A stretch of 64,000 nt of DNA, from assembly GCA_027943245.1 (NCBI GenBank), contig JANDJZ010000204.1, positions 1 to 64,000 of the forward strand, given 5' to 3'. Both the position numbers and the translations under genes were made by a program. The notes under the pieces were generated by a model. That model did not search any database. It saw only the letters and a program-made list of their open reading frames with translations, and was not told the origin of the DNA. The stretch comes from Acanthamoeba sp. SK_2022b (Eukaryota > Discosea > Longamoebia > Acanthamoebidae). Positions 1-64,000 of the stretch are shown here, one piece after another (within the stretch, counting starts at the first letter, position 1; each line of letters starts with the position of its first letter).

Positions 1-1312
1 CCGCGCCCACCGCCCCGCCCGGATCGTTCAGCCCCGCCAGATTGGCCGTCATCCCGGCCAGCGCCGCCCCGAACGCGGTGGCGAACAGCTGCACCGTGGT
101 AATGGAAGCGCCGGCGATGTCTTTGTCCGCCTCAGGCGCCACCTGCAAAATGCGCGTCAGCAGGTGCGGCCAGCCGAAACCGATGCCGAATCCCACCAGC
201 AACAGCGCAATGACGATCGGCGCCAGCGCCTGCCAGTGGCCACCGGACGGCACCGGCATCAGGATCGCCAGCGCCAGCAGCCCCACCAGCACAAACAGCG
301 GCCCGCTGACGATCGCCCGGCGAATACCCGCCCCGCGCCAGCCGGAGCTGAGGATCTCGGACAGCGTCCAGCCGGCGGCCATGGCAGCGGCGATATAGCC
401 GGAGATCAGCGGCGACTGGCCGTGCAGCAGCTGCAGGAAATACGGCACGAAGATCTCGCTGGTCATGCCGATCACCAGCAACGCGGTCGTGATGTAGAGC
501 GCCGCCAACGATGATCCGCGCCGCAGTGCGCCGTGCGGTAACAGACGGGCACTCGAGTGCGCTTCACGCTTCAGCAGCCAGGCCATCAGCAGCAGCGAGA
601 GCGCGATGCCCGCCAGGTTGATCCAGGCGCTGTGTGCCAGGCTGCCGGCGGACACCACCAGCACCGCCACGGTCAACAGCAGCAGCTGGGCGGCCGGCAA
701 CGGCGCGGCCGCCTGCTGCGCTTTGCCCTTGGGCAGGATCAGGAAGGTAAACGCGGCGTACAGCGCCATGATCGGCAGCAGAATGCCGAAGGCCCAACGC
801 CAGGCGTGCAGCTCGGCGAAAATGCCGCCCACCGCCGGCCCCACCAGGGTGGCGATGCCCCACATCGCCGAGATGAGCGCCATGGCGCGCGGCCACAATC
901 GCTGCTCGAACACCAGGTTGATCATCGCGTAGGAGAGCGCAAAGATCAGCCCGCCGCCGAAGCCCTGCACCGTGCGGCCGATCAGCATCACCGGCATGCT
1001 CGGCGCCAGCGCGCACAGCGCCGCCCCGGCGATGAAGAACAGCGAAGCCACCAGATAGGCGCTGCGCGCGCCGTAGCCGCTGAGCAAGCGGGCAGACAGT
1101 GCGGAGCCGAGGATCGACGCCACCACGAACAGCGTGGTGTTCCAGGCGTAGAGATCCAGCCCGCCGATATCCTGCACCACCGAGGGCAGAATGGTGGTGG
1201 CGACCAGAATATTAATGGCATGCAGCGCTACGCCGAGCGAAAGCGCGATCGCACTGGCCGCATTTTTGCCGGAGAAAAGGTCGCTCCAGCGGCTATCGTC
1301 ATGGGTTATCAC
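1..1312 (-). CDS. MFS drug/metabolite exporter, C-terminus beyond the left edge
   Basis: About 437 codons are visible and the reading frame runs off position 1, so the gene is partial. The protein is strongly hydrophobic with many membrane segments typical of the major facilitator superfamily, closest in style to the drug:H+ antiporter (DHA) exporters. I chose the GTG at 1310-1312 because an AGGA lies about 8 nt upstream and an in-frame TGA just beyond it leaves no upstream ATG. The gene is divergent from the regulator at 1416, which probably controls it. The substrate cannot be told from sequence alone. Confidence 0.85.
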   Translation of the reverse strand, partial: MITHDDSRWSDLFSGKNAASAIALSLGVALHAINILVATTILPSVVQDIGGLDLYAWNTTLFVVASILGSALSARLLSGYGARSAYLVASLFFIAGAALCALAPSMPVMLIGRTVQGFGGGLIFALSYAMINLVFEQRLWPRAMALISAMWGIATLVGPAVGGIFAELHAWRWAFGILLPIMALYAAFTFLILPKGKAQQAAAPLPAAQLLLLTVAVLVVSAGSLAHSAWINLAGIALSLLLMAWLLKREAHSSARLLPHGALRRGSSLAALYITTALLVIGMTSEIFVPYFLQLLHGQSPLISGYIAAAMAAGWTLSEILSSGWRGAGIRRAIVSGPLFVLVGLLALAILMPVPSGGHWQALAPIVIALLLVGFGIGFGWPHLLTRILQVAPEADKDIAGASITTVQLFATAFGAALAGMTANLAGLNDPGGAVGA

Positions 1313-1363
1313 GGTTGTCGTCCTGTTTTCAGAGGAATGGCATTGAGTTGGTCATGAGATTGC

Positions 1364-1375
1364 GTTAAATTTAAC
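1364..1375. promoter_or_regulatory. 12-bp perfect palindrome between divergent MFS and regulator genes
   Basis: GTTAAATTTAAC reads identically on both strands and sits in the 103-bp gap between the MFS exporter start and the winged-helix regulator start. A second short palindrome, AGATATCT, follows at about 1379. Position and symmetry suit an operator for the neighbouring regulator. This is inference from layout only. Confidence 0.45.
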
Positions 1376-1415
1376 AAGAGATATCTTGGAATAAGTTAGG
1401 GCGAGGCGGAGAAAT

Positions 1416-2069
1416 ATGTCAAGAATAAACTTGGAAAATAGCGGCAGCACCGCACAATCGGTCAGTGACCGCTTGCTGACGCTATTGAAAACCCGCGGCC
1501 CGCAGCAAGCTTCTGACGCAGGAAAGGTGCTCGGCACCACCGGTGAGGCGGCCCGCCAGCAGTTCGTCAAGCTGGCGAAAGAGGGACTGGTCGAAGCGGT
1601 GGCGGAAACGCGCGGCGTAGGCCGTCCGGTGCAGCTGTGGCATTTGACCTCGGCTGGCAACGCGCGCTTTCCCGACACCCATGCGGATCTGACGGTGCAG
1701 CTGCTGCGCACCGTGCGCGACAAGCTGGGCGAACAGGCGCTCGACGTGCTGATCGAGACCCGCGAGCAGGAAAACCGCATCAACTACAAGCAGGCGATGA
1801 TCGGCGCCGCCGATCTGCAGGAGCGCGTGGCGCGCCTGACCGAGATCCGCTGCCGCGAAGGCTATATGGCCGAATGGCGCCAGGAAGAGGACGGTACCTA
1901 TCTGCTGGTGGAAAATCACTGCCCGATCTGCGCCGCCGCCACCGTCTGCCAGGGCTTCTGCCGGGCGGAGTTGAGTATCTTCACCGAAGTGCTGCAGGCG
2001 CAGGTAGAGCGCGCCGAACACATTCTGGCCGGCTCGCGGCGCTGCGCCTACCGCATTTCGCTCCTGTAA
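1416..2069 (+). CDS. Winged-helix regulator with C-terminal cysteine cluster (ArsR/SufR-like)
   Basis: 217 residues. Residues about 15-80 form a winged helix-turn-helix of the ArsR/MarR kind, ending in the wing GVGRPVQLWHLT. The C-terminal half carries Cys146 and a tight cluster Cys169-x2-Cys172-x5-Cys178-x3-Cys182, plus Cys210. This resembles the Fe-S or metal-binding region of SufR-type repressors. The start has a GGCGGAG ribosome site a few bases upstream. It is transcribed away from the MFS exporter, so it is likely a local regulator sensing redox state, metal or a thiol-reactive compound. Whether the cluster binds Fe-S is not shown by sequence. Confidence 0.75.
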   Translation: MSRINLENSGSTAQSVSDRLLTLLKTRGPQQASDAGKVLGTTGEAARQQFVKLAKEGLVEAVAETRGVGRPVQLWHLTSAGNARFPDTHADLTVQLLRTVRDKLGEQALDVLIETREQENRINYKQAMIGAADLQERVARLTEIRCREGYMAEWRQEEDGTYLLVENHCPICAAATVCQGFCRAELSIFTEVLQAQVERAEHILAGSRRCAYRISLL

Positions 2070-2247
2070 CACCGGTTTTTGCCCACGTTTTCAACCGGTA
2101 CAGATTATTCTGCTTGTGCACCCCGCACCTTCCCTTCTAAGGTTGAATTAACGAACATTCAGGCAAACAGCGGGCCTCGCGCCCACCCTGAGAAATCCGC
2201 CGGCGCCTGGCGCGCTAGCGGCAGAGTAACCCCACGGGAGTTGAACG

Positions 2248-2742
2248 ATGAAGAAGCCGCATGCCGGATTCTGGCTGGCGACGCTGGGACTGGGCGTCTG
2301 CTGGCTGCTGGCGCTGCTGACTCGCGATCGGCTCAACGGCATACTGCTGGCCGGCGCGGCGCTGGCGCTGATTTTTACCCCCGCCGCCCGCCGTAAAGGC
2401 GCGGCCCTGGCCGCCTTGGGCGGCATCGGCATGGATGGGCTTTGGAGCTACAGCGGCGTGCTGCACTACAGCGGGCAACACGGCCTGCCGCTCTGGGCCA
2501 TCGCGCTTTGGATCGGTTTCGGCTGCTGGTGGTATTGGTTGCTGGACGTGGTCAGAGCGGCCCCCTGGCCGCTGGCGGTGCTGGGCGCCGCCGTCGGCCC
2601 CTTCGCCTACGCCGTATCCTGGAAGCTGGACGCCTTGCTGCCCGGCGTGCCGCCGGAGTTCATGCTGCTGCTGCTGGCCGTCGGCTGGTCGATTTATCTG
2701 CCGGCCGTCAGTTGGCTGCAGTGGAAACGACGGGACAGCTGA
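2248..2742 (+). CDS. DUF2878-type inner membrane protein
   Basis: 164 residues with about five hydrophobic segments. The order of features (an N-terminal FWLATLGLGVCWLLAL segment, a central GIGMDGLWSYSGVLHY segment, then LPLWAIALWIGFGCWWYWLLD) matches the DUF2878 family of small membrane proteins as I remember it. Function is unknown. GGGAG lies about 8 nt before the ATG. The gene is followed after about 110 bp by yedA on the same strand, but no functional link is evident. Confidence 0.65.
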   Translation: MKKPHAGFWLATLGLGVCWLLALLTRDRLNGILLAGAALALIFTPAARRKGAALAALGGIGMDGLWSYSGVLHYSGQHGLPLWAIALWIGFGCWWYWLLDVVRAAPWPLAVLGAAVGPFAYAVSWKLDALLPGVPPEFMLLLLAVGWSIYLPAVSWLQWKRRDS

Positions 2743-2851
2743 ACGGCGGGCAGCGGCCGGGAAAAATAATGCCGCAGGCCATTGCTTATCGGTTGCCCGA
2801 TCGGGTTTACTGAGCGTTCTAATAATAATCATCCCTGCAAAATACAATCCT

Positions 2852-3772
2852 ATGCTTAGCCAACCAAGCCGTCGCGTCCTGCCGTTGATCGGGGCGTTGT
2901 TCACGTTATATATCGTTTGGGGTTCCACCTATTTCGTCATTCGCCTCGGCGTCGCGCAGTGGCCGCCGCTGATGATGGCCGGCATTCGCTTTCTGACCGC
3001 CGGCATCGTGCTGTTCAGCTTTCTGGCCTGGCGCGGCCACGCGCTGCCGACGCCGAAGCAGTGGCTGGCCGCCGGCGTCATCGGCATTCTGCTGCTGGCG
3101 GTGGGCAACGGCCTGGTGACGGTAGCGGAGCACCAACACGTGCCGTCCGGCATTGCCGCGGTGATGGTCGCGACGGTGCCGCTGTTCACCCTCTGCTTCA
3201 GCCTGCTGTGGGGCATGCGCAACACCAAACTGGAATGGGCCGGCATCGCGCTCGGGCTGGTGGGCATCGTGCTGCTCAACACCGGCAACAACCTGGTGGG
3301 CAACCCGACCGGCGCGCTGCTCATTTTGCTGGCGTCGGCCAGCTGGGCCTTCGGCTCGGTATTGGGATCGCGCATCTCGCTGCCGGCCGGGCCGATGGCC
3401 GGCGCGGCGGAGATGCTGGTCGCCGGCGTGGTGTTATTGGTCGCCAGCCAGCTGAGCGGCGAACACCTGACTCAGATGCCGAGCACCAGCGGCTTTCTGG
3501 CGCTGGGGTACCTGATCGTCTTCGGTTCGATGCTGGCGATCAGCGCCTATATGTTTTTGTTGAAGAACGTGCGCCCGGCGGTCGCCACCAGCTACGCCTA
3601 CGTCAACCCGGTGGTGGCGGTGCTGCTCGGCATCGGCTTTGCCGGCGAATCGCTGGCGCCGCGCGAGTGGCTGGCGCTGGCGATCATCGTGGCGGCGGTG
3701 GTGCTGGTGACGCTGGGGAAATACCTGTTCGCCCGCCCGGCCCGCGTGCAGGCCATCGACAGCGAACGGTAG
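2852..3772 (+). CDS. yedA: EamA/DMT-family transporter YedA
   Basis: 306 residues with ten predicted membrane helices in two EamA repeats, typical of drug/metabolite transporters. The N-terminal ALFTLYIVWGSTYFVIR and the central TVAEHQHVPSGIAAV stretch are characteristic of YedA. The frame is open further upstream, but the ATG at 2852 gives the family's usual length. There is no strong Shine-Dalgarno, so the start is slightly uncertain. Substrate unknown. Confidence 0.85.
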   Translation: MLSQPSRRVLPLIGALFTLYIVWGSTYFVIRLGVAQWPPLMMAGIRFLTAGIVLFSFLAWRGHALPTPKQWLAAGVIGILLLAVGNGLVTVAEHQHVPSGIAAVMVATVPLFTLCFSLLWGMRNTKLEWAGIALGLVGIVLLNTGNNLVGNPTGALLILLASASWAFGSVLGSRISLPAGPMAGAAEMLVAGVVLLVASQLSGEHLTQMPSTSGFLALGYLIVFGSMLAISAYMFLLKNVRPAVATSYAYVNPVVAVLLGIGFAGESLAPREWLALAIIVAAVVLVTLGKYLFARPARVQAIDSER

Positions 3773-3878
3773 CGATCGCAAAAGGCGGTCTGTGGGCCGC
3801 CGTTAAAAACGATTCTTGTTTCACCCGGTGAAGGGGCTATAATTCCCGCTGTTCCAAGCAACCTGCGAAATTATTCCT

Positions 3879-4055
3879 ATGCTGAAAAAAGCGTTCGTCA
3901 TCGTCATCGCCCTGTGCGCCTTCGGTTCTTTGGGCGGCGTATTTCTCGCCGGGCTGAACATCTACACCCGTTCTACTACCCCGCACGAAGAAAGCGCGCC
4001 TGCCGGGGATGCCGCCGCCACGCCGGCGCAAACCGAAACCCTTCAGGCCAAGTGA
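3879..4055 (+). CDS. Small single-pass membrane protein, hypothetical
   Basis: 58 codons. Residues 3-27 are a hydrophobic helix (AFVIVIALCAFGSLGGVFLA) followed by an Ala/Pro/Glu/Thr-rich tail with no further hydrophobic segment, so it is probably anchored in the inner membrane with a short exposed tail. Its last 13 bases overlap the 3' end of the convergent LysR gene. I do not recognise a family. An overlap with a conserved gene, a good hydrophobic N-terminus and a proper stop favour a real gene. Confidence 0.5.
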   Translation: MLKKAFVIVIALCAFGSLGGVFLAGLNIYTRSTTPHEESAPAGDAAATPAQTETLQAK

Positions 4056-4954
4056 TCGTCCATCCAACGCTGGCAGCGCTGCTGTAAAAAGCGCTGCAGC
4101 TGCCTGACGCGTTCCGACACCTGCGAGCGATGCGGGCAGACCAGATTGATCGGCACCGCGTCGCTGCGCCATTCCGGCAGCAGTTGCACCAGCCGCCCGG
4201 TGCGAATATCCGCCACCACGTCGATCGCCGACTTGCGCACCACCCCGTGGCCGGCCAGCGCCCAGCGCCGCGCGATCTCGCCGTCATCGGTAAAATAGCT
4301 GCCGTTCAGCGGCACTTCGACCAGCTCCTCACCGCGCCATAGCCGCCATTCCACCTGCCTTTTGCCACTGGGTTGATACACCAGAATGCTGTGCCGGGCC
4401 AGATCGGCCGGCGTTTGCGGCACGCCATGCCGCCGCAGGTAATCCGGGCTGGCACAAATCAGCCGCCGGTGCTGCGGCAAAATAGGCAGCGCCACCAGCG
4501 AAGAGTCGGCCAGCGCCCCGAAACGCAACGCCACGTCCACCGGTTCGCGGAACAGATCGGCCTGCCGATCGTTGATCAGGAGCTGCAGCTGAATATGCGG
4601 ATGCTCTTGCCGGAACTCGTCCAGCCAGCCTAACAGCAGATTACGGCCGAAATCCGACGGCGCTGAAATCTGCAGCACCCCAGACAGCCCCTGATGCTTT
4701 TCGCGGATCGCCTGCTCCCCTTCAGCCAACGCGCCCAGCGCCAGGCGCGCGCTGTCGAGATAGCGGGCGCCCTCCTCCGTCAACCGCAGGCTGCGGGTGG
4801 AACGCACTAGCAGCCGCGCGCCCAGCTGCTGCTCCAGCCTTTTCACCGCGATGCTGGCCGCCGCCGGCGTTATATCCAGCGCGCGCGCCGCGGCGGAAAA
4901 ACTGCCGCCGTCCACCGTGCGGACAAACACCTCGAGATCGACAAATGAGGTCAT
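4043..4954 (-). CDS. LysR-family transcriptional regulator
   Basis: 303 residues from the ATG at 4954, which has GGGGAG about 6 nt upstream. The open frame extends to 5038, but that extra N-terminus is not LysR-like. Residues 1-60 are the LysR helix-turn-helix (GGSFSAAARALDITPAAASIAVKRLEQQLGARL, in pieces), followed by a substrate-binding domain of the CrgA/YafC type. It is divergent from the short-chain dehydrogenase at 5087, a common regulator/target arrangement. The AT-rich gap contains the palindrome TTAATATTAA near 4986, a possible operator core. Confidence 0.9.
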   Translation of the reverse strand: MTSFVDLEVFVRTVDGGSFSAAARALDITPAAASIAVKRLEQQLGARLLVRSTRSLRLTEEGARYLDSARLALGALAEGEQAIREKHQGLSGVLQISAPSDFGRNLLLGWLDEFRQEHPHIQLQLLINDRQADLFREPVDVALRFGALADSSLVALPILPQHRRLICASPDYLRRHGVPQTPADLARHSILVYQPSGKRQVEWRLWRGEELVEVPLNGSYFTDDGEIARRWALAGHGVVRKSAIDVVADIRTGRLVQLLPEWRSDAVPINLVCPHRSQVSERVRQLQRFLQQRCQRWMDDHLA

Positions 4955-5086
4955 CAGCTCCCCTTCTTTAGCGCCATCGATTATTAATATTAATTTACAA
5001 GTGTTTGCTATTAGGCGGGGTTTTTTCCTCATTTTCAATCAGGAAAGATAGATCCCGTTGAAACTTACCTTAAAAGAGGCCTTAAC

Positions 5087-5806
5087 ATGACAATTCCCAA
5101 CTCCCCACTGAAACGACAAAAACTGGTGATCCTGGGCGGTACCAGCGGCATTGGCGCCGCGGTGGCCTACGCGGCGGCGGCGCGCGGCGCTGAAGTGGTG
5201 CTGGCTTCGCGCCGCCTGCCCCACGCCAGGGAGAAGAACGACGCGCTGCGCCTGATGCAGGCCGATCTGACCGATGAAGCGTCGCTGCACGCGCTGTTTG
5301 CCGCCGTCGGCGCTTTCGACCATTTGGTGATCACCGCCGGGCCGCTGGTGGAGGCCAAGCCGCTGGCGGAGACCACCCTGGAACGGGCGCAGGCCGACTT
5401 CAACGTCAAATTTTGGGGCAGTTTGCGCGCGGTGCAGGCGGCGCTGCCGACGCTGGCGCCACAGGGCTCCATCACCCTGACTTCCGGCCAGCTGTCGCGT
5501 AAATATCTCGGCGGTCAGCTGATCAAAACCGCCATCAACGCCGCGCTGGAAGCGGCCGGCAAGCAGCTGGCGAAGGAGCTGGCGCCGCGGCGGGTGAACG
5601 TGGTCAGCCCCGGCATCACCGCCACCGAAGCCTACGACGGCATGAGCGCCGCGCAGCGTCAGGCGCTGTTCGAACGGGTTGGCGGCAGCCTGCCGGTCGG
5701 CAGGGTCGGCCAGGCGGCCGACGTCGCGGCGGGTTACCTGCTGGCGATGGAGAACGGCTTCGTGACCGGCAGCGTGATCGACATCGACGGCGGCGGCCTG
5801 TTGTAA
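5087..5806 (+). CDS. Short-chain dehydrogenase/reductase (SDR)
   Basis: 239 residues. A Rossmann cofactor motif (GGTSGIGAAVA, about residues 13-23) is followed by an NAG-like ITAGP segment, a catalytic-region Ser (LTSGQLS) and, instead of the usual YxxxK, a Y-GGQLIKTAINAAL segment. The active-site Tyr/Lys spacing is therefore unusual (KYLGGQLIK). The C-terminus GSVIDIDGGGLL is typical of SDRs. It is divergent from a LysR regulator. The substrate is unknown, and the altered YxxxK may mean atypical catalysis. Confidence 0.85.
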   Translation: MTIPNSPLKRQKLVILGGTSGIGAAVAYAAAARGAEVVLASRRLPHAREKNDALRLMQADLTDEASLHALFAAVGAFDHLVITAGPLVEAKPLAETTLERAQADFNVKFWGSLRAVQAALPTLAPQGSITLTSGQLSRKYLGGQLIKTAINAALEAAGKQLAKELAPRRVNVVSPGITATEAYDGMSAAQRQALFERVGGSLPVGRVGQAADVAAGYLLAMENGFVTGSVIDIDGGGLL

Positions 5807-5812
5807 CGGCGG

Positions 5813-6595
5813 CTAGAGCGCCGTCACGCCCTGCGCGGCGGCCTGCTGTTCCAGCACGGTGATAATCTGGTAGGCCGAACGCGGCACCAGGCTGAAATCG
5901 CCGATCAGCAGGCGGTCGCTGACCGCCTCATCCAGCATCGCCCGGGCGCCGGCGCGCAGGATTTCCACCTGTTCCGGCGGCGTACCCGCCGCGGTGATCA
6001 GCGGCAGGCCGGGCACCGCCGCCGTGCGGCCGATGATTTTCAGCCCCTCCAACGCCTGCGGCTGCGCGCGACGCAGCAGTTCCATGCTGATCGAATCGAT
6101 GGCGGCGATATCCGCCTGCCCGCTGCGGATCAGCTTCAGCGACTGATAATGCGCGCCGGAGGCCATCGCCGCACCGAAGAATTTCCCGTCCTGCGCCAAC
6201 GGCGCGATCAGCGCGCGCAGGCCGTTGTAGCCGGACTGGGAATCGGTGCTGTTATAAGCCACCGTCCGGCCGCGAAAATCCGCCAGCCGTTCGCCGGGGT
6301 CGCCCGCACGCACCACCAGCCAACTGCGGTAATTCGGCCCGTCGCACCCTTCAACCCGGTAATGGTAGGTGCCGATCAGCTGCACCTGCGACAGGGTGCT
6401 GACCAACGGATAACCGCAGGTTTGGCTGAGCAGCAGATCGTCGCGCCGCCAGTGCTGCGCCAGATCGTCCGGCCAGCTGAGCCGCTCCGGCGCCGCCGGC
6501 AGCCCCAGCCGCAGCAGCTTGTCGCGCAATACCTGCCAGAAGGATTCGGCCTGCTCCCGGCCAACGCCGTACATCGGTAGAGACACCTGCATCAT
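5813..6595 (-). CDS. PhnD/SsuA-type binding-protein homologue without signal peptide
   Basis: 260 residues with the periplasmic-binding-protein-like fold of PhnD-type proteins: LLLSQTCGYPLV near residue 57, then DGPNYRSWLVVR, AYNSTDSQSGYNGLRALI and a SGQADIAAIDSISMELL segment. No secretion signal is visible at the N-terminus (MMQVSLPMYGVGREQAESFW), so it probably stays in the cytoplasm. It starts 7 nt after yehW and is the last gene of the osmoprotectant transporter operon. It could be a ligand sensor or accessory protein. Its role is not known to me. Confidence 0.8.
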   Translation of the reverse strand: MMQVSLPMYGVGREQAESFWQVLRDKLLRLGLPAAPERLSWPDDLAQHWRRDDLLLSQTCGYPLVSTLSQVQLIGTYHYRVEGCDGPNYRSWLVVRAGDPGERLADFRGRTVAYNSTDSQSGYNGLRALIAPLAQDGKFFGAAMASGAHYQSLKLIRSGQADIAAIDSISMELLRRAQPQALEGLKIIGRTAAVPGLPLITAAGTPPEQVEILRAGARAMLDEAVSDRLLIGDFSLVPRSAYQIITVLEQQAAAQGVTAL

Positions 6596-6602
6596 TTCCC
6601 CC

Positions 6603-7376
6603 TTACCCCGCCGGAGTGGTCGCCAGCGTCTGCTGACGCCAGGCGGTGAGATAACGCACCCAACGTTCGAACAGCATATCGGTGATAATAGCCAACAACG
6701 CCACCACCGCCGCGCCCTGGATCACATAGGCGGTGTTAAACCCGCTCAGACCGATGATGATCGGCGAGCCGAGGGTTTTGGTGCCGACGGTGGAAGCGAT
6801 GGCCGCCGTGCCGATGTTGATGATCACCGACGTGCGGATCCCGGCGACGATCACCGGCGCCGCCAGCGGCAATTCGACCCGCCACAGAATTTGCCAGGCG
6901 CTCATCCCCACGCCGCGGGCAATCTCGCGCGTGGCGGGCGGCACCGATTCGATGCCCGCCAGCGTGCCCTGCAGGATCGGCAGCAGGCCGTACAGCACCA
7001 GCGCAATGATCGCCGGCTGTTCGCTGAAGCCCATCACCGGCACCGCTACCGCCAGCACCGCCACCGGCGGGAAGGTCTGCCCCACCGCCACCACCGTTTC
7101 CACCAGCGAACGAAACTCCCGACCGCTGCGCCGGGTGACGGCCACGCCGGCCGCCACGCCGAGAGCCACCGCGATCAGGCTGGAGATCGCCACCAGCGAC
7201 AGGTGCGCCCCCACCAGCGCGATAAAGCTGTCCTGCTGATAAATGGGCCGCTCCAGATCGGGGAACCAGGCGGAGAACAGGCCGCGCAGATGATCCATGC
7301 CGAACACCAGCGCCAACAGCAGCGCCAGCGTCCAGGGCAGCGGATCGCGCAACAGGCGCCAGACGCGCCCGCTCAT
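6603..7376 (-). CDS. yehW: Osmoprotectant ABC transporter permease YehW
   Basis: 257 residues with about six membrane segments and the binding-protein-dependent permease signature ([24 protein letters not shown]), the loop that docks on the ATPase. It matches the OpuBB/ProW family. Its start overlaps the yehX stop by 4 nt (ATGA), showing translational coupling. With YehY it should form the membrane channel for glycine betaine-type solutes. Confidence 0.87.
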
Positions 7377-8308
7377 GACAGCGCCTGCCCGGCGATCAGA
7401 TCGTTAAAGTGCAACACCCCCAACGCTTCGCCCCGTTCATCCACCACCGGCAGGCAGTCGCTGCCGCGCGCCACAAACACCGACAGCGCCTCGCGCAGGC
7501 TCATGGCGGCGGCGATCGGTTCGCCCTCGGCGGCGCCGGGCCGCACCCGCTCCGCCACCGTTCCCAGCGACAGCAGCTTGATGCCGCGATCGCTGCGCCC
7601 GAAGAAATCCCGCACGAAGTCGTTGGCCGGCGCGGTCAGCAGCGCCAGCGGCGTGCCCTGTTGCACCACCCGCCCCTGATCGAGCAGCACCAGGCGATCC
7701 GCCAAGCCCAGCGCTTCATCGATGTCGTGCGTCACCAGCACGATGGTGCGGCCGGAGAGCTGATGGATGCGCGCGATCTCCGCCTGCAGCGCCGCACGGG
7801 TGACCGGATCCAGCGCGCCGAACGGTTCGTCCATCAGCAACACCTCGGGATCGGCGGCCAGCGCGCGCGCTACCCCCACCCGCTGCTGCTGCCCGCCGGA
7901 CAGCTGATGCGGGTAGCGGCGGCGAAACAGATCCGGCTCCAGATGCAACAGCTCCAGCAGTTCGGTCACCCGATCGCGAATGCGCGCGCGCGGCCATTTC
8001 AGCAGCTGCGGCACGGTGGCGATGTTCTCCTCCACCGTCCAGTGCGGGAACAAGCCGATCGACTGGATCGCATAGCCCATGCGCCGCCGCAGATCCTGCG
8101 GGTTGAACGACTGGATCTCTTCGCCGGCAAAGAGAATCTTGCCCCGATCGTGTTCGATCAGGCGATTGATCATTTTTAACGTCGTGGATTTGCCGGAACC
8201 CGAGGTGCCGATCAACACGGTGAATTCGCCCTCGGCGATGTGCAGCGTGAGATCGTCCACCGCCGGCTTGCCCTGAAAAATTTTGCTGACTTGCTCAAAG
8301 TGAATCAT
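7373..8308 (-). CDS. yehX: Osmoprotectant ABC transporter ATPase YehX with CBS tail
   Basis: 311 residues from the ATG at 8308, which overlaps the yehY stop by 4 nt. Walker A is GTSGSGKST (about residue 36), the signature is [15 protein letters not shown], and Walker B is [12 protein letters not shown]. After about residue 240 a CBS-like segment ([35 protein letters not shown], in pieces) probably senses ionic strength or nucleotides, as in OpuA/ProV-type ATPases. Confidence 0.9.
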
Positions 8309-9465
8309 CGGCGCGATACGTCCAGGATTGAAACCCAAAATTTAAACAGCGAATCGACGATGACCGCCATCATGACCACCGGGATTACCCCCAGCAGAAC
8401 CAGATCCAGCGCGCTGCTGAGCAGCCCCTGGAACACGATGGCGCCAAAGCCGCCGGCGCCGATCAGCGCCGCCACCACCGCCATGCCGACGGTTTGCACC
8501 GCCAGGATGCGCACGCCGGTCAGGAACAGCGGCAGCGCCAACGGCAGCTGCACGCGCAGGAAGATCTGCCCGCGCGTCAGACCCATGCCGGTGGCGGATT
8601 CGATCACCCCGGCCGGCACGCTTTGCAGCCCCGCCACCACGCTGCGCACCAGCGGCAACAGCGCGTACAGCACCAGCGCCACGATCGCCGGCGCCATGCC
8701 GATGCCGCTGACGCCGTGCTCCGCCAGCCAGGGCACCGCCGTCGCCAACCCCGCCAATGGCGCGATCAGCAGGCCGAACAGCGCGATGGACGGCACGGTC
8801 TGGATAATGTTCAGCGCGGAGAAAATCGGCCGCTGCCAGCGTTCGGAGCGAAAGCACAGCACCCCGAGCGGCACGCCGATCGCCAGCGCCGGCGCCATCG
8901 TCGCCAGCAGAATCGTCAGGTGCTGCAACAGCGCGGCGTCAAACACCTCCTGGCGATTGTGGTACTCCTTCAGCAGCGACAGCTGATCGAGCTGATGCCC
9001 GAACAGCAGCAGCGCCGGCGGCACCAGCACCAGCGCGTTGCCCAGCATGCGCCACAGGTGCGACGCGGTGAGGCGCGCCATGGCGTCGGCGGCGATCAGC
9101 AGGCTCAGCGCCATCGTCAGCCAGCATCCGCTGCCCCAGGAGGTGCGCGCCAGGCGCGATCCCTCTTGCGCCAAACGTTCAGCAGCCTGCCCGCTGATCC
9201 AGAAGGCCAGCGTCAGCACCCCGCAGGCGGCCAGCGCCGCCAGCAGCGCCCGCCCCCGCGTCGGCGGTAACAGGCTGAGGATCGCCAATGCCGCCAGCGG
9301 CAACAGCAGCCACAGCGCCGGGCCGTGCAGCAGGGAGAACAAGGAGAGGCTTTTGCCCGACAACAGGCGATTGGGGGCATAACTGAGGAACGGCAGGCCA
9401 AACGCGGCCAGCAGCAACAGCATGAACAGCGTCAACAAGACGCGATGTTTTACGGCAATAGTCAA
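8305..9465 (-). CDS. yehY: Osmoprotectant ABC transporter permease YehY
   Basis: 386 residues if translation begins at the TTG at 9465, which has GGAG about 8 nt upstream and gives the length usual for YehY. An ATG at 9540 is also in frame but overlaps osmF and would be translated through a GC hairpin, so I reject it. There are many membrane helices. The ATPase-docking loop VIESATGMGLTRGQIFLRVQ lies in the C-terminal permease domain. It is translationally coupled to yehX. Confidence 0.85.
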   Translation of the reverse strand: MTIAVKHRVLLTLFMLLLLAAFGLPFLSYAPNRLLSGKSLSLFSLLHGPALWLLLPLAALAILSLLPPTRGRALLAALAACGVLTLAFWISGQAAERLAQEGSRLARTSWGSGCWLTMALSLLIAADAMARLTASHLWRMLGNALVLVPPALLLFGHQLDQLSLLKEYHNRQEVFDAALLQHLTILLATMAPALAIGVPLGVLCFRSERWQRPIFSALNIIQTVPSIALFGLLIAPLAGLATAVPWLAEHGVSGIGMAPAIVALVLYALLPLVRSVVAGLQSVPAGVIESATGMGLTRGQIFLRVQLPLALPLFLTGVRILAVQTVGMAVVAALIGAGGFGAIVFQGLLSSALDLVLLGVIPVVMMAVIVDSLFKFWVSILDVSRR

Positions 9466-9491
9466 AGAAACGCTCCGGCTCCCTCGGTTTA

Positions 9492-9516
9492 CCCCCTCTC
9501 CCGACGGCAGAGGGGG
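9492..9516. repeat. Intra-operon hairpin between osmF and yehY
   Basis: CCCCCTCT (9492-9499) and AGAGGGGG (9509-9516) form a perfect 8-bp stem. It lies between the binding-protein gene and the first permease gene, where such hairpins often protect the upstream mRNA so that binding protein is made in excess. It lacks a U-tract, so it is not a simple terminator. It may also be a dispersed intergenic repeat. Confidence 0.6.
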
Positions 9517-9526
9517 CACCTCGGCA

Positions 9527-10456
9527 TTATCCCTTAACAAACCCTTTCTCTTTCAGGTAAGCGGCCGCCACCTGTTTGGCGTCCTGGCCTTCCACGGCGA
9601 TCTGCGCGTTGAGTTTTTGCAGCGTCGGCCCGTCCAGCGAGGCGAACACCGGCTTGAGCAGCTCAGGCAGATTGGCGTGCGCCTTCAGCGCCGCTTCGCG
9701 CACGATCGGCGCCGGTGCGTAGATCGGCTGTACGCCTTTCGGGTCCGCCAGCGTCTGCAGCCCCAGCGCCGCCACCGGGCCATCGGTGCCGTAGGCCATC
9801 GCCGCGTTGACGCCGGAGGTCTGCTCCGCCGCCGCCTTGATGGTCACCGCCGTGTCACCGCCGGCCAGGGACAGCAGCTGATCCTGATTCAGTTTGAAAC
9901 CGTAGGCGTTCTGGAACGCCGGCAGTGCATCCGGCCGCTCGATAAATTCCGCCGAGGCCGCCAGCTTGAACTTGCCGCCGCCGTTGATCCACTTGCCGAG
10001 ATCCGACAGCGTCTTCAGATGGTTGGCCTCCGCCACGTCCTGACGAATGGCGATGGTCCAGGTGTTGTTGGCCGGCGCCGCATCCAGCCAGACGATTTTG
10101 TTTTTGTCGTAGTCGAGCTGCTTCACCTTCTCGAAGCCGGCCTGGGCGTTCTTCCACGCCGGATCTTTCTCATCGGCGAAGAAAAACGCGCCGTTGCCGG
10201 TGTATTCCGGGTAGATGTCGATCTCGCCGGAGGTGATGGCGCCGCGCAGCACCTTGGTGGTGCCGAGCTGCAGCTTGTTCGTGGTCTTGATGCCGTTGGC
10301 TTCCAGCACCTGCACGATGAGGTTGCCGAGCAGCGAACCTTCGGTATCGATCTTGGAGCCGACGCGCACCGAGTCGGCCGCCTGCGCCAGACCGCCGGTG
10401 GCCAGCAGGGCCAGCGCGACGGCAAAGGAACGTCCGCGTGATAACGTGATTGCCAT
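9527..10456 (-). CDS. osmF: Osmoprotectant-binding periplasmic protein OsmF/YehZ
   Basis: 309 residues from the ATG at 10456, with GAGGAAAAG just upstream. Residues 1-27 are a Sec signal peptide ending in GGLAQAA. The mature part has the OpuAC/ProX-type glycine betaine-binding fold (KIDTEGSLLGNLI, DIYPEYTGNG, TDGPVAALGLQTL). It heads the osmF-yehYXW operon and lies only 40 bp after the desaturase gene, so readthrough from that gene is possible. Confidence 0.9.
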   Translation of the reverse strand: MAITLSRGRSFAVALALLATGGLAQAADSVRVGSKIDTEGSLLGNLIVQVLEANGIKTTNKLQLGTTKVLRGAITSGEIDIYPEYTGNGAFFFADEKDPAWKNAQAGFEKVKQLDYDKNKIVWLDAAPANNTWTIAIRQDVAEANHLKTLSDLGKWINGGGKFKLAASAEFIERPDALPAFQNAYGFKLNQDQLLSLAGGDTAVTIKAAAEQTSGVNAAMAYGTDGPVAALGLQTLADPKGVQPIYAPAPIVREAALKAHANLPELLKPVFASLDGPTLQKLNAQIAVEGQDAKQVAAAYLKEKGFVKG

Positions 10457-10496
10457 ACTTTTCCTCTGGTTATACGTTTTCCGGCTCATGGGCCGG

Positions 10497-11528
10497 TTAG
10501 GTTGGAAAATCCTGAGAAACGCGCTTCCAGCGCGCAATAAATTTTTCCGTCGGCAGGGCATCGCCTTCTCCCTGCGGTTCATCGGCGCGCAACGGATGCA
10601 CGCCAACGTCGATCGGCGTCAGGGCGTAATCGCGCAGCCACTCGCCGTAGCCCTGCGCGACAAATCCCTGGCTGCGCCGCTGATATGCCTCATGCTCCGC
10701 CAGATAGACTTCGCGCAAACCATACCAGGGCAGGCCGGGCAGATCGTGATGCACTAAATGGTAGTTCAGATTGAGAAACAGCAGCCGCCACGGCCAGCCC
10801 GCCTCATTAATAATAGAACGTGCCTGCGGTGCGTCCACGGCGCGATGCTCAAAAAACGATCTTACCTTGGTCAGCGCCAGCGCCGGGTAGCTGATGGCCA
10901 GCAGATAAAACGCCGCACCGATACCCTGCGCCTGCAGCCAGTTCAGCAACATCGCCAACAGCGACAGGTGCACTCCCCACATCACCCAGGTACGCCACTC
11001 CCCGGCGGCAAGCGCTTTCACCGCCCCAGCCAGGGTCGCGGCGATATCCAACGCCGGGCCGAGGAGCACCCGGCCGATCAGCGTATTGCGCACGGCGGCC
11101 AGCAGCGGCAACAGGCGGGGATAGCGCCGCCACTGCTCGGCGCTGAAGTAATAGCTTTCGGGATCTTCGTGCGGATCGGTCAGGTGGTCGTTGCGGTGGT
11201 GGCGCAGATGCGAATCGCGATACAGCCCATAGGGATACCACACCGCCAGCGGCAACAGGCCGAACAGCTGATTGACGCGCGGCCAGCGCGTCGGATGGCC
11301 GTGGATCAGCTCGTGTTGCAACGACAGGTACCAGGTGGTCAGGAGAATCAACAGCGGCGCGCCAAGCCACGGGCCCAGCGTTTGCCAGCCCAGCGCCACG
11401 CCGAACCAGCCGCCGTACACCGCCGCCATGATCCCCCAGGTGGGCAATTCCATTCGCCAATAGCGGCGCCGATAAAGCTGCCTGATTCGTTCGCGCTGTT
11501 CGGGGTGCAAATAGTGGGCATGGGACAT
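10497..11528 (-). CDS. Membrane fatty acid desaturase
   Basis: 343 residues. The three histidine boxes of the non-haem di-iron desaturase family are visible: HELIHGH at 72-78, HLRHH at 107-111 and HLVHH at 257-261. Hydrophobic segments flank them. It should introduce a double bond into an acyl chain at the cytoplasmic face of the membrane, or hydroxylate a related lipid. The precise substrate and position are unknown. It is followed closely by osmF on the same strand. Confidence 0.85.
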   Translation of the reverse strand: MSHAHYLHPEQRERIRQLYRRRYWRMELPTWGIMAAVYGGWFGVALGWQTLGPWLGAPLLILLTTWYLSLQHELIHGHPTRWPRVNQLFGLLPLAVWYPYGLYRDSHLRHHRNDHLTDPHEDPESYYFSAEQWRRYPRLLPLLAAVRNTLIGRVLLGPALDIAATLAGAVKALAAGEWRTWVMWGVHLSLLAMLLNWLQAQGIGAAFYLLAISYPALALTKVRSFFEHRAVDAPQARSIINEAGWPWRLLFLNLNYHLVHHDLPGLPWYGLREVYLAEHEAYQRRSQGFVAQGYGEWLRDYALTPIDVGVHPLRADEPQGEGDALPTEKFIARWKRVSQDFPT

Positions 11529-11617
11529 GCTGCGGCTCGCGGTGAGAGATTTTCTCCCAGTATCCGCGAGCCGTAGCGGCGTTCAAAATAACGAAAATGG
11601 CAAAGCTAAGTGAAAAT

Positions 11618-12094
11618 TCAGCGGGTTGCGTACGCGGCCTGCGGTTCGCAGGCCACCGGGAAATTCACCGAGTTGGCGATAAAGCACAGGTGATGCGCCT
11701 TCTCATGCAGCTGTTGCGCCAGCTGCAGATCGTCGCCGTCGCGCACCGTGACCTGCGGCCGCAGCGTCACCGAGGTGAAAAAGCCGCCGCGCGCCGCGTC
11801 TTCACGCATCACCCCGACGGCGTTGTCCTGATAGGCCAGTACGGAAATGCCCGAGGTGGCGCACAGATGCAGATACCATAATTTGTGACAGGCGCTGAGC
11901 GAAGCCACCAGCAAATCTTCCGGGTTCCAGCGCGTTGCGTCGCCGCGGAAGGCCGGATCGGCGGAGCCGGCGATGTCTGCCTTGCCCGCGGCGCCGATCA
12001 GGTGATCGCGCCCGTAGGCGCGGTAATCCTCGGTGCCTGCGCCCAAATTCCCCTGCCAGGTGACCGCCACCTGATAATGATGTTCGCCTTTCAT
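11618..12094 (-). CDS. OsmC/Ohr-family peroxide-reducing protein
   Basis: 158 residues from the ATG at 12094, preceded by GGGAGAAAAAGG. The family's two reactive cysteines are visible: Cys69 in SLSACHKLWYLHL and Cys137 in AHHLCFIANSVNFPV. Members reduce organic hydroperoxides through these thiols. The gene stands alone between the desaturase and the TolA-like lipoprotein. Confidence 0.85.
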   Translation of the reverse strand: MKGEHHYQVAVTWQGNLGAGTEDYRAYGRDHLIGAAGKADIAGSADPAFRGDATRWNPEDLLVASLSACHKLWYLHLCATSGISVLAYQDNAVGVMREDAARGGFFTSVTLRPQVTVRDGDDLQLAQQLHEKAHHLCFIANSVNFPVACEPQAAYATR

Positions 12095-12194
12095 GCCTTT
12101 TTCTCCCGTTGGCCAGCCAATGCAACCTCGTCTTGAGACGTGCCCGGAAAACACTATTGGTGGAAAAGCGTGAATACGCAAACGGCGAAACGAG

Positions 12195-12221
12195 AAAAAA
12201 CGGGCCGCGCAGGCGGCCCGT
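12195..12221 (-). terminator. Intrinsic terminator for the TolA-like lipoprotein gene
   Basis: The stem CGGGCCGC/GCGGCCCG (12201-12220) has a 4-nt loop and is followed on the minus strand by a run of six T (12195-12200). Confidence 0.85.
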
Positions 12222-12234
12222 CGGTCACATCCCT

Positions 12235-12603
12235 TCAGGGAACGAAATCGAGCACCACGGCGTTGAACAGCGCGTACTCGGTGGCGGTGGCCATCGGCGG
12301 AAACTGCGCGTGCTGCACCGCCGCACTCGCCGCTGAGCACAGAGGCGCGTCGCCTCTTACGATCTTGCTGCTCGCCAGCTTGCCGTCCGGCCGCAGCCGA
12401 ATGCTGATGGTGCAGCGTTGGCCGCGCGCGCGTTCAGGCAAACGCAGTTCGCGGCTCACCGCGTTATGCACCCGCACCGGATAGCTGAGCGGCACCGTGG
12501 CCTGCGCCTCGGCCTGCGGCTCCGGCAACGGGATGCCGGCCTGACGCCCGGCGCCGCAGCCGCTTAACAGCAAAAGCGCCAACAGGCTTAGTGTCTTTTT
12601 CAT
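12235..12603 (-). CDS. Lipoprotein made almost entirely of a TolA C-terminal-like domain
   Basis: 122 residues. A lipoprotein signal with lipobox LSGC puts the acylated cysteine at residue 16. After a short Pro/Ala/Gln-rich spacer, residues about 40-122 resemble TolA domain III: CTISIRLRPDGKL, GDAPLCSAASAAV and the C-terminal NAVVLDFVP. Cys64 and Cys89 are 25 residues apart, the same spacing as the disulphide pair of E. coli TolA domain III as I recall it. TolA itself is an inner-membrane protein with a long helical arm. Here the domain is tethered directly to a membrane by lipid. The protein may bind TolB, porins or imported proteins. That is inference. Confidence 0.75.
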   Translation of the reverse strand: MKKTLSLLALLLLSGCGAGRQAGIPLPEPQAEAQATVPLSYPVRVHNAVSRELRLPERARGQRCTISIRLRPDGKLASSKIVRGDAPLCSAASAAVQHAQFPPMATATEYALFNAVVLDFVP

Positions 12604-12647
12604 TCCCTATGTCCTTATTGGGGGGATTTATCCTTATCGCGCGGCCC

Positions 12648-13559
12648 TCACTGCGCCGCCGGGTAAGCCTCGCCGTCATCCGCGTAACGCTGCAGCCGCT
12701 CGCGCCACCACTTGGCCGCCAGACCGCTGGCGCTTTCCCGCCAGCCGAAATAGGCAACGTCGCTGCAGCGCTCAGATTCCACGCGTTTCACCACCAGTTC
12801 GCCGCTGTTCAGGTAAGGTTCCGCCAGAGAACGCGGCAGATAGCCGCAGCCCAACCCGGCCAACTGCGCCTGCAGCTTGGCGTCGAAGCCGAAGACCGTC
12901 AGCGTATCCTGCTCTTCGAGCAGGTTCAGGCTCTGCGGCGCGTTGACCCGCGAGGTATCGCGCACCACCACCGCCCGGTGCTGACGGATTTCGTCCTTCG
13001 GCAACGGTTCCGGCAGCGTCGCCAGCGGATGCTGCGGCGCGACGGCGAACACGTAATCCAGCTGCCCCAGCCGGCTGAACGCATAGCCCACCCGCGACGG
13101 TGGCTCGCAGATGGCGCCGATGATAATGTCGGCGCAGCCATAAACCAGCGATTCCCAGGAGCCGGCCAGCACCTCATGGCTGAAACGCAGCCGGGTATGA
13201 TGATGTTGCCGATAGAACTCGTCGATCAGTGGCAACAGGCGGGCGAACGGGAATGAGGCGTCGATCCCGAGCGTGATCTCGCTTTCCCAGCCGTTCTCCA
13301 CGTAGCGCGCCTGCTGCTCCAGATCCTGCGCCGCCCGCAGCAGTACCCGGCCTTTTTCCAGCATCAGCTTGCCGGTATCGGTGAACTTCGCCCGGTGGCC
13401 GGAGCGGTCCAGCAAGGTGATGTCGAGATCGTTCTCCAGCTTTTGCACCATATAGCTGAGTGCCGAAGGGGTTTTAAACAGTGCGGCGGCCGCGGCGGCG
13501 AAAGATCCGTGCCGGTCCAGCGCGTCCAAAATCAGCAGCGCTTCCAGGTTTAATCTCAT
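12648..13559 (-). CDS. LysR-family transcriptional regulator
   Basis: 303 residues. N-terminal LysR helix-turn-helix (HGSFAAAAAALFKTPSAL, residues about 17-35) with a substrate-binding domain after residue 90. It is divergent from the isochorismatase-family hydrolase operon at 13700, which is its likely target. The shared 140-bp gap holds both promoters. It resembles the YhaJ/AllS-like LysR subgroup. Confidence 0.88.
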   Translation of the reverse strand: MRLNLEALLILDALDRHGSFAAAAAALFKTPSALSYMVQKLENDLDITLLDRSGHRAKFTDTGKLMLEKGRVLLRAAQDLEQQARYVENGWESEITLGIDASFPFARLLPLIDEFYRQHHHTRLRFSHEVLAGSWESLVYGCADIIIGAICEPPSRVGYAFSRLGQLDYVFAVAPQHPLATLPEPLPKDEIRQHRAVVVRDTSRVNAPQSLNLLEEQDTLTVFGFDAKLQAQLAGLGCGYLPRSLAEPYLNSGELVVKRVESERCSDVAYFGWRESASGLAAKWWRERLQRYADDGEAYPAAQ

Positions 13560-13699
13560 GCTTTCTCCCGTGTATAAAAAAACTCAACAAGTCGGCAAAA
13601 ATTCTGCGGTATCTTTGAAATCGCCCTCTGCCTACCATGCGTTTTATCGGCGTTACACTCATCAGATGTTCAACCGAAATATCACTGGGAAGGTAAATT

Positions 13700-14344
13700 A
13701 TGTCCAAGTTTCAACTGCTTGATAAAGACAATTCCGCACTGATTTTTATCGATCATCAACCACAAATGGCCTTCGGCGTGGCTAATATTGATCGTCAGCA
13801 ACTGAAAAACAACGTTGTTGGTTTGGCGAAGGCAGGCAAGATTTTCAACGTCCCCACCCTTTTCACCTCGGTCGAAACCGAGAGCTTCAGCGGCTATATC
13901 TGGCCGGAACTGCTGGCGGTACACCCTGAAATTACCCCGATTGAACGCACCTCGATGAACTCCTGGGAAGACGCGGCCTTCGTTAAAGCCGTGGAAGCCA
14001 CCGGCCGCAAAAAGCTGGTGATCTCCGCGCTGTGGACCGAAGTGTGCCTGACCTTCCCGGCGCTGATGGCGCTGGAAGCCGGCTATGAAGTGTATGTGGT
14101 GACCGACACCTCCGGCGGCACCTCCGTCGATGCGCACGAGCGTTCGATCGACCGCATGGTGCAGGCCGGCGCCGTGCCGGTGACCTGGCAGCAGGTGCTG
14201 CTGGAGTACCAGCGCGACTGGGCGCGCAAAGACACCTATGACGCGGTGATGGCGCTGGTGCGCGAACACAGCGGCGCTTACGGCATGGGCGTCGACTACG
14301 CTTACACCATGGTGCACCACGCACCGGCGCGCACGGTGAAATAA
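13700..14344 (+). CDS. Isochorismatase-superfamily hydrolase, YcaC-like
   Basis: 214 residues. The catalytic Asp is Asp18 (FIDHQ) and the nucleophilic Cys is Cys116 (LWTEVCLTFP). The ERTSMNSWED segment supplies the third region, with Arg where many relatives have Lys, as in YcaC-type proteins. It is first in a three-gene operon with a monooxygenase-domain membrane protein and an amidohydrolase, opposite a LysR regulator. The substrate is unknown. Confidence 0.87.
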   Translation: MSKFQLLDKDNSALIFIDHQPQMAFGVANIDRQQLKNNVVGLAKAGKIFNVPTLFTSVETESFSGYIWPELLAVHPEITPIERTSMNSWEDAAFVKAVEATGRKKLVISALWTEVCLTFPALMALEAGYEVYVVTDTSGGTSVDAHERSIDRMVQAGAVPVTWQQVLLEYQRDWARKDTYDAVMALVREHSGAYGMGVDYAYTMVHHAPARTVK

Positions 14345-14353
14345 TCCCCCTTG

Positions 14354-14378
14354 CCCCGGCCCTGCGCCGGGGTATTTT
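14354..14378 (+). terminator. GC hairpin with short T-run after the YcaC-like gene
   Basis: CCCCGGC (14354-14360) pairs with GCCGGGG (14366-14372), followed by TATTTT. It lies between the first and second genes of the operon, so it may act as a partial terminator reducing downstream expression. Confidence 0.7.
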
Positions 14379-14392
14379 CAGGAGTCGGTTTT

Positions 14393-14938
14393 ATGGCCCA
14401 TCCGCAGCATGTCACGCTGGTGATCACCCACCGTTTGGCGCCGGGGAACGAGCAGGCCTATGAGGCCTGGCTGAACCGCATCATGCCCGACGCCGCGGGC
14501 TTCACCGGCCATTTGGGCGTCAACGTCATCCGCCCTTCCGGCGACGAACAGGCCTATACGGTGTTGGTCCGCTTCGACAACCTCGACAACCTGTACCGCT
14601 GGATCCACTCGCCGCTGCGCAAGCAATACATCGAAGAAGTCACCCCGCTGCTGCTGGAGAGCGACCATATCGAGATCCGCCCCGGCGCGGAGTTCTGGTT
14701 TACCCCGCCCAATCCCGGCGTGCGCCAGCCGCCCCAGTGGAAGCAGTTCATCATCACCCTGCTGGTGATTTTCCCTTCCACCAATCTGGTGCCCTGGTTT
14801 TGGGGGTTGGTGCTGCCGCAGCTGGACGGCACGCTGCTCGGCCATTTTCTCAATGACGCCACCGTGGTCGCCCTGGTGGTGTACCTGTGGATGCCTATCG
14901 TGACTCGCGTTTTTCATCAATGGCTGACCCGCCGCTAG
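14393..14938 (+). CDS. Antibiotic-biosynthesis-monooxygenase domain fused to two membrane helices
   Basis: 181 residues from the ATG at 14393, with AGGAGT about 7 nt upstream. Residues 1-100 are an ABM (dimeric alpha/beta barrel) domain: VTLVITHRLAPGNEQAYEAW, then FTGHLGVNVIRP and YTVLVRFDNLDNLYRW. Residues about 120-175 form two membrane helices, so the domain is tethered to the inner membrane. Families of this shape are often annotated as ABM-like membrane proteins. No catalytic role is proven. Confidence 0.8.
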   Translation: MAHPQHVTLVITHRLAPGNEQAYEAWLNRIMPDAAGFTGHLGVNVIRPSGDEQAYTVLVRFDNLDNLYRWIHSPLRKQYIEEVTPLLLESDHIEIRPGAEFWFTPPNPGVRQPPQWKQFIITLLVIFPSTNLVPWFWGLVLPQLDGTLLGHFLNDATVVALVVYLWMPIVTRVFHQWLTRR

Positions 14939-14959
14939 GCGGTTCGCCGGGAGAATGTT

Positions 14960-16831
14960 ATGAACCACCACGCTTCATTGATCATCACCAACGGCAAGTT
15001 TCACACCGTCGATCGCCAAAATCCCACCGCACAGGCGGTCGCCATCCGCGACGGCAAGTTTCTGGCGGTCGGTAGCGAAAGCGAAGTCATGCAGCACGCC
15101 GGGCCGGAAACCCAGGTGATCGATCTGCACGGCCATACCGCTATTCCAGGCCTGAACGACTCGCACCTGCACCTGATCCGCGGCGGCCTGAACTATAACC
15201 TGGAGCTGCGCTGGGAAGGCGTGCCTTCGCTGGCCGACGCCCTGCGCATGTTGAAAGAACAGGCGCTGCGCACGCCGAACCCGCAGTGGGTACGGGTGGT
15301 CGGCGGCTGGACCGAATTCCAGTTCGCCGAGCGCCGCATGCCGACGCTGGACGAGATCAACCAGGCGGCGCCGGACACGCCGGTGTTCATACTGCACCTC
15401 TACGATCGCGCGCTGCTCAACCGCGCGGCGCTGAAGGTGGTCGGCTACACCAAAGACACGCCGAACCCGCCGGGCGGCGAGATCCAGCGCGACGCCAACG
15501 GCAACCCGACCGGCATGCTGATCGCCAAGCCCAACGCCATGATCCTGTACGCCACGCTGGCGAAAGGGCCGAAGCTGCCACTGGAACAGCAGGTTAATTC
15601 CACCCGCCAGTTTATGCGCGAGCTGAACCGTCTGGGCCTCACCAGCGCCATCGACGCCGGCGGCGGCTTCCAGAACTACCCGGAGGATTATCAGGTGATC
15701 GCCGAGCTGCACGAGAAAAAGCAGCTGACCATCCGCATCGCCTATAACCTGTTCACCCAGCGGCCGAAGCAGGAGCTGGAAGACTTCGAGCTGTGGACCG
15801 ACATGCTCAAGCCGGGTCAGGGTACCGACTTCTATCGCCACAACGGCGCCGGCGAGATGCTGGTGTTCTCCGCCGCCGACTTCGAAGACTTCCTGCAGCC
15901 GCGCCCGGATCTGCCGCCGGGCACCGAAGACGAGCTGGAGCGGGTGGTGCGTCATCTGGTCGAGCACCGCTGGCCGTTCCGCCTGCACGCCACCTATGAC
16001 GAGTCCATCAGCCGCATGCTGGACGTGTTCGAGAAGGTGAACCGCGACATTCCGTTCAACGGGCTGCACTGGCTGTTCGACCACGCCGAAACCATTACCG
16101 AGCGCAATATCGAGCGGGTCAAGGCATTGGGCGGCGGCATTGCGGTGCAGCACCGCATGGCGTTCCAGGGCGAGTATTTCGCTGACCGCTACGGCATCGA
16201 AGCCACCAAACATACGCCGCCGGTGGCGAAAATGCTGGCGGCCGAGCTGCCGGTCGGACTGGGCACCGACGCCACCCGCGTCGCCAGCTACAACCCGTGG
16301 ACGGCGCTGTACTGGCTGGTTTCCGGCCGCACCGTCGGCGGCATGGCGATGTACGACGACAGCGCCCGGCTGGATCGCGAAACGGCGCTGATGCTGTGGA
16401 CACAAGGCAGCGCCTGGTTCTCCACCGAACAGGGCAAGAAAGGCCAGATCAAGGTCGGCCAGCTGGCGGATGTGGCGGTGCTGTCGCAGGACTATTTCAG
16501 CGTGCCGGAAGAGCAGATCAAAGGCATCGAGTCGGTGATGACGGTGGTGGACGGCAAGGTGGTCTACGCCGCCGGCAGCTTCTCGCCGCTGGCACCGCCG
16601 CCGCTGCCGGTGCTGCCGGAGTGGTCGCCGGTTACCCAGGTGCCGGGCCACTACCGCTCCGCGCCGCCGTCGGCGGCGGCCAAAGTCGGCGTGCTGAGCC
16701 AGGCGCACCAATGCTGCGGCCCGTGCGGCGTACACGCGCATCAGCATGACATCGCGCGCCGCTCCAGCATCCCGGTGTCGGACGAGAATGCCTTCTGGGG
16801 CGCGTTCGGCTGTTCGTGCTTCTCGTTCTAA
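14960..16831 (+). CDS. Amidohydrolase (YtcJ/AepA type) with a cysteine-rich C-terminal tail
   Basis: 623 residues. The metal-dependent hydrolase core has DLHGHTAIPGLNDSHLHL (first metal ligands, residues about 55-75), HATYDES, WLFDHAETI and GLGTDATRV, in the order expected of the YtcJ/AepA amidohydrolase family. After about residue 575 comes an unusual tail containing QCCGPCGVHAHQHD and ending GCSCFSF, rich in Cys and His. It suggests an extra metal site or thiol function. It is the last gene of the three-gene operon, with GGGAG before the ATG. The natural substrate is unknown. Confidence 0.87.
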   Translation: MNHHASLIITNGKFHTVDRQNPTAQAVAIRDGKFLAVGSESEVMQHAGPETQVIDLHGHTAIPGLNDSHLHLIRGGLNYNLELRWEGVPSLADALRMLKEQALRTPNPQWVRVVGGWTEFQFAERRMPTLDEINQAAPDTPVFILHLYDRALLNRAALKVVGYTKDTPNPPGGEIQRDANGNPTGMLIAKPNAMILYATLAKGPKLPLEQQVNSTRQFMRELNRLGLTSAIDAGGGFQNYPEDYQVIAELHEKKQLTIRIAYNLFTQRPKQELEDFELWTDMLKPGQGTDFYRHNGAGEMLVFSAADFEDFLQPRPDLPPGTEDELERVVRHLVEHRWPFRLHATYDESISRMLDVFEKVNRDIPFNGLHWLFDHAETITERNIERVKALGGGIAVQHRMAFQGEYFADRYGIEATKHTPPVAKMLAAELPVGLGTDATRVASYNPWTALYWLVSGRTVGGMAMYDDSARLDRETALMLWTQGSAWFSTEQGKKGQIKVGQLADVAVLSQDYFSVPEEQIKGIESVMTVVDGKVVYAAGSFSPLAPPPLPVLPEWSPVTQVPGHYRSAPPSAAAKVGVLSQAHQCCGPCGVHAHQHDIARRSSIPVSDENAFWGAFGCSCFSF

Positions 16832-16859
16832 GCTGCCAGGTCAGCAACTTACTATGCAA

Positions 16860-16884
16860 CTAGCTTAATAAGATATTAAGTTAG
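16860..16884. repeat. AT-rich imperfect palindrome between convergent genes
   Basis: CTAGCTTAATA (16860-16870) and TATTAAGTTAG (16874-16884) are inverted repeats with one mismatch. They lie just after the amidohydrolase stop. It could be part of the termination region or a protein-binding site. Confidence 0.5.
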
Positions 16885-16898
16885 CAAAATAACAAATT

Positions 16899-16935
16899 AA
16901 TGGCGCTGTCCACGGGAGAGCGCCATTTCATTTTC
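16899..16935. terminator. Terminator hairpin between amidohydrolase and Gfo/Idh/MocA genes
   Basis: AATGGCGCT (16899-16907) and AGCGCCATT (16919-16927) make a perfect 9-bp stem followed by TCATTTTC on the plus strand. An A/T-rich flank on the other side suggests it may also serve the converging gene. Confidence 0.75.
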
Positions 16936-18067
16936 AATCGCGGTTGATCTCCAGCCAGCGCCGCTGCTCGGCGGAGGCGGCTATCGCATCCAGCACGCAA
17001 GACACCTTCCAGCCTTCTTCAAAGTCCGGCCACATGCGATCGCCCGCGGCGATGCCGTTGACCAGATCGCGGATCTCCACCGTCTTCTGATCGTTAAAGC
17101 CGATGCCGTGCCCGGCGCTGATGCAGAACGCCGCGTAGTCCGGGTGCTTCGGCCCTACCAACAGCGTTTTGAACCCCTGCCGCTCCGCCGGCTCATCGTG
17201 CCGATACAGCTTCAGCTCCGCCATCCGTTCCTGGGTATAGCTCAGCGTGCCTTTAGTGCCGGTGACCACATAGGTCAGCCCCATCTTGCGCCCGCAGGCG
17301 ATGCGCGAGGTTTCGAGAGTGCCCATCGCCCCGCCGGCGAAGCGCAGCAGCGCGCTGGCCTGATCTTCGTTTTCCACCGGCAGCAGGCGCGCCGGGTCTT
17401 GCGGATCCGGGCGCTGTTTGATCACGGTCTGCATATCGCCGGAGACCGCCACGATATCGCCCACCAGGTAGTGCGCCATATTGACGATATGCGCCGCCAG
17501 ATCCCCCAACGCACCCAGCCCAGCGCTGGCGCGGCGGCAGTGCCAGTCAATCGGCGTGCGCGGGTCGGCCAGATAATCCTCATTGTGGGTGCCGTAAAAA
17601 TGCACCACCTCACCGATTTCGCCGTTGGCGATGATCTCGCGCGCCAGCTGGCTGGTCGGGTTCTTCATGTAGTTGAAACCGACCAGCGTTTTCACGCCTT
17701 TGGCGCGGGCGGCCTGCACCATCTCCGCCGCGTCGGCGGCGTCCAGCGCCAGCGGCTTTTCCGAATACACGTGCTTGCCGTGGCGGATCGCCTCCAGCGC
17801 CATCTCTTTGTGCAAGAAGTTGGGCGCGCAGATGTCCACCACGTCGATCGCCGGATCGGCCACCAGCTGCCGCCAATCGCCGGTCGAACGCGCAAAACCG
17901 AACTCGCCGGCGCGCTGCGCCGCCAGCTCGGGCGTCACTTCCGCCAGCATCTCCAGCACCAGCTCCCCTTTCAGAGGAAAGACCGTGGGGGCCTGCGCAT
18001 AGGCGATAGCGTGACAACGCCCGATATAACCGGTGCCGATTAACCCAACGCGTACCTGTTTCATCAT
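16934..18067 (-). CDS. Gfo/Idh/MocA-family NAD(P)-dependent sugar/inositol oxidoreductase
   Basis: 377 residues from the first of two adjacent ATGs at 18067, with GGGAG upstream. Cofactor motif GLIGTGYIG at residues about 8-16, the EKPLALD segment that includes the conserved Lys of the active site, and the C-terminal oxidoreductase domain with HNEDY and GLGALGDLAAH. It probably oxidises a sugar or cyclitol. The open frame extends to 18112 without family support. Confidence 0.85.
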   Translation of the reverse strand: MMKQVRVGLIGTGYIGRCHAIAYAQAPTVFPLKGELVLEMLAEVTPELAAQRAGEFGFARSTGDWRQLVADPAIDVVDICAPNFLHKEMALEAIRHGKHVYSEKPLALDAADAAEMVQAARAKGVKTLVGFNYMKNPTSQLAREIIANGEIGEVVHFYGTHNEDYLADPRTPIDWHCRRASAGLGALGDLAAHIVNMAHYLVGDIVAVSGDMQTVIKQRPDPQDPARLLPVENEDQASALLRFAGGAMGTLETSRIACGRKMGLTYVVTGTKGTLSYTQERMAELKLYRHDEPAERQGFKTLLVGPKHPDYAAFCISAGHGIGFNDQKTVEIRDLVNGIAAGDRMWPDFEEGWKVSCVLDAIAASAEQRRWLEINRD

Positions 18068-18136
18068 TTTCTCCCGTGATCGAAATCCTGCGTAGAACCA
18101 GGCGCCGTTCAATGAAACGCGCCGTCTGATAACGGG

Positions 18137-18153
18137 TTTATATGGAATATAAA
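18137..18153. promoter_or_regulatory. Inverted repeat upstream of the Gfo/Idh/MocA gene
   Basis: TTTATAT and ATATAAA flank GGA at 70 bp before the oxidoreductase start. The symmetry and position suit an operator. No adjacent regulator gene is present, so the cognate protein is unknown. The remaining 18154-18292 gap also holds a short ACGG/CCGT hairpin near 18246. Confidence 0.4.
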
Positions 18154-18292
18154 TTTCAATAACAAGCGCGCGGGAAAATAAAGTTCATATTCGTGATGCC
18201 GTTCATGAAACGTTGACGGGATGATGCAACGCAGAAAGCCCAGACACGGCTTGCCGTATCCGGGTGAGATAAAATGAACCGTTTATTTCATA

Positions 18293-18916
18293 TCACGGTA
18301 AACCGTTGGCGCCGTGCTGCACGTAGCCGGGGCGTTGCAGCAGGCGCTGCTGATAGGCCGCCAGCGCCGCATAATCCGGCCGCTCGAACGGCGTCATCAG
18401 CCAGCGATTCAGCGACAGCCCCAGCACCACGTCCGCCAGCGTGAAGGCGGCGCCGGCGGCATAAGGGCCGTGCTGCGCCAAATGCCTGTCCAGCAGCCCC
18501 ATCAGCCGGTTCCACTCACGCTCGGCGGCGGCCAGGCTGGCGGCATCCTGATAATCTGCATGCCCTCGCACCCGCGACATGAACACATAGCGCCAGGCGC
18601 CGTTCAGATCGGTGGCCTGCCAGTCCATCCACATCTCCACCGCCGCGCGCGCACCGGGTTCCTGCGGCAGCAGATCGCGGCGCCCTTCCCGCCCCGCCAG
18701 ATAGCGGCAAATGGTGTTCGACTCCCACAGCACCCGCTCGCCGTCGATCAGCACTGGCACCAGGCCGTTCGGGTTCAGCGCCAGAAACGCCGGCTCCTGC
18801 GTGGAGCGAAAGCCGCTGCCCCAGTCCTCCCGCGCCAGCAGCAGCCCCAGCTCCTGGCAGGTCCACAGCACCTTGCGCACGTTGATCGATGAAGCCTTGC
18901 CCAAGACTCTCAGCAT
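18293..18916 (-). CDS. Glutathione S-transferase family protein
   Basis: 207 residues. N-terminal thioredoxin-like domain with SSINVRKVLWTCQEL, the cis-Pro segment GLVPVLIDG and the ES(N) motif LWESNTICRYLA that binds glutathione. A helical C-terminal domain follows (residues about 90-200). Likely cytosolic, acting in detoxification. Substrate unknown. It lies 9 bp downstream of the DUF1127 gene in the same orientation, so they may be cotranscribed. Confidence 0.87.
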   Translation of the reverse strand: MLRVLGKASSINVRKVLWTCQELGLLLAREDWGSGFRSTQEPAFLALNPNGLVPVLIDGERVLWESNTICRYLAGREGRRDLLPQEPGARAAVEMWMDWQATDLNGAWRYVFMSRVRGHADYQDAASLAAAEREWNRLMGLLDRHLAQHGPYAAGAAFTLADVVLGLSLNRWLMTPFERPDYAALAAYQQRLLQRPGYVQHGANGLP

Positions 18917-18925
18917 CGGTTTTCC

Positions 18926-19108
18926 TTATTCTTTCCAGAACGGTTTATAGCCTTCACGCCGGGCTTCCACCTGCGTCAGGCCGATGTCCGCCAGCTGCCT
19001 GTCGTTCAACAGTAACAGCGCCTTTCTCGTTCTGTGCCGCAGCAGATACAGATGCCAGCGTGACCAACCGACCGAGCGCCGCAGCGGCGTACCAGAAAAC
19101 AGAGCCAT
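18926..19108 (-). CDS. DUF1127 small protein
   Basis: 60 residues. The C-terminal half LLLLNDRQLADIGLTQVEAR followed by KPFWKE is the DUF1127 signature. The basic N-terminus is Arg-rich (RHRTRKALL). Related small Arg-rich proteins act as RNA-associated or stress/metabolism regulators in alphaproteobacteria. The role in enterobacteria is not established. GGGAG precedes the ATG. It is divergent from a MocR-type gene. Confidence 0.85.
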   Translation of the reverse strand: MALFSGTPLRRSVGWSRWHLYLLRHRTRKALLLLNDRQLADIGLTQVEARREGYKPFWKE

Positions 19109-19288
19109 GTTGTTATTCTCCCTGATGTTTTCACGTTGCAGTCATCATGCTCGCCGGGAGAAAAACAATACAGATTCACGCTGGCGCTATTTTTTTCATA
19201 CAGCTGTGCCAAAAAAACCGCTGAATGGTTTACTTTGAAAGCATCTGTACCGGTTTTTTAATTCTTTATCCCGATAAGAGGCCTCTGT

Positions 19289-20728
19289 ATGACACGCTAC
19301 GCCACCCTGGCCGCCATTCTCAGCCAACGTATTCAGCAAGGGCTGTATCCGGCCGGCCACCGCCTGCCTTCGGTGCGCACGCTGAGCCAGGAGCACGGCG
19401 TCAGCATCAGTACGGTACAGCAAGCCTACCGACTGCTCGAGGAACAGCGCCTGGTGGAAGCGCGGCCGAAGTCGGGCTACTTCGTGCATACGCAGCGCGC
19501 GCAGGCCGAGCTGCCCGCCATGACGGCGCCGGTGCAGCGGCCGGTAGACATTTCGCAATGGGAGCAGGTGCTGGAGCTGGTGCGCAGCCGGCCGCGCGAG
19601 GGCCTGATCCAGCTGGGGCGCGGCATGCCGGATATCGCCGAGCCGACGATGAAACCGCTGATCGTCGCCCTACGCAACGCCGCCCGCCACGGCGACCTGC
19701 GCAGCCTGTATTACGACAGCATTCAGGGCGTGGCCGCGCTGCGCGAGCAGGTTGCCCGCCTGCTGCTGGATTCCGGCTGCCAAATCGGCCCCGATCAGTT
19801 GCTGATCACCACCGGCTGCCAGGAAGCGATCTCCGCCGGGCTGCGCGCCGTTTGCCAACCCGGCGACATCGTGGCGGTCGACTCGCCCTGCTTCCACGGC
19901 ACCATGCAGACGCTGAAGGGCCTGGGTATCAAGGCGCTGGAAATCCCCACCGATCCGCTCACCGGCGTCAGCCTGGCGGCGCTGGAGATGGCGCTGGAAC
20001 AGTGGCCGGTCAAGGCCATCCTGCTGACGCCCAACTGCAACAATCCGCTGGGCTACATCATGCCCGACGCCCACAAACAGCGGCTGCTGACGCTGGCGCA
20101 GCGCCACGACGCGGCGATCATCGAGGACGACGTCTACGGCGACATCGCCTATCACTACCCGCGGCCGCGCACCATCAAGTCGTTCGACGAAGACGGCCGC
20201 GTGCTGCTGTGCAGCTCGTTTTCCAAAACGCTGGCGCCGGGGCTGCGGGTGGGCTGGATCGCACCTGGCCGCTACCTGGAGCGGGTGCTGCACATGAAGT
20301 TCATCGGCTCCGGCGCCACTGCCACCCAGCCGCAGCTGGCGATCGCCGAATTTATCCGCGGCGGGCACTATCTGCAGCACCTGCGGCGCATGCGTGCCCG
20401 CTACCAGCAGAACCGCGACCGCATGACCGACCTTATCCTGAAGCACTTCCCGGCCGGCACCCGCGTCAGCCGGCCGCGCGGCGGCTTTATGCTGTGGATC
20501 GAACTGGACGAGGCGTTCGACACCCTGCGGCTGAACCGCCATCTCGAGCCGCAGGGCGTGCAGATCGCCGTCGGCAGCATCTTTTCCGCCGCCGGCAAAT
20601 ACCGCAACTGCCTGCGCATCAACTATGCGCCTAAGCTGACGGCGGAGATCGAACAGGCGGTGCAGCGGGTCGGCGCCACCATCCAGCGGCTGATGCCGAG
20701 CGGCGTGCTGCAACCTCAGACGGACTGA
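19289..20728 (+). CDS. MocR-type GntR regulator with aminotransferase domain, YdcR-like
   Basis: 479 residues. Residues about 1-70 are a GntR winged helix (GHRLPSVRTLSQEHGVSISTV). Residues about 110-470 are a fold-type I aminotransferase domain with the PLP lysine in SSFSKTLAPGLRVGW. MocR proteins use PLP as an effector and regulate nearby genes. The divergent DUF1127/GST pair is a possible target. Its last 13 bases overlap the 3' end of the convergent NUDIX gene. Confidence 0.88.
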   Translation: MTRYATLAAILSQRIQQGLYPAGHRLPSVRTLSQEHGVSISTVQQAYRLLEEQRLVEARPKSGYFVHTQRAQAELPAMTAPVQRPVDISQWEQVLELVRSRPREGLIQLGRGMPDIAEPTMKPLIVALRNAARHGDLRSLYYDSIQGVAALREQVARLLLDSGCQIGPDQLLITTGCQEAISAGLRAVCQPGDIVAVDSPCFHGTMQTLKGLGIKALEIPTDPLTGVSLAALEMALEQWPVKAILLTPNCNNPLGYIMPDAHKQRLLTLAQRHDAAIIEDDVYGDIAYHYPRPRTIKSFDEDGRVLLCSSFSKTLAPGLRVGWIAPGRYLERVLHMKFIGSGATATQPQLAIAEFIRGGHYLQHLRRMRARYQQNRDRMTDLILKHFPAGTRVSRPRGGFMLWIELDEAFDTLRLNRHLEPQGVQIAVGSIFSAAGKYRNCLRINYAPKLTAEIEQAVQRVGATIQRLMPSGVLQPQTD

Positions 20729-21138
20729 AGCAAAAACTCCGCCACCCGGCGGCGCAGATGTTCGATGCCCTGCGGATGGTGAATAAACTGCGCCACCGGC
20801 ATCATCTGCCAGCGCAGGCCTTCATCACCGAAGCGAATGGCGGCGATCTGCGCCGGGGCGATCTCGCCGGCCATAAACCAGGTCGGCGGGGAGCCGGGCA
20901 GGATGCCGTCGTAGCGCCGCCGCCAGACAACCTGACGTTCGGCGATCGCCACGCCGAATTCTTCCTGCGTCTCCCGCTGCACGCACTGCAGCGGCGTTTC
21001 GCCGTTTTCCCGCCCGCCGCCGGGCAGATCCCACTGGCCGGGCCACGGAATGCCCGGTTTGTCGTCCCGCTGGTAAACCAGCAAGCGATCGTCGCACAGC
21101 AGCGCGATCTTGGCCCCGCCAAACGCCTGATCCGTCAT
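20716..21138 (-). CDS. NUDIX hydrolase
   Basis: 140 residues from the ATG at 21138, preceded by GGAGAAAAC. The Nudix box is complete: G, RENGE, then RETQEEFGV, giving the GX5EX7REUXEEXGU pattern at residues about 43-65. It hydrolyses a nucleoside diphosphate-linked substrate and is probably a housecleaning enzyme. The specific substrate is unknown. Confidence 0.88.
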   Translation of the reverse strand: MTDQAFGGAKIALLCDDRLLVYQRDDKPGIPWPGQWDLPGGGRENGETPLQCVQRETQEEFGVAIAERQVVWRRRYDGILPGSPPTWFMAGEIAPAQIAAIRFGDEGLRWQMMPVAQFIHHPQGIEHLRRRVAEFLLQSV

Positions 21139-21238
21139 GTTTTCTCCGCTCCCCGCCCATCCTCTTTGACTGAACATCATACTTCATCCCCGCGCGGCCT
21201 GGTGTATAGTGAAAATCCGTTTTCACAACAGGCGAACA

Positions 21239-22090
21239 ATGACGATGAACTCTCCGTTTCTGGTGACTCCCCAATGGCTTGCGCAGCATATCAACGATGA
21301 AAATCTGGTGGTGATCGACGTCCGGATGTCGCCGGTCGGGCTGACGCCGAAGAAAGACATGCTTGCCGAGTTCGAACGCGGCCATATCCCTGGCGCGGTC
21401 TATTTCGATATCGACGAGGTGGCGGACAAAAACACCGCGCTGCCGCACATGCTGCCGACGGCGGCGGAGTTTGGCGCGGCGGTGGGCAAGCTGGGCATCA
21501 GCGAGCGCGATACCCTGGTGATTTACGATGAGGGCAACCAGTTCTCCGCGCCGCGCGGCTGGTGGACCTTCCGCAATTTCGGCGCCCGGCATGTTTACGT
21601 GCTGGACGAAGGGCTGAACGGCTGGACCGCGCTGGGCCAGGCGCTGGAGACCGGCCCGGCGCAGCCTGAGCCGCAGACGTTCAACGCCCGGTTCAACGCC
21701 GACGCGGTGGTGGATATGCGGCAAGTGGAACAGGCGTTAGGCACGCCGATGCAAATTCTCGACGCGCGCGCCGCGCCGCGCTTTTATGCCGAAGCGCCGG
21801 AGCCGCGCCCCGGCCTGCACCGCGGCCATATTCCCGGCAGCATCAACATTCCGTACGGCGAGCTGCTGGAGAACGGCCGCTTCAAATCGCTGGAAGCGCT
21901 GCGCCAAACCTTCAGCGACAAGGGCGTGGACATCAACGGGCCGATCATCACCAGCTGCGGCTCCGGCGTGACGGCAGCGGTGCTGGCGTTCGGCCTGCTG
22001 TCGCTCGGCGCGCCGCAGGTCAAGCTGTATGACGGCGCCTGGAGCGAATGGGGCCAGCTGAGCGGCAAGCAGCCCATCGCTAAAGATTAA
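21239..22090 (+). CDS. sseA: 3-mercaptopyruvate sulfurtransferase SseA
   Basis: 283 residues in two rhodanese domains. The catalytic loop is CGSGVTA with Cys240, the form that distinguishes mercaptopyruvate sulfurtransferases from thiosulfate rhodaneses. The N-terminal domain is the inactive copy. I took the ATG at 21239. An ATG two codons later is also possible. The 3' end overlaps the convergent LysR gene by 4 bp. Confidence 0.9.
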   Translation: MTMNSPFLVTPQWLAQHINDENLVVIDVRMSPVGLTPKKDMLAEFERGHIPGAVYFDIDEVADKNTALPHMLPTAAEFGAAVGKLGISERDTLVIYDEGNQFSAPRGWWTFRNFGARHVYVLDEGLNGWTALGQALETGPAQPEPQTFNARFNADAVVDMRQVEQALGTPMQILDARAAPRFYAEAPEPRPGLHRGHIPGSINIPYGELLENGRFKSLEALRQTFSDKGVDINGPIITSCGSGVTAAVLAFGLLSLGAPQVKLYDGAWSEWGQLSGKQPIAKD

Positions 22091-22956
22091 GTGCCGATCC
22101 GCTCGACCACGATCTGCGCCAGCCGCTGCACGGCGGCGGAAGGCTGATCCTCGGCGCGGTGCAGCACCACGCCGAGCTGGCCGAGAACGGGCAGCAGTTC
22201 GGGCGCCAGCGGCGCCAGGCCAGGCGGCAAACCCGCCGCCGTGCGCACCGTAACGCCCAACCCGGCATTCACCGCCGCCCAAACGCCGTTCAGGCTGCGG
22301 CTGGTAAAGGCAATGCGCCAGGGAATGCCGGCGCGATCCAGCGCCTGCGTCGCCGCGCTGCGCATCAGGCAAGGCGCGTCGAACATCACCAGCGAAAGCG
22401 GCTCATCCCCTTCCCGCCAGGGCGCCAGCGCGAAGCCGGGCGAGGCGATCCAGTGCAGCTGCCGCTGCCCCAGCGCCTGATGAAACGGCGTGTTCAAGCC
22501 GCCATCCCACGCCAGCGACAGATCCAGCTGGCCTTTCAGCACCCAATCGATCAGCTCGGCATTGCGGGCGATGCGCGCCTCGATGCGCACCTTCGGATTG
22601 GCGCGCGCGAAACTGCCCAATACCTGCGGCAGAAACGTCTCGCCGAAATCCTCCTGCAGCCCCAGCCGCACCGTGCCCTGTAGATCCAATCCGCGCACCG
22701 CGGCGGCGGCTTCGTCATTGAGCTCCAGCAGACGGCGCGCGTAGCCGAGCAGGGTTTCCCCCGCCTCGGTCATCACCATGCCGCGCCCGGCCTTGCGCAG
22801 GATCGGCGCGCCGACCTGCTGTTCCAGCTTTTTCAGGTGGGCGCTGACCGCTGAAGTCGAGCGCCCTAACCGTTCAGCGGCCTTGGCAAAGCTGCCCAGT
22901 TCGACGCCGGTAACAAAGCTGCGCAAATCCTCGAGATCGAACGTTATTCGCCCCAT
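22087..22956 (-). CDS. LysR-family transcriptional regulator
   Basis: 289 residues from the ATG at 22956, which has AGGA 9 nt upstream. Upstream in-frame ATGs have poorer ribosome-site spacing. The helix-turn-helix is GSFAKAAERLGRSTSAVSAH (about residues 21-40). It is divergent from the DUF4865 gene at 23062, an arrangement often seen for this regulator type, so that gene is the likely target. Confidence 0.88.
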   Translation of the reverse strand: MGRITFDLEDLRSFVTGVELGSFAKAAERLGRSTSAVSAHLKKLEQQVGAPILRKAGRGMVMTEAGETLLGYARRLLELNDEAAAAVRGLDLQGTVRLGLQEDFGETFLPQVLGSFARANPKVRIEARIARNAELIDWVLKGQLDLSLAWDGGLNTPFHQALGQRQLHWIASPGFALAPWREGDEPLSLVMFDAPCLMRSAATQALDRAGIPWRIAFTSRSLNGVWAAVNAGLGVTVRTAAGLPPGLAPLAPELLPVLGQLGVVLHRAEDQPSAAVQRLAQIVVERIGT

Positions 22957-23061
22957 GCTGACCATCCTGATTTTCTGAATCATCAATCAAAATAATACCG
23001 ATTTTACTGATAAAGATGGCGTGTCACGCTCTCCCGGTCAATGTCTTTCCGGAGAATCCTT

Positions 23062-23631
23062 ATGCTCGCGATGCAATACCGTTTCACCCTGCCCGCCGAT
23101 TACGACATGGCGATCGTCCGCCGCCGCATCGCCGATTTCGGCCACCGGCTCGACGCCTGCCCGCAGCTGATCGTCAAAGCCTATCTGTACGCGCAGCGCA
23201 GCGAAGGCAGCGCCGAGAACCTCTACGCTCCCTTCTATCTGTGGAACAGCAGCGCCGGCATGAGCGACTTCCTGACCGGCGAAGGTTTCAGGGGGCTCAG
23301 CCAGGCGTTCGGCTGGCCACGCGTCAATCATTGGCTGCCGTGGCTGGCGCATTTCGATCGTCCTCATCTGACCGGGGCAGCGTGGGCGACCTGTCAGGAG
23401 CAGATTATCGCCCCCTACAGCGATCTGCCTGCGCTGCGTCAGCAACAGCAGGCGGCCCCCGGCGCGCTGGCCTCCATCGTGGCGTTCGATCCCGCCGACT
23501 GGCGATTAGTGCGGCTGGATTTATGGCGTGAACCGCCGCAGTCCCCTGTGCAAAACGGCCAGCTGTTCCGCGTCGGCCATCTGTCCGCCCCCTTTGACCA
23601 CACTGCGCCGCGGGTTGACAGCCAAACTTGA
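23062..23631 (+). CDS. DUF4865 family protein
   Basis: 189 residues from the ATG at 23062, with GGAGAA 8 nt upstream. Features such as MLAMQYRFTLPADYDMAIVR, YAPFYLWNSSAGMSDFL and GWPRVNHWLP match the DUF4865 family. The fold may be a dimeric alpha/beta barrel-like one, and function is unknown. It is usually paired with a LysR regulator, as here. The stop codon overlaps the Fur box of the next gene. Confidence 0.75.
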   Translation: MLAMQYRFTLPADYDMAIVRRRIADFGHRLDACPQLIVKAYLYAQRSEGSAENLYAPFYLWNSSAGMSDFLTGEGFRGLSQAFGWPRVNHWLPWLAHFDRPHLTGAAWATCQEQIIAPYSDLPALRQQQQAAPGALASIVAFDPADWRLVRLDLWREPPQSPVQNGQLFRVGHLSAPFDHTAPRVDSQT

Positions 23632-23648
23632 TATTGATAATCATTATC
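23630..23648. promoter_or_regulatory. Fur box upstream of the flavin monooxygenase gene
   Basis: GATATTGATAATCATTATC matches the 19-bp Fur consensus at 18 of 19 positions (mismatch at position 5). It lies 60 bp before the monooxygenase start and overlaps the DUF4865 stop codon. It predicts iron-dependent repression by Fur of the downstream gene. Confidence 0.85.
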
Positions 23649-23707
23649 AACACTAAACATTCATTTGCGGTTCGCGGGATGCGGGCCACTCTCCGGGGTC
23701 AACCGCC

Positions 23708-24943
23708 ATGCCGTCATCACCGATCACACCTTACGCCACCACCTGCTGCATCGTGGGGGGCGGCCCCGCCGGGCTGATGCTCGGCTATCTGCTGGCGCGG
23801 GCGGGGATCGACGTGACGGTGCTGGAGAAGCACGCCGACTTCCTGCGCGATTTTCGCGGTGACACCATTCACCCGTCGACGCTGGAAGTCATGCACCAGC
23901 TGGGCCTGCTCGACGAACTGCTGACGCTGCCGCACCAGCGCGCCGAATCCCTGCACGCCGAAGTCGCCGGGCGCGACATTAAGCTGGCGGATTTCACTCG
24001 CCTGCCGACGCGCTGCAAATTTATCGCCTTTATGCCGCAGTGGGAGTTCCTCAACTTTTTGGCGCAGCAGGCCGCAGCATTCCCCCATTTCAGGCTGCTC
24101 ACCTCGACGCAGGTTCATCAGCTGCTCTACGACCGCGGCCAGGTATGCGGCGTGCTGGCCAACACGCCGGAAGGCCCGATCCGCGTGCGCAGCCAGCTGG
24201 TGATCGGCACCGACGGCCGCAACTCGGTGGTGCGCGAGCAGGCGGCGCTCAGCAGCCGCTCCTTCGGCGCCCCGCGCGACGTATTGTGGATGAAGCTCAG
24301 CAAGCAGACGGGCGATCCGGCCTGGTCGATGGGCCATACCGGGCCGAAGCAGAACTTCATCATGATCGATCGCGGCGACTACTGGCAGTGCGGCTACTCG
24401 ATCGATAAAGGCAGCTTCGACGCGATCCGCCGCAGCGGCCTGGAGAAATTTTTGCTGCACCTCGCCGAGGTGGCGCCATTCCAGGACGATCGCCTGCAGG
24501 AGATCGTCGAGTGGGATCAGGTGAAGCTGCTGAGCATCCGCATCGATCGTCTGGATCGCTGGGCCAAACCGGGGGTGCTGTGCATCGGCGACGCCGCGCA
24601 CGCCATGTCGCCGATCGGCGGCGTGGGCGTCAACCTGGCGATTCAGGACGCGGTGGCCGCCGCCAACGCCCTGATCCCGCCGCTGCGCCAGCATCGGCTG
24701 CAGCTGAAGCATCTGCTGAGCGTGCAGCGCCGGCGCGAATTCCCCACCCGGGCCATCCAGTTTTTGCAGATCAAAATGAGCCAGCGCAAGCCGGGCGAAC
24801 GCCGCGCGGCGGGCGGTTCGCGCCTGATCGCCCGCGTCGGCAACAGCCGCTGGCTGCCGCGCCTGTTCGGCCGCATCATCGGCCTGGGTTTTCGCCGTGA
24901 AACGCCGCGACATCTGTCCAACGACACCTGCCCGCCGGAATAA
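23708..24943 (+). CDS. FAD-dependent aromatic monooxygenase (UbiH/PHBH superfamily)
   Basis: 411 residues. FAD-binding GGGPAGLMLGYLLARAG near residue 17, then RGDTIHPSTLEV, the DG motif GTDGRNSVVREQA around residue 160, and GDAAHAMSPIGGVGVNLAIQD around residue 295, all in the order of class A flavoprotein monooxygenases. It likely hydroxylates an aromatic or polyketide-like compound using NAD(P)H and oxygen. The substrate is unknown. The Fur box upstream suggests expression under iron starvation. Confidence 0.87.
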   Translation: MPSSPITPYATTCCIVGGGPAGLMLGYLLARAGIDVTVLEKHADFLRDFRGDTIHPSTLEVMHQLGLLDELLTLPHQRAESLHAEVAGRDIKLADFTRLPTRCKFIAFMPQWEFLNFLAQQAAAFPHFRLLTSTQVHQLLYDRGQVCGVLANTPEGPIRVRSQLVIGTDGRNSVVREQAALSSRSFGAPRDVLWMKLSKQTGDPAWSMGHTGPKQNFIMIDRGDYWQCGYSIDKGSFDAIRRSGLEKFLLHLAEVAPFQDDRLQEIVEWDQVKLLSIRIDRLDRWAKPGVLCIGDAAHAMSPIGGVGVNLAIQDAVAAANALIPPLRQHRLQLKHLLSVQRRREFPTRAIQFLQIKMSQRKPGERRAAGGSRLIARVGNSRWLPRLFGRIIGLGFRRETPRHLSNDTCPPE

Positions 24944-24945
24944 TA

Positions 24946-24994
24946 TTGGTTGTTTTTCCATCGCACCGTATAATGGTTAAATCGAACGATTTAA
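24946..24994 (+). promoter_or_regulatory. Promoter and operator of the toxin-antitoxin operon
   Basis: A -35 box TTGGTT (24946-24951), a 17-bp spacer and a perfect -10 box TATAAT (24969-24974) are followed by the inverted repeat TTAAATCG-AA-CGATTTAA (24977-24994). Phd/YefM antitoxins repress their own operons at such palindromes. Confidence 0.8.
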
Positions 24995-25011
24995 TTAACT
25001 GGAGCGATTAA

Positions 25012-25272
25012 ATGTACGCACTCAGCGCGAACGAGGCCAAAACCCAATTCGGCGATTTGCTGCTCAAGGCGCAGCGTGAGCCGGTGCAAATCAATCGCAA
25101 CGGCAAACCGGTCGCCGTCGTCATGTCGGTAGAAGACTACCAGGCGCTGGAAGATCTCAAATTACGCGCGCTGCAGCAAAAAATCGCGCAGGCTACCGCC
25201 GAGGAAGACGCCGGTAAGGCGGTAGACGGCGATGCCTTCTTCAACCGTCTGCTCACCGACGAAACCGACTGA
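25012..25272 (+). CDS. Type II antitoxin, Phd/YefM family
   Basis: 86 residues. The N-terminal LSANEAKTQFGDLLLKAQ and KPVAVVMSVEDYQAL segments are the DNA-binding Phd/YefM fold. The C-terminal acidic region (residues 60-86) should bind and neutralise the toxin. GGAG is 7 nt upstream. The toxin start lies 1 nt after the stop. Autoregulation at the palindrome just upstream is likely. Confidence 0.9.
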   Translation: MYALSANEAKTQFGDLLLKAQREPVQINRNGKPVAVVMSVEDYQALEDLKLRALQQKIAQATAEEDAGKAVDGDAFFNRLLTDETD

Positions 25273-25273
25273 T

Positions 25274-25579
25274 ATGCCCGCGTTTCGCCTCACCCCGCAA
25301 GCCCAACAAGATCTGTTGGCTATTCGTCATTTCACCGTCGAGCACTGGGGCAAAGCGCAATCTCACCGCTATCTTGAGCAGTTGAGAGAGGTCATGCATC
25401 ATCTGGCGGATATGCCGGAAGCGGGTAAGGCACACTTTCACGATCTGGGCGAAGAGATACGCAGTTTTCCTTACGCCAGCCATAGGATCTACTACCGCAG
25501 CCGCCCTGCCGGCATCACCGTTCTTGCCATTCTGCACCAGGCGATGGTGCCCCACCGGCATCTGGAACAACGGCTGTAA
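25274..25579 (+). CDS. Type II toxin, RelE/ParE superfamily, ParE-like
   Basis: 101 residues from the ATG at 25274, which starts one base after the antitoxin stop. The family pattern is RLTPQAQQDLLAIRHFTVE at the N-terminus and EEIRSFPYASHRIYYRS with the C-terminal VLAILHQAMVP. ParE toxins inhibit DNA gyrase, whereas RelE relatives cut mRNA. The long N-terminal helices and R-I-Y-Y-R strand fit ParE better. It appears intact and is coupled to its antitoxin. Confidence 0.88.
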   Translation: MPAFRLTPQAQQDLLAIRHFTVEHWGKAQSHRYLEQLREVMHHLADMPEAGKAHFHDLGEEIRSFPYASHRIYYRSRPAGITVLAILHQAMVPHRHLEQRL

Positions 25580-25603
25580 TTTTTCTTACTCAAAGGGGCA
25601 CAG

Positions 25604-26116
25604 ATGTTCACCGTCCGTCAGGCATTGCTGGAAGATTTAACCCAGGTACGCGATATCGGCATCCGCACCTATCGCGCGCACTTCGGTGAGCTGTGGCGCT
25701 ACCCGCACGAGCTGGAGGCCTTTCTGGCCGAGGATTTTTCCGTCTCTGCGCTGGAACGGACGCTGCGCAATCCCGACGTGTGCTGGCTGTTGGCCTATGA
25801 GGATGACGCCCTGGTCGGCTATGCACGTGTGAACTTCGATAGCCTGTTGGCTGCCACCCAACGGCGCGGCGCCGAACTGCAAAAGATCTACTTCCTGCCG
25901 GATTACGCCGGGCGCGGTTTCGGCCGACAATTTTTCGAACAGGTGCAGCGGCGGGCCGTCGAACGCCGTCAGCCCCTGCTGTGGCTGGAAGTGCTGAAAC
26001 AGAACGCAGACGCCCAGCGCTTTTATCAGCGGCAAGGCCTGGCCGTATGTGGCGAGGCCCAATACACCAGCGAACAGGGTGCCATCGAACTTTGGGCGAT
26101 GAGCAAGGCGCTGTAA
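25604..26116 (+). CDS. GNAT-family N-acetyltransferase
   Basis: 170 residues. The acetyl-CoA binding motif A is GRGFGRQFF near residue 103, preceded by the strand LQKIYFLPDYA. The C-terminal part has WLEVLKQNADAQRFYQRQGL, the usual NxxAxxFYxxxGF-type end. The substrate is unknown. It follows the toxin gene after 24 bp but is probably independent of it. Confidence 0.88.
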   Translation: MFTVRQALLEDLTQVRDIGIRTYRAHFGELWRYPHELEAFLAEDFSVSALERTLRNPDVCWLLAYEDDALVGYARVNFDSLLAATQRRGAELQKIYFLPDYAGRGFGRQFFEQVQRRAVERRQPLLWLEVLKQNADAQRFYQRQGLAVCGEAQYTSEQGAIELWAMSKAL

Positions 26117-26138
26117 CCGCGCCCCGCTCCGCCGTCGT

Positions 26139-26651
26139 TTAGCGCGGCTCCCGCTGCAGCATCAGGAACAGCAAGGCAAACGCATTGGGCGCCAGGTAGA
26201 TCAGCGCCCCCAGCTGCACCGCCAGCGGATCCTTCTTGGCCTGCCAGGCCATAAACCAGTCGCCGGCGACCACCATAAAGCCGACGCCCCACACCGCAAT
26301 TGCGCAAATCGCCCCCAGCATCGCCCAGGCTTTACCCTTGGCGAAGGCGGCGTAAGGGCCTTTCAATCGCCCGATCATCAGCACCACGCCTACGGCCGCG
26401 AATAGGCCGGCCAGCGTTTCCAGCGTGGTGATGACAGCCAACCCCAACATGCAGGCCCAGTCGGCGCTGATCGCGCGCCACATCAACCCCGGCGTCTGAT
26501 AGGTATCCTGCATGGCGAGCAGCGGGCCCACCGCATTGCGCGCGGTGCCGGCGAAATCCGCCGTATTGTTCAACAGGCTGAACAGCCCCCACAGGGCCGG
26601 AAACAGGGACAGGACAATGCAACCGAGGCGTGACACAGTGATTTCGTTCAT
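26139..26651 (-). CDS. DUF2165 membrane protein
   Basis: 170 residues from the ATG at 26651. Four hydrophobic segments and the pattern NNTADFAGTARNAVGPLLAM followed by WRAISADWACMLGLAVIT fit DUF2165 small membrane proteins. Function unknown. The start is uncertain because the Shine-Dalgarno is weak and an in-frame TTG lies at 26675. Confidence 0.7.
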   Translation of the reverse strand: MNEITVSRLGCIVLSLFPALWGLFSLLNNTADFAGTARNAVGPLLAMQDTYQTPGLMWRAISADWACMLGLAVITTLETLAGLFAAVGVVLMIGRLKGPYAAFAKGKAWAMLGAICAIAVWGVGFMVVAGDWFMAWQAKKDPLAVQLGALIYLAPNAFALLFLMLQREPR

Positions 26652-26769
26652 GATGATGTTAGCTATCCATGGCAAGGGATTAATAAAAAACGCCTTTTAG
26701 ATTAGTCCATAACATCCGCAAGGAGAAACAGCTGCACGACTTTCAGACATGCGGCTCCCTTTGCCTCGT

Positions 26770-27468
26770 TCAAATCGCCACCAGCCCGCGTACGCCGTCC
26801 TGTTCCATATTGCTGCCGGCGCCGCGCTGCACGATACTGCCGCGCGACATCACCAGATAGCTGTCCGCCAGATCGGCGGCAAAGTCATAGAACTGTTCCA
26901 CCAGCAGGATCGCCATATCGCCCTTCGCCGCCAGCTGCTTGATCACCGCGCCGATCTCCTTGATCACCGAAGGCTGGATCCCTTCCGTCGGCTCGTCGAG
27001 GATCAGCAGCTGCGGCCGGCAGGCCAGCGCCCGGCCGATCGCCAGCTGCTGCTGCTGCCCACCGGAGAGATCGCCGCCGCGCCGATCCTTCATTTGCCGC
27101 AGCACCGGAAACAAGTCATAGATCGGATCCGGCACCGTGCGTGCGGCGGCGCCGGAAAAACGCGCCAGCCCCATCAGCAGATTTTCCTCCACCGTCAGAC
27201 GCGGGAAAATCTCCCGCCCCTGCGGCACATAGGCGATGCCCGCCTGCACCCGCTGATGCGGTTTTTTACCGGTGATGGTTTCGCCCTGCCAGCGGACGCT
27301 GCCGCTGCGCGCCGGGACCAGCCCCATCAGGCATTTCAGCAGCGTGGTCTTGCCCACGCCGTTGCGCCCCAGCAGGCAGGTCACCTCGCCGATGCGCGCC
27401 TCGAACGACAGGCCGCGCAGAATGTGGCTGCCGCCGTAATACTGATTCAATTCCTCTACCTGCAGCAT
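26770..27468 (-). CDS. urtE: Urea ABC transporter ATPase UrtE
   Basis: 232 residues of the LivF-like type. Walker A GRNGVGKTT near residue 34, signature LSGGQQQQLAIGRAL and Walker B LLILDEPTEGIQPS. It is the last gene of the urtABCDE set and lies 12 bp after urtD. Together with UrtD it should power urea uptake. Confidence 0.93.
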   Translation of the reverse strand: MLQVEELNQYYGGSHILRGLSFEARIGEVTCLLGRNGVGKTTLLKCLMGLVPARSGSVRWQGETITGKKPHQRVQAGIAYVPQGREIFPRLTVEENLLMGLARFSGAAARTVPDPIYDLFPVLRQMKDRRGGDLSGGQQQQLAIGRALACRPQLLILDEPTEGIQPSVIKEIGAVIKQLAAKGDMAILLVEQFYDFAADLADSYLVMSRGSIVQRGAGSNMEQDGVRGLVAI

Positions 27469-27480
27469 CGTTACGCCTCC

Positions 27481-28287
27481 TCAGCGCCCCAGATATACCT
27501 CAATCACCCGTTCATCGGCCTGCACCTGTGCCAGCGATCCTTCCGCCAGCACCTGCCCCTGGTGCAGCACCGTCACGCGATCGGCGATGGTTTCCACAAA
27601 CCCCATATCGTGTTCCACCACCATCAGCGAATGCTTGCCCGCCAGCTCGCGGAACAGTTCGGCGGTGTAGTCGGTTTCGGCGTCGGTCATGCCGGCCGCC
27701 GGTTCGTCGAGCAGCAGCAGGTGCGGTTCTTGCGCCAGCAACATGCCGATCTCGAGAAACTGTTTCTGCCCGTGGGACAGCAACCCGGCGGGCCGGTGGC
27801 GTTCATGCCCCAGCCGCAGGGTCTTCAACATCTCGTCGATGCGGTCGCGCTGTTCGCTGCTCAGGCGAGCGCGCAGGCAGGCCCACACCGATTTGCGGGT
27901 TTTCTGCGCGATCTCCAGATTTTCGAACACCGTCAGCGCCTCAAACACCGTCGGTTTTTGAAACTTGCGGCCGATGCCGGCGTGGGCGATCTGCATCGGC
28001 GCCAGCCGGGTCAGATCGACGGTCTGATCGTAAAACACCCTGCCGCTGTCCGGCCGGGTCTTGCCGGTGATCACATCCATCAGCGTGGTCTTACCGGCGC
28101 CGTTGGGGCCGATCACGCAGCGCAGTTCGCCGACGCCAATGCGCAGCGACAGATCGGTCAGCGCGCGAAAACCGTCGAAGCTGACGTTGACGTTGTCGAG
28201 CTGCAGCACCGGATCGGTTTGCTGCCGGTATTTATCCGCCGGCAGCGGGTGGGTAAACAGCTCGTCGGTCACTTGCATCGCTTTCAT
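27481..28287 (-). CDS. urtD: Urea ABC transporter ATPase UrtD
   Basis: 268 residues from the ATG at 28287, which overlaps the urtC stop by 4 nt (ATGA). LivG-like ATPase: Walker A GPNGAGKTT, the FQKPTVFEALTV segment typical of UrtD, signature LSHGQKQFLEIGMLL and Walker B LLLLDEPAAGMTD. The longer N-terminus in the open frame is an artefact. Confidence 0.93.
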   Translation of the reverse strand: MKAMQVTDELFTHPLPADKYRQQTDPVLQLDNVNVSFDGFRALTDLSLRIGVGELRCVIGPNGAGKTTLMDVITGKTRPDSGRVFYDQTVDLTRLAPMQIAHAGIGRKFQKPTVFEALTVFENLEIAQKTRKSVWACLRARLSSEQRDRIDEMLKTLRLGHERHRPAGLLSHGQKQFLEIGMLLAQEPHLLLLDEPAAGMTDAETDYTAELFRELAGKHSLMVVEHDMGFVETIADRVTVLHQGQVLAEGSLAQVQADERVIEVYLGR

Positions 28288-29360
28288 GAGGTTTTCCTCC
28301 TGCGCAGCAGGCCGATCACCCCTTTGGGCAGAAACAGCGTGACGACGATAAACATCAGGCCGAGGAAGAACTGCCAGTATTCGGGAATGGCCATGGTGAA
28401 CCAGCTCTTGGCGCCGTTGACGATGCCGGCGCCGAGCAGCGGCCCCACCAGCGTGCCGCGCCCGCCGAGCGCCACCCAGATGGCGGCCTCGATCGAGTTG
28501 GTCGGCGACATTTCGCCGGGGTTGATGATGCCGACCTGCGGCACATAGAGCGCGCCGGCCAGCCCGCACAGCACCGCCGACAGCGTCCAGACGAACAGCT
28601 TGAAGCCCTTCGGATCGTAGCCGCAGAAGGTCAGCCGGTTTTCCGCATCGCGCACCGCGGTCAGCACCCGGCCGAACTTGCTGCGCGCCAGCGCAAAGCC
28701 GATGGCCAGGCTGGCGGCCAGCAGCAGCACCGTCGCCAGGAACAGCGCCACCCGCGTGCCGGGGCCGGTGATGGGAAAGCCGAGCAGCGTGGTGAAACCG
28801 GTAAAGCCGTTATTGCCGCCAAAGCCGGTTTCGTTGCGAAAGAACAGCAGCATGCCGGCATAGGTCAGCGCCTGGGTCATGATCGAGAAATACACCCCTT
28901 TGATTTTCGAGCGGAAGGCGAAGTAGCCGAACAGGAAGGCCAGCAGGCCCGGCACCAGCACGATCAGGCACAGCGCCCAAGCGAAATGCTGGGTGCCGCT
29001 CCAGAACCACGGCAGCTCATTCCAGGAGAGGAACGCCATAAACGCCGGCAGCCCGTCGCCCGCCGCCTGCCGCATCAGGTACATGCCCATGGCGTAGCCG
29101 CCGAGCGCGAAGAACAGCCCGTGGCCGAGCGACAGCAGCCCGGCATAGCCCCATACCAGATCGAGCGCCACCGCCACCACCGCGTAGCACAGGATCTTGC
29201 CCGCCAGCGTCAGGGTATAGGTGGACACCGCCAGCGGATGATCCGCCGGCAACAGCGTCATGAACGGCATCACCAGCAGCGCCAGCAACGCCAGCCCGCC
29301 GATGCTCAACGCCAGCCGGGGCGCTTTCTGCACGCCGGTCACGGTCAATGGTTGGCTCAT
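28284..29360 (-). CDS. urtC: Urea ABC transporter permease UrtC
   Basis: 358 residues, LivM-like, with about nine membrane helices and the motifs WGYAGLLSLGHGLFFALGGYA and LVGPLLGAGIVNGAKSW. Its ATG overlaps the urtB stop by one base (TGATG), so translation is coupled. It forms the membrane channel with UrtB. Confidence 0.93.
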   Translation of the reverse strand: MSQPLTVTGVQKAPRLALSIGGLALLALLVMPFMTLLPADHPLAVSTYTLTLAGKILCYAVVAVALDLVWGYAGLLSLGHGLFFALGGYAMGMYLMRQAAGDGLPAFMAFLSWNELPWFWSGTQHFAWALCLIVLVPGLLAFLFGYFAFRSKIKGVYFSIMTQALTYAGMLLFFRNETGFGGNNGFTGFTTLLGFPITGPGTRVALFLATVLLLAASLAIGFALARSKFGRVLTAVRDAENRLTFCGYDPKGFKLFVWTLSAVLCGLAGALYVPQVGIINPGEMSPTNSIEAAIWVALGGRGTLVGPLLGAGIVNGAKSWFTMAIPEYWQFFLGLMFIVVTLFLPKGVIGLLRRRKTS

Positions 29361-30940
29361 CAGTCAATCACCCTGCCCTTGAGGGCGAACAGCCCCTGCG
29401 GGCGCTTTTGAATAAACAGAACGATCAGCACCAGGATCAGGATCTTGCCCAACACGGCGCCGATCTGCGGCTCGAGGATCTTGTTGACGATGCCGAGGCC
29501 GAAAGCCGCCGCCACCGTCCCCGCCAGCTGGCCGACGCCGCCGAGCACCACCACCAGGAACGAATCGATGATGTAGCCTTGCCCCAGCTCCGGCCCGACG
29601 TTGCCCAACTGCGACAGCGCCACCCCGCCGAGCCCGGCGATGCCAGATCCCAGCCCGAAGGCCAGCATGTCCACCCGCCCGGTGGGCACGCCGCAGCAGG
29701 CCGCCATCGCGCGGTTTTGCGTCACCGCGCGCACGTTCATGCCGAGCCGGGTCTTGTTCAGCAGCAGCCAGGTCATCGCCAGCACCAAGAGCACGAACGC
29801 GATCACCGCGATGCGGTTCCACGGCAGCACCAGGTTCGGCAGCAGCTGCACGCCGCCCGACAGCCACGCTGGGTTGGCGACCTCGACGTTCTGCGCCCCG
29901 AACAGCACCCGCACCAGCTGGATCAACACCAGGCTGATGCCCCAGGTGGCCAGCAGGGTCTCCAGCGGCCGGCCGTACAGGTGGCGGATCACCGTGCGCT
30001 CAAGCAGCATGCCGATCCCGGCGGTGATGGCGAACGCCACCGGCAGCGCCGCCAGCGGGTAGAGCGCCAGCCACTGCGGCGCAAACTGCTGAAACAGCCC
30101 CTGCACCAGGTAGGCGGAATAGGCGCCGAGCATCAGCATTTCGCCGTGCGCCATATTGATGACGCCGAGCAGGCCGTAGGTGATCGCCAGCCCGAGCGCC
30201 GCCAGCAGCAGGATCGAACCGAGCGACAGGCCGCTGAACGCTTGGCCGAGCAGATCGCCGATCATCAGGCGGTGCTGCACCTGCTGCAGGCTGCGTTGCG
30301 CCTCGGCGCGCACCGCAGCGTCCGGCTCGTGGGCGGCGTCGGTCAACGCTTGCAGCCGCGCGCGGGTTTCCGGCTCGCCCGATTCGCCCAACAGCCGCAC
30401 CGCATTGAAACGCACCTGCGGATTGCCGTCGGCCAGCTGCAGGTTAGCCAGCGCCAGGCTCAGCGCCTGATGCACCTGTGGGTCTGTTTCCCGCGCCAGC
30501 TGCCGGGCCAACAGCGGCAGCTGCTCGCCGTTCGCTTCGCGCTGCAGTGCGCTCGCCGCCTGCAGCCGCACCGCCGCGTCCGCGCTGACCAGCCGCTGCG
30601 CCGACAATGCGTTGGCAATCAGAATGCGCAGCCGGTTGTTCAGCCACACCTTCTTCGGTTCGCCAACCGGGGCCGCCTCGCCCTCGAGCGGCAGATAGCG
30701 ATCGCCCTGGCGGATAAAGGCGCGCTTCGCCCCGTCGATCGCCACGGTTTCCTGCTGCAGCCCCTGCAGCAGCGGCAGGCGCGCGGCGTCCGGCTCGGCC
30801 GCCCAGGCCTGCAGCAGTTTGGCCTGCTGCGCACGGTTAGCCGCCGCAAACTCATCGGCCGGCCCGGCCTGCGCCAGCAGGGGCCAAGCGCACAGCAGCC
30901 ACAGCCCGACGCGCAGAGAAGATAAAAACGGAGATTGCAT
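29360..30940 (-). CDS. urtB: Urea ABC transporter permease UrtB with N-terminal extracytoplasmic domain
   Basis: 526 residues from the ATG at 30940. It has a signal-like N-terminus ending LLAQAGPA, then an alpha-helical, HEAT-like region (about residues 30-240, with repeats such as RLQAASALQREANG and VRFNAVRLLGESG) and a LivH-type permease (residues about 240-526, GLLGVINMAHGEMLMLGAYSAY). The extra N-terminal domain is normal for UrtB. The upstream frame to 31093 is not used. Confidence 0.92.
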   Translation of the reverse strand: MQSPFLSSLRVGLWLLCAWPLLAQAGPADEFAAANRAQQAKLLQAWAAEPDAARLPLLQGLQQETVAIDGAKRAFIRQGDRYLPLEGEAAPVGEPKKVWLNNRLRILIANALSAQRLVSADAAVRLQAASALQREANGEQLPLLARQLARETDPQVHQALSLALANLQLADGNPQVRFNAVRLLGESGEPETRARLQALTDAAHEPDAAVRAEAQRSLQQVQHRLMIGDLLGQAFSGLSLGSILLLAALGLAITYGLLGVINMAHGEMLMLGAYSAYLVQGLFQQFAPQWLALYPLAALPVAFAITAGIGMLLERTVIRHLYGRPLETLLATWGISLVLIQLVRVLFGAQNVEVANPAWLSGGVQLLPNLVLPWNRIAVIAFVLLVLAMTWLLLNKTRLGMNVRAVTQNRAMAACCGVPTGRVDMLAFGLGSGIAGLGGVALSQLGNVGPELGQGYIIDSFLVVVLGGVGQLAGTVAAAFGLGIVNKILEPQIGAVLGKILILVLIVLFIQKRPQGLFALKGRVID

Positions 30941-30996
30941 CAGCTGCCTCTTCTGTTGGGCCGGCGGGCGTAGGGCCGCGCCGGCGCTGAGTGACG

Positions 30997-32265
30997 TTAC
31001 TTGCCGCCCTTCACCGGGTAATCCGGCTTCTTGTCGTTGCCGGCGATATACGGGCTCCACGGCTGTGCGCGCACCGGCGCTTCGGTCTGCCACACCACGT
31101 TGAACTGGCCGTTGCCCTCGATCTCGCCGATCATCACCGGCTTGTGCAGATGGTGGTTGGTCTGGTCCATGGTCAACGTGAAGCCCGACGGCGCGGCGAA
31201 GGTTTGCCCGGCCATCGCCGCGCGCACCTTATCGACGTCGGTGGTGCCGGCCTTTTCCACCGCCTGCGCCCACATGTGCAGGCCGACGTAGGTGGCCTCC
31301 ATCGGATCGTTGGTGACCGCGGTGGCGTAATTCGGCAGGTTGTGCGCCTTGGCGTAGGCTTTCCACTGGCTGACAAACTGCTTGTTGGTCGGGTTATCCA
31401 GCGATTCGAAGTAGTTCCAGGCCGCCAGGTTGCCCACCAGTGGTTGGGTATCGATGCCGCGCAGCTCTTCCTCGCCGACCGAGAAGGCGATCACCGGCAC
31501 GTCGGTGGCCTTGACGCCCTGGTTGGCCAGCTCTTTGTAGAACGGTACGTTGGAGTCGCCGTTGATGGTGGAGATCACCGCCGTGTTGCCGCCGGCGGCA
31601 AACTTCTTGATGTTGGCGACGATGGTCTGGTAATCGCTGTAACCGAACGGCGTGTAGACCTCTTCAATATCCTTGTCCTGCACACCTTTGCTGCGCAGGA
31701 AGGCGCGCAGGATCTTGTTGGTGGTGCGCGGATAGACGTAATCGGTGCCCAGCAGGAAGAAGCGCTTGGCGCCGCCGCCGTCCTCGCTCAGCAGGTATTC
31801 CACCGCCGGGATCGCCTGCTGGTTCGGCGCCGCGCCGGTATAGAACACGTTCGGCGACATCTCTTCGCCTTCGTATTGCACCGGGTAGAACAGCAGCCCG
31901 TTCAGCTCCTCAAACACCGGCAGCACCGACTTGCGCGACACCGAGGTCCAGCAGCCGAACACCGCCGCCACCTTGTCCTGGCTCAGCAGCTGGCGCGCCT
32001 TCTCGGCGAACAGCGGCCAGTTGGAGGCCGGATCCACCACCACCGGCTCCAGCTTTTTACCGAGCACCCCGCCTTTGGCGTTGATCTCGTCAATGGTCAT
32101 CAGCGCCACATCCTTCAGCGGCGTCTCGGAAATCGCCATGGTGCCGGAGAGCGAACTCAGAATGCCGACCTTGATGGTGTCGGCGGCCTGCGCGCTCCAG
32201 GCCAGGCCCAAGCCGATCGCGGCGGCGGACAGCGCAAAAGCTTTGATAAAACGACGACGTTGCAT
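30997..32265 (-). CDS. urtA: Urea ABC transporter substrate-binding protein UrtA
   Basis: 422 residues. The N-terminus MQRRRFIKAFALSAAAIGLG is a twin-arginine signal, suggesting export by the Tat pathway, with cleavage near AQAAD. The mature part is a type I periplasmic binding protein (KVGILSSLSGTMAISETPLKD, VFGCWTSVSRKSVLPV). It is first of the urt genes and lies 26 bp after the gntR stop, so it is part of the long urea operon. Confidence 0.93.
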   Translation of the reverse strand: MQRRRFIKAFALSAAAIGLGLAWSAQAADTIKVGILSSLSGTMAISETPLKDVALMTIDEINAKGGVLGKKLEPVVVDPASNWPLFAEKARQLLSQDKVAAVFGCWTSVSRKSVLPVFEELNGLLFYPVQYEGEEMSPNVFYTGAAPNQQAIPAVEYLLSEDGGGAKRFFLLGTDYVYPRTTNKILRAFLRSKGVQDKDIEEVYTPFGYSDYQTIVANIKKFAAGGNTAVISTINGDSNVPFYKELANQGVKATDVPVIAFSVGEEELRGIDTQPLVGNLAAWNYFESLDNPTNKQFVSQWKAYAKAHNLPNYATAVTNDPMEATYVGLHMWAQAVEKAGTTDVDKVRAAMAGQTFAAPSGFTLTMDQTNHHLHKPVMIGEIEGNGQFNVVWQTEAPVRAQPWSPYIAGNDKKPDYPVKGGK

Positions 32266-32291
32266 AGTTCAAACTCCTGATGTGTGTGAAA

Positions 32292-33014
32292 TCAAAATCG
32301 TTGCGCCGAGCGCGCGGGCTGCTGGGCCCGCGCCTGATGCAACATGTGCAGCGTTATTTTTCGTACCTCTGCCTTGCTGACGGCGATATGCTCGCCGAGC
32401 AGCGCTTGCGCCGCCTCGCTTTGCCGCTGCAGGATCGCCTGCAAAATGGCGGCGTGTTCGCGGTAGGTGGCGTCCACCCGCGCCTGCTGGGTGAAATCCA
32501 GCCGGCGAATGATGCGGATCTTTTCGGTCAGCTCGCGGTGAATGCGCGCCATCTCGCCGTTGCCCGCCGCGGCCACCAACGCCTGATGAAACTGCTCATC
32601 GTGCTGCGACACCGCCTGGCCGTCCGCCAGACGCGGCGCTTCGGTCCAAAAACGGTTCAGCGCCGCCAGCGCGGCCGGCGTTTCCCCGGCCGGCCATTCG
32701 CACAGCCGTTTCACCGCCTCTTGTTCCAGCACGATGCGCAGGTCGTACAGCTCTTCGAAGTAGGCGAAGTCGAACGGCCGCACCTGCCAGCCGCTGCGAA
32801 ACAGCACCTCGACATAGCCTTCGCGCTCGAGCCGAAACAGCGCCTGACGCACCGGCGTGCGGCTGGCCGCCATGCGCTGCGCCACGTCGCTTTCGCTGAA
32901 GCGATCGCCCGGCAGCAGGCGAAACTCGAAGATGTCGGCCTTGAGCTGCAGATAAATGCGCTCCGCCAGCCCCTCAGGCCGCGCCTTGTGCTCCCCGTTG
33001 GTGATTTGCATCAT
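32292..33014 (-). CDS. GntR/FadR-type regulator in the urea operon
   Basis: 240 residues from the first of two adjacent ATGs at 33014, with GGAGGGGCG upstream. Winged helix LLPGDRFSESDVAQRMAASRTPVRQAL near residues 35-60, then an all-helical FCD effector domain. It sits 11 bp after the urea carboxylase gene and before urtA, so it is inside the operon and probably regulates it. The effector might be urea, allophanate or another nitrogen metabolite (inference). Confidence 0.88.
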   Translation of the reverse strand: MMQITNGEHKARPEGLAERIYLQLKADIFEFRLLPGDRFSESDVAQRMAASRTPVRQALFRLEREGYVEVLFRSGWQVRPFDFAYFEELYDLRIVLEQEAVKRLCEWPAGETPAALAALNRFWTEAPRLADGQAVSQHDEQFHQALVAAAGNGEMARIHRELTEKIRIIRRLDFTQQARVDATYREHAAILQAILQRQSEAAQALLGEHIAVSKAEVRKITLHMLHQARAQQPARSAQRF

Positions 33015-33025
33015 CGCCCCTCCGT

Positions 33026-36000
33026 TCAGACCGCTTTTTCCAGCCACAGCAGGGCGTCGCCCGGCCCGACCGGCCGCCCCTGCCGGCAGCTGATGCGTTT
33101 GACGATCCCGGCGCGCGGCGCGGTGACCGCCAGCTCCATCTTCATCGCCTCAACCACGATCAGCGGCTGACCGGCCGCCACCGCCTGCCCCGGCTCCACC
33201 AGGATCTTCCACACGCTGCCGTTCAGATCGGCGCTGACCAGATCGCCGTCGATGGCGTCTTCTTCCTCCGGCGGCAACAGCTGCGCCTCGGCCTCGTCGT
33301 CATCGCTGCGCCAGCGCGCCACTTCGGCGCTGAACGCCTGCTGCTGGCGATGCTGGAAGTCGGCGATCGCCTCGGCGTTGTCGGCCAGGAAATCGGTGTA
33401 GGCGGCGAAGTCGAATTCGCTCTCTTCGATGCGCACCTGCATGCGCCCTTCGCGGAACGCTTCGCGCTGCTCGTCCAGTTCTTGCTCGCTGACCGGGTAG
33501 AAGCGCACCTGATCGAAGAAGCGCAGCAGCCAGGGCTCACCGGCGGTGAACTGCGGGTTTTTGAGGAATTTGTTCCAGATCGGCAGCGTGCGCCCCACCA
33601 GCTGGTAGCCACCCGGCGAGTCCATGCCGTAGATGCACATGTACATGCCGCCGATGCCCACCGTCCCTTCGGCGGTGTGGGTGCGCGCCGGGTTATATTT
33701 GGAGCTCAGCAGGCGATGGCGCGGATCGAGCGGCACCGCGCAGGGCGCGCCGAGGTATACGTCTCCCAGACCGAGGATCAGATAGCTGGCGTCGAACAGA
33801 ATGTCGCGCACCTGCTCGCGTTGGCTCAGGCCGTTGATGCGCTGGATAAAATCGACGTTGTTCGGCAGCCAGGGCGCCGAGGCGCGCACCGTCTGCTGAT
33901 AGCGATCCACCGCGCCCAGCGTGGCCGAATCCTCGAACGCCATCGGCAGCCAGACGGTGCGCGTCGGCACCTTCAGGCGGCTGACGTCCCCCAGCGCCCG
34001 TTCGCGCGCCAGCAGGCGCTCTAACAGATCGGCCTGGCTAATCTGTCGGCTGTCGTAGCGGATCTGCAGCGAACGCACGCCCGGCGCCAGCTCTGCCACG
34101 CCCGGTATCGCCTCCTCTCGCAGCGACTGCATCAGCAGATGGATGCGCAGCCGCAGCGCCAGATCGAGCACGTTGTCGCCGTACTCCATCAGAATGTAAC
34201 CGTCCCCCGCCTGGCGATACGCCACCGCCGGGCGCCCTTCCGCCGCCGGCAGCGCCGCCAGCACCGCGGCGGAAACGGTCTCCGCCGGGGCCAGATCCGG
34301 CGGCGGCAGGGTGATGGCCTTCACCGCCGCCAGCGCTTCGATGCTGCCAAGCTGCGCCTGTTCCAGCGACTGCGCCTGGCGAAAGCCGATCGGATGGAAC
34401 CGGATGCGGTCGCCCGGCTTCACCTGCCCCACTTTCCACAGCTCGGCCTTGGCGATGGTCACCGGGCAGACGAAGCCGCCGAGGCTGGGCCCGTCGCGGG
34501 TCAGGATCACCGGGAAATCGCCGGTGAAATTGATCGCGCCGATGGCGTACTCGCAGTCGTGCACGTTGGAAGGATGCAAACCGGCTTCGCCGCCGTCCTC
34601 CCGCGCCCATTCGGGCTTCGGCCCCGCCAGGCGCACGCCGAGGCGGTTGGAGTTGTAATGCACCTGCCAGTCGGTGGCGAAGAAGGTCTCTATTGATTCG
34701 GCGGTGAAAAAGTCCGGCGCGCCGTGCGGACCGTACAGCACGCCGATGTGCCACTGGTCGCCGTAGTACGGGATCAGGCTGTCGTCCATCGCCTGCGGCG
34801 CGGCGATCGGTGCCGGCGTGGTGCAAGCAGCCAGCGCCGGTTGAGCGATCGCCAGCATGTCCGCCACGCGCAAGGTGCGCCCGGCATGCCCGCCGAACTG
34901 GCCCAGCGCAAAGGTGGAACGGCTGCCGAGATACACCGGCACGTCAAAGCCGTTGCGTACCGCCAGATAGGTGCGGCAGCCGTGCGTGGCGCGCCCCAGC
35001 GTCAGCACCTGCCCGGCCCGCACCGCGATCGGCCGCCAGTAAGCGACCGCTTCGCCGTCCAAATCGGCCGGGCAGCTGGCACCCGTCAGCGCGATGATGG
35101 CGTCGCAGTGAAAGCGCAGCGTCGGCCCCTGCAGGGTAAACTCCAGCCCGGCGGCCGCCGGGTGGTTGCCGACGATGCGGTTGGCCAGCCGGAACGCGAA
35201 GTCGTCCATCGGGCCGGACGGCGGCACGCCGATGTCCCAATAGCCGAGGCGGCCGGGATAATCCTGCACGCTGCTGTAGGTGCCGGGTTGCAGCACTTCG
35301 AGGCAGTGCGGCTGGAAACGCACCTCGTCCAGCAGGCGCGTCCAAACGTCGCCGCGCTGAAATTGCGGCGTGGCGATCACCTGCCGCAGATAGTCGAGGT
35401 TGGTGGCGATGCCGTGCAAACGGGTCGCCGCCAGCGCCACGCGCAGTTTTTCCAGCGCCTGCGCCCGATCCGCGCCGTGCACGATCAGCTTGGCGATCAT
35501 CGGGTCGTAAAACGCCGAGACTTCGCTGCCGGTCGCCACCCAACCGTCGAGGCGCACGTCGGTGGGGAAATGCACCTCGGTCAGCACGCCGGGGCTGGGC
35601 TGGAAGTTTTTCAGCGGATCTTCGGCGTAGAGGCGCACTTCGATCGCCACGCCCTGCGGCGCGCGTTGCAGCGCCGCCCAATCCAGCGCGTCGCCCGCCG
35701 CCACCTGCAGCATGCCTTCGATCAGATCCAGCCCGGTGACCATCTCGGTGATCGGGTGCTCGACCTGTAAGCGGGTGTTCACTTCCAGGAAGTAAAACTC
35801 GTCGCGCGCGGCGTCGTAAATGAATTCCACGGTGCCGGCGCTGCGGTAATTCACCGACTCGCCCAGCGCCACCGCCGCCCGATGCAGCGCCTGGCGGGTC
35901 GCCGCCGGCAGGTGCGGCGCCGGGGTTTCTTCCACCACCTTTTGGTTGCGGCGCTGCAGCGAGCAATCGCGCTCGCCGAGCGCTACCACCCGCCCCTGGC

Positions 36001-36646
36001 CGTCGCCGAAAATCTGTACCTCGACGTGGCGCGCGCGATCGACGAAGCGTTCGATAAAGGCGCCGGCGTCGCGGAAGAACTGTTCTCCCAGCCGTTTGAC
36101 GCTGTCGTACGCGTCGCGCAGCGCCGCCTCGTCGTCACAGCGCGTCAGGCCGATGCCGCCACCGCCGGCGGTGCTTTTCAGCATCACCGGGTAGCCGATG
36201 CGCGCGGCGGCGGTAACCGCCTGCTCAACGCTCTCCAGCAAGCCGGTGCCCGGCGTCATCGGCACCCCGGCCAACGCCGCCAGCTCGCGCGCCCGGTGCT
36301 TGAGGCCGAACTCGCGGATCTGCGCCGCCGTCGGGCCGATAAAGGCGATGCCCGCCGCCTCGCAGGCGTCGGCAAACTCGGCGCTCTCGGACAAAAAGCC
36401 GTAGCCGGGGTAGATCGCCTGCGCGCCGGTGGCGGTGGCGGCCGCAAGGATCTTGTCGATGCGCAGGTAGCTGTCGGCGGCCTTGTCGCCGCCGAGCGCC
36501 ACCGCCTTATCGGCTTCGGTGACGTGCGGCGCATTGCGGTCGGCGTCGGAATAAACCGCCACGCTGGTGACGCCCAGGCGTTTCAGGGTGCGAATGGCGC
36601 GGCAGGCGATTTCGCCGCGGTTAGCGATCAGTACGGTATTAAACAT
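33026..36646 (-). CDS. uca: Urea carboxylase (ATP- and biotin-dependent)
   Basis: 1206 residues from the ATG at 36646, overlapping the preceding stop by 8 nt. Domains in order: biotin carboxylase (1 to about 450; ANRGEIACRAIRTLKRLGV, KSTAGGGGIGL, EVNTRLQVEHPITEM), a KipA-like carboxyltransferase part (about 470-780; GYWDIGVPPSGPMDDFAFRL), a KipI-like part (about 830-1040) and a C-terminal biotin domain with the biotinyl lysine Lys1169 in EAMKMEL. It makes allophanate from urea, bicarbonate and ATP. No urea carboxylase-associated (UAAP) genes are nearby. Confidence 0.93.
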   Translation of the reverse strand: MFNTVLIANRGEIACRAIRTLKRLGVTSVAVYSDADRNAPHVTEADKAVALGGDKAADSYLRIDKILAAATATGAQAIYPGYGFLSESAEFADACEAAGIAFIGPTAAQIREFGLKHRARELAALAGVPMTPGTGLLESVEQAVTAAARIGYPVMLKSTAGGGGIGLTRCDDEAALRDAYDSVKRLGEQFFRDAGAFIERFVDRARHVEVQIFGDGQGRVVALGERDCSLQRRNQKVVEETPAPHLPAATRQALHRAAVALGESVNYRSAGTVEFIYDAARDEFYFLEVNTRLQVEHPITEMVTGLDLIEGMLQVAAGDALDWAALQRAPQGVAIEVRLYAEDPLKNFQPSPGVLTEVHFPTDVRLDGWVATGSEVSAFYDPMIAKLIVHGADRAQALEKLRVALAATRLHGIATNLDYLRQVIATPQFQRGDVWTRLLDEVRFQPHCLEVLQPGTYSSVQDYPGRLGYWDIGVPPSGPMDDFAFRLANRIVGNHPAAAGLEFTLQGPTLRFHCDAIIALTGASCPADLDGEAVAYWRPIAVRAGQVLTLGRATHGCRTYLAVRNGFDVPVYLGSRSTFALGQFGGHAGRTLRVADMLAIAQPALAACTTPAPIAAPQAMDDSLIPYYGDQWHIGVLYGPHGAPDFFTAESIETFFATDWQVHYNSNRLGVRLAGPKPEWAREDGGEAGLHPSNVHDCEYAIGAINFTGDFPVILTRDGPSLGGFVCPVTIAKAELWKVGQVKPGDRIRFHPIGFRQAQSLEQAQLGSIEALAAVKAITLPPPDLAPAETVSAAVLAALPAAEGRPAVAYRQAGDGYILMEYGDNVLDLALRLRIHLLMQSLREEAIPGVAELAPGVRSLQIRYDSRQISQADLLERLLARERALGDVSRLKVPTRTVWLPMAFEDSATLGAVDRYQQTVRASAPWLPNNVDFIQRINGLSQREQVRDILFDASYLILGLGDVYLGAPCAVPLDPRHRLLSSKYNPARTHTAEGTVGIGGMYMCIYGMDSPGGYQLVGRTLPIWNKFLKNPQFTAGEPWLLRFFDQVRFYPVSEQELDEQREAFREGRMQVRIEESEFDFAAYTDFLADNAEAIADFQHRQQQAFSAEVARWRSDDDEAEAQLLPPEEEDAIDGDLVSADLNGSVWKILVEPGQAVAAGQPLIVVEAMKMELAVTAPRAGIVKRISCRQGRPVGPGDALLWLEKAV

Positions 36647-38477
36647 GTTCGTGCCCCTTAAGGCTGGCGAGATAGTCGCGCCAGCCGCCAAACTCAGTGA
36701 TATCCGTGGCGCCTTCCAGCGCCCAGGCTTCGCAGATAAACCCCTTCACCCGCCGGCCGTCCGCCAGCAGCAGCGTGCCGATGCCCAAGGGCGCCGGGAT
36801 TTCCGCCACAAACTCGCCGAAACGGGCCAGCGGGATGTCCCACAGCTCAAGACGGATCGCAGCTCCCTGCGCCACGCGCGCCAGCCCCGGCTTCGGCGGC
36901 TCGGTATCGGCCAGCGCGTAGAGGCGGTAACAGGGGGCGGTGACGGTTTGCTCCACCCGCACCGCGTCGCGCTGCGTCAGCTGGACGTTGAGCGGCATAC
37001 CGCTGAGGTGAGCGCCCACTACCGCCAGACGCACATGTCCCGCAGACGGGGCCGGCACGGGCTGCGGCGGCAATGCCCGGCCGGTAGCCCCGAGCGGTAA
37101 GGCGCTTTGCCGTTGCCAGCGCAGGCCAAACGCCGCCAGCGCCCGGTCATGCCAGGCGGGCGCAATCAGGGTGATGCCCGCCGGCAGCCCGTCTTCGCGC
37201 AGCGGCCCCGGCAGTGCCAGCGCGCTCAGATCGGCCAGGTTGGTGAAATTGGTGTAAGTGCCGAACTGCGAATTGAACAGCACCGGCTCCTGCGCCATCT
37301 CCGCCAGGGTGCGGATAGTGGGCGCGGTCGGCACCACCAGCGCGTCGAACGGCGCCAGCCGCTGGGCAATTTGCCGCGCCAGCTCGGCGCGCAGGTATTC
37401 CGCCTTGTAGGCGTCGCAGGCGCTGTAGCTCAGGCCGTTGCCGACGATGCCGCGCACCACCGGGTCGATAGCCTGTGGGCTCGCTTCCAGCACCTGCTCA
37501 ATCGCCACCGTGCGCTCCGCCACCCAGGGGCCGTAATACAGCTGTTCCGCCAGGGTGCGAAACGGCGCGAAATCGAGGGGTTCCAGCGTGGCGCCGCCCG
37601 CCTGCAGCTGCGCCAGCGCGCGGTGAAACGCCCGCTCGGCCTGAACGTCACCGAAAAACTCCAGCTGGGCGGGGATGGCGAAACGCGGCGCGGCGGGAAT
37701 ATCCGCCGGCGCGGTATGCGGATCGGGGCGGGAATACGGATCTGCCGCGTCAAAGCCGCTCGCCAGTTCCGCCACCTGCGCCGCATCGGCCACCGTCAAC
37801 GCGAAGACCGACACCGTATCGTTCAACCGGCAGGCCGGCACCACGCCGCGGTTGGACAACCGGCCCTTGGTCGGCTTCAGCCCGACGATGTTGTTGAACC
37901 CGGCGGGCACGCGCCCCGAACCGGCGGTGTCGGTGCCCAGCGCGAACGGCACCAGACCGCGCGCCACCACCGAGGCGGAGCCGGAGCTGGAACCGCCGCT
38001 GACGTAGCGGCTGTCGAAGCTGTTGACCACCGCGCCATAAGGTGAGCGGGTGCCCACCAATCCGGTGGCGAACTGGTCGAGGTTGGTTTTACCGAGGGCG
38101 ATCGCCCCGGCGGCGCGCAGGTTGGCAACCACGGTGGCATCCACCGCGGCCTGATAGGTGAACGCCGGGCAGGCGGCGCTGGTTGGCCAGCCGCCGACGT
38201 CAATATTGTCTTTGATGGCGAAGGGCACGCCGAACAGCGGCAGGCGGCTGAGATCGCCGGCGACCGCCGCCAGCAACTGCGCGAGCTGCCGATACTGCTG
38301 CTCGCGCTGCGCCGGCGTGGCGAGATACAGCCAGGCGTTATCGTCCGGGTTCAGCCCGGCGAGCAGCGTTTCGATCGTCGCGCTGACGCAGGCGAGGCGC
38401 TCACCCGCCGGACGGGTTTGATAATGGTGCTGCCATTCACTGAGGGTAAAACCGCACGTTTCAACAGGGTCGCTCAT
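36639..38477 (-). CDS. atzF: Allophanate hydrolase
   Basis: 612 residues. The amidase-signature triad is visible as Lys89 (FAIKDNIDV), Ser164 (GGSSSGSA) and Ser187 (GTDTAGSGR). Residues about 470-610 form the C-terminal allophanate hydrolase domain. It converts allophanate to two ammonium and CO2, the second step after urea carboxylase. It is the promoter-proximal gene of the urea operon, just below a sigma-54 promoter. Confidence 0.93.
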   Translation of the reverse strand: MSDPVETCGFTLSEWQHHYQTRPAGERLACVSATIETLLAGLNPDDNAWLYLATPAQREQQYRQLAQLLAAVAGDLSRLPLFGVPFAIKDNIDVGGWPTSAACPAFTYQAAVDATVVANLRAAGAIALGKTNLDQFATGLVGTRSPYGAVVNSFDSRYVSGGSSSGSASVVARGLVPFALGTDTAGSGRVPAGFNNIVGLKPTKGRLSNRGVVPACRLNDTVSVFALTVADAAQVAELASGFDAADPYSRPDPHTAPADIPAAPRFAIPAQLEFFGDVQAERAFHRALAQLQAGGATLEPLDFAPFRTLAEQLYYGPWVAERTVAIEQVLEASPQAIDPVVRGIVGNGLSYSACDAYKAEYLRAELARQIAQRLAPFDALVVPTAPTIRTLAEMAQEPVLFNSQFGTYTNFTNLADLSALALPGPLREDGLPAGITLIAPAWHDRALAAFGLRWQRQSALPLGATGRALPPQPVPAPSAGHVRLAVVGAHLSGMPLNVQLTQRDAVRVEQTVTAPCYRLYALADTEPPKPGLARVAQGAAIRLELWDIPLARFGEFVAEIPAPLGIGTLLLADGRRVKGFICEAWALEGATDITEFGGWRDYLASLKGHEHV

Positions 38478-38517
38478 CGGCTGAATTCCATCTGGTACAC
38501 AAGATGGGATTCAACAG

Positions 38518-38533
38518 AGCAACCGGCGTGCCA
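38518..38533 (-). promoter_or_regulatory. Sigma-54 promoter of the urea operon
   Basis: On the minus strand TGGCACGCCGGTTGCT matches the -24/-12 consensus TGGCAC-N5-TTGC completely. It lies about 40 bp upstream of the atzF start. A TGCACC half-site at 38597-38602, about 65 bp further up, could be part of an NtrC enhancer, but its other half is poor. Nitrogen-limitation control through RpoN/NtrC is the likely meaning. Confidence 0.85.
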
Positions 38534-38655
38534 ATTTTTAATCTCATGATTTCAATAAATTATAATTAAAACTTATGACGGCGAGGGTGAACGGCCTGCA
38601 CCAGCGGCGCGCAGCGGGAGAACAAAAAGAGTGCAATAAGGGGATGATGCAGAGG

Positions 38656-38685
38656 AAAATCGGGGCGACGACACTCGCCGCCCCG
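38656..38685 (-). terminator. Intrinsic terminator after the M60 peptidase gene
   Basis: CGGGGCGA (38661-38668) and TCGCCGCCCCG (38675-38685) form a strong stem with one bulge. On the minus strand it is followed by ATTTT. Confidence 0.7.
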
Positions 38686-38700
38686 GGAGGCCGATGGGGA

Positions 38701-41268
38701 TCAATCCTTAATGCGTTTTAAACCGACCGGCGTAATGCAGTAGGTCTGTTGCTTGCCCTTCTCCGCCAGTCGCACATGCTGCATCTCGTTGACGATCGTC
38801 AGACGGTTGTCCGGCTCTTCATGCCGCAGATGGATCACCTCACCGCCGTAGCCTGACAGCGGCAGCACCCAGGTTTTAGCCTGTTGATTTTGGCTGCCGA
38901 TGACGTCGTAGCTGAGCAAGGTATTACCGTCCGCATCCGTCACGCTGAGGAAGGCGTAGCTGTCGGTAAAGTAGTGGTGAGCAATCCCCGCCGCCAGCGT
39001 CACGGTCACGGTTTTCTTCACCAGATCGACGGCGCAGGTCAGAAACTGGCGATCGCCAATCCCTTTGCCGGCCACGGTAAACGCATTGCCGACGTTAGCG
39101 CCCGGCGGCGTATTGTCGGCCGGCAGGCAATCCCGATAGGTCGCCAACAGCGGCTCGCGCTGCGGCTCGGCAAAGGCGCCGATCGCCAGATAAATATCGT
39201 CCTTGAACGACGACGATGGCGCGTAGTAGGCCGGCAGCAGCCGGCGCAAACGCTGCGCCGCCTGTTCCAGGCGCATCAGCAGCGCCTGCTCGGGATCGCC
39301 GGAAAGCGCCGGGTTTTTCAGCCCGCTGGTTTCGATACGCAGCACGTTGGTTTTGTTTTTGTTATCGATGACGCCGGCCGCCGCCGGATTCAAACGCACC
39401 CGGCTCGGCTCCACATGATAAATCTCGATGTCATCACCCTCGGCAAACGGCAGCTCGTCGTGACTTAACGTAGCCTGAGTGCCCTGAACCTCTTTGCTGA
39501 AGCGCACCGCACCCTGCCGATCGCGCAGCGTCACCCGGGCATAGGTTTCACCCGGGAAGTAGGCGTGCGGCGTGGTGCTGGTCACGTCAACCACCACCGC
39601 CCCTTTGGCGCGATCGACGACCACGGTGGCGAAGACCGCATCGCTCAGGCCCAACAGATTGATCTCCTGCGACACGATCGGCGAAGCGGCTTTGCGCTCG
39701 AAGCGAAGCGTCACCGCGCTTTTCCCCTGTTTCACCGTCAGGTAACCCGCCGTCGGCCGGTATTTGCGATCTTTACCGGTCGGCAACCGCAGGGTGTACA
39801 CGCCGATCGGCAACGCAGCCAGGGCCAGGGTCGGCGCGTCGATACGGACCTTGTGGGCATAGCGCGCCCCTTCCATCAGCACAAGCTCCTCACCGTAGAT
39901 CTGCGCAAAGTCATCGATATCCAGACTCAGGGCGACATCGCCTTTCAGGCCGCTCGCCTTGAGCTGAGAGGAATCGACCAGGCGCAGGGAGGAATCCAGC
40001 TTCAGCTGTGCCTGCACCGCCGGCAAACTCTGCGCATCCACCAGTTGATACAGCGGGTATACCGCCTTGGCGTGGCTGTACGCGTTGAGATCGCGCTGCG
40101 TTTGGGTGATCACGCCGCCGGTCAGCTCGACGAACGGCGTCACGTCGATTTGCTCGCCGGCCGCGGCGAAGCTTGCCGACAGCAGGTCCAGCAAGGCATG
40201 TTCGGACGGCACGAAGCCCGGCGTATTGCAGCTTTGGCGATACTGCTGGTTAAAGTGCGTGAAGGCGTTCTTGCCTGCCTTGTCGACCATCAGCATCGCG
40301 AAGAACAGCTTGGAGCGCAGATCCCACTGGTTGAGCGGCGTACCCTGAGCGATCAGATCGACGATTTTCTTCTCGACGCCAGCCGCGTTGCCGTAGTTAT
40401 ACAGCCACCCTTCCTGGTATTTGCGCTCTCCCAGCATCACGTCCTGATAGCAAGCGGCGTAAATATTGTTCCACATCTCACCGGTGGAGAAATATTTGTC
40501 GCCCATAAAGTGCCCCTGATAGCCGTGCGCGATCTCATGCAGGCTGCCCCAGTTGCTGTCTTTCGGCGTCAGCCAGAAGCTGCTGACCGAGTTGCTGGTT
40601 TCCGCCGTCCAGCGGCCGCCGTAATACGCGGCGCCGGCGCCGTGTTTATCGGCCTTCATAAAGTAGCGGTTGCGAATATTGCGATCGGATTCGTGTTCAG
40701 CCTCGAACGAGACGCCGGTCAGCGCATTGTAGAAGGTGAAAATGCGGTCATAGTAGGCGATCAGCCCGTCGATGTTTTTCGCCTCGCCCAGCGACTTCAG
40801 CGCCGGTTTACTGATTTTCGGCACCAGCAATACCGCGTATTCCGCATCGACCAGCGCAAACTCGGCGTCCCGATCGTCCCAGCGGGCGAAGAATGCGGCT
40901 TCGTTTTCGCCGCGGCGATAAACCGGCAGCGCTTTCGCCGTGTCCGGATACTCGAACTCCAGCGCCGGTTCGCCCTGCCCGTACGGCGTATCGATAAACG
41001 GCACCGAGACGGCATTGACCTGGGCCTCGACCCAGCTCGCGCCGAGGCTGAATTCAGCCTCCGTTTTGCTGTCGTCATTCAGCAAGCGCAGCGTGAGCTT
41101 GCCGGTAAACGCCGCGTTGGTCTGCCGCACTCGCAGCACCTGCCCGGCGGCGAGAATGATGCCCAGGTGCTGGCGATCGTGATCGATACCTTTGCTCATG
41201 CCTGCCGCATCCAGCCAGACCGGCCGGGTCAACGTGTAAAGTGATTGGGTTTTCGTGATGGTTGGCAT
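38701..41268 (-). CDS. M60/enhancin-like zinc metallopeptidase with two mucin-binding-type modules
   Basis: 855 residues from the ATG at 41268, preceded by AGGAAAGC. The zinc motif HEIAH has His244, Glu245 and His248, with Glu264 downstream in GEMWNN, the M60-like HExxH...E arrangement. Residues about 1-180 are an all-beta N-terminal region. Residues 547-627 and 744-815 are two related repeats (H-x-YF..YA..., then EP..R), which fit the putative mucin/carbohydrate-binding module PF03272. Members cleave mucin-type glycoproteins and include insect-virus enhancins and bacterial homologues. No signal peptide is visible, so the export route is unclear. Confidence 0.87.
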   Translation of the reverse strand: MPTITKTQSLYTLTRPVWLDAAGMSKGIDHDRQHLGIILAAGQVLRVRQTNAAFTGKLTLRLLNDDSKTEAEFSLGASWVEAQVNAVSVPFIDTPYGQGEPALEFEYPDTAKALPVYRRGENEAAFFARWDDRDAEFALVDAEYAVLLVPKISKPALKSLGEAKNIDGLIAYYDRIFTFYNALTGVSFEAEHESDRNIRNRYFMKADKHGAGAAYYGGRWTAETSNSVSSFWLTPKDSNWGSLHEIAHGYQGHFMGDKYFSTGEMWNNIYAACYQDVMLGERKYQEGWLYNYGNAAGVEKKIVDLIAQGTPLNQWDLRSKLFFAMLMVDKAGKNAFTHFNQQYRQSCNTPGFVPSEHALLDLLSASFAAAGEQIDVTPFVELTGGVITQTQRDLNAYSHAKAVYPLYQLVDAQSLPAVQAQLKLDSSLRLVDSSQLKASGLKGDVALSLDIDDFAQIYGEELVLMEGARYAHKVRIDAPTLALAALPIGVYTLRLPTGKDRKYRPTAGYLTVKQGKSAVTLRFERKAASPIVSQEINLLGLSDAVFATVVVDRAKGAVVVDVTSTTPHAYFPGETYARVTLRDRQGAVRFSKEVQGTQATLSHDELPFAEGDDIEIYHVEPSRVRLNPAAAGVIDNKNKTNVLRIETSGLKNPALSGDPEQALLMRLEQAAQRLRRLLPAYYAPSSSFKDDIYLAIGAFAEPQREPLLATYRDCLPADNTPPGANVGNAFTVAGKGIGDRQFLTCAVDLVKKTVTVTLAAGIAHHYFTDSYAFLSVTDADGNTLLSYDVIGSQNQQAKTWVLPLSGYGGEVIHLRHEEPDNRLTIVNEMQHVRLAEKGKQQTYCITPVGLKRIKD

Positions 41269-41393
41269 CCTGCTTTCCTCATGGTTTGGGTGATTGAATT
41301 GACCATGAGAAAGTAACCGGGGGGCGGCCCGCCCACCATCGATGGCGGATGGCTGAGGGCCTGTACAACAACGGCGGGCGGGAGAGCGGCAAT

Positions 41394-41422
41394 AAAAAAG
41401 GCGCAACCTTGCGATTGCGCCT
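41394..41422 (-). terminator. Intrinsic terminator after yehS
   Basis: AGGCGCAA (41399-41406) and TTGCGCCT (41415-41422) pair perfectly. On the minus strand a T-run follows at 41394-41398. Confidence 0.88.
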
Positions 41423-41444
41423 GAGGCTCGGTGAACGCTGCGCG

Positions 41445-41909
41445 TTACTCGCCGCGAACGCGCTGCGCCAACCCTTTGAGGAAGTAGCGCAGCATCTGAT
41501 CGCCGCATGGGCGGTAGTTCTTGGTGCCTTCTTTGCGGAACAGCGCGCTCAGCTCCGGCTTGGAGATGCGGAAGTCCACCGCGGTGAAGATCTGGTGCAT
41601 GTCGGTGTCTTTCAGCTCGAACGCCACGCGCAGCTTTTTCAGCACCAGGTTATTGGTGATCGGCAGCTCAACCGCCGGCGCCGGGAACTTGTCGTCCTTG
41701 CCGCGTTTGAAGAACACCAGGCCATTGAGGAAGTGCGCCATCACTTCGTCCGGGCACTTCTCGTAGCCCGGCTCGCCTTCTTTGATCACGTAAGCGTCCA
41801 TCGCCGACACCGCCACCTCGAAATCGTCCAGTTTGATAATCTCGACCATTTTGGCGTTGTTAATGCTCAGCATATAGCGCACGCTGCGCAGCACGTCGTT
41901 GTTCATCAT
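41445..41909 (-). CDS. yehS: DUF1456 family protein YehS
   Basis: 154 residues (a second ATG follows at once, so 153 is also possible). Two DUF1456 repeats are visible: NNDVLRSVRYMLSINNAKMV with VMAHFLNGLVFFKRGKDD, then NNLVLKKLRVAFELKDTDM with DQMLRYFLKGLAQR. They match YehS. Function unknown. It is transcribed alone with its own terminator. Confidence 0.88.
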   Translation of the reverse strand: MMNNDVLRSVRYMLSINNAKMVEIIKLDDFEVAVSAMDAYVIKEGEPGYEKCPDEVMAHFLNGLVFFKRGKDDKFPAPAVELPITNNLVLKKLRVAFELKDTDMHQIFTAVDFRISKPELSALFRKEGTKNYRPCGDQMLRYFLKGLAQRVRGE

Positions 41910-41967
41910 GGGATTGCATTGCCTTTACTTGTCTAACGGGGACGTGCGCACATTGCGAAACGAAATG

Positions 41968-41996
41968 ACTGCCACACACCTTGAATGTGCGGCAGT
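41968..41996. terminator. Hairpin downstream of the phn operon
   Basis: ACTGCCACACA (41968-41978) and TGTGCGGCAGT (41986-41996) pair with one mismatch between yehS and the end of phnE2. Only a weak T-run (CATTTC) follows on the minus strand, so it could be a weak terminator or a stabilising hairpin. Confidence 0.5.
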
Positions 41997-42018
41997 ATAG
42001 GGATCGGCAAGGGGTTTC

Positions 42019-42918
42019 TCAATCGATTTGGCTTTTTTGCTGATACAGCGGGATGTCTTCGCCGATGATGTACTTGTTGCGCAGCATCGACGAGACCTTA
42101 TCCATGATCATCACCACCACCACCAGGATCAGGGTGATGAACATCACCACGTCCCAGTTCCACAGCCGCATGTTTTCCGCGTACACCAGGCCGATGCCGC
42201 CGGCGCCGACGAAGCCCAGCACCGCCGCAGAGCGAGTGTTGGACTCGATCTGGTACAGGCTGAGCGCCAGGAAGGTGGGGAACGATTGGGTGAAGATGCC
42301 GTAGCGGTGCTTCTGCAACCCGTTGGCGCCCACCGCCGTCAGGCCGCGGCTGGGGGACTTGTCCACCGCCTCGTGCCCTTCGGCGTACAGTTTGCCCAGC
42401 AGCCCGACGTCCTGCATCACGATCGCCAACACCCCGGCCAGCGGCCCCATGCCGACGGCGCGCACGAAGATCAGCCCCCAGATCGCCATGTCGATACCGC
42501 GCAGCACGTCCAGCAAGCGGCGCACCAGCACGGAGATCGGCCGCAGCAGCGGCGTCGACATCACGTTGCGCGCGGCGAAGAACGACAGCGGCAGCGCGAT
42601 CAGCGACGCGGTGATGGTGCCGGCGAACACGATGGCGATGGTGATGCCGATCTGCTGAAAGTAGTACATGAACGGCCAGTTGACGAAGTCGTGCCAGACG
42701 AACATGCGCAGGAAATAGCGCCCCAGCTGCTGGCAGCCGTTGATAAACTGCGGCCAGGTAATGCCGAAGACCAGGAAGAAGAACACATAGTACAGCACGA
42801 TCGCCAGCGCGATCAGGCCGACGGTGCGCAGGTAGCGCCCCTGCTGCGCGAAGATCGCAGGATGCTGTTGTTTCAACTGGCGCAGCGTTTCCGCCGACGC
42901 CGGAGTGCCCGCTATCAT
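42019..42918 (-). CDS. phnE: Phosphonate-type ABC transporter permease, second PhnE
   Basis: 299 residues with about six membrane helices and the permease loop VGANGLQKHRYGIF. It contains the PhnE-type GAGGIGLVYAENMRLWNWD segment. Its ATG overlaps the stop of the first phnE by 4 nt. The operon carries two PhnE copies, which would form a heterodimeric channel. Confidence 0.9.
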   Translation of the reverse strand: MIAGTPASAETLRQLKQQHPAIFAQQGRYLRTVGLIALAIVLYYVFFFLVFGITWPQFINGCQQLGRYFLRMFVWHDFVNWPFMYYFQQIGITIAIVFAGTITASLIALPLSFFAARNVMSTPLLRPISVLVRRLLDVLRGIDMAIWGLIFVRAVGMGPLAGVLAIVMQDVGLLGKLYAEGHEAVDKSPSRGLTAVGANGLQKHRYGIFTQSFPTFLALSLYQIESNTRSAAVLGFVGAGGIGLVYAENMRLWNWDVVMFITLILVVVVMIMDKVSSMLRNKYIIGEDIPLYQQKSQID

Positions 42919-43778
42919 TTTGCCCCCTCCACCACGCGCTTACGCAGCTCGCCCGACACGTAGTCGAGCACGGAAACCACCACGATGATCAACAGCAGCG
43001 TCATGCTGACCTGATCGTAGCGGTCGAGTTTAATGTTGGTCATCAGCTCCTGGCCGATGCCGCCCGCGCCCACCAGCCCCAAAATGGTCGACTGACGGAA
43101 GTTGATCTCCAGCCGCATGAAGCTGTAGGAGAGAAACACCGGCTTCACCTGCGGCCACAGGCCGAAGCGCATGCGCTGCAGCGGCGTGGCGCCGCAGGCC
43201 GCCAGCCCGCGCACCGGTTTGTTGGAGGCGGTTTCGATCGATTCGTAGAACAGCTTGGTCAGGCTGCCGATGGTGTGCAGCGCCAGCGCCAGGAAGCCGG
43301 GAATGGCGCCGATGCCGAACGCCATCACGAACATCACCGCCCACGCCAGCTCCGGCATGGTGCGCAAAAACGCCACCAGCGTGCGGATCGCCAGCCGCAC
43401 CGAGGCCGGGGTATAGGTGTTGCTGGCCGCCAGAAACGCCAGCACGGTCGCCACCAGCACCGAGAAAATGGTCGCCGCCAGCGCCAACTGCAGGGTCTCC
43501 CAGATCAGCGGCAGCTGGATATTCAGGCGGTAACCCCAGTAGGCCAGCGAGCCCTCGGTGCGCCCGTCGGCGAACAGTAAATGCCAATGCAGCGTCGGAA
43601 TGGTTTCGGCCAGGTAGTCGAAGAAGTGCGGAATAGACACCCAGACGGTGTGCAGGTTGAACTCGGCGAGGTTGCCGGCGCCCAGGTACAGCACCACCAG
43701 TCCGAGCGACCACAGCAGCGCTTCGCGCTTTTGCTTGCTGCGGATCCGTTGGTAATAGTGTGCGAAATCGGTATTCAA
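42915..43778 (-). CDS. phnE: Phosphonate-type ABC transporter permease, first PhnE
   Basis: I place the start at the TTG at 43778, with GGAAG about 7 nt upstream, giving 287 residues of normal family length. An in-frame ATG at 43832 lies inside a perfect hairpin and would add 18 unrelated residues, so I think it is not used. The protein has the permease loop RGLAACGATPLQRMRFGLWPQ and the GAGGIGQELM segment. If the TTG is wrong, the ATG is the alternative. Confidence 0.85.
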   Translation of the reverse strand: MNTDFAHYYQRIRSKQKREALLWSLGLVVLYLGAGNLAEFNLHTVWVSIPHFFDYLAETIPTLHWHLLFADGRTEGSLAYWGYRLNIQLPLIWETLQLALAATIFSVLVATVLAFLAASNTYTPASVRLAIRTLVAFLRTMPELAWAVMFVMAFGIGAIPGFLALALHTIGSLTKLFYESIETASNKPVRGLAACGATPLQRMRFGLWPQVKPVFLSYSFMRLEINFRQSTILGLVGAGGIGQELMTNIKLDRYDQVSMTLLLIIVVVSVLDYVSGELRKRVVEGAK

Positions 43779-43803
43779 AAGAGGTCTTCCATCTTTATGG
43801 AAC

Positions 43804-43829
43804 AAGGGGTTCAGCACGCTGAACCCCTT
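43804..43829. repeat. Perfect intra-operon hairpin between phnD and phnE
   Basis: AAGGGGTTCAG (43804-43814) and CTGAACCCCTT (43819-43829) pair over 11 bp with a 4-nt loop. No U-tract follows. It is placed between the binding-protein gene and the first permease gene, as in the osmF-yehY junction, and could stabilise the phnD message. Confidence 0.7.
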
Positions 43830-43856
43830 CATTCGGACGGCCGAGGCAGCCGGGAA

Positions 43857-44789
43857 TTAACGGTCGCCTTTAGTCAGCTCGCGCTTCATATCGATGATGT
43901 TCTGGTATTCCGCCAGGGTGGTGTCGCCGATGTGCTGTTTGCCGCCCATCGCTTTGATAAAGCACTGGTGATCGTCTTTATCCAGCTTCTTGATCGCGGT
44001 GACCACTTTGGCCTTGAAGTCGGCCGGCAGCGAGTTGCTCACCAGGATCGGGCCGTTCGGGATCAGCGGCGACTGCCAGATGATGCGGATCTGTTTCATC
44101 AGGTCAGGGTGATCCATGCGGATCATGCGGGTGAACGCGCCGCTGGTGTAGCCGGTGTTGTAGTCGCCGATCATCGACGCCCAGGTCACCGCGCCTTCGA
44201 ACTGGCCGTTCAACACGCCGAGAATGTCCTGCTCGTGGCCGCCGGAGAAGGTGACGCTGGAGAAGGTGTTGTTGTATTTGTTGTCGACCGTGCCGCCGAA
44301 CAGCTTTTTAAACGCCTGGTTCGGGATCAGGAAGCCGGAGGTGGAATCCGGATCGGCGAAGCCGATGGCCTTGCCTTTCAGGTCTTCCAGTTTCTGGTAC
44401 GGGCTGCCGGCCTTCACCACCACCACCGAGTGGTAGCCGCGCGACTGGTCGACGTCGTCGACCGCGATGCCGACGATGTCCACCGCTTTCGGATCCTTGA
44501 TGTAGACCGAAGCGAACGACGACGGCGACATGCTCAGCACCAGGTCAATCTTGCCGCCCAGCAGGCCCTGGATCACGCCGGAATAGTCGGACGAGTTGCG
44601 CAGCTTGGTATCGACGTTCAGCTCTTTATCCAGAAACTGCTTCACGCACTGGTTATCGCCGATCTGCTGGGTGGCGTTCTGGCCGCCGAGAATGCCCAGG
44701 TTCAGCTCTTTCGGCGCATCCGCTGCGGCAGCATTAAATACCATCATCGCGCCGGCCATCAGGGTGGTCAGACTCAATACTTTTTTCAT
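43857..44789 (-). CDS. phnD: Phosphonate-type ABC transporter substrate-binding protein PhnD
   Basis: 310 residues. Sec signal peptide (MKKVLSLTTLMAGAMMVFNA, cleavage near AAADA), then the PhnD fold (LNLGILGGQNATQQIGDNQC, LGGKIDLVLSMSPSSFASV, DPDSTSGFLIPN). It binds phosphonate or phosphate ester. It lies 41 bp after phnC. Confidence 0.9.
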   Translation of the reverse strand: MKKVLSLTTLMAGAMMVFNAAAADAPKELNLGILGGQNATQQIGDNQCVKQFLDKELNVDTKLRNSSDYSGVIQGLLGGKIDLVLSMSPSSFASVYIKDPKAVDIVGIAVDDVDQSRGYHSVVVVKAGSPYQKLEDLKGKAIGFADPDSTSGFLIPNQAFKKLFGGTVDNKYNNTFSSVTFSGGHEQDILGVLNGQFEGAVTWASMIGDYNTGYTSGAFTRMIRMDHPDLMKQIRIIWQSPLIPNGPILVSNSLPADFKAKVVTAIKKLDKDDHQCFIKAMGGKQHIGDTTLAEYQNIIDMKRELTKGDR

Positions 44790-44830
44790 TAGGTGTGCCT
44801 TGTGTGTAAAGGGTAAAGGTCAAAAGTGCT

Positions 44831-45664
44831 TCAATGGATCTGATTGGCTTCTTCGCCATACAGCTGGTGCAGGATCCGTTCGTTCAGTTGCGAAGGATGC
44901 CCGTCAAACACGATCTTCCCGTGGGCGATGCCGATCACCCGCGAGCAATACTCTTTCACCAGTTCGACCGAGTGCAGGTTCACCATCACCGCGATGCCGT
45001 CTTCGCTGATTTTCTGCAGCGCGTCCATGATGCGGCGGGTGTTTTTCGGATCGAGCGACGCGACCGGCTCATCGGCCAGCAGGATTTGCGGGTTTTGCAT
45101 CAGCGCGCGGCAGATGGCGACGCGCTGCATTTGGCCGCCGGAGAGGTTCTCGGCGCGCTGCAGCGCGTGCGGCAGCATGTTGAGCCACTGCAACAGCTCG
45201 ATGGCGCGAGCGCGGTCGGCGTCATCGAACAGTTTGAAGAAGGATTTCAGAGTGGAAGTGTGGCTCAGACGGCCCAGCAGCACGTTGGTCATCACGTCCA
45301 GCCGCGGCACCAGGCAGAAGTCCTGGAAGATCATGCCGCAGCGCGCGCGCCACTGGCGCATCTGGCGGCCGGCCAGCTGAGCGATATCCTGCGCCACGCC
45401 ATCGTCTTCGAAGTGCAGCATCTCGCCGCAGCTGGAAGGAATGGTGCCGTTCAGGGTGTGCAGCAGCGTGGACTTGCCCGCGCCGGAACGGCCGATCACC
45501 GCCACGAATTCGCCGGCATGCAGATCGAAATTGATGTCATCCAGCACGCGCTGCTGCGCTTTGTAGGCCTTGCCGAGTCCCTTTACCGATAAAACTTTGC
45601 GGGATGCGGCGGCGTGCTGCCCTGGAAAGTCGTGCTGTGCCAATTTTAACAGTGCCTGAGCCAT
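44831..45664 (-). CDS. phnC: Phosphonate-type ABC transporter ATPase PhnC
   Basis: 277 residues. Walker [10 protein letters not shown] near residue 59, signature [15 protein letters not shown] and Walker [14 protein letters not shown]. First gene of phnC-phnD-phnE-phnE. A C-P lyase cluster is not present in the window, so the imported compound might be used by enzymes elsewhere. Confidence 0.9.
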
Positions 45665-45710
45665 ATGATTTCTCTGGTTTCAGTGGCTAATCATTATGGG
45701 CACCTATTAA

Positions 45711-45728
45711 CGGATAAGTTTATGACAG
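45711..45728 (-). promoter_or_regulatory. Possible Pho box upstream of phnC
   Basis: On the minus strand CTGTCATAAACTTATCCG has a first half identical to the PhoB-box unit CTGTCATAAA and a weak second half. It lies about 50 bp upstream of the phnC start and would link the operon to phosphate starvation. Confidence 0.5.
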
Positions 45729-45781
45729 TGGGATGATCGTTTTATGGCCGGGGCGTGACGCGTGCCGCCCCGGCGTTCGCC

Positions 45782-46822
<1,041 letters not shown>

Positions 46823-46832
46823 TCAACGCCAC

Positions 46833-46863
46833 AAAAAATAATGCCGCCAAACCGGCGGCATTA
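46833..46863 (-). terminator. Attenuator terminator before trpS2
   Basis: On the minus strand TAATGCCGCC and GGCGGCATTA pair perfectly over 10 bp with a 5-nt loop (stem 46839-46863), followed at once by TTTTTT (46833-46838). It lies 44-74 nt before the trpS2 start. Confidence 0.88.
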
Positions 46864-46908
46864 AAAAGAGATGTGAATACTCGTGCCGCCTCAGAAGAGG
46901 CGCCACCA
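46854..46908 (-). promoter_or_regulatory. trp-type attenuator: pause hairpin and antiterminator region
   Basis: Hairpin 1:2 is the stem CGCCTC/GAGGCG with a 4-nt loop at 46887-46902, directly after the two Trp codons (46903-46908). Segment 2, GGCGGCA (46884-46890), is exactly complementary to TGCCGCC (46854-46860), the upstream arm of the terminator, giving an antiterminator. A ribosome stalled at the Trp codons would block 1:2, free 2:3 and prevent the terminator. Confidence 0.85.
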
Positions 46909-46944
46909 TGACTGATTGTGGGTGGAGTGCAACGATATATTCAT
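46891..46944 (-). CDS. trpL-like: Leader peptide with tandem Trp codons
   Basis: 17 codons plus stop: MNISLHSTHNQSWWRLF. Codons 13 and 14 are both TGG (46903-46908). The stop TGA lies in hairpin 1:2. The ribosome-binding site is weak (GATGGC). The peptide has no other evident function. Reading it as a regulatory leader depends on the hairpins that follow. Confidence 0.85.
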   Translation of the reverse strand: MNISLHSTHNQSWWRLF

Positions 46945-46952
46945 GCCATCAA

Positions 46953-46979
46953 GGTATACCCGCAGCGGCAGCGCGTCAA
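46953..46979 (-). promoter_or_regulatory. Likely promoter of the trpS2 leader
   Basis: On the minus strand TTGACG (46974-46979) and TATACC (46953-46958) resemble -35 and -10 boxes, with a short spacer of 15 bp. No typical TrpR operator is visible. Confidence 0.45.
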
Positions 46980-47079
46980 TAGCCCGCCGCCGGCGCGTAA
47001 GACGGCGTTACACTCCGGCATTTGCGTTCCTGGCCTGGCGCGCTAGGGTAAAACCTTCAACCTGAAAAAGGAGCGCATG

Positions 47080-47955
47080 ATGAAGATCGGATTTGCCGGA
47101 CTGGGTGGGATGGGCAGCGCCATGGCGGCCAACCTGTTGCAGACGGGCTTCGCCTTAACGGTATGGAACCGCTCGCCGCAGGCGGCACAGCCGCTGATGA
47201 GCGCCGGCGCGCAGCAGGCCGAACGGCCGGAGCAGCTGGCCGATGCCGACGTGCTGATCACCATGCTGGCCGACGATGCCGCCACGCAACAGGTGGTGGT
47301 CGACAGCGGGTTGCTGCAACGGATGAAACCGGGCGCGCTGCATATCAACATGGCAACCATCTCGGTCGAACTCGCCCAGCGTTTGACGGCGCTGCATGCG
47401 GAACACGGCATCGGCTATCTCGCCGCGCCGGTGCTGGGACGGGTCGACGTGGCCGCCGCCGGCAAGCTGAATATTCTGGCGGCCGGCGATAGCGAGCTAC
47501 TGAAGCAAGCGCAGCCGCTGTTCGATGCCCTCGGCCAGAAAACCTGGCACTTCGGCGCCGATCCGGCGCAGGCCAACGTCGTCAAGATCGCCACCAACTT
47601 TACGCTGGCCAGCGCCATTGAAGCGATGGCGGAAGGCAGCGCGCTGGTGCGCAACTACGGCGTGTCCGGCGCCGACTACCTGCAGATGCTGAGTAGCACC
47701 GTCTTCGCCGCCCCGGCCTATCAGGGCTATGGCGCGCTGATCGCCGCCGAGAAGTATTCCCCCGCCGGATTCCGGCTGGCGCTGGGGCTGAAGGACGTCG
47801 GGCTGGCGCTGGCCGCCGGGGCCGAAAGCCATACGCCGATGCCGTTCGCCGGGGTGCTGAAAGACAACTTCCTCGACGCGATGGCGCAGGGGGATGCGGA
47901 TCTGGACTGGGCCGCGCTGGCCAAGGTGGCGGCGCGGCGGGCGGGCCTGAAATAA
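47080..47955 (+). CDS. Beta-hydroxyacid dehydrogenase family (3-hydroxyisobutyrate dehydrogenase-like)
   Basis: 291 residues from the second ATG at 47080, which has better spacing to AGGAG than the ATG at 47077. NAD(P) motif GFAGLGGMGSAMAANL at the N-terminus, the HINMATISVELAQ catalytic segment and the C-terminal KIATNFTLAS with the active Lys. It might reduce small aldehydes such as glyoxylate or succinic semialdehyde. It is divergent from the trpS2 unit, and no functional link is evident. Confidence 0.87.
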   Translation: MKIGFAGLGGMGSAMAANLLQTGFALTVWNRSPQAAQPLMSAGAQQAERPEQLADADVLITMLADDAATQQVVVDSGLLQRMKPGALHINMATISVELAQRLTALHAEHGIGYLAAPVLGRVDVAAAGKLNILAAGDSELLKQAQPLFDALGQKTWHFGADPAQANVVKIATNFTLASAIEAMAEGSALVRNYGVSGADYLQMLSSTVFAAPAYQGYGALIAAEKYSPAGFRLALGLKDVGLALAAGAESHTPMPFAGVLKDNFLDAMAQGDADLDWAALAKVAARRAGLK

Positions 47956-47958
47956 CGA

Positions 47959-47982
47959 ACGGGGGCCTCGGCCCCCGTTTTT
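47959..47982 (+). terminator. Terminator between convergent genes
   Basis: ACGGGGGCC and GGCCCCCGT (47959-47978) form a 9-bp stem followed by TTTTT. It terminates the dehydrogenase gene. Confidence 0.88.
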
Positions 47983-47988
47983 CCGTTC

Positions 47989-48516
47989 TCAGAACACGAT
48001 GTCTGCCGCGGGAACGGCGCGGATCGGCACGCCGAAGCTTTCGATATTCGACAGCGTCTCGTTATGGTGGGTGCGGATCAGCAGACCGTCGGCATAGGGT
48101 TTGTCGTGGCAGGTGTGGGCATCCGCCGCCAGCGTCACCGGATAACCGTGCGCCGCCGCGCTGCGCACCGTGGTGTCGATGCAAAACGGCGTAGAGTAGC
48201 CGCAAACCACCAGCTGCGATACGCCGTTGGCGATCAGCAACGCGCCCAGTGAGGTGCGCAAGAACGAGTCCGGCGTGGTTTTATCCACCCGGTGATCGCC
48301 CGGCGCCACCTTCAGCGCCGCGAGCACTTGCCAGGCGGCGCTGCCGTGCCGCAACTCGTCGTCCGGCGTGTGGTGCTGAATGACGACAACCGGCACGCCC
48401 ACCCGGCGGGCGCGCTCGCTCAGCTGATTGGTGCGCGCAACGGTGCCCGCGGCATCCGCCGGCGGCGGCGTAAACAATCCTTCCTGCACATCGATAATCA
48501 ACAGCGCGGTGGTCAT
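47989..48516 (-). CDS. Cysteine hydrolase, isochorismatase superfamily
   Basis: 175 residues from the ATG at 48516. Catalytic triad Asp9 (LLIIDVQ), Lys79 (VDKTTPDSF) and Cys112 (PFCIDTT), as in nicotinamidase and related amidohydrolases. The substrate is unknown. It follows the SUFU-like gene after 29 bp in the same direction, so the two may be cotranscribed. Confidence 0.88.
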   Translation of the reverse strand: MTTALLIIDVQEGLFTPPPADAAGTVARTNQLSERARRVGVPVVVIQHHTPDDELRHGSAAWQVLAALKVAPGDHRVDKTTPDSFLRTSLGALLIANGVSQLVVCGYSTPFCIDTTVRSAAAHGYPVTLAADAHTCHDKPYADGLLIRTHHNETLSNIESFGVPIRAVPAADIVF

Positions 48517-48545
48517 GGCGGCTCCCGAAGAGAAGATAAGTGGCG

Positions 48546-49649
48546 TCAGCACACCGGCTGGCGCGGGCGGAAAATATGGTCGACGCCCTGCTCCCGCAGC
48601 CGATTCACCAGATCGTGCCCGCCGTTCGGCGTGGCGTGCGCCAGCTGCCGCTCGGCGGTAAACACCGGGCTGGCCCAAAACAGGTTCACCGGATCGCCGT
48701 ACTGCTGCGGCAGAGCCAGGTGCGCGCTATGCGGGTAGAAGGACGACGATAAAATATAGCCCTCGTAGCCCAGCGGCGCCACGTCCGACTCCAGCGTATG
48801 CCCTTCGCCGATCCAGGTCAGCCGCGCCCACGGCGCGTGCGCGAAACCGGCCAGCGCACTGGCCATCTGCACCGCGTTGTCTTCGGTCATGTATTGACTG
48901 TCGATGGCGATCGCCATCTCCATGCGGCGATAGCGCGAAGCCTCGTCGTTGAACAGGATCTCCACCCACGGCATCGGCCGAATGCTCACCCCCATGGTGA
49001 GGAAGTAATAGATGCCGTCGCGCTCGTGCTGGGTGATGGCCATCGGTGGCCACTTACCCTGATCGATGGCGTAGTACTTCACCGAAGGGCCAAAATGCGG
49101 CTCATAGCGCGCCTGAAAATCGCGCTGCATCTTCGGCCACGGATTGCCCTCTTCACGCTGCCAGCTGCGCCAGAACTGGCGGGTGCTCTCCGCCTGCGCA
49201 TACTGGGTGTTGGTCGAGGCCGAGCCGAGCGGATAAGCCAACGGGCTCTCCTTGATGCAGCTGGCGGAATAGCACACCGAATGGTCGATATACAGACTCC
49301 AGCCGGGGATCACCGCCAGCAGTTGGCCGTAATACCACAGGGCCGCGCCGTCGTCGCTTTCGCTCCACACCACCATCAGCCCTTCCGGGTTCAGCGGCGC
49401 TTCGCCTTCCAGGTTGCGGCAATACTCCGCCGCCAGCATCGGCGGCTGCCCTTGTTCTAGCGCGGCGCGATCTTCCTGCAGCGGCGCGGCGGCCAGGTTG
49501 CGCAGCCAGCAGGCGCGCACCTGATAGCGATCGCTGTAGGCTTCGGCGGGATAGATATAAAAATAGGCTGCCCGGTGATCTTGCTGAACCACCGCAACCA
49601 GCGTCTGGTTCTCATTGCTGACTTCAGCAAGTACGTATGACTCGTTCAT
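48546..49649 (-). CDS. Suppressor-of-fused (SUFU)-domain-like protein
   Basis: 367 residues. The C-terminal 200 residues resemble bacterial SUFU-domain proteins: KYYAIDQGKWPPMAI, EILFNDEASRYRRMEMAIAI, LGYEGYILSSSFY and FWASPVFTAERQLA, followed by GGHDLVNRLREQGVDHIF. The first 150 residues are a separate domain, of unknown type, found before it. Bacterial SUFU proteins often work in polymorphic-toxin immunity, but no toxin gene is adjacent here. Identity is moderately sure. Confidence 0.55.
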   Translation of the reverse strand: MNESYVLAEVSNENQTLVAVVQQDHRAAYFYIYPAEAYSDRYQVRACWLRNLAAAPLQEDRAALEQGQPPMLAAEYCRNLEGEAPLNPEGLMVVWSESDDGAALWYYGQLLAVIPGWSLYIDHSVCYSASCIKESPLAYPLGSASTNTQYAQAESTRQFWRSWQREEGNPWPKMQRDFQARYEPHFGPSVKYYAIDQGKWPPMAITQHERDGIYYFLTMGVSIRPMPWVEILFNDEASRYRRMEMAIAIDSQYMTEDNAVQMASALAGFAHAPWARLTWIGEGHTLESDVAPLGYEGYILSSSFYPHSAHLALPQQYGDPVNLFWASPVFTAERQLAHATPNGGHDLVNRLREQGVDHIFRPRQPVC

Positions 49650-49812
49650 ATCACCTCAATAGGGTCAGGGCGCGGCAGAATCGGCTGCGCGCCAAAAATG
49701 GAATGTGGCTTTGCCCCCAAGTGTAAAACGCATTACTGGCCGGATCACCCGTAAAAGTCTCAAAAGCGTCCGTAAACGAAGATAAACAAAGGTTAATTAT
49801 AGCGGCTGTGGC

Positions 49813-50685
49813 TCATGACGGCTGAGTGATGCGCCGCACCGCGCGCTGATAGGAGCCATTGCGCATCGACGCGCCCAGCACCTTGCCGAGGCCTGCGGCG
49901 CCCGTTCGCACCAGCCGCCGCCGCAGCGCGCCCGGATGAAAACCGAACTGCCGCTGCGCCCAATCGGGTAACAGATCGATGCCCGCCTGCATCACCACCC
50001 CGCCGAGCGGGCGCGCCAATGCGCTCGGCGCCGGCGCCTTCAGCAGAATGCGCGCCACCTCTTGCGTGCGTTCATCGCAGACCAGCTGCGGCCGCATCGC
50101 CTGCAGGTACTCTTCGACCTCCGCGCAGGACTGAGGAATTGCGGTCGCCCCCAGCGCGGCGGCCACGCGCGCCGCTTCGCGGTAGTATTGATCCTGTAAC
50201 TCGCGGGAAAGATGCGGGTTGCGGTAGCGCAGGTGGCTGGCCAGAAAACGGCTGCTCTCCGCGACGTGTACCCAGGTCAGCAGCGCCGGATCGCTGGCAG
50301 CATAAGGCGTGCCGTCGCTGCCGACGCCGGTCACCCGCAGATGGATGGCTTTGACTTTGGCGATCAGCCGCTCCGCCTCGGCGGTCGGGCCGAAGGTGGT
50401 GACCGACACGAACTGGCTGGTGCGGCGCAGGCGGCCAATCATATCTTCGCGGAAGTTGGAGTGATCCCACACCCCGGCCAGCGCCAGCGGGTGCAGCATC
50501 TGCAGCAGCAAGGCGCTGACGCCGCCGCACAGCATCGGGGTGAAATCGCGATGAACCTGCCAGATGACCGACTGCGGGCCGAACAAGCCCGGATCGCCCG
50601 GTGGGTTCTCAAAATCGACGCCGCCTAGCGCCAGCCCGGTCAGGCTGAGCACCTGTTTTTCTATCGCTGCGCGTACCGCTTCCAT
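49813..50685 (-). CDS. DUF2236 (MpaB/rubber oxygenase-like) protein
   Basis: 290 residues from the ATG at 50685. The pattern GPQSVIWQVHRDFTPMLCGGVSALLLQMLHPLALAGVWDHS (in pieces) and TWVHVAESSRFLASHLRY fits DUF2236, the oxygenase family with MpaB and latex-clearing proteins, in which histidines ligate haem. Substrate unknown. Confidence 0.85.
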   Translation of the reverse strand: MEAVRAAIEKQVLSLTGLALGGVDFENPPGDPGLFGPQSVIWQVHRDFTPMLCGGVSALLLQMLHPLALAGVWDHSNFREDMIGRLRRTSQFVSVTTFGPTAEAERLIAKVKAIHLRVTGVGSDGTPYAASDPALLTWVHVAESSRFLASHLRYRNPHLSRELQDQYYREAARVAAALGATAIPQSCAEVEEYLQAMRPQLVCDERTQEVARILLKAPAPSALARPLGGVVMQAGIDLLPDWAQRQFGFHPGALRRRLVRTGAAGLGKVLGASMRNGSYQRAVRRITQPS

Positions 50686-50926
50686 CCTGCTGCCCTCTCG
50701 CTCATTCAGCGGCCAGTGTATCACGCGGCGGGCGCCCCATTGCGCCCTGCGGCGGTTGAAAGCATTAACTTACTGAATTACAGTTGTTATACCGCTGGCA
50801 GAAAGGCGGGCCTATTCGATCCACTGCAGAGGCGCTTTGCAGGGCGTTAACCCACGTTAATTCGGCACTAACCCCACAAAACCTCTATCTAGTTTTTTTC
50901 CTTCAACTTAGATAGCAGAGAGTTCG

Positions 50927-51370
50927 ATGATTACCATCAGAGCACGCGCGGCGGAAGACAACGCGCAATTGGCAGATATCTGGCTGCGTTCGGTGCGCGC
51001 CACTCACCATTTTTTAACCGAAGACAACATCGCACAGCTGTTCCCGCTGGTGCTGAACGACTACCTGCCGGCGGTTAACGTCTGGGTGGCCGAAGAGCGG
51101 CCGGGGCACCCCTGCGGCTTTATCGGCCTGAACGGCAACAAGGTGGAGATGCTGTTTATCGACGCCGATCAGCGCGGCAAAGGGGTGGGCAAAGCGCTGC
51201 TGACCCACGCGGAAACGCTGCACGATGAACTGCAGCTGGACGTGAATGAGCAAAACCCGCAGGCCAGCGGCTTCTATCGCCACTACGGGTTTGTCATCAC
51301 CGGCCGCTCGCCGCTCGACGGCCAGGGCAACCCGTTCCCGCTGCTGCACATGAAGCTGGACAAACGCTAG
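50927..51370 (+). CDS. yjaB: GNAT acetyltransferase, YjaB-like
   Basis: 147 residues. The acetyl-CoA motif is DQRGKGVGKALL near residue 83, preceded by VEMLFIDA. The C-terminus has VNEQNPQASGFYRHYGFVITGRS, close to YjaB. Protein substrate unknown. The upstream 50686-50926 gap contains an imperfect CTATCTAG/CTTAGATAG inverted repeat just before the gene (50885-50916). Confidence 0.8.
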   Translation: MITIRARAAEDNAQLADIWLRSVRATHHFLTEDNIAQLFPLVLNDYLPAVNVWVAEERPGHPCGFIGLNGNKVEMLFIDADQRGKGVGKALLTHAETLHDELQLDVNEQNPQASGFYRHYGFVITGRSPLDGQGNPFPLLHMKLDKR

Positions 51371-51378
51371 CCCTCCCG

Positions 51379-51402
51379 CCGGCCGCCCTGCGGCCGGTTT
51401 TC
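51379..51402 (+). terminator. Intrinsic terminator after the YjaB-like gene
   Basis: CCGGCCGC (51379-51386) and GCGGCCGG (51390-51397) pair with a 3-nt loop, followed by TTTT. Confidence 0.85.
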
Positions 51403-51634
51403 TCCCCCCTGTTTCACCCGCCGGTTTATATATCAAATCAGAATAAGTAATAGAATTTACATTCTTCCTGTCACTATAAACCCTCGGTAGGATTGCCCGG
51501 TATTCACCCGCAACAGAGGTTCCGTCCGCCACTCCCCGCCGGGTTGTGCCCCGCAGAAAAGCCGAACGATCCCTGTCCGGCGCACCGCGCTCTGGACGGA
51601 ATGCTGTGAAGTATCGATAAGGATCCGCTTCGCT
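51403..51634 (+). other. Leader region of the metNIQ-type operon
   Basis: About 230 bp without a convincing gene. The first 70 bp are AT-rich and may hold the promoter. The rest is GC-rich with several short inverted repeats. I see no MetJ box (AGACGTCT repeats) and no recognisable riboswitch. Confidence 0.4.
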
Positions 51635-52660
51635 ATGATCGTTCTTTCGAACGTTTGCAAAACTTTTGACAGCACACAGGGCCGCGTCGTGGCGGTAGAC
51701 AACGTCAGTCTGGCGGTAGAGGCCGGGCAAATTTACGGCATCATCGGCTACAGCGGCGCCGGCAAAAGCACGCTCATCCGCCTGCTTAACGGCCTGGAAA
51801 CGCCCACCAGCGGCCGCATTGACGTAGGCGGCTTCGATATCGCCCGCGCCAAAGGCAGCCACCTGCGCCAGGCGCGCCTGAAAATCAGCATGGTGTTTCA
51901 GCACTTCAACCTGCTGTGGTCGCGCACCGTCAGCCAAAACATCGCTTTTTCCATGCAGATCGCCGGCGTGCCCAAGGCGCAGATTGCGCCGCGCGTGGCG
52001 GAACTGATCGCGCTGGTCGGCCTGCAGGGGCGCGAAGACGCCTACCCGTCGCAGCTCAGCGGCGGCCAGAAACAGCGCGTCGGCATAGCCCGCGCGCTGG
52101 CCAATAACCCGAGCGTGCTGCTGTGCGACGAGGCCACCTCGGCGCTCGATCCGCAGACCACCGACGCCATCCTCGACCTGCTGCTGGACATCAACCGCCA
52201 GCTGAAATTGACCATCGTGCTGATCACCCACGAGATGCACGTGGTGCGCAAAATCTGCCACCGCGTGGCGGTGATGGAAAACGGCCGCATCGTCGAAGAA
52301 GGCCCGGTGCTCGACGTGTTCACCCGGCCACAGCAACCGATCACCCGGCAGTTCGTCAAACAGGTGTCGCAGTATGCGGATACCGAAGAGAGCTTCAACC
52401 CGCTGCTCACCGCCCATCTGCCGGGGGCGATTTTCAAGCTGACCTTCGTGGGCGTGCAAACCCATCAGGCGGTGATCTCTGAAGTGATCCGGCGCTATGC
52501 CCTGACCATCAACATTCTGCACGGCAAGATCAGCCACACCCTCAACGGTTCGTTCGGCGAACTGTACATCCACGCCGAAGGCAACGAACAACAAGTCGCC
52601 GACATGCTCAGCCTGCTGCACGAAAGAGACATCGCCGTCGAGGTTATCCAACATGATTGA
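51635..52660 (+). CDS. metN: Methionine-type ABC transporter ATPase, MetN-like
   Basis: 341 residues. Walker A GYSGAGKST near residue 38, signature LSGGQKQRVGIARAL and Walker B LLCDEATSALDP. Residues about 265-341 resemble the NIL regulatory domain that senses methionine in MetN (FKLTFVGVQTHQAVISEVIR). Its 3' end overlaps metI by 8 nt. Confidence 0.88.
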   Translation: MIVLSNVCKTFDSTQGRVVAVDNVSLAVEAGQIYGIIGYSGAGKSTLIRLLNGLETPTSGRIDVGGFDIARAKGSHLRQARLKISMVFQHFNLLWSRTVSQNIAFSMQIAGVPKAQIAPRVAELIALVGLQGREDAYPSQLSGGQKQRVGIARALANNPSVLLCDEATSALDPQTTDAILDLLLDINRQLKLTIVLITHEMHVVRKICHRVAVMENGRIVEEGPVLDVFTRPQQPITRQFVKQVSQYADTEESFNPLLTAHLPGAIFKLTFVGVQTHQAVISEVIRRYALTINILHGKISHTLNGSFGELYIHAEGNEQQVADMLSLLHERDIAVEVIQHD

Positions 52661-53321
52661 ATCCCTGTTCCCCCACCTGCGTCTGGATCAACTGTGGGAC
52701 GCCACCTGGGAAACGCTGTACATGACCGGCATCGCCGGTTTGGCCACGTTGGTGCTGGGCATCGTGCTCGGCGTGCTGCTGTTTTTAACTTCGAAGGGCC
52801 AGCTGTGGCAGAACCGGGCGGTCTACTCGCTGATCTCCGTGTTGGTCAACGTCTTCCGCTCCATTCCGTTCATCATTCTGATCGTGCTGCTGATCCCGTT
52901 CACCAAATCGCTGATCGGCACCATTCTCGGCGCGGACGCGGCCCTGCCGGCGCTGATCGTCGGCGCGGCGCCGTTCTACGCCCGGCTGGTGGAGATCGCG
53001 CTGCGCGAGGTCGACAAAGGGGTGATCGAGGCGGCGCGCTCGATGGGCGCCAAAAACCGCACCCTGATTTTCCGCGTATTGCTGCCGGAGAGCTCGCCGG
53101 CGCTGGTTTCCGGCATCACCGTCACCCTGATCGCGCTGGTGAGCTACACCGCGATGGCCGGGGTGATCGGCGCCGGTGGCCTGGGCAACCTGGCCTATCT
53201 GGAAGGGTTCCAACGCAACCACAGTGACGTGACGCTGGTGGCGACGCTGACGATTCTGCTGATCGTTTTCGTCATTCAGTTCATCGGCGACACCCTGACA
53301 AGAACGCTCGATAAACGTTAA
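52653..53321 (+). CDS. metI: Methionine-type ABC transporter permease, MetI-like
   Basis: 222 residues, about five membrane helices and the permease loop EAARSMGAKNRTLIFRVLLPES. It matches MetI. The start overlaps metN, so translation is coupled. Confidence 0.9.
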   Translation: MIESLFPHLRLDQLWDATWETLYMTGIAGLATLVLGIVLGVLLFLTSKGQLWQNRAVYSLISVLVNVFRSIPFIILIVLLIPFTKSLIGTILGADAALPALIVGAAPFYARLVEIALREVDKGVIEAARSMGAKNRTLIFRVLLPESSPALVSGITVTLIALVSYTAMAGVIGAGGLGNLAYLEGFQRNHSDVTLVATLTILLIVFVIQFIGDTLTRTLDKR

Positions 53322-53337
53322 TTAACCAAGGAAAACG

Positions 53338-54159
53338 ATGATGAAAAAGCACCTACTGATGTTGGCTTTCGCCTCCGTCGCCACCCTCGCCTCTTTTGGC
53401 GCCACGGCAGCGACCAAGCTGGTGGTCGGCGCCTCCAACGTGCCGCACGCCGAGATCCTCGAACAGGCCAAGCCGATACTGGCGAAGGAAGGCATCGATC
53501 TGCAGATCAAGCGCTTCCAGGACTACATCCTGCCGAACACCGCGCTGGCCAGCCACGACATCGACGCCAACTACTTCCAGCACGTGCCTTACCTGAACTC
53601 GGTGCTGAAAGACCACGCCGACGACAAGAGCTACGACTTCGTCAGCGCCGGCGCGATCCATATTGAGCCTATCGGCATCTACTCGAAGAAGTACAAGAGC
53701 CTGAAAGATCTGCCGGAAAACGGCAAAATCATCATGCGCGACGCGGTGGCGGAAGAAGGCCGCATCCTGTCTATTTTTGAACGGGAAGGCGTGATCAAGC
53801 TGAAGCCGGGGGTGAGCAAAGTGGACGCGCGCATCAGCGACGTGGTGGAAAACCCGAAACACCTGAAGTTCCAGGCCAACGTTGAGGGCGCGCTGCTGCC
53901 GCAAATGTACAACAACGACGAAGGCGACGCGGTGGTGATCAACGCCAACTACGCCATCGACGCCGGGCTGAATCCGACCAAAGATCCGATCGCGGTCGAA
54001 AGCGGCGAAAACAACCCGTACGCCAACATCATCACCGTGCACAAGGCCGACGTGAACAAACCGGAGATCGTGGCGCTGGTCAAGGTACTGCACTCCAAAC
54101 CGATTCAGGACTTTATCCGCGAGAAATACCAGGGCGCGGTGATCCCGGTCAATCAGTAA
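53338..54159 (+). CDS. metQ: MetQ/NlpA-family substrate-binding protein lacking a lipobox
   Basis: 273 residues. The signal peptide ends in GATAATK with no Cys at the cleavage site, so it would be a soluble periplasmic protein, whereas MetQ of E. coli is a lipoprotein. The mature part has VVGASNVPHAEILEQAKPILAKEG, FQDYILPNTALAS and DANYFQHVPYL, typical of the family. The ligand may be methionine or a related amino acid or peptide. Start at the first of two ATGs. Confidence 0.88.
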   Translation: MMKKHLLMLAFASVATLASFGATAATKLVVGASNVPHAEILEQAKPILAKEGIDLQIKRFQDYILPNTALASHDIDANYFQHVPYLNSVLKDHADDKSYDFVSAGAIHIEPIGIYSKKYKSLKDLPENGKIIMRDAVAEEGRILSIFEREGVIKLKPGVSKVDARISDVVENPKHLKFQANVEGALLPQMYNNDEGDAVVINANYAIDAGLNPTKDPIAVESGENNPYANIITVHKADVNKPEIVALVKVLHSKPIQDFIREKYQGAVIPVNQ

Positions 54160-54194
54160 TGGGTTACACGGCCCGGTAAAAGCCGGGCCGGTTG

Positions 54195-54839
54195 TTACAC
54201 CTTATTGCCAATCTGGCTGAGCCGCGGCCACACCAGCATCAACGCCTCCAGCAACCGCAGCAGATCGCTCCGGCTTGCCCCTTCACGCGCCTGCACCGAC
54301 ATGCCTTCAATGGTGCAAATCACGTATTTCGCCAGCAGCGCGGTGTCGGTTTTCGCCAGCAGTTCGCCCTGCTGCACCTTGCGATCGAAGCAGGCCTTCA
54401 GCGCCGCTTCCTGCGCATGATGCTTCCTGCGCAGCATCTGGGCGACATCATCGGACGCCGACGACAGCGCGGCGGAGGCGCACACCATAAAGCAGCCTGA
54501 CGGCGTGTCAGGGTCGGTAAACACCTCGGCGGAAGAACGCACGTAGGCTTCGACGATCTCGGCCACCGGCAGATCCTGCTCCAGCATTTGGTTGGCGCAA
54601 ACCGTATATTTCTGCAGATAGCGCTCCACCGCCGCGCGGAACATCCCTTCTTTGTTGCCGAATTCCGCATACAGCGTTGGCGCCTTGGCGCCGGTCACTT
54701 CCACCAGATCGGCCAGCGAGGTAGCTTCATAACCGTGCCGCCAGAACAGATCGAGCGCGCTTTCCAGCGCCCGGTCGCGATCAAATTGTTTCGGTCTGCC
54801 ACGGCTTTTTTTGCCGCAGACCGTTTCATTGATGCTCAT
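54195..54839 (-). CDS. comR: TetR-family repressor, ComR-like
   Basis: 214 residues from the ATG at 54839, preceded by GAGAGGAACG. The N-terminal TetR helix-turn-helix (SLADLVEVTGAKAPTLYAEF) and the opening CGKKSRGRPKQFDRDRAL resemble E. coli ComR, which represses the BhsA (ComC) gene. Here it faces two BhsA-family genes across a gap with symmetric repeats, the expected target layout. Cys residues 94 and later might be redox-active (uncertain). Confidence 0.78.
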   Translation of the reverse strand: MSINETVCGKKSRGRPKQFDRDRALESALDLFWRHGYEATSLADLVEVTGAKAPTLYAEFGNKEGMFRAAVERYLQKYTVCANQMLEQDLPVAEIVEAYVRSSAEVFTDPDTPSGCFMVCASAALSSASDDVAQMLRRKHHAQEAALKACFDRKVQQGELLAKTDTALLAKYVICTIEGMSVQAREGASRSDLLRLLEALMLVWPRLSQIGNKV

Positions 54840-54884
54840 CGTTCCTCTCCTATCCCGCTCCACAGCAGGGTTAGCACAAATAAC

Positions 54885-54967
54885 TTAACGATCATTATAA
54901 AAAAATATTGCGCCCTCGTCGAGAACCTATTAGCATTTAGTTATCGATCGTTAAGATAAGTTAGCGA
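54885..54967. promoter_or_regulatory. Operator region between the TetR gene and the first BhsA-like gene
   Basis: TTAACGATC (54885-54893) and GATCGTTAA (54946-54954) are exact inverses. TCGTTAA-N6-TTAGCGA (54948-54967) is a palindrome with one mismatch. The same elements recur before the second BhsA-like gene. Confidence 0.75.
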
Positions 54968-55015
54968 AGCGGATTAAAACCCTCTATTCACCGTTATCGG
55001 AAAGGAAATAACATC

Positions 55016-55273
55016 ATGAAAAACTTAAAATTAACCCTAGCAGCTCTCACTCTGGCCAGCGTTTCCTTCGGCAGCTTCGCCGCCGATTTAGTCCAGAGCC
55101 AACCGGCTGACCAGCAGAAAGTGGGCGTCATCACCGTCAGCGGCGCATCCGATCTGACCTCGCTGGAAAGCAGCCTGGCAGCCAAAGCCGATCAGGCCGG
55201 TGCAAAATCCTTCCGCATCATCGGCGCCGGCGGTAACAACCAGCTGCACGGCACTGCAGAAATCTATCAATAA
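55016..55273 (+). CDS. DUF1471 (BhsA/McbA/YhcN family) protein, copy 1
   Basis: 85 residues. Signal peptide ending SFGSFAA, then a short alpha/beta domain with VGVITVSGASDLTSLESSLAAKADQAGAKSFRII (in pieces) and the C-terminal LHGTAEIYQ typical of DUF1471. Family members are periplasmic or outer-membrane-linked and respond to stress, copper, acid or biofilm growth. It is 63 of 85 residues identical to copy 2. Preceded by TetR-type operators. Confidence 0.9.
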   Translation: MKNLKLTLAALTLASVSFGSFAADLVQSQPADQQKVGVITVSGASDLTSLESSLAAKADQAGAKSFRIIGAGGNNQLHGTAEIYQ

Positions 55274-55339
55274 CAACGCATTAAGCCAACGGATTGCCTG
55301 TTCTTTTGCTCACAACGCCAGGGCGTAAAAAAAAATTAA

Positions 55340-55419
55340 TTAACGAGCATTAAAAAATACTTGCAATCTGTCAAACCGGCATCCAACATTAAATTATCGA
55401 TCGTTAATTAATTTAACGA
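55340..55419. promoter_or_regulatory. Duplicated operator region before the second BhsA-like gene
   Basis: TTATCGATCGTTAA (55394-55407) is identical to 54941-54954, and TCGTTAA-N5-TTAACGA (55401-55419) is a perfect palindrome. TTAACGAGCATTA (55340-55352) mirrors the upstream element TTAACGATCATTA of the first copy, so promoter and gene were duplicated together. Confidence 0.78.
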
Positions 55420-55465
55420 CCTTACCAAACAAACATTGTAAAGAACACAGATAGGAAATAAGACC

Positions 55466-55723
55466 ATGAAAAACCTGAAAATGACCATCGCCGCCATCGC
55501 ACTGGCTTCCGTCTCCTTCGGCAGCTTCGCCGCCGAACTGGTCAACGCTCAACCGGCCGATCTGCAAAAAGCCGGCGTCGTCACCGTCAGCGGTGCGTCC
55601 GACCTGAGCAGCCTGGAAAACAAACTGGCGGCCAAAGCCGACGCAGCCGGCGCCAAATCCTTCCAGATCATCGCAACCACCGGCGACAACAAACTGCACG
55701 GTACCGCGATCATCTACAATTAA
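55466..55723 (+). CDS. DUF1471 (BhsA/McbA/YhcN family) protein, copy 2
   Basis: 85 residues with the same signal peptide and domain as copy 1. Substitutions lie mainly in the loop after the helix (GAGGNN in copy 1 is ATTGDN here) and near the C-terminus. It has its own operator set and is followed by a terminator, so the two copies are probably separate transcription units controlled together. Confidence 0.9.
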   Translation: MKNLKMTIAAIALASVSFGSFAAELVNAQPADLQKAGVVTVSGASDLSSLENKLAAKADAAGAKSFQIIATTGDNKLHGTAIIYN

Positions 55724-55744
55724 TTGCCACACCGGCAATCGCGC

Positions 55745-55774
55745 AAAAGGGCGGCTCAGGCCGCCTTTTGTTTT
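55745..55774 (+). terminator. Intrinsic terminator after the BhsA-like gene pair
   Basis: AAAAGGGCGGC and GCCGCCTTTT pair with one bulged G, loop TCAG, followed by TTTTG-TTTT (55766-55774). Confidence 0.85.
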
Positions 55775-55800
55775 ATCTGCCCACCAACGCGCCGGTCGGT

Positions 55801-57099
55801 TTACGGGATCCACCCCAGCAGTCTGAACCACAGATAATCCAGCGGCACCAGCAGCGCAAAGCTGAGCGCGGCCAACAGCAGGCACAGCTTCAACCCTTCA
55901 CGCGCCGGCACTTTGCCCATCCCCATCGCCACCACGATCGGCGAGGCCTGATACGGCAGCAGCGGCGTGGCGTAACCGATCACCTGGGTCATCAGCACCG
56001 TCAGCAGCGGCAAGCCGCTGCCCGCAGACAACGCCTGCGCCAGCGGGGTAAACAGCGCCGGCACACCGTTGGCGGTCACCACGAAATTCAGCAATGCGGT
56101 GATCCCCACCAGCGAACCGAATGCGGTGAACGGTTTGCCGTGCAGGTCCGGCATCATCGCCAGCAGCGCACCGCCCAGCCGATCGCCAAGCCCCGAGTGG
56201 CTGACCAGCGCGGTCAGCCCCAGGATCCCCGCCACGTAAATGCAGGTGCGCACGTTAACCCCGGCGGCGAACTGCTCGCCGTTGAGAAATCCGATGCGCG
56301 GCAACAGGCAAACGCAGGCCGCCGCCAACCCGATCCAGGCGGGAGCGATGCCATGCCAGCTGTCGGTCATCCACAGCAACACCGTGGCGCCCAACAGCGC
56401 GATCAGCCGCCATTCGGCGGCGCTGAGCGGGGTTTGCGCCGCCTCGGCCGCCACCGGCTGCGGCCGCGCACGGAACAGGCCGCAGATGCACAGCGTCAGC
56501 AGCGCGCCTTTGGCGATCCCGAGCACCGGGGCGTGCAACAGCAGGTAAGAAAGATAGGCGAAGTGGCTGCCGTAGGCGCTTTCCGCCGCGCCGCTCATCA
56601 CCAGATTGGGCACGTTGGCCGGCAGGATGCTGGCGGAGAGCTGGAAGGTGCCGAACCCCACCGCCAGCGCCAAACCGATGCGGCCGCGCGAGCCCTCCCC
56701 CAAACCGGCGCGATCGGCCAACGCCATGACGATCGGCATCAGCAGCGTAATGCGCCCCATGTTGGAGGGCATGACAAACGCCAGCGCGTAGCTTATCGCC
56801 ACCACGCCGCCCACCAGGCGGGGCCAGGAGCCGGCCAGGTGCGGCAAGAGCCGGTTGGCCAGGCGATCCGCCAAACCGGTGCTGCGGATGGCGGTGCCCA
56901 GCACGAAACCGCTAAGCACCAGCCAGAATGCGGAAGACGCGAAACCGGAAAAGGTCACCGCGGCGGGCGCCAGCTGCAACACCATCACCGCCGCGAAGAA
57001 CAGCAGCGCGACCAAATACTCCGGCAAGCGGGCGCTGGCCCATAGCGCGATGACCACCAGCGTGACCAGCGCGGACAGCGCCATCGGATCCCCCAACAT
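55801..57099 (-). CDS. SLC13/DASS-family anion transporter
   Basis: 432 residues with about 11 hydrophobic segments. Features such as SNMGRITLLMPIVMAL and the C-terminal YQASPIVVAMGMGKVPAREGLKL resemble sodium-coupled dicarboxylate/sulfate carriers. The ligand is unknown. The start is preceded by GGGAGGAAA. It is oriented towards the BhsA-like genes and away from the MarR-GNAT gene. Confidence 0.83.
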   Translation of the reverse strand: MLGDPMALSALVTLVVIALWASARLPEYLVALLFFAAVMVLQLAPAAVTFSGFASSAFWLVLSGFVLGTAIRSTGLADRLANRLLPHLAGSWPRLVGGVVAISYALAFVMPSNMGRITLLMPIVMALADRAGLGEGSRGRIGLALAVGFGTFQLSASILPANVPNLVMSGAAESAYGSHFAYLSYLLLHAPVLGIAKGALLTLCICGLFRARPQPVAAEAAQTPLSAAEWRLIALLGATVLLWMTDSWHGIAPAWIGLAAACVCLLPRIGFLNGEQFAAGVNVRTCIYVAGILGLTALVSHSGLGDRLGGALLAMMPDLHGKPFTAFGSLVGITALLNFVVTANGVPALFTPLAQALSAGSGLPLLTVLMTQVIGYATPLLPYQASPIVVAMGMGKVPAREGLKLCLLLAALSFALLVPLDYLWFRLLGWIP

Positions 57100-57122
57100 A
57101 GTTTCCTCCCTGATAAAACGTT

Positions 57123-57136
57123 GTGATTGTTATCAA
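57123..57136 (-). promoter_or_regulatory. Possible FNR/CRP site upstream of the SLC13 gene
   Basis: On the minus strand TTGATAACAATCAC matches the FNR pattern TTGAT-N4-ATCAA at 9 of 10 fixed positions and also resembles a CRP site. Oxygen or carbon control would fit a dicarboxylate carrier. It lies only about 25-37 nt before the start codon, so it may act as a repressor site or be chance. Confidence 0.35.
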
Positions 57137-57183
57137 ACGGTTAACAGGGTGGCACAAGGCGCGGGCGCTAACCTTGAAACCGC

Positions 57184-58113
57184 TCACATATCGTCGTTCT
57201 TCAGATTTTTCAGCATGCACACGTTACAGCCGTGATGGCCGGTGTTGCCGCGCCGTTCCGTCAGCAGCGTGAATCCCAGCGCGTAGTACAACCCGATCGC
57301 CTCTTTCAACTGTTCGGTGGTTTCCAGGTAGCAGTAGCGATACCCCGCCGCCCGCGCCGCCTTCAGCGCCTGTACCACCATATAGCGCGCCATGCCCAGC
57401 CCACGCGCGCCGGGTTTGAAGAACAGCTTTTGCAGCTCGCAATAGCCGGGCTCTTCGCCCGCCAGCGGCGCCATGCCGACGCCCCCCACCACCTGCCCGT
57501 CCCGCTCCAGCACCCAGTAATGGCCGCCGTTGTCGCGATACAGACCGGTCAGACGATCGAGATCCGGATCGTGCAGGCTGACGCCTTCCATCTTGTCCAT
57601 GCCGTACTCGCGAAACACATCGCGAATGATCGCCGCCATCGCCGCATCGTCGCGCGCGGCAATCGGCCGCACCCGCAGGTTGGCGTCGCGCTGTTTGCGC
57701 GCGCTGCGCAGCGCCGCGGTCATCTTTTTCATCGCCGCGGTGGTACTCGCCAGCTCATCGTCGTCCAACTGCGCCAGCGCCGCCTGCATAAAACCGTCGG
57801 CGTCGCTCTCGATACCGGCCAGCGCCTTGCCGCCCTTTTTACTCAGCCGGTGCAGGTTGTGCCGCTTGTCATCCGGATGATCCACCGTTTCTATCACACC
57901 GGCGGCAACCAGGCTGCGCAGCGCCCGGCTGGCGCTGGCTTTGTCGATGCAAAGCCGGGCCGCCAGCTCGGTGACGCCCAGCGGCTGCTCGCTGACTTCA
58001 ATCATCAGATGGATCTGCAGCGGCGAAAAGCGCGAGCCGTTGCTCTGCTTGTTCAACATGCCGAATTCTCTGACCAAACTGCGCGCCAATGCTCTGAAAT
58101 CCCTGATGTTCAC
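57184..58113 (-). CDS. MarR-type regulator fused to a GNAT acetyltransferase
   Basis: 309 residues. Residues 1 to about 145 are a MarR winged-helix domain (LGVTELAARLCIDKASASRAL with DHPDDKRHNLHRLSKKG). Residues about 150-309 are a GNAT domain with the acetyl-CoA motif GARGLGMARYMV near residue 232 and a C-terminal YYALGFTLL. Such bifunctional proteins exist in several bacteria, but the regulon and acetylation target are unknown. The end is Cys/His-rich (GHHGCNVCML). Confidence 0.87.
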   Translation of the reverse strand: MNIRDFRALARSLVREFGMLNKQSNGSRFSPLQIHLMIEVSEQPLGVTELAARLCIDKASASRALRSLVAAGVIETVDHPDDKRHNLHRLSKKGGKALAGIESDADGFMQAALAQLDDDELASTTAAMKKMTAALRSARKQRDANLRVRPIAARDDAAMAAIIRDVFREYGMDKMEGVSLHDPDLDRLTGLYRDNGGHYWVLERDGQVVGGVGMAPLAGEEPGYCELQKLFFKPGARGLGMARYMVVQALKAARAAGYRYCYLETTEQLKEAIGLYYALGFTLLTERRGNTGHHGCNVCMLKNLKNDDM

Positions 58114-58589
58114 GACGTTATGCTCCCCTGTTCTTCCACCTTCACGCTAGGTTGGATGGATTATTTGTTGATAGTGTTACCTAATTTCGAACATAACGAT
58201 AACGCATAAACAATCGCGAATGAATAACCAACGGGGCACCTGAATATGTCAAAATATTTCACCACCAAGAATTTAAAACTAATAAATAAATAATTTAAAA
58301 AATTAAAACCCAATCTAATATTTTAAATTAAAATAAAAAACCAATTAAAATGAACACAAAAACAGCAAAATTTTAAATAGCAAAGAATAAAACAAATATC
58401 TATTTGAAAAATAAAATATAAAAATTAAAATGTGAAAACTTGATATCGACAACTTAACCGCTATCTGGTCAACGTCGGTTACATATTTACGCCTGCCTTC
58501 GCGCGCCTCCCTGCGCCATTGTCCCTTTTGCCAAAAGTAGCCCATGCTTTAACTGCTCCTCTCCTTCTGGCTAACCGGGACGCTGGCTC
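58114..58589. other. AT-rich intergenic region before amyA
   Basis: A 476-bp gap with no convincing gene. In 58261-58440 I count 27 G/C among 180 bases (15 percent), in sharp contrast to flanking genes. The only short frame is a 15-codon ATG at 58245, not supported. It may be an H-NS-silenced or UP-element-rich promoter of amyA, or a remnant of acquired DNA. No terminator or tRNA was recognised. Confidence 0.7.
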
Positions 58590-60080
58590 ATGACGAAAAA
58601 AACCACCCTGCTGCAATTCTTCCACTGGTACTACCCCGACGGCGGCAAACTGTGGCAGGAGGCCGCCGAGCGCGCGCCGCACCTGGCCGAACTGGGCATT
58701 ACCGACCTGTGGCTGCCGCCTGCCTACAAGGGCGCTTCCGGCGGCTACTCCGTCGGCTACGATACTTACGATCTGTTCGATCTCGGCGAATTTGACCAGA
58801 AAGGCAGCGTGGCCACCAAATACGGCGACAAGGCGGCGCTCGAACAGGCCGCCACTACGCTGCGCGAACACGGCGTCGGGGTACTCTACGACGTGGTGTT
58901 CAACCACAAGCTTGGCGCGGACGAGAAAGAACAGGTACACGTGTTCAAGGTGGACGCCAACAACCGCAACGACATCGACGACCAGGGCTTCGACGCGCTG
59001 GCCTACACCCGCTTCACTTTTCCCGGCCGTCAGGGCGTGCATTCCGAGTTTATCTGGGATTACACATGCTTCAGCGGCGTCGATGACGTTGAGCAGCCGG
59101 ACGACAAAGGGGTGTTCAAAATCGCCAACGACTATGGCGACGACGGCTGGAACGATCAGGTTGACGACGAAAAAGGCAACTACGACTATCTGATGGGGGC
59201 CGACGTGGAGTTCCGCAATACCGCCGTGACGGAGGAGCTCAAATACTGGGCGCGCTGGCTGTTGGAAAGCCTGCCGTGCGACGGCTTCCGCCTGGACGCC
59301 GCCAAGCACATTCCCGCCTGGTTCTTCAAAGAGTGGTCGGATCACGTACGCGGCAGCGCACAGCGCGACCTGTTTATCGTCGCCGAATACTGGTCGCACG
59401 ATCTGAGTGCGCTGCAACAATACATCGAGCTGGTGGACGGCAAGGTGATGCTGTTCGACGTGGCGCTGCACCTGAAGTTTCATCAGGCGTCGAAACAGGG
59501 CGACGGCTTCGACATGGCGCAGATCTTCACCGATACCCTGACCGCCGCCGATCCGGCCCACGCGGTGACGCTGGTCGCCAACCACGACACCCAGCCGTTG
59601 CAATCGCTGGAAGCCCCGGTGGAACCCTGGTTCAAACCGCTGGCCTACGCGCTGATCCTGCTGCGCGAACAGGGCGTGCCCTGCGTGTTTTACCCCGACC
59701 TGTATGGTGCCAGCTACCGCGACAAGGGGCGCGACGGCGGCGAGTACCAGATTGACATGCCGGCGATCCCGGAGCTGGAGAAGCTGATCGCCGCCCGCCA
59801 GCGTTTCGCCAACGGCCCGCAAACCGACTACTTCGACGACAGCCACTGCGTGGCCTTCCGCCGCGCCGGCACCGCCGAGGCCCCCGGCTGCGTGGTGGTG
59901 CTGACCAACGGCGGCGAGAGCGGCAAGACCGTCGCGCTGGGCGCCGATTTGGCGCACACCGCCTGGCGCGATTTCCTCGGCAACCGTCAGGAGGAGATCA
60001 CCACCGACGACCAGGGCAGCGCCCATTTCCCGGTCAACGCCGGCAGCGTCAGCGTCTGGGTGCCGGCCGCCAGCCTGTGA
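58590..60080 (+). CDS. amyA: Cytoplasmic alpha-amylase AmyA (GH13)
   Basis: 496 residues with no signal peptide, as in the cytoplasmic AmyA of E. coli. GH13 catalytic residues are visible: nucleophile Asp236 ([11 protein letters not shown]), acid/base Glu266 (IVAEYW) and Asp333 (VANHDTQP). It hydrolyses internal alpha-1,4 links in maltodextrin or glycogen. The start follows a weak ribosome site. Confidence 0.93.
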
Positions 60081-60200
60081 GCGCCCGCCGCCGCGTAATG
60101 ATGACGCGGCGGCAAAACTAATGTTTGCCTTTCGGGTCTAACTTACGCTATCAACTGCGCAAGCCATTCACACCGGAGCCTAAATAGGGTACAAGGCTGC

Positions 60201-61049
60201 ATGAAAATTCCAAAACGACTCCAGCCGCTGGTTGATGACGGGTTAATCGACGACGTCATCCGCCGGTTGAAAAGCGGCAAAGAAGCCGACGTGTTTATCG
60301 TGCGCTGCGGCGATGAGATCCGCTGCGCCAAAGTGTACAAAGAGGCCGAGAAGCGCAACTTCAAGCAGGCCGTTCACTATCAGGAAGGACGCAAGGTGCG
60401 CAACAGCCGCGACGCGCGCGCCATGAGCAAAGGCTCCAAATTCGGCCGCCAGCAGCAGGAAGAAGCCTGGCGAAACACCGAAGTGGACGCGCTGTATCTG
60501 CTGGCCAAGGCCGGGGTGCGGGTGCCGCAGCCGGACATCTGCCTGGACGGCGTGCTGCTGATGGAGCTGATCACCGACGAAGAAGGCCTGGTGGCGCCAC
60601 GCCTGAGCGATGTCATCCTGACGCCGGAACAAGCGCGCGCCGATCACGCCCTGATGATGAACTACGCGGTGCGCATGCTGTGCGCCGGGCTGGTGCACGG
60701 CGACCTGTCGGAATTCAACGTGCTGATGGATAAAGACGGGCCGGTGATCATCGATCTGCCGCAGGTGGTGGACGCCGCCGCCAACAACCACGCCAAAAGC
60801 ATGTTCGAGCGCGATATCGGCAATCTGGCCGAGTATTACGGCCAGTTCGCGCCGGAGCTGCGCGACAGCCAATACGCCAAAGAGATTTGGGCGCTGTATC
60901 AGGAAGGCAACCTGACGCCGGACAGCGTCCTCAGCGGCCGGTTCAGCGAAATCCTGAAACGCGCCGACGTCGGCTCGGTGCTGGAAGAGATCCAGGCCGC
61001 CGGCGAGGAACATCAACGGCGCATGATGGCGCGCAACGCGGAAGAGTGA
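60201..61049 (+). CDS. RIO-type serine/threonine protein kinase
   Basis: 282 residues. ATP-binding Lys44 in CAKVYK, catalytic HGDLSEFN with Asp168 and Asn173, and the metal-binding Asp185 in IIDLPQ are the RIO family signature. It begins with SGKEADVF, which replaces the ordinary P-loop. The bacterial group is poorly studied. A role in ribosome maturation or stress is inferred from the archaeal and eukaryotic relatives. Confidence 0.88.
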   Translation: MKIPKRLQPLVDDGLIDDVIRRLKSGKEADVFIVRCGDEIRCAKVYKEAEKRNFKQAVHYQEGRKVRNSRDARAMSKGSKFGRQQQEEAWRNTEVDALYLLAKAGVRVPQPDICLDGVLLMELITDEEGLVAPRLSDVILTPEQARADHALMMNYAVRMLCAGLVHGDLSEFNVLMDKDGPVIIDLPQVVDAAANNHAKSMFERDIGNLAEYYGQFAPELRDSQYAKEIWALYQEGNLTPDSVLSGRFSEILKRADVGSVLEEIQAAGEEHQRRMMARNAEE

Positions 61050-61058
61050 CGCGCCGCG

Positions 61059-61277
61059 CTATTCGACGCGAAACACGTCCGGCCGCTGCGGCGTCGCCGC
61101 CTCGTGATAGATATCCCCCAGATAGCCGGCGATCTCCTCTTCGCGCAGATCGGCCGGCAGCACGATATCGTAGCTGGGGGCATATTTGCGCTCCGGCAGC
61201 GTCACGCGGAACAGCCGCCATTCGTCCCCGATGCGCTTCACGCCCAGCAGACGGCCGAACACGTTAAAAATCATCAT
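61059..61277 (-). CDS. Small conserved-looking protein, possible DUF7661
   Basis: 72 residues: NVFGRLLGVKRIGDEWRLFRV and YDIVLPADLREEEIAGYLGDIYHE suggest a small alpha/beta protein. I believe it fits the DUF7661 family but cannot verify. Two adjacent ATGs at the start leave 71 or 72 residues. It is convergent with the RIO kinase (10-bp gap) and divergent from the AraC gene. Confidence 0.55.
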   Translation of the reverse strand: MMIFNVFGRLLGVKRIGDEWRLFRVTLPERKYAPSYDIVLPADLREEEIAGYLGDIYHEAATPQRPDVFRVE

Positions 61278-61346
61278 CCGCCATTCCCCCCCTCGTCGCT
61301 TTCAGGCTATAACACTGTGATGCCGCCGCAGTGAAAAGGAAAGCGT

Positions 61347-62174
61347 ATGAGTGATAAAACGCCGCAGTTCTGGCGCGATCCGCAGTTGCCGTTCGTCGAA
61401 GCCCGCGCCATCGCGGATGGCCGCCAGGTGTGCTACAGCCTGCACAGCCACGAATTCTTTTCCATCGGCGCCATCACCGGCGGCGTCAGCACCTATGTCA
61501 ACGGCGAGCGGCGCATGCAGGTCAGCGCCGGCGATCTGGTTGTCATCAACCCGCAGCAGGCGCATGCCTGCAACCCCATCGCCGATCGTTGCTGGTCGTA
61601 CATCATGTTCTATCTCGATCTCGCCTGGCTCGGCGCGCTGCAGCAGGAGCTGCTCGGCGGCGACGGTGACCGTTTTGTTCCGTTCAGCCAGCCGCTCAGC
61701 CGCGATCCGGCGCTGTTCCACGGCCTGAACCGGCTTTATGCGCTGCTGACGGATCCGCTGTGCTGCGCGCTGGAAAAACAGATCGCCATGGTGGAGTATT
61801 TCAGCACCCTGCAGCTCGGGCTGGGCGATGTCCGCCAGCCAGAGACACCGGCACATACCCGACTGGAAGCGGCGGCGGCGTTTATCGACGCGCACTGCAC
61901 CCGGCCGCTGACGCTGGACGACATTTGCCGCGCCGCCGCGCTGTCCCCTTCTTACCTGATCCGCGCCTTCCGCCAGCGCTACGGCATGACGCCGCACGCC
62001 TATCTGGTCAACCACCGCGTGCAGCACGGCCATCGGCTGTTGAAGAGCGGCCTGCCGATCGCCGCGGCCGCCAGCGAAAGCGGCTTTGCCGATCAGGCGC
62101 ACTTCCAGCGCACCTTCAAGCAGCTGCTGGCCGCCACGCCGGGGCAGTATCAAAAACCGTCCGCCAGCAGATAG
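61347..62174 (+). CDS. AraC-family transcriptional regulator
   Basis: 275 residues. N-terminal cupin-type sensor domain (HEFFSIGAITGGVSTYVNG, residues about 35-55, GDLVVINPQQAHAC) and a C-terminal double helix-turn-helix (LTLDDICRAAALSPSYLIRAF and SESGFADQAHFQRTFKQ). The exporter gene downstream is convergent and overlaps by 25 bp. AraC/LysE neighbours are common, so the exporter may be its target. Confidence 0.9.
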   Translation: MSDKTPQFWRDPQLPFVEARAIADGRQVCYSLHSHEFFSIGAITGGVSTYVNGERRMQVSAGDLVVINPQQAHACNPIADRCWSYIMFYLDLAWLGALQQELLGGDGDRFVPFSQPLSRDPALFHGLNRLYALLTDPLCCALEKQIAMVEYFSTLQLGLGDVRQPETPAHTRLEAAAAFIDAHCTRPLTLDDICRAAALSPSYLIRAFRQRYGMTPHAYLVNHRVQHGHRLLKSGLPIAAAASESGFADQAHFQRTFKQLLAATPGQYQKPSASR

Positions 62175-62740
62175 CAGGCGCTGGCCGCCAACAGCAGAGC
62201 CATCGTCCGGTTGAAACGCCGCACGTTGCGCGCCTGCCTGAGCAGGCCGCGCAGCATCGCGCCGACATAGGCCCAGCAGGCCACCGAGGCATAGCAAATC
62301 ACGAAGTAAAGCCCGGCGAACTGCCACAGCAGCCGGATGTCGCCGTCGCCGACAAAGGCGCCGAGGCTGGCCACCGACGCCAGCCACGCCTTGGGATTCA
62401 GCCATTGCATCAGTGCGCCGTACCAACAGGAAGGCGCCCGCGCCGCGCCGTTGCCCAATCTGCCGTCGTCAAACGCCAGCCGGTAGGCCATAAACAGCAG
62501 GAAGGCCACGCCGGCCCACTGAATCAAGCGGGTCAGCGCCGGCCACAGGGTCAGCAGCTGGTGCATGCCCAATCCCAGCAGCACCAGCAACAGGGTAAAC
62601 CCCAGCGTGGCGCCGAACACGTGACGCTGGGTCGCGCTAAAGCCGAATTGCGCCCCGGCGCTCAAGGCGACGATGTTGACCGGGCCAGGGGTGATGGAGG
62701 CCGCCAGCGCAAACGCGGCCATGGAAAGGTAGATATTCAT
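62150..62740 (-). CDS. LysE/RhtB-family amino acid exporter
   Basis: 196 residues from the ATG at 62740, with AGGTG 6 nt upstream. Six hydrophobic segments and the family opening ITPGPVNIVALSAGAQFG. The central QWLNPKAWLASVASLGAF is also typical. It likely exports an amino acid or derivative. The 3' end overlaps the AraC gene. Confidence 0.88.
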   Translation of the reverse strand: MNIYLSMAAFALAASITPGPVNIVALSAGAQFGFSATQRHVFGATLGFTLLLVLLGLGMHQLLTLWPALTRLIQWAGVAFLLFMAYRLAFDDGRLGNGAARAPSCWYGALMQWLNPKAWLASVASLGAFVGDGDIRLLWQFAGLYFVICYASVACWAYVGAMLRGLLRQARNVRRFNRTMALLLAASACYLLADGF

Positions 62741-62823
62741 GATGGGCACCTGAGAAAGAATTCACAGGCGCCAGAATGCCGACCGCCGCCGACAACGTAT
62801 TGAACAGAATTGCCCTGTTCGGT

Positions 62824-63729
62824 TTAACGCGCGATCGCCGCCCGGCGGCGCGGCAGCCCGAAGGTGTTGACCGCCATGCCGGCCAGCACCAGCAATGCGC
62901 CGCCGAACTGCGCCGGCGACAGCGCTTCGTCCAGCAGCAGCCAGGCGGCGAACAGCCCGACCAACGGCACCAGCAGCGTCAGCGGCGCAACCCGCCAGGT
63001 TTCATAGCGCCCCAGCAGGCTGCCCCACACCGAATAACCGAACAGCGTGGCGGCGAACGCCAGATAGGCAACCGCCAACCAGGTGCCGACCTGCACATGG
63101 CTCAGGCTGCTCAGCACCGCCTCAGAGCCGTCGAACAGCCAGCTGCAGGCCAGGAACGGCACGACCGGGATCGGCGCGCTCCACACCACCAGCGATAAAA
63201 TATTACGCTGCGGGAAACCGGCCAGGATCTTCTTGTTGGTCAGGTTGCCCAGCGCCCAGGAAAACGCCGCCGCCAGCGTCAGCAGCAGGCCCGCCAGGGG
63301 GACCGCGCCGCTGCCCGGCTTATGCAGGCTGGCCTGCGCCAGCACCAGCATGCCGCCGCTGGCGATAGCGATGCCGACAAAATGGTTAACGCGCAGCTTT
63401 TCGCCCATCAGCACGACACCCAACAGCAGGGTGAAGAACACCTGCGCCTGCAGCACCAGCGAAGCCAGCCCCGCCGGCATCCCCACCTTGATGGCGACGA
63501 ACAGAAACGCAAACTGCGCGAAGCTCATGGTCATGCCGTACAGCAGCAGCCATTTCCACGGGATCGTCGGGCGCGGGATAAAGAAGATCGCCGGCAACGC
63601 CACCAGCAAGAAACGCATTCCGGCCAGCAGAAACGGCGGCATGCCCTGTAAACCGAACTTGATCACGACGAAATTCACGCCCCAGATCACCACCACCAAC
63701 AGCGCCAACAGCCGATCGCGCAATATCAT
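62824..63729 (-). CDS. eamA: O-acetylserine/cysteine exporter EamA
   Basis: 301 residues from the ATG at 63729, with GGGGCGAGG upstream. Ten membrane segments in two EamA repeats. The sequence LLALLVVVIWGVNFVVIKFG and the segment RYETWRVAPLTLLVPLVGL match EamA (YdeD) of E. coli closely. It exports cysteine-pathway metabolites. Confidence 0.88.
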   Translation of the reverse strand: MILRDRLLALLVVVIWGVNFVVIKFGLQGMPPFLLAGMRFLLVALPAIFFIPRPTIPWKWLLLYGMTMSFAQFAFLFVAIKVGMPAGLASLVLQAQVFFTLLLGVVLMGEKLRVNHFVGIAIASGGMLVLAQASLHKPGSGAVPLAGLLLTLAAAFSWALGNLTNKKILAGFPQRNILSLVVWSAPIPVVPFLACSWLFDGSEAVLSSLSHVQVGTWLAVAYLAFAATLFGYSVWGSLLGRYETWRVAPLTLLVPLVGLFAAWLLLDEALSPAQFGGALLVLAGMAVNTFGLPRRRAAIAR

Positions 63730-63816
63730 CCTCGCCCCGCTTATCCCATTGAAAATTCGCTTTAGCTTGCAGGTTACAACCAAACCGGGCGCATGGACAC
63801 CGGCAAACGCCGGCGA

Positions 63817-64000
63817 TTATTCAGGCATCAGGCCGATAAAGGTGGTCTTCTTGCGCGGGCCGGTCATCAGCGCTTCCAGCTTCTCCACGCACTGCAGGTA
63901 GTGCGGGGTCTGCTTGTGCGCCGCCACCGCCTGCTCGTCGCGATAGGCTTCGTAGATGTAAAACCGCGTCGGAATCTGTTCGTCCTGCAGCACGTCGAAG
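63817..64000 (-). CDS. lsrG: LsrG, AI-2 degradation isomerase, 3' part only
   Basis: The last 60 codons are in the window and the gene continues beyond 64000. The visible [41 protein letters not shown] and PRKK residues match LsrG, a dimeric alpha/beta-barrel isomerase of phospho-AI-2. A lsr operon should lie to the right. A CCGGC/GCCGG hairpin follows the stop (63802-63815) but lacks a U-tract. Confidence 0.87.

Follow-up and report, generated by a model that had tools for sequence, protein, structure and literature searches.

A putative Trp-codon attenuator, probably leaderless and with a probably lineage-dependent second output, conserved before auxiliary tryptophanyl-tRNA synthetase genes

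How might a second tryptophanyl-tRNA synthetase (TrpRS) gene be turned up when charged tRNA-Trp runs short? The question is raised by trpS2, a gene of the window, by which we mean the whole stretch of 64,000 nucleotides analysed here (contig JANDJZ010000204.1, positions 1 to 64,000, assembly GCA_027943245.1, deposited under Acanthamoeba sp. SK_2022b). Its product scores over the TIGR00233 trpS cut-off and under the cut-offs of more specific trpS models. The closest solved structures are 2a4m (named tryptophanyl-tRNA synthetase II) and 1yi8 (tryptophanyl-tRNA synthetase), and identical proteins carry names from Serratia ureilytica and S. marcescens. A preliminary description had called the gene a second TrpRS that is not of the E. 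coli type, and both terms hold, since the same assembly also contains a trpS of the E. coli type (protein identity 31%; 83% identical in DNA to trpS of E. coli). In the 500 nt before its match there is no TGGTGG. C273 of the assembly has a third TrpRS match, which is partial (29%). The assembly measures 44.9 Mb in 1129 contigs, far above a Serratia genome, which probably makes the window a bacterial contig within a mixed assembly. Phosphonate ABC transporter genes occupy 42019-45664 on the same minus strand, beginning 117 nt past trpS2 (phnC and phnD models over cut-off, two further ORFs besides).

We consider it highly probable that the region before trpS2 is a ribosome-mediated attenuator which ties the gene to shortage of charged tRNA-Trp, that its leader is probably leaderless, and that the same family stands before beta- and gammaproteobacterial trpS2 genes. 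The elements, in the order of transcription, are as follows.

46974..46979 (-): TTGACG, -35-like, 17 nt before the -10-like element; TTG at 16 to 18 nt in 37 of 60 leaders
46951..46956 (-): TACCTT, -10-like (TAnnnT), its last base exactly 6 nt ahead of the leader ATG; transcription predicted to start at 46944
46891..46944 (-): leader peptide ORF, 17 codons, MNISLHSTHNQSWWRLF, ending SWWRLF; ATG 46944-46942, stop TGA 46893-46891; probably leaderless
46903..46908 (-): tandem Trp codons TGG TGG, the proposed stall site; W outside the WW pair in 0 of 60 leaders
46887..46902 (-): pause hairpin 1:2, CGCCTC-TTCT-GAGGCG, from sequence and fold; kept in 96.9% of alignment cells, counted in the marine-type set
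46884..46890 (-): segment 2, GGCGGCA; 2:3 pairing kept in 96.1% of cells of the set that includes the window
46854..46860 (-): segment 3, TGCCGCC, common to 2:3 and 3:3', hence the two are mutually exclusive
46833..46863 (-): hairpin 3:3' and six T, an intrinsic terminator by terminator scan (11 pairs)
46845..46860 (-): tip T of the 3:3' hairpin (end of 3, loop, start of 3'), from pairing tests with segment 4
46814..46828 (-): segment 4, able to form 14 pairs with tip T, several of them G-U, with one mismatch; from T:4 energy against shuffles
46797..46801 (-): trpS2 Shine-Dalgarno, AGGAG; predicted opening cost 5.1 (3:3') against 2.5 (T:4) kcal/mol
45782..46789 (-): trpS2, second TrpRS, 335 aa, from the TIGR00233 match, structure matches and identical proteins

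Read base for base, the leader peptide, the adjacent TGG codons and the 6-bp pause hairpin are present as first described. The complementarity of GGCGGCA (46890-46884) to TGCCGCC (46860-46854) is exact and gives a 7-bp antiterminator, and the terminator stem (46863-46839) consists of 10 Watson-Crick pairs and a single G-U pair, with TTTTTT (46838-46833) directly behind it. A terminator scan of 46500-47300 returned two overlapping sites against 0.8 in shuffles, the 11-pair site being the leader terminator; 31 nt separate the end of the U-run from the AGGAG of trpS2. RNA folding, which had been proposed as a check, was run on 191 nt: the leader folds well (z -3.2; 1 of 200 shuffles equally good), but its minimum-energy fold contains T:4, preferred over the terminator, and since this is an equilibrium fold, the preference gives no information on folding during transcription. 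With the Rfam Trp_leader model RF00513, the window reaches 25 bits (E 0.0054), below the gathering cut-off of 41 bits, and so gives no match at gathering. A T-box was rejected for the window (no RF00230 match there and, among the 20 loci searched, only in L068), and the Rfam search likewise rejected any other family.

We infer the following response to charged tRNA, with termination in vivo. When Trp-tRNA is ample, the ribosome would pass both TGG codons and reach the stop just before segment 2; covering segment 2, it would allow hairpin 3:3' to form, and in Serratia transcription would end at the six U. When Trp-tRNA is scarce, the ribosome would stall on TGG TGG and segment 2 would pair with segment 3, which would block the terminator and let trpS2 be transcribed. 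Most likely, the RNA begins with the leader ORF. Where a lineage lacks the U-run, the choice of hairpin would probably set whether segment 4 covers the trpS2 Shine-Dalgarno or sits with the hairpin tip: once 3:3' has formed, segment 4 would be free to cover the Shine-Dalgarno, and when 2:3 opens 3:3', the tip could hold segment 4. We take the Serratia output to be the terminator; the Shine-Dalgarno step is likely in marine genera and possible in Serratia.

Is such a leader found before related genes? A scan of named genomes gave 579 confirmed loci, of which the best 80 were kept; the test set comprised 60 of these (L004-L062 and L080), nearly all beta- or gammaproteobacterial by title. An ATG-started ORF of 10 to 30 codons with TGGTGG, within the 300 nt before the match, precedes trpS2 in 56 of these 60 related loci drawn from the best 80 of 579, against 0.42% of dinucleotide-shuffled upstreams and 24 of 2382 other 300-nt stretches of the same loci, counts that are not independent because the loci are mutually related. 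The four without a leader are L055 (Acinetobacter), L061 (a Rhabdochlamydia MAG), L027 (only 231 nt upstream) and L021 (an extra copy). Among the other 20 of the best 80 loci (L063-L079, L081-L083), L064 and L066 alone have a TGGTGG ORF. The WW pair lies 2 to 4 codons from the stop in 58 of 61 leaders. The preliminary description had named loss of the Trp codons and hairpins in relatives as grounds against it; across genera the tandem codons recur and the hairpins are kept (2:3 in 96.1% and 3:3' in 89.0% of cells), so that comparison of sequences supports the trp-type reading.

The presence of the leader also goes with trpS2 being a second TrpRS. At least two TrpRS over the cut-off were found in 38 of the 39 genomes searched, and the exception, Acinetobacter sp. 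NIPH 2699 (G035/L055), has a sole TrpRS, which is of this family and has no WW leader. Upstream of the primary trpS from these genomes, a WW ORF was seen in 1 of 20 cases (L100).

Pairing was counted by lineage. The enterobacterial-type alignment (A2) holds 18 sequences, 17 of them distinct: 16 of the 18 enterobacterial-type loci (without L026 and L034), the window and L004. Besides 2:3 and 3:3' at the levels given above, tip:segment 4 is paired in 92.8% of its cells, and about 67% show pairing between segment 4 and the zone of the Shine-Dalgarno. The marine-type alignment (A3) holds 16 of 22 loci, L007, L023, L037, L044, L049 and L050 being left out as longer or gapped; here 2:3 is paired in 90.6% of cells, 3:3' in 84.4% and 4:Shine-Dalgarno in 94.8%, next to the 1:2 level listed above. 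Tip:4 over 12 pairs stands at 96.4% in this set, with 7 pairs changed on both sides (95.8% in another count), and drops to 29-63% when the partners are slid by 1 to 3 columns. Tested on cells, 2:3 and 3:3' were kept with changes on both sides beyond 500 shuffles. For the beta-like alignment (A4; 9 of 14 loci, without L052, L056, L057, L060 and L062), tip:4 reaches 87.9% of cells, a level that is weak because 39 of 500 shuffles equalled it.

Locus by locus, with automatically chosen hairpins, tip:4 outdid shuffles of the downstream stretch at p <= 0.05 in 47 of 58 loci (L018, L019 and L062 had no hairpin call). The window was scored as a miss in this test (p 0.56), its hairpin having been wrongly chosen; with the hairpin named by hand, T:4 has -22.3 kcal/mol against a shuffle mean of -13.8 (p 0.004). 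Direct pairing of segment 4 with the Shine-Dalgarno reached p <= 0.05 in 24 of 61 leaders, distributed as 15/22 marine, 5/18 enterobacterial, 3/6 of an Aeromonas-like group and 1/14 beta-like; in the window it was not significant (p 0.25). By a strict terminator scan, 20 of the 60 related loci have an intrinsic terminator in their leader, and the 22 marine-type loci have none. Lineages that have no terminator would probably regulate trpS2 translation through segment 4. The 3:4 helix as a terminator of the marine set was rejected: U-runs after segment 4 vary between loci, as read off the alignment and uncounted.

Accessibility of the Shine-Dalgarno was modelled in three ways. With hairpins picked by hand, a choice that makes the test not blind, the opening cost was lower with tip:4 than with 3:3' in 22 of 23 loci, by a mean of 5.1 kcal/mol; in the window it falls from 5.1 to 2.5 kcal/mol, with hardly any change in L031 and L051. 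When folding was compared between a stalled ribosome and one at the stop, 43 of 60 loci had the expected sign, with a mean of 0.8 kcal/mol and a value of -0.2 for the window. Enforcing 2:3 versus 3:3' with automatic helices gave it in 42 of 57 (lower opening cost with 2:3; window 0.0), and the sign was opposite by at least 1 kcal/mol in L005, L006, L007, L014, L023, L032, L042, L056, L057 and L060, for several of which the automatic choice probably took a different hairpin. These less constrained folding models are weaker, and they give nothing for the window.

Where does the leader RNA begin? As the leader ATG we took the one that brings the peptide nearest to 17 codons, a choice made without regard to the promoter; of 61 leaders (those of the window, of 56 loci and of 4 plasmid loci), 60 were usable, L036 being dropped. 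A TAnnnT ends exactly 6 nt before this ATG in 37 of the 60, against a mean of 1.5 and a maximum of 6 in single-base shuffles; 23 of 60 leaders have none at exactly 6 nt, and a TAnnnT ending 7 nt before the ATG adds 7 more. Above the -10 place, TTG stands at 16 nt in 5 leaders, at 17 nt in 23 and at 18 nt in 9, and both motifs occur together in 28 of 60, the window included (TTGACG, 17 nt, TACCTT, GATGGC, ATG). A Shine-Dalgarno-like triplet is absent before the leader ATG in 50 of 60 and present before trpS2 in 60 of 61. Transcription starts about 7 nt after a -10 element, and with the 6-nt spacing it would begin at the leader ATG, so that the leader mRNA is probably leaderless. A generic sigma-70 scan of 46500-47300 returned no promoter, the candidate here having 8 of 12 consensus bases against a threshold of 9. 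In these respects the preliminary description was incomplete: the leader probably has no leader sequence of its own, the family is far wider than Serratia, and the output in many genera is probably access to the Shine-Dalgarno.

Several other explanations have to be weighed. The region could be a plain trp-type attenuator and nothing else, with an ordinary 5' untranslated region and T:4 as an effectless leftover in Serratia. The terminator parts alone would suffice for regulation, and the Shine-Dalgarno tests are flat for the window (-0.2 and 0.0 kcal/mol; direct 4:Shine-Dalgarno p 0.25). However, this account leaves aside the fixed promoter-like spacing, the leader ATG that has no Shine-Dalgarno before it, and a T:4 helix in the window that beats shuffles and halves the predicted opening cost, from 5.1 to 2.5 kcal/mol; we consider it rather unlikely. 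Chance, that is, a short WW ORF next to an ordinary intergenic terminator, would draw on the fact that a terminator-like site by itself is nothing unusual (0.8 are expected in 46500-47300), but the presence of a leader at 56 of 60 loci, when about 1% of control stretches have one, and pairs kept through changes on both sides make it hardly credible.

The remaining two accounts concern the signal and its direction. The nascent peptide might arrest the ribosome in the manner of TnaC with free Trp, or might act in trans like peTrpL of Sinorhizobium, the signal then being something other than codon hunger; such leader peptides exist, according to the excerpts of PMC8429421 and PMC7298713. The leader peptides, however, vary widely apart from the initial M and the near-terminal WW (R follows WW in 35 of 60), and W is confined to the WW pair in all 60, so we regard this as very improbable. 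For marine lineages, stalling might instead lower trpS2, since 2:3 takes segment 3 away from segment 4, which then covers the Shine-Dalgarno. A 9-pair 3:4 part is in fact the best-kept helix of the marine set, paired in 96.5% of cells and with changes on both sides at 6 of its 9 pairs, and it competes with 2:3, and 15 of 57 loci have an equal or higher opening cost under 2:3. Yet under 2:3 the loop and the start of 3' are still free to hold segment 4 (tip:4 kept in 95.8%), the opening cost is lower under 2:3 than under 3:3' in 42 of 57 loci, and wherever the hairpin acts as a terminator stalling must turn the gene up. We judge a turn-down improbable, and retain the reading in which stalling would raise trpS2: the auxiliary TrpRS gene has a genuine Trp-codon attenuator, conserved and of a familiar type, probably leaderless and probably with a lineage-dependent second output.

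The closest known layout is that of the E. coli trp operon leader (RF00513), which, like the window, has a short ORF with tandem Trp codons and the 1:2, 2:3 and terminator hairpins. The window differs in that it would control a TrpRS gene and not trpE, has an extra segment 4 downstream, and probably lacks a 5' untranslated region and Shine-Dalgarno for its leader. In erm-type translational attenuators, an antibiotic makes the ribosome stall within the leader ORF, and this exposes a masked Shine-Dalgarno; by description, the release proposed for marine lineages is alike, whereas the trigger differs, an antibiotic there and codon hunger here. The Firmicutes T-box places aminoacyl-tRNA synthetase genes under charged-tRNA control, including a TrpRS of the same family (a T-box lies upstream of L068, from a Clostridiales MAG); it differs in binding the tRNA directly, and none was found in the window or the proteobacterial loci searched. 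A TrpRS gene leader of Streptomyces was reportedly studied by experiment by Vecchione and Sello in 2010.

An attenuator-like Trp-codon leader is predicted before trpS2 of Streptomyces avermitilis (excerpt of PMC1262725), and in the S. lividans trpL2-trpS pair, trpL2 has one W (MMTRTCTQLWRAA), the excerpt of PMC8079986 mentioning only a U-enriched stretch. These actinobacterial leaders resemble the window by description, with one or more Trp codons in an attenuator-like leader before a TrpRS gene. Caulobacter crescentus has a leader CDS before trpS, again a small ORF in a proteobacterium as far as the excerpt of PMC4117421 describes it, although an alphaproteobacterium. The leaderless trpL of Sinorhizobium meliloti is an attenuator RNA that starts at the ATG of its Trp leader ORF, as we propose here; it belongs to an alphaproteobacterium and controls trpE(G) (excerpt of PMC7298713). 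Term look-up did not find trpS in the accessible parts of PMC2659441 (Shewanella cis-RNAs), PMC2965389, PMC4833913 and PMC8632094, nor trp or synthetase in that of PMC10219788. The preliminary description knew of no account for an enterobacterial trpS2, and our search, which covered titles and abstracts and little of the subscription literature, found none for trpS2 of beta- or gammaproteobacteria. For Streptomyces, leaders with Trp codons before trpS are known; the beta/gamma form did not turn up in the literature searched. For Salmonella, trpS2 (STM4508) is listed as up 2-fold in biofilm, alongside trp genes and trpR (excerpt of PMC2805695), and TrpS2 is suggested as a possible replacement for TrpS (excerpt of PMC3487940).

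Do other genes have a similar leader? A covariance model built from A2 was searched in 16 genomes, and its best match lay directly before trpS2 in 15 of them (exception G005); 12 of these 15 leaders were already in the model, the new ones being those of G002, G003 and G008 only. Six other or non-top matches were examined: two Leu leaders, one Shewanella trpS2 leader and three seemingly unrelated. The weaker matches, at 36.1 and 32.8 bits, fall before a sodium-dependent transporter gene in Edwardsiella and Hafnia genomes. A Leu-rich leader, MPVQRRLLNLLLLLST, stands there in Edwardsiella (L134, L140, reverse strand) and one with a GTG or TTG start in Hafnia (L135, L141), followed by a GCCGCC hairpin, a U-rich tail and a stretch like segment 4; in Edwardsiella, ACTCCGG faces CCGGAGT. 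The Aeromonas copies showed no clear Leu leader, and we treat the Leu-codon leader as a lead only. A wider view, in which one leaderless Trp-codon leader has exchangeable outputs (a terminator, a Shine-Dalgarno lock via segment 4, or both, perhaps in Serratia) and the same relay has been joined to a Leu-codon sensor before the sodium-symporter gene of Edwardsiella and Hafnia, is tentative, and we would give it slightly less than an even chance.

If the attenuator reading is true, it would explain how many bacteria hold a second TrpRS low until Trp-tRNA charging fails, through lack of Trp or a TrpRS inhibitor: judging from these sequences, the spare enzyme can probably be turned up when Trp-charged tRNA runs short. 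The lineages would form a natural series, one codon sensor with a terminator, a Shine-Dalgarno lock or both, in which the step from transcriptional to translational attenuation is directly testable. A leaderless leader peptide in enterobacteria, if true, would be a convenient test of leaderless translation in starvation.

Four plasmid records carry trpS2 with the leader (two from E. coli, one from Klebsiella, one from Salmonella), and 2 of 5426 E. coli genomes match, both on plasmids; among the genomes searched, the chromosome of E. coli K-12 is without trpS2. The E. coli plasmid genes adjoin insertion elements; at L087:2206-4999 the neighbours are IS26 and an incomplete gene for a tryptophan permease, mtr, and at L086:484-4990 an IS3000 transposase. 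TrpRS relatives occur on 156 records of a plasmid collection (26 Staphylococcus, 24 Klebsiella; some records are chromosome-sized). No plasmid matched the window leader. A phage-borne origin was rejected, as none of 8 pattern matches in viral contigs was confirmed. The small RNA isrQ (RF01399) was considered as this leader and rejected: in Salmonella (L088:1-129, minus) it is encoded on the strand opposite to the leader, starting from the leader ATG and pointing away from trpS2. It is placed between STM4508 and STM4509, with no reads, in the excerpt of PMC2515195. The extra same-family TrpRS copy in Pseudoalteromonas luteoviolacea HI1 (L021:3001-3999), which has no leader, has a methyltransferase, an aminotransferase and a LuxR gene as neighbours, a setting reminiscent of the indolmycin cluster in the excerpt of PMC5069768, which includes a tryptophan-tRNA ligase of its own.
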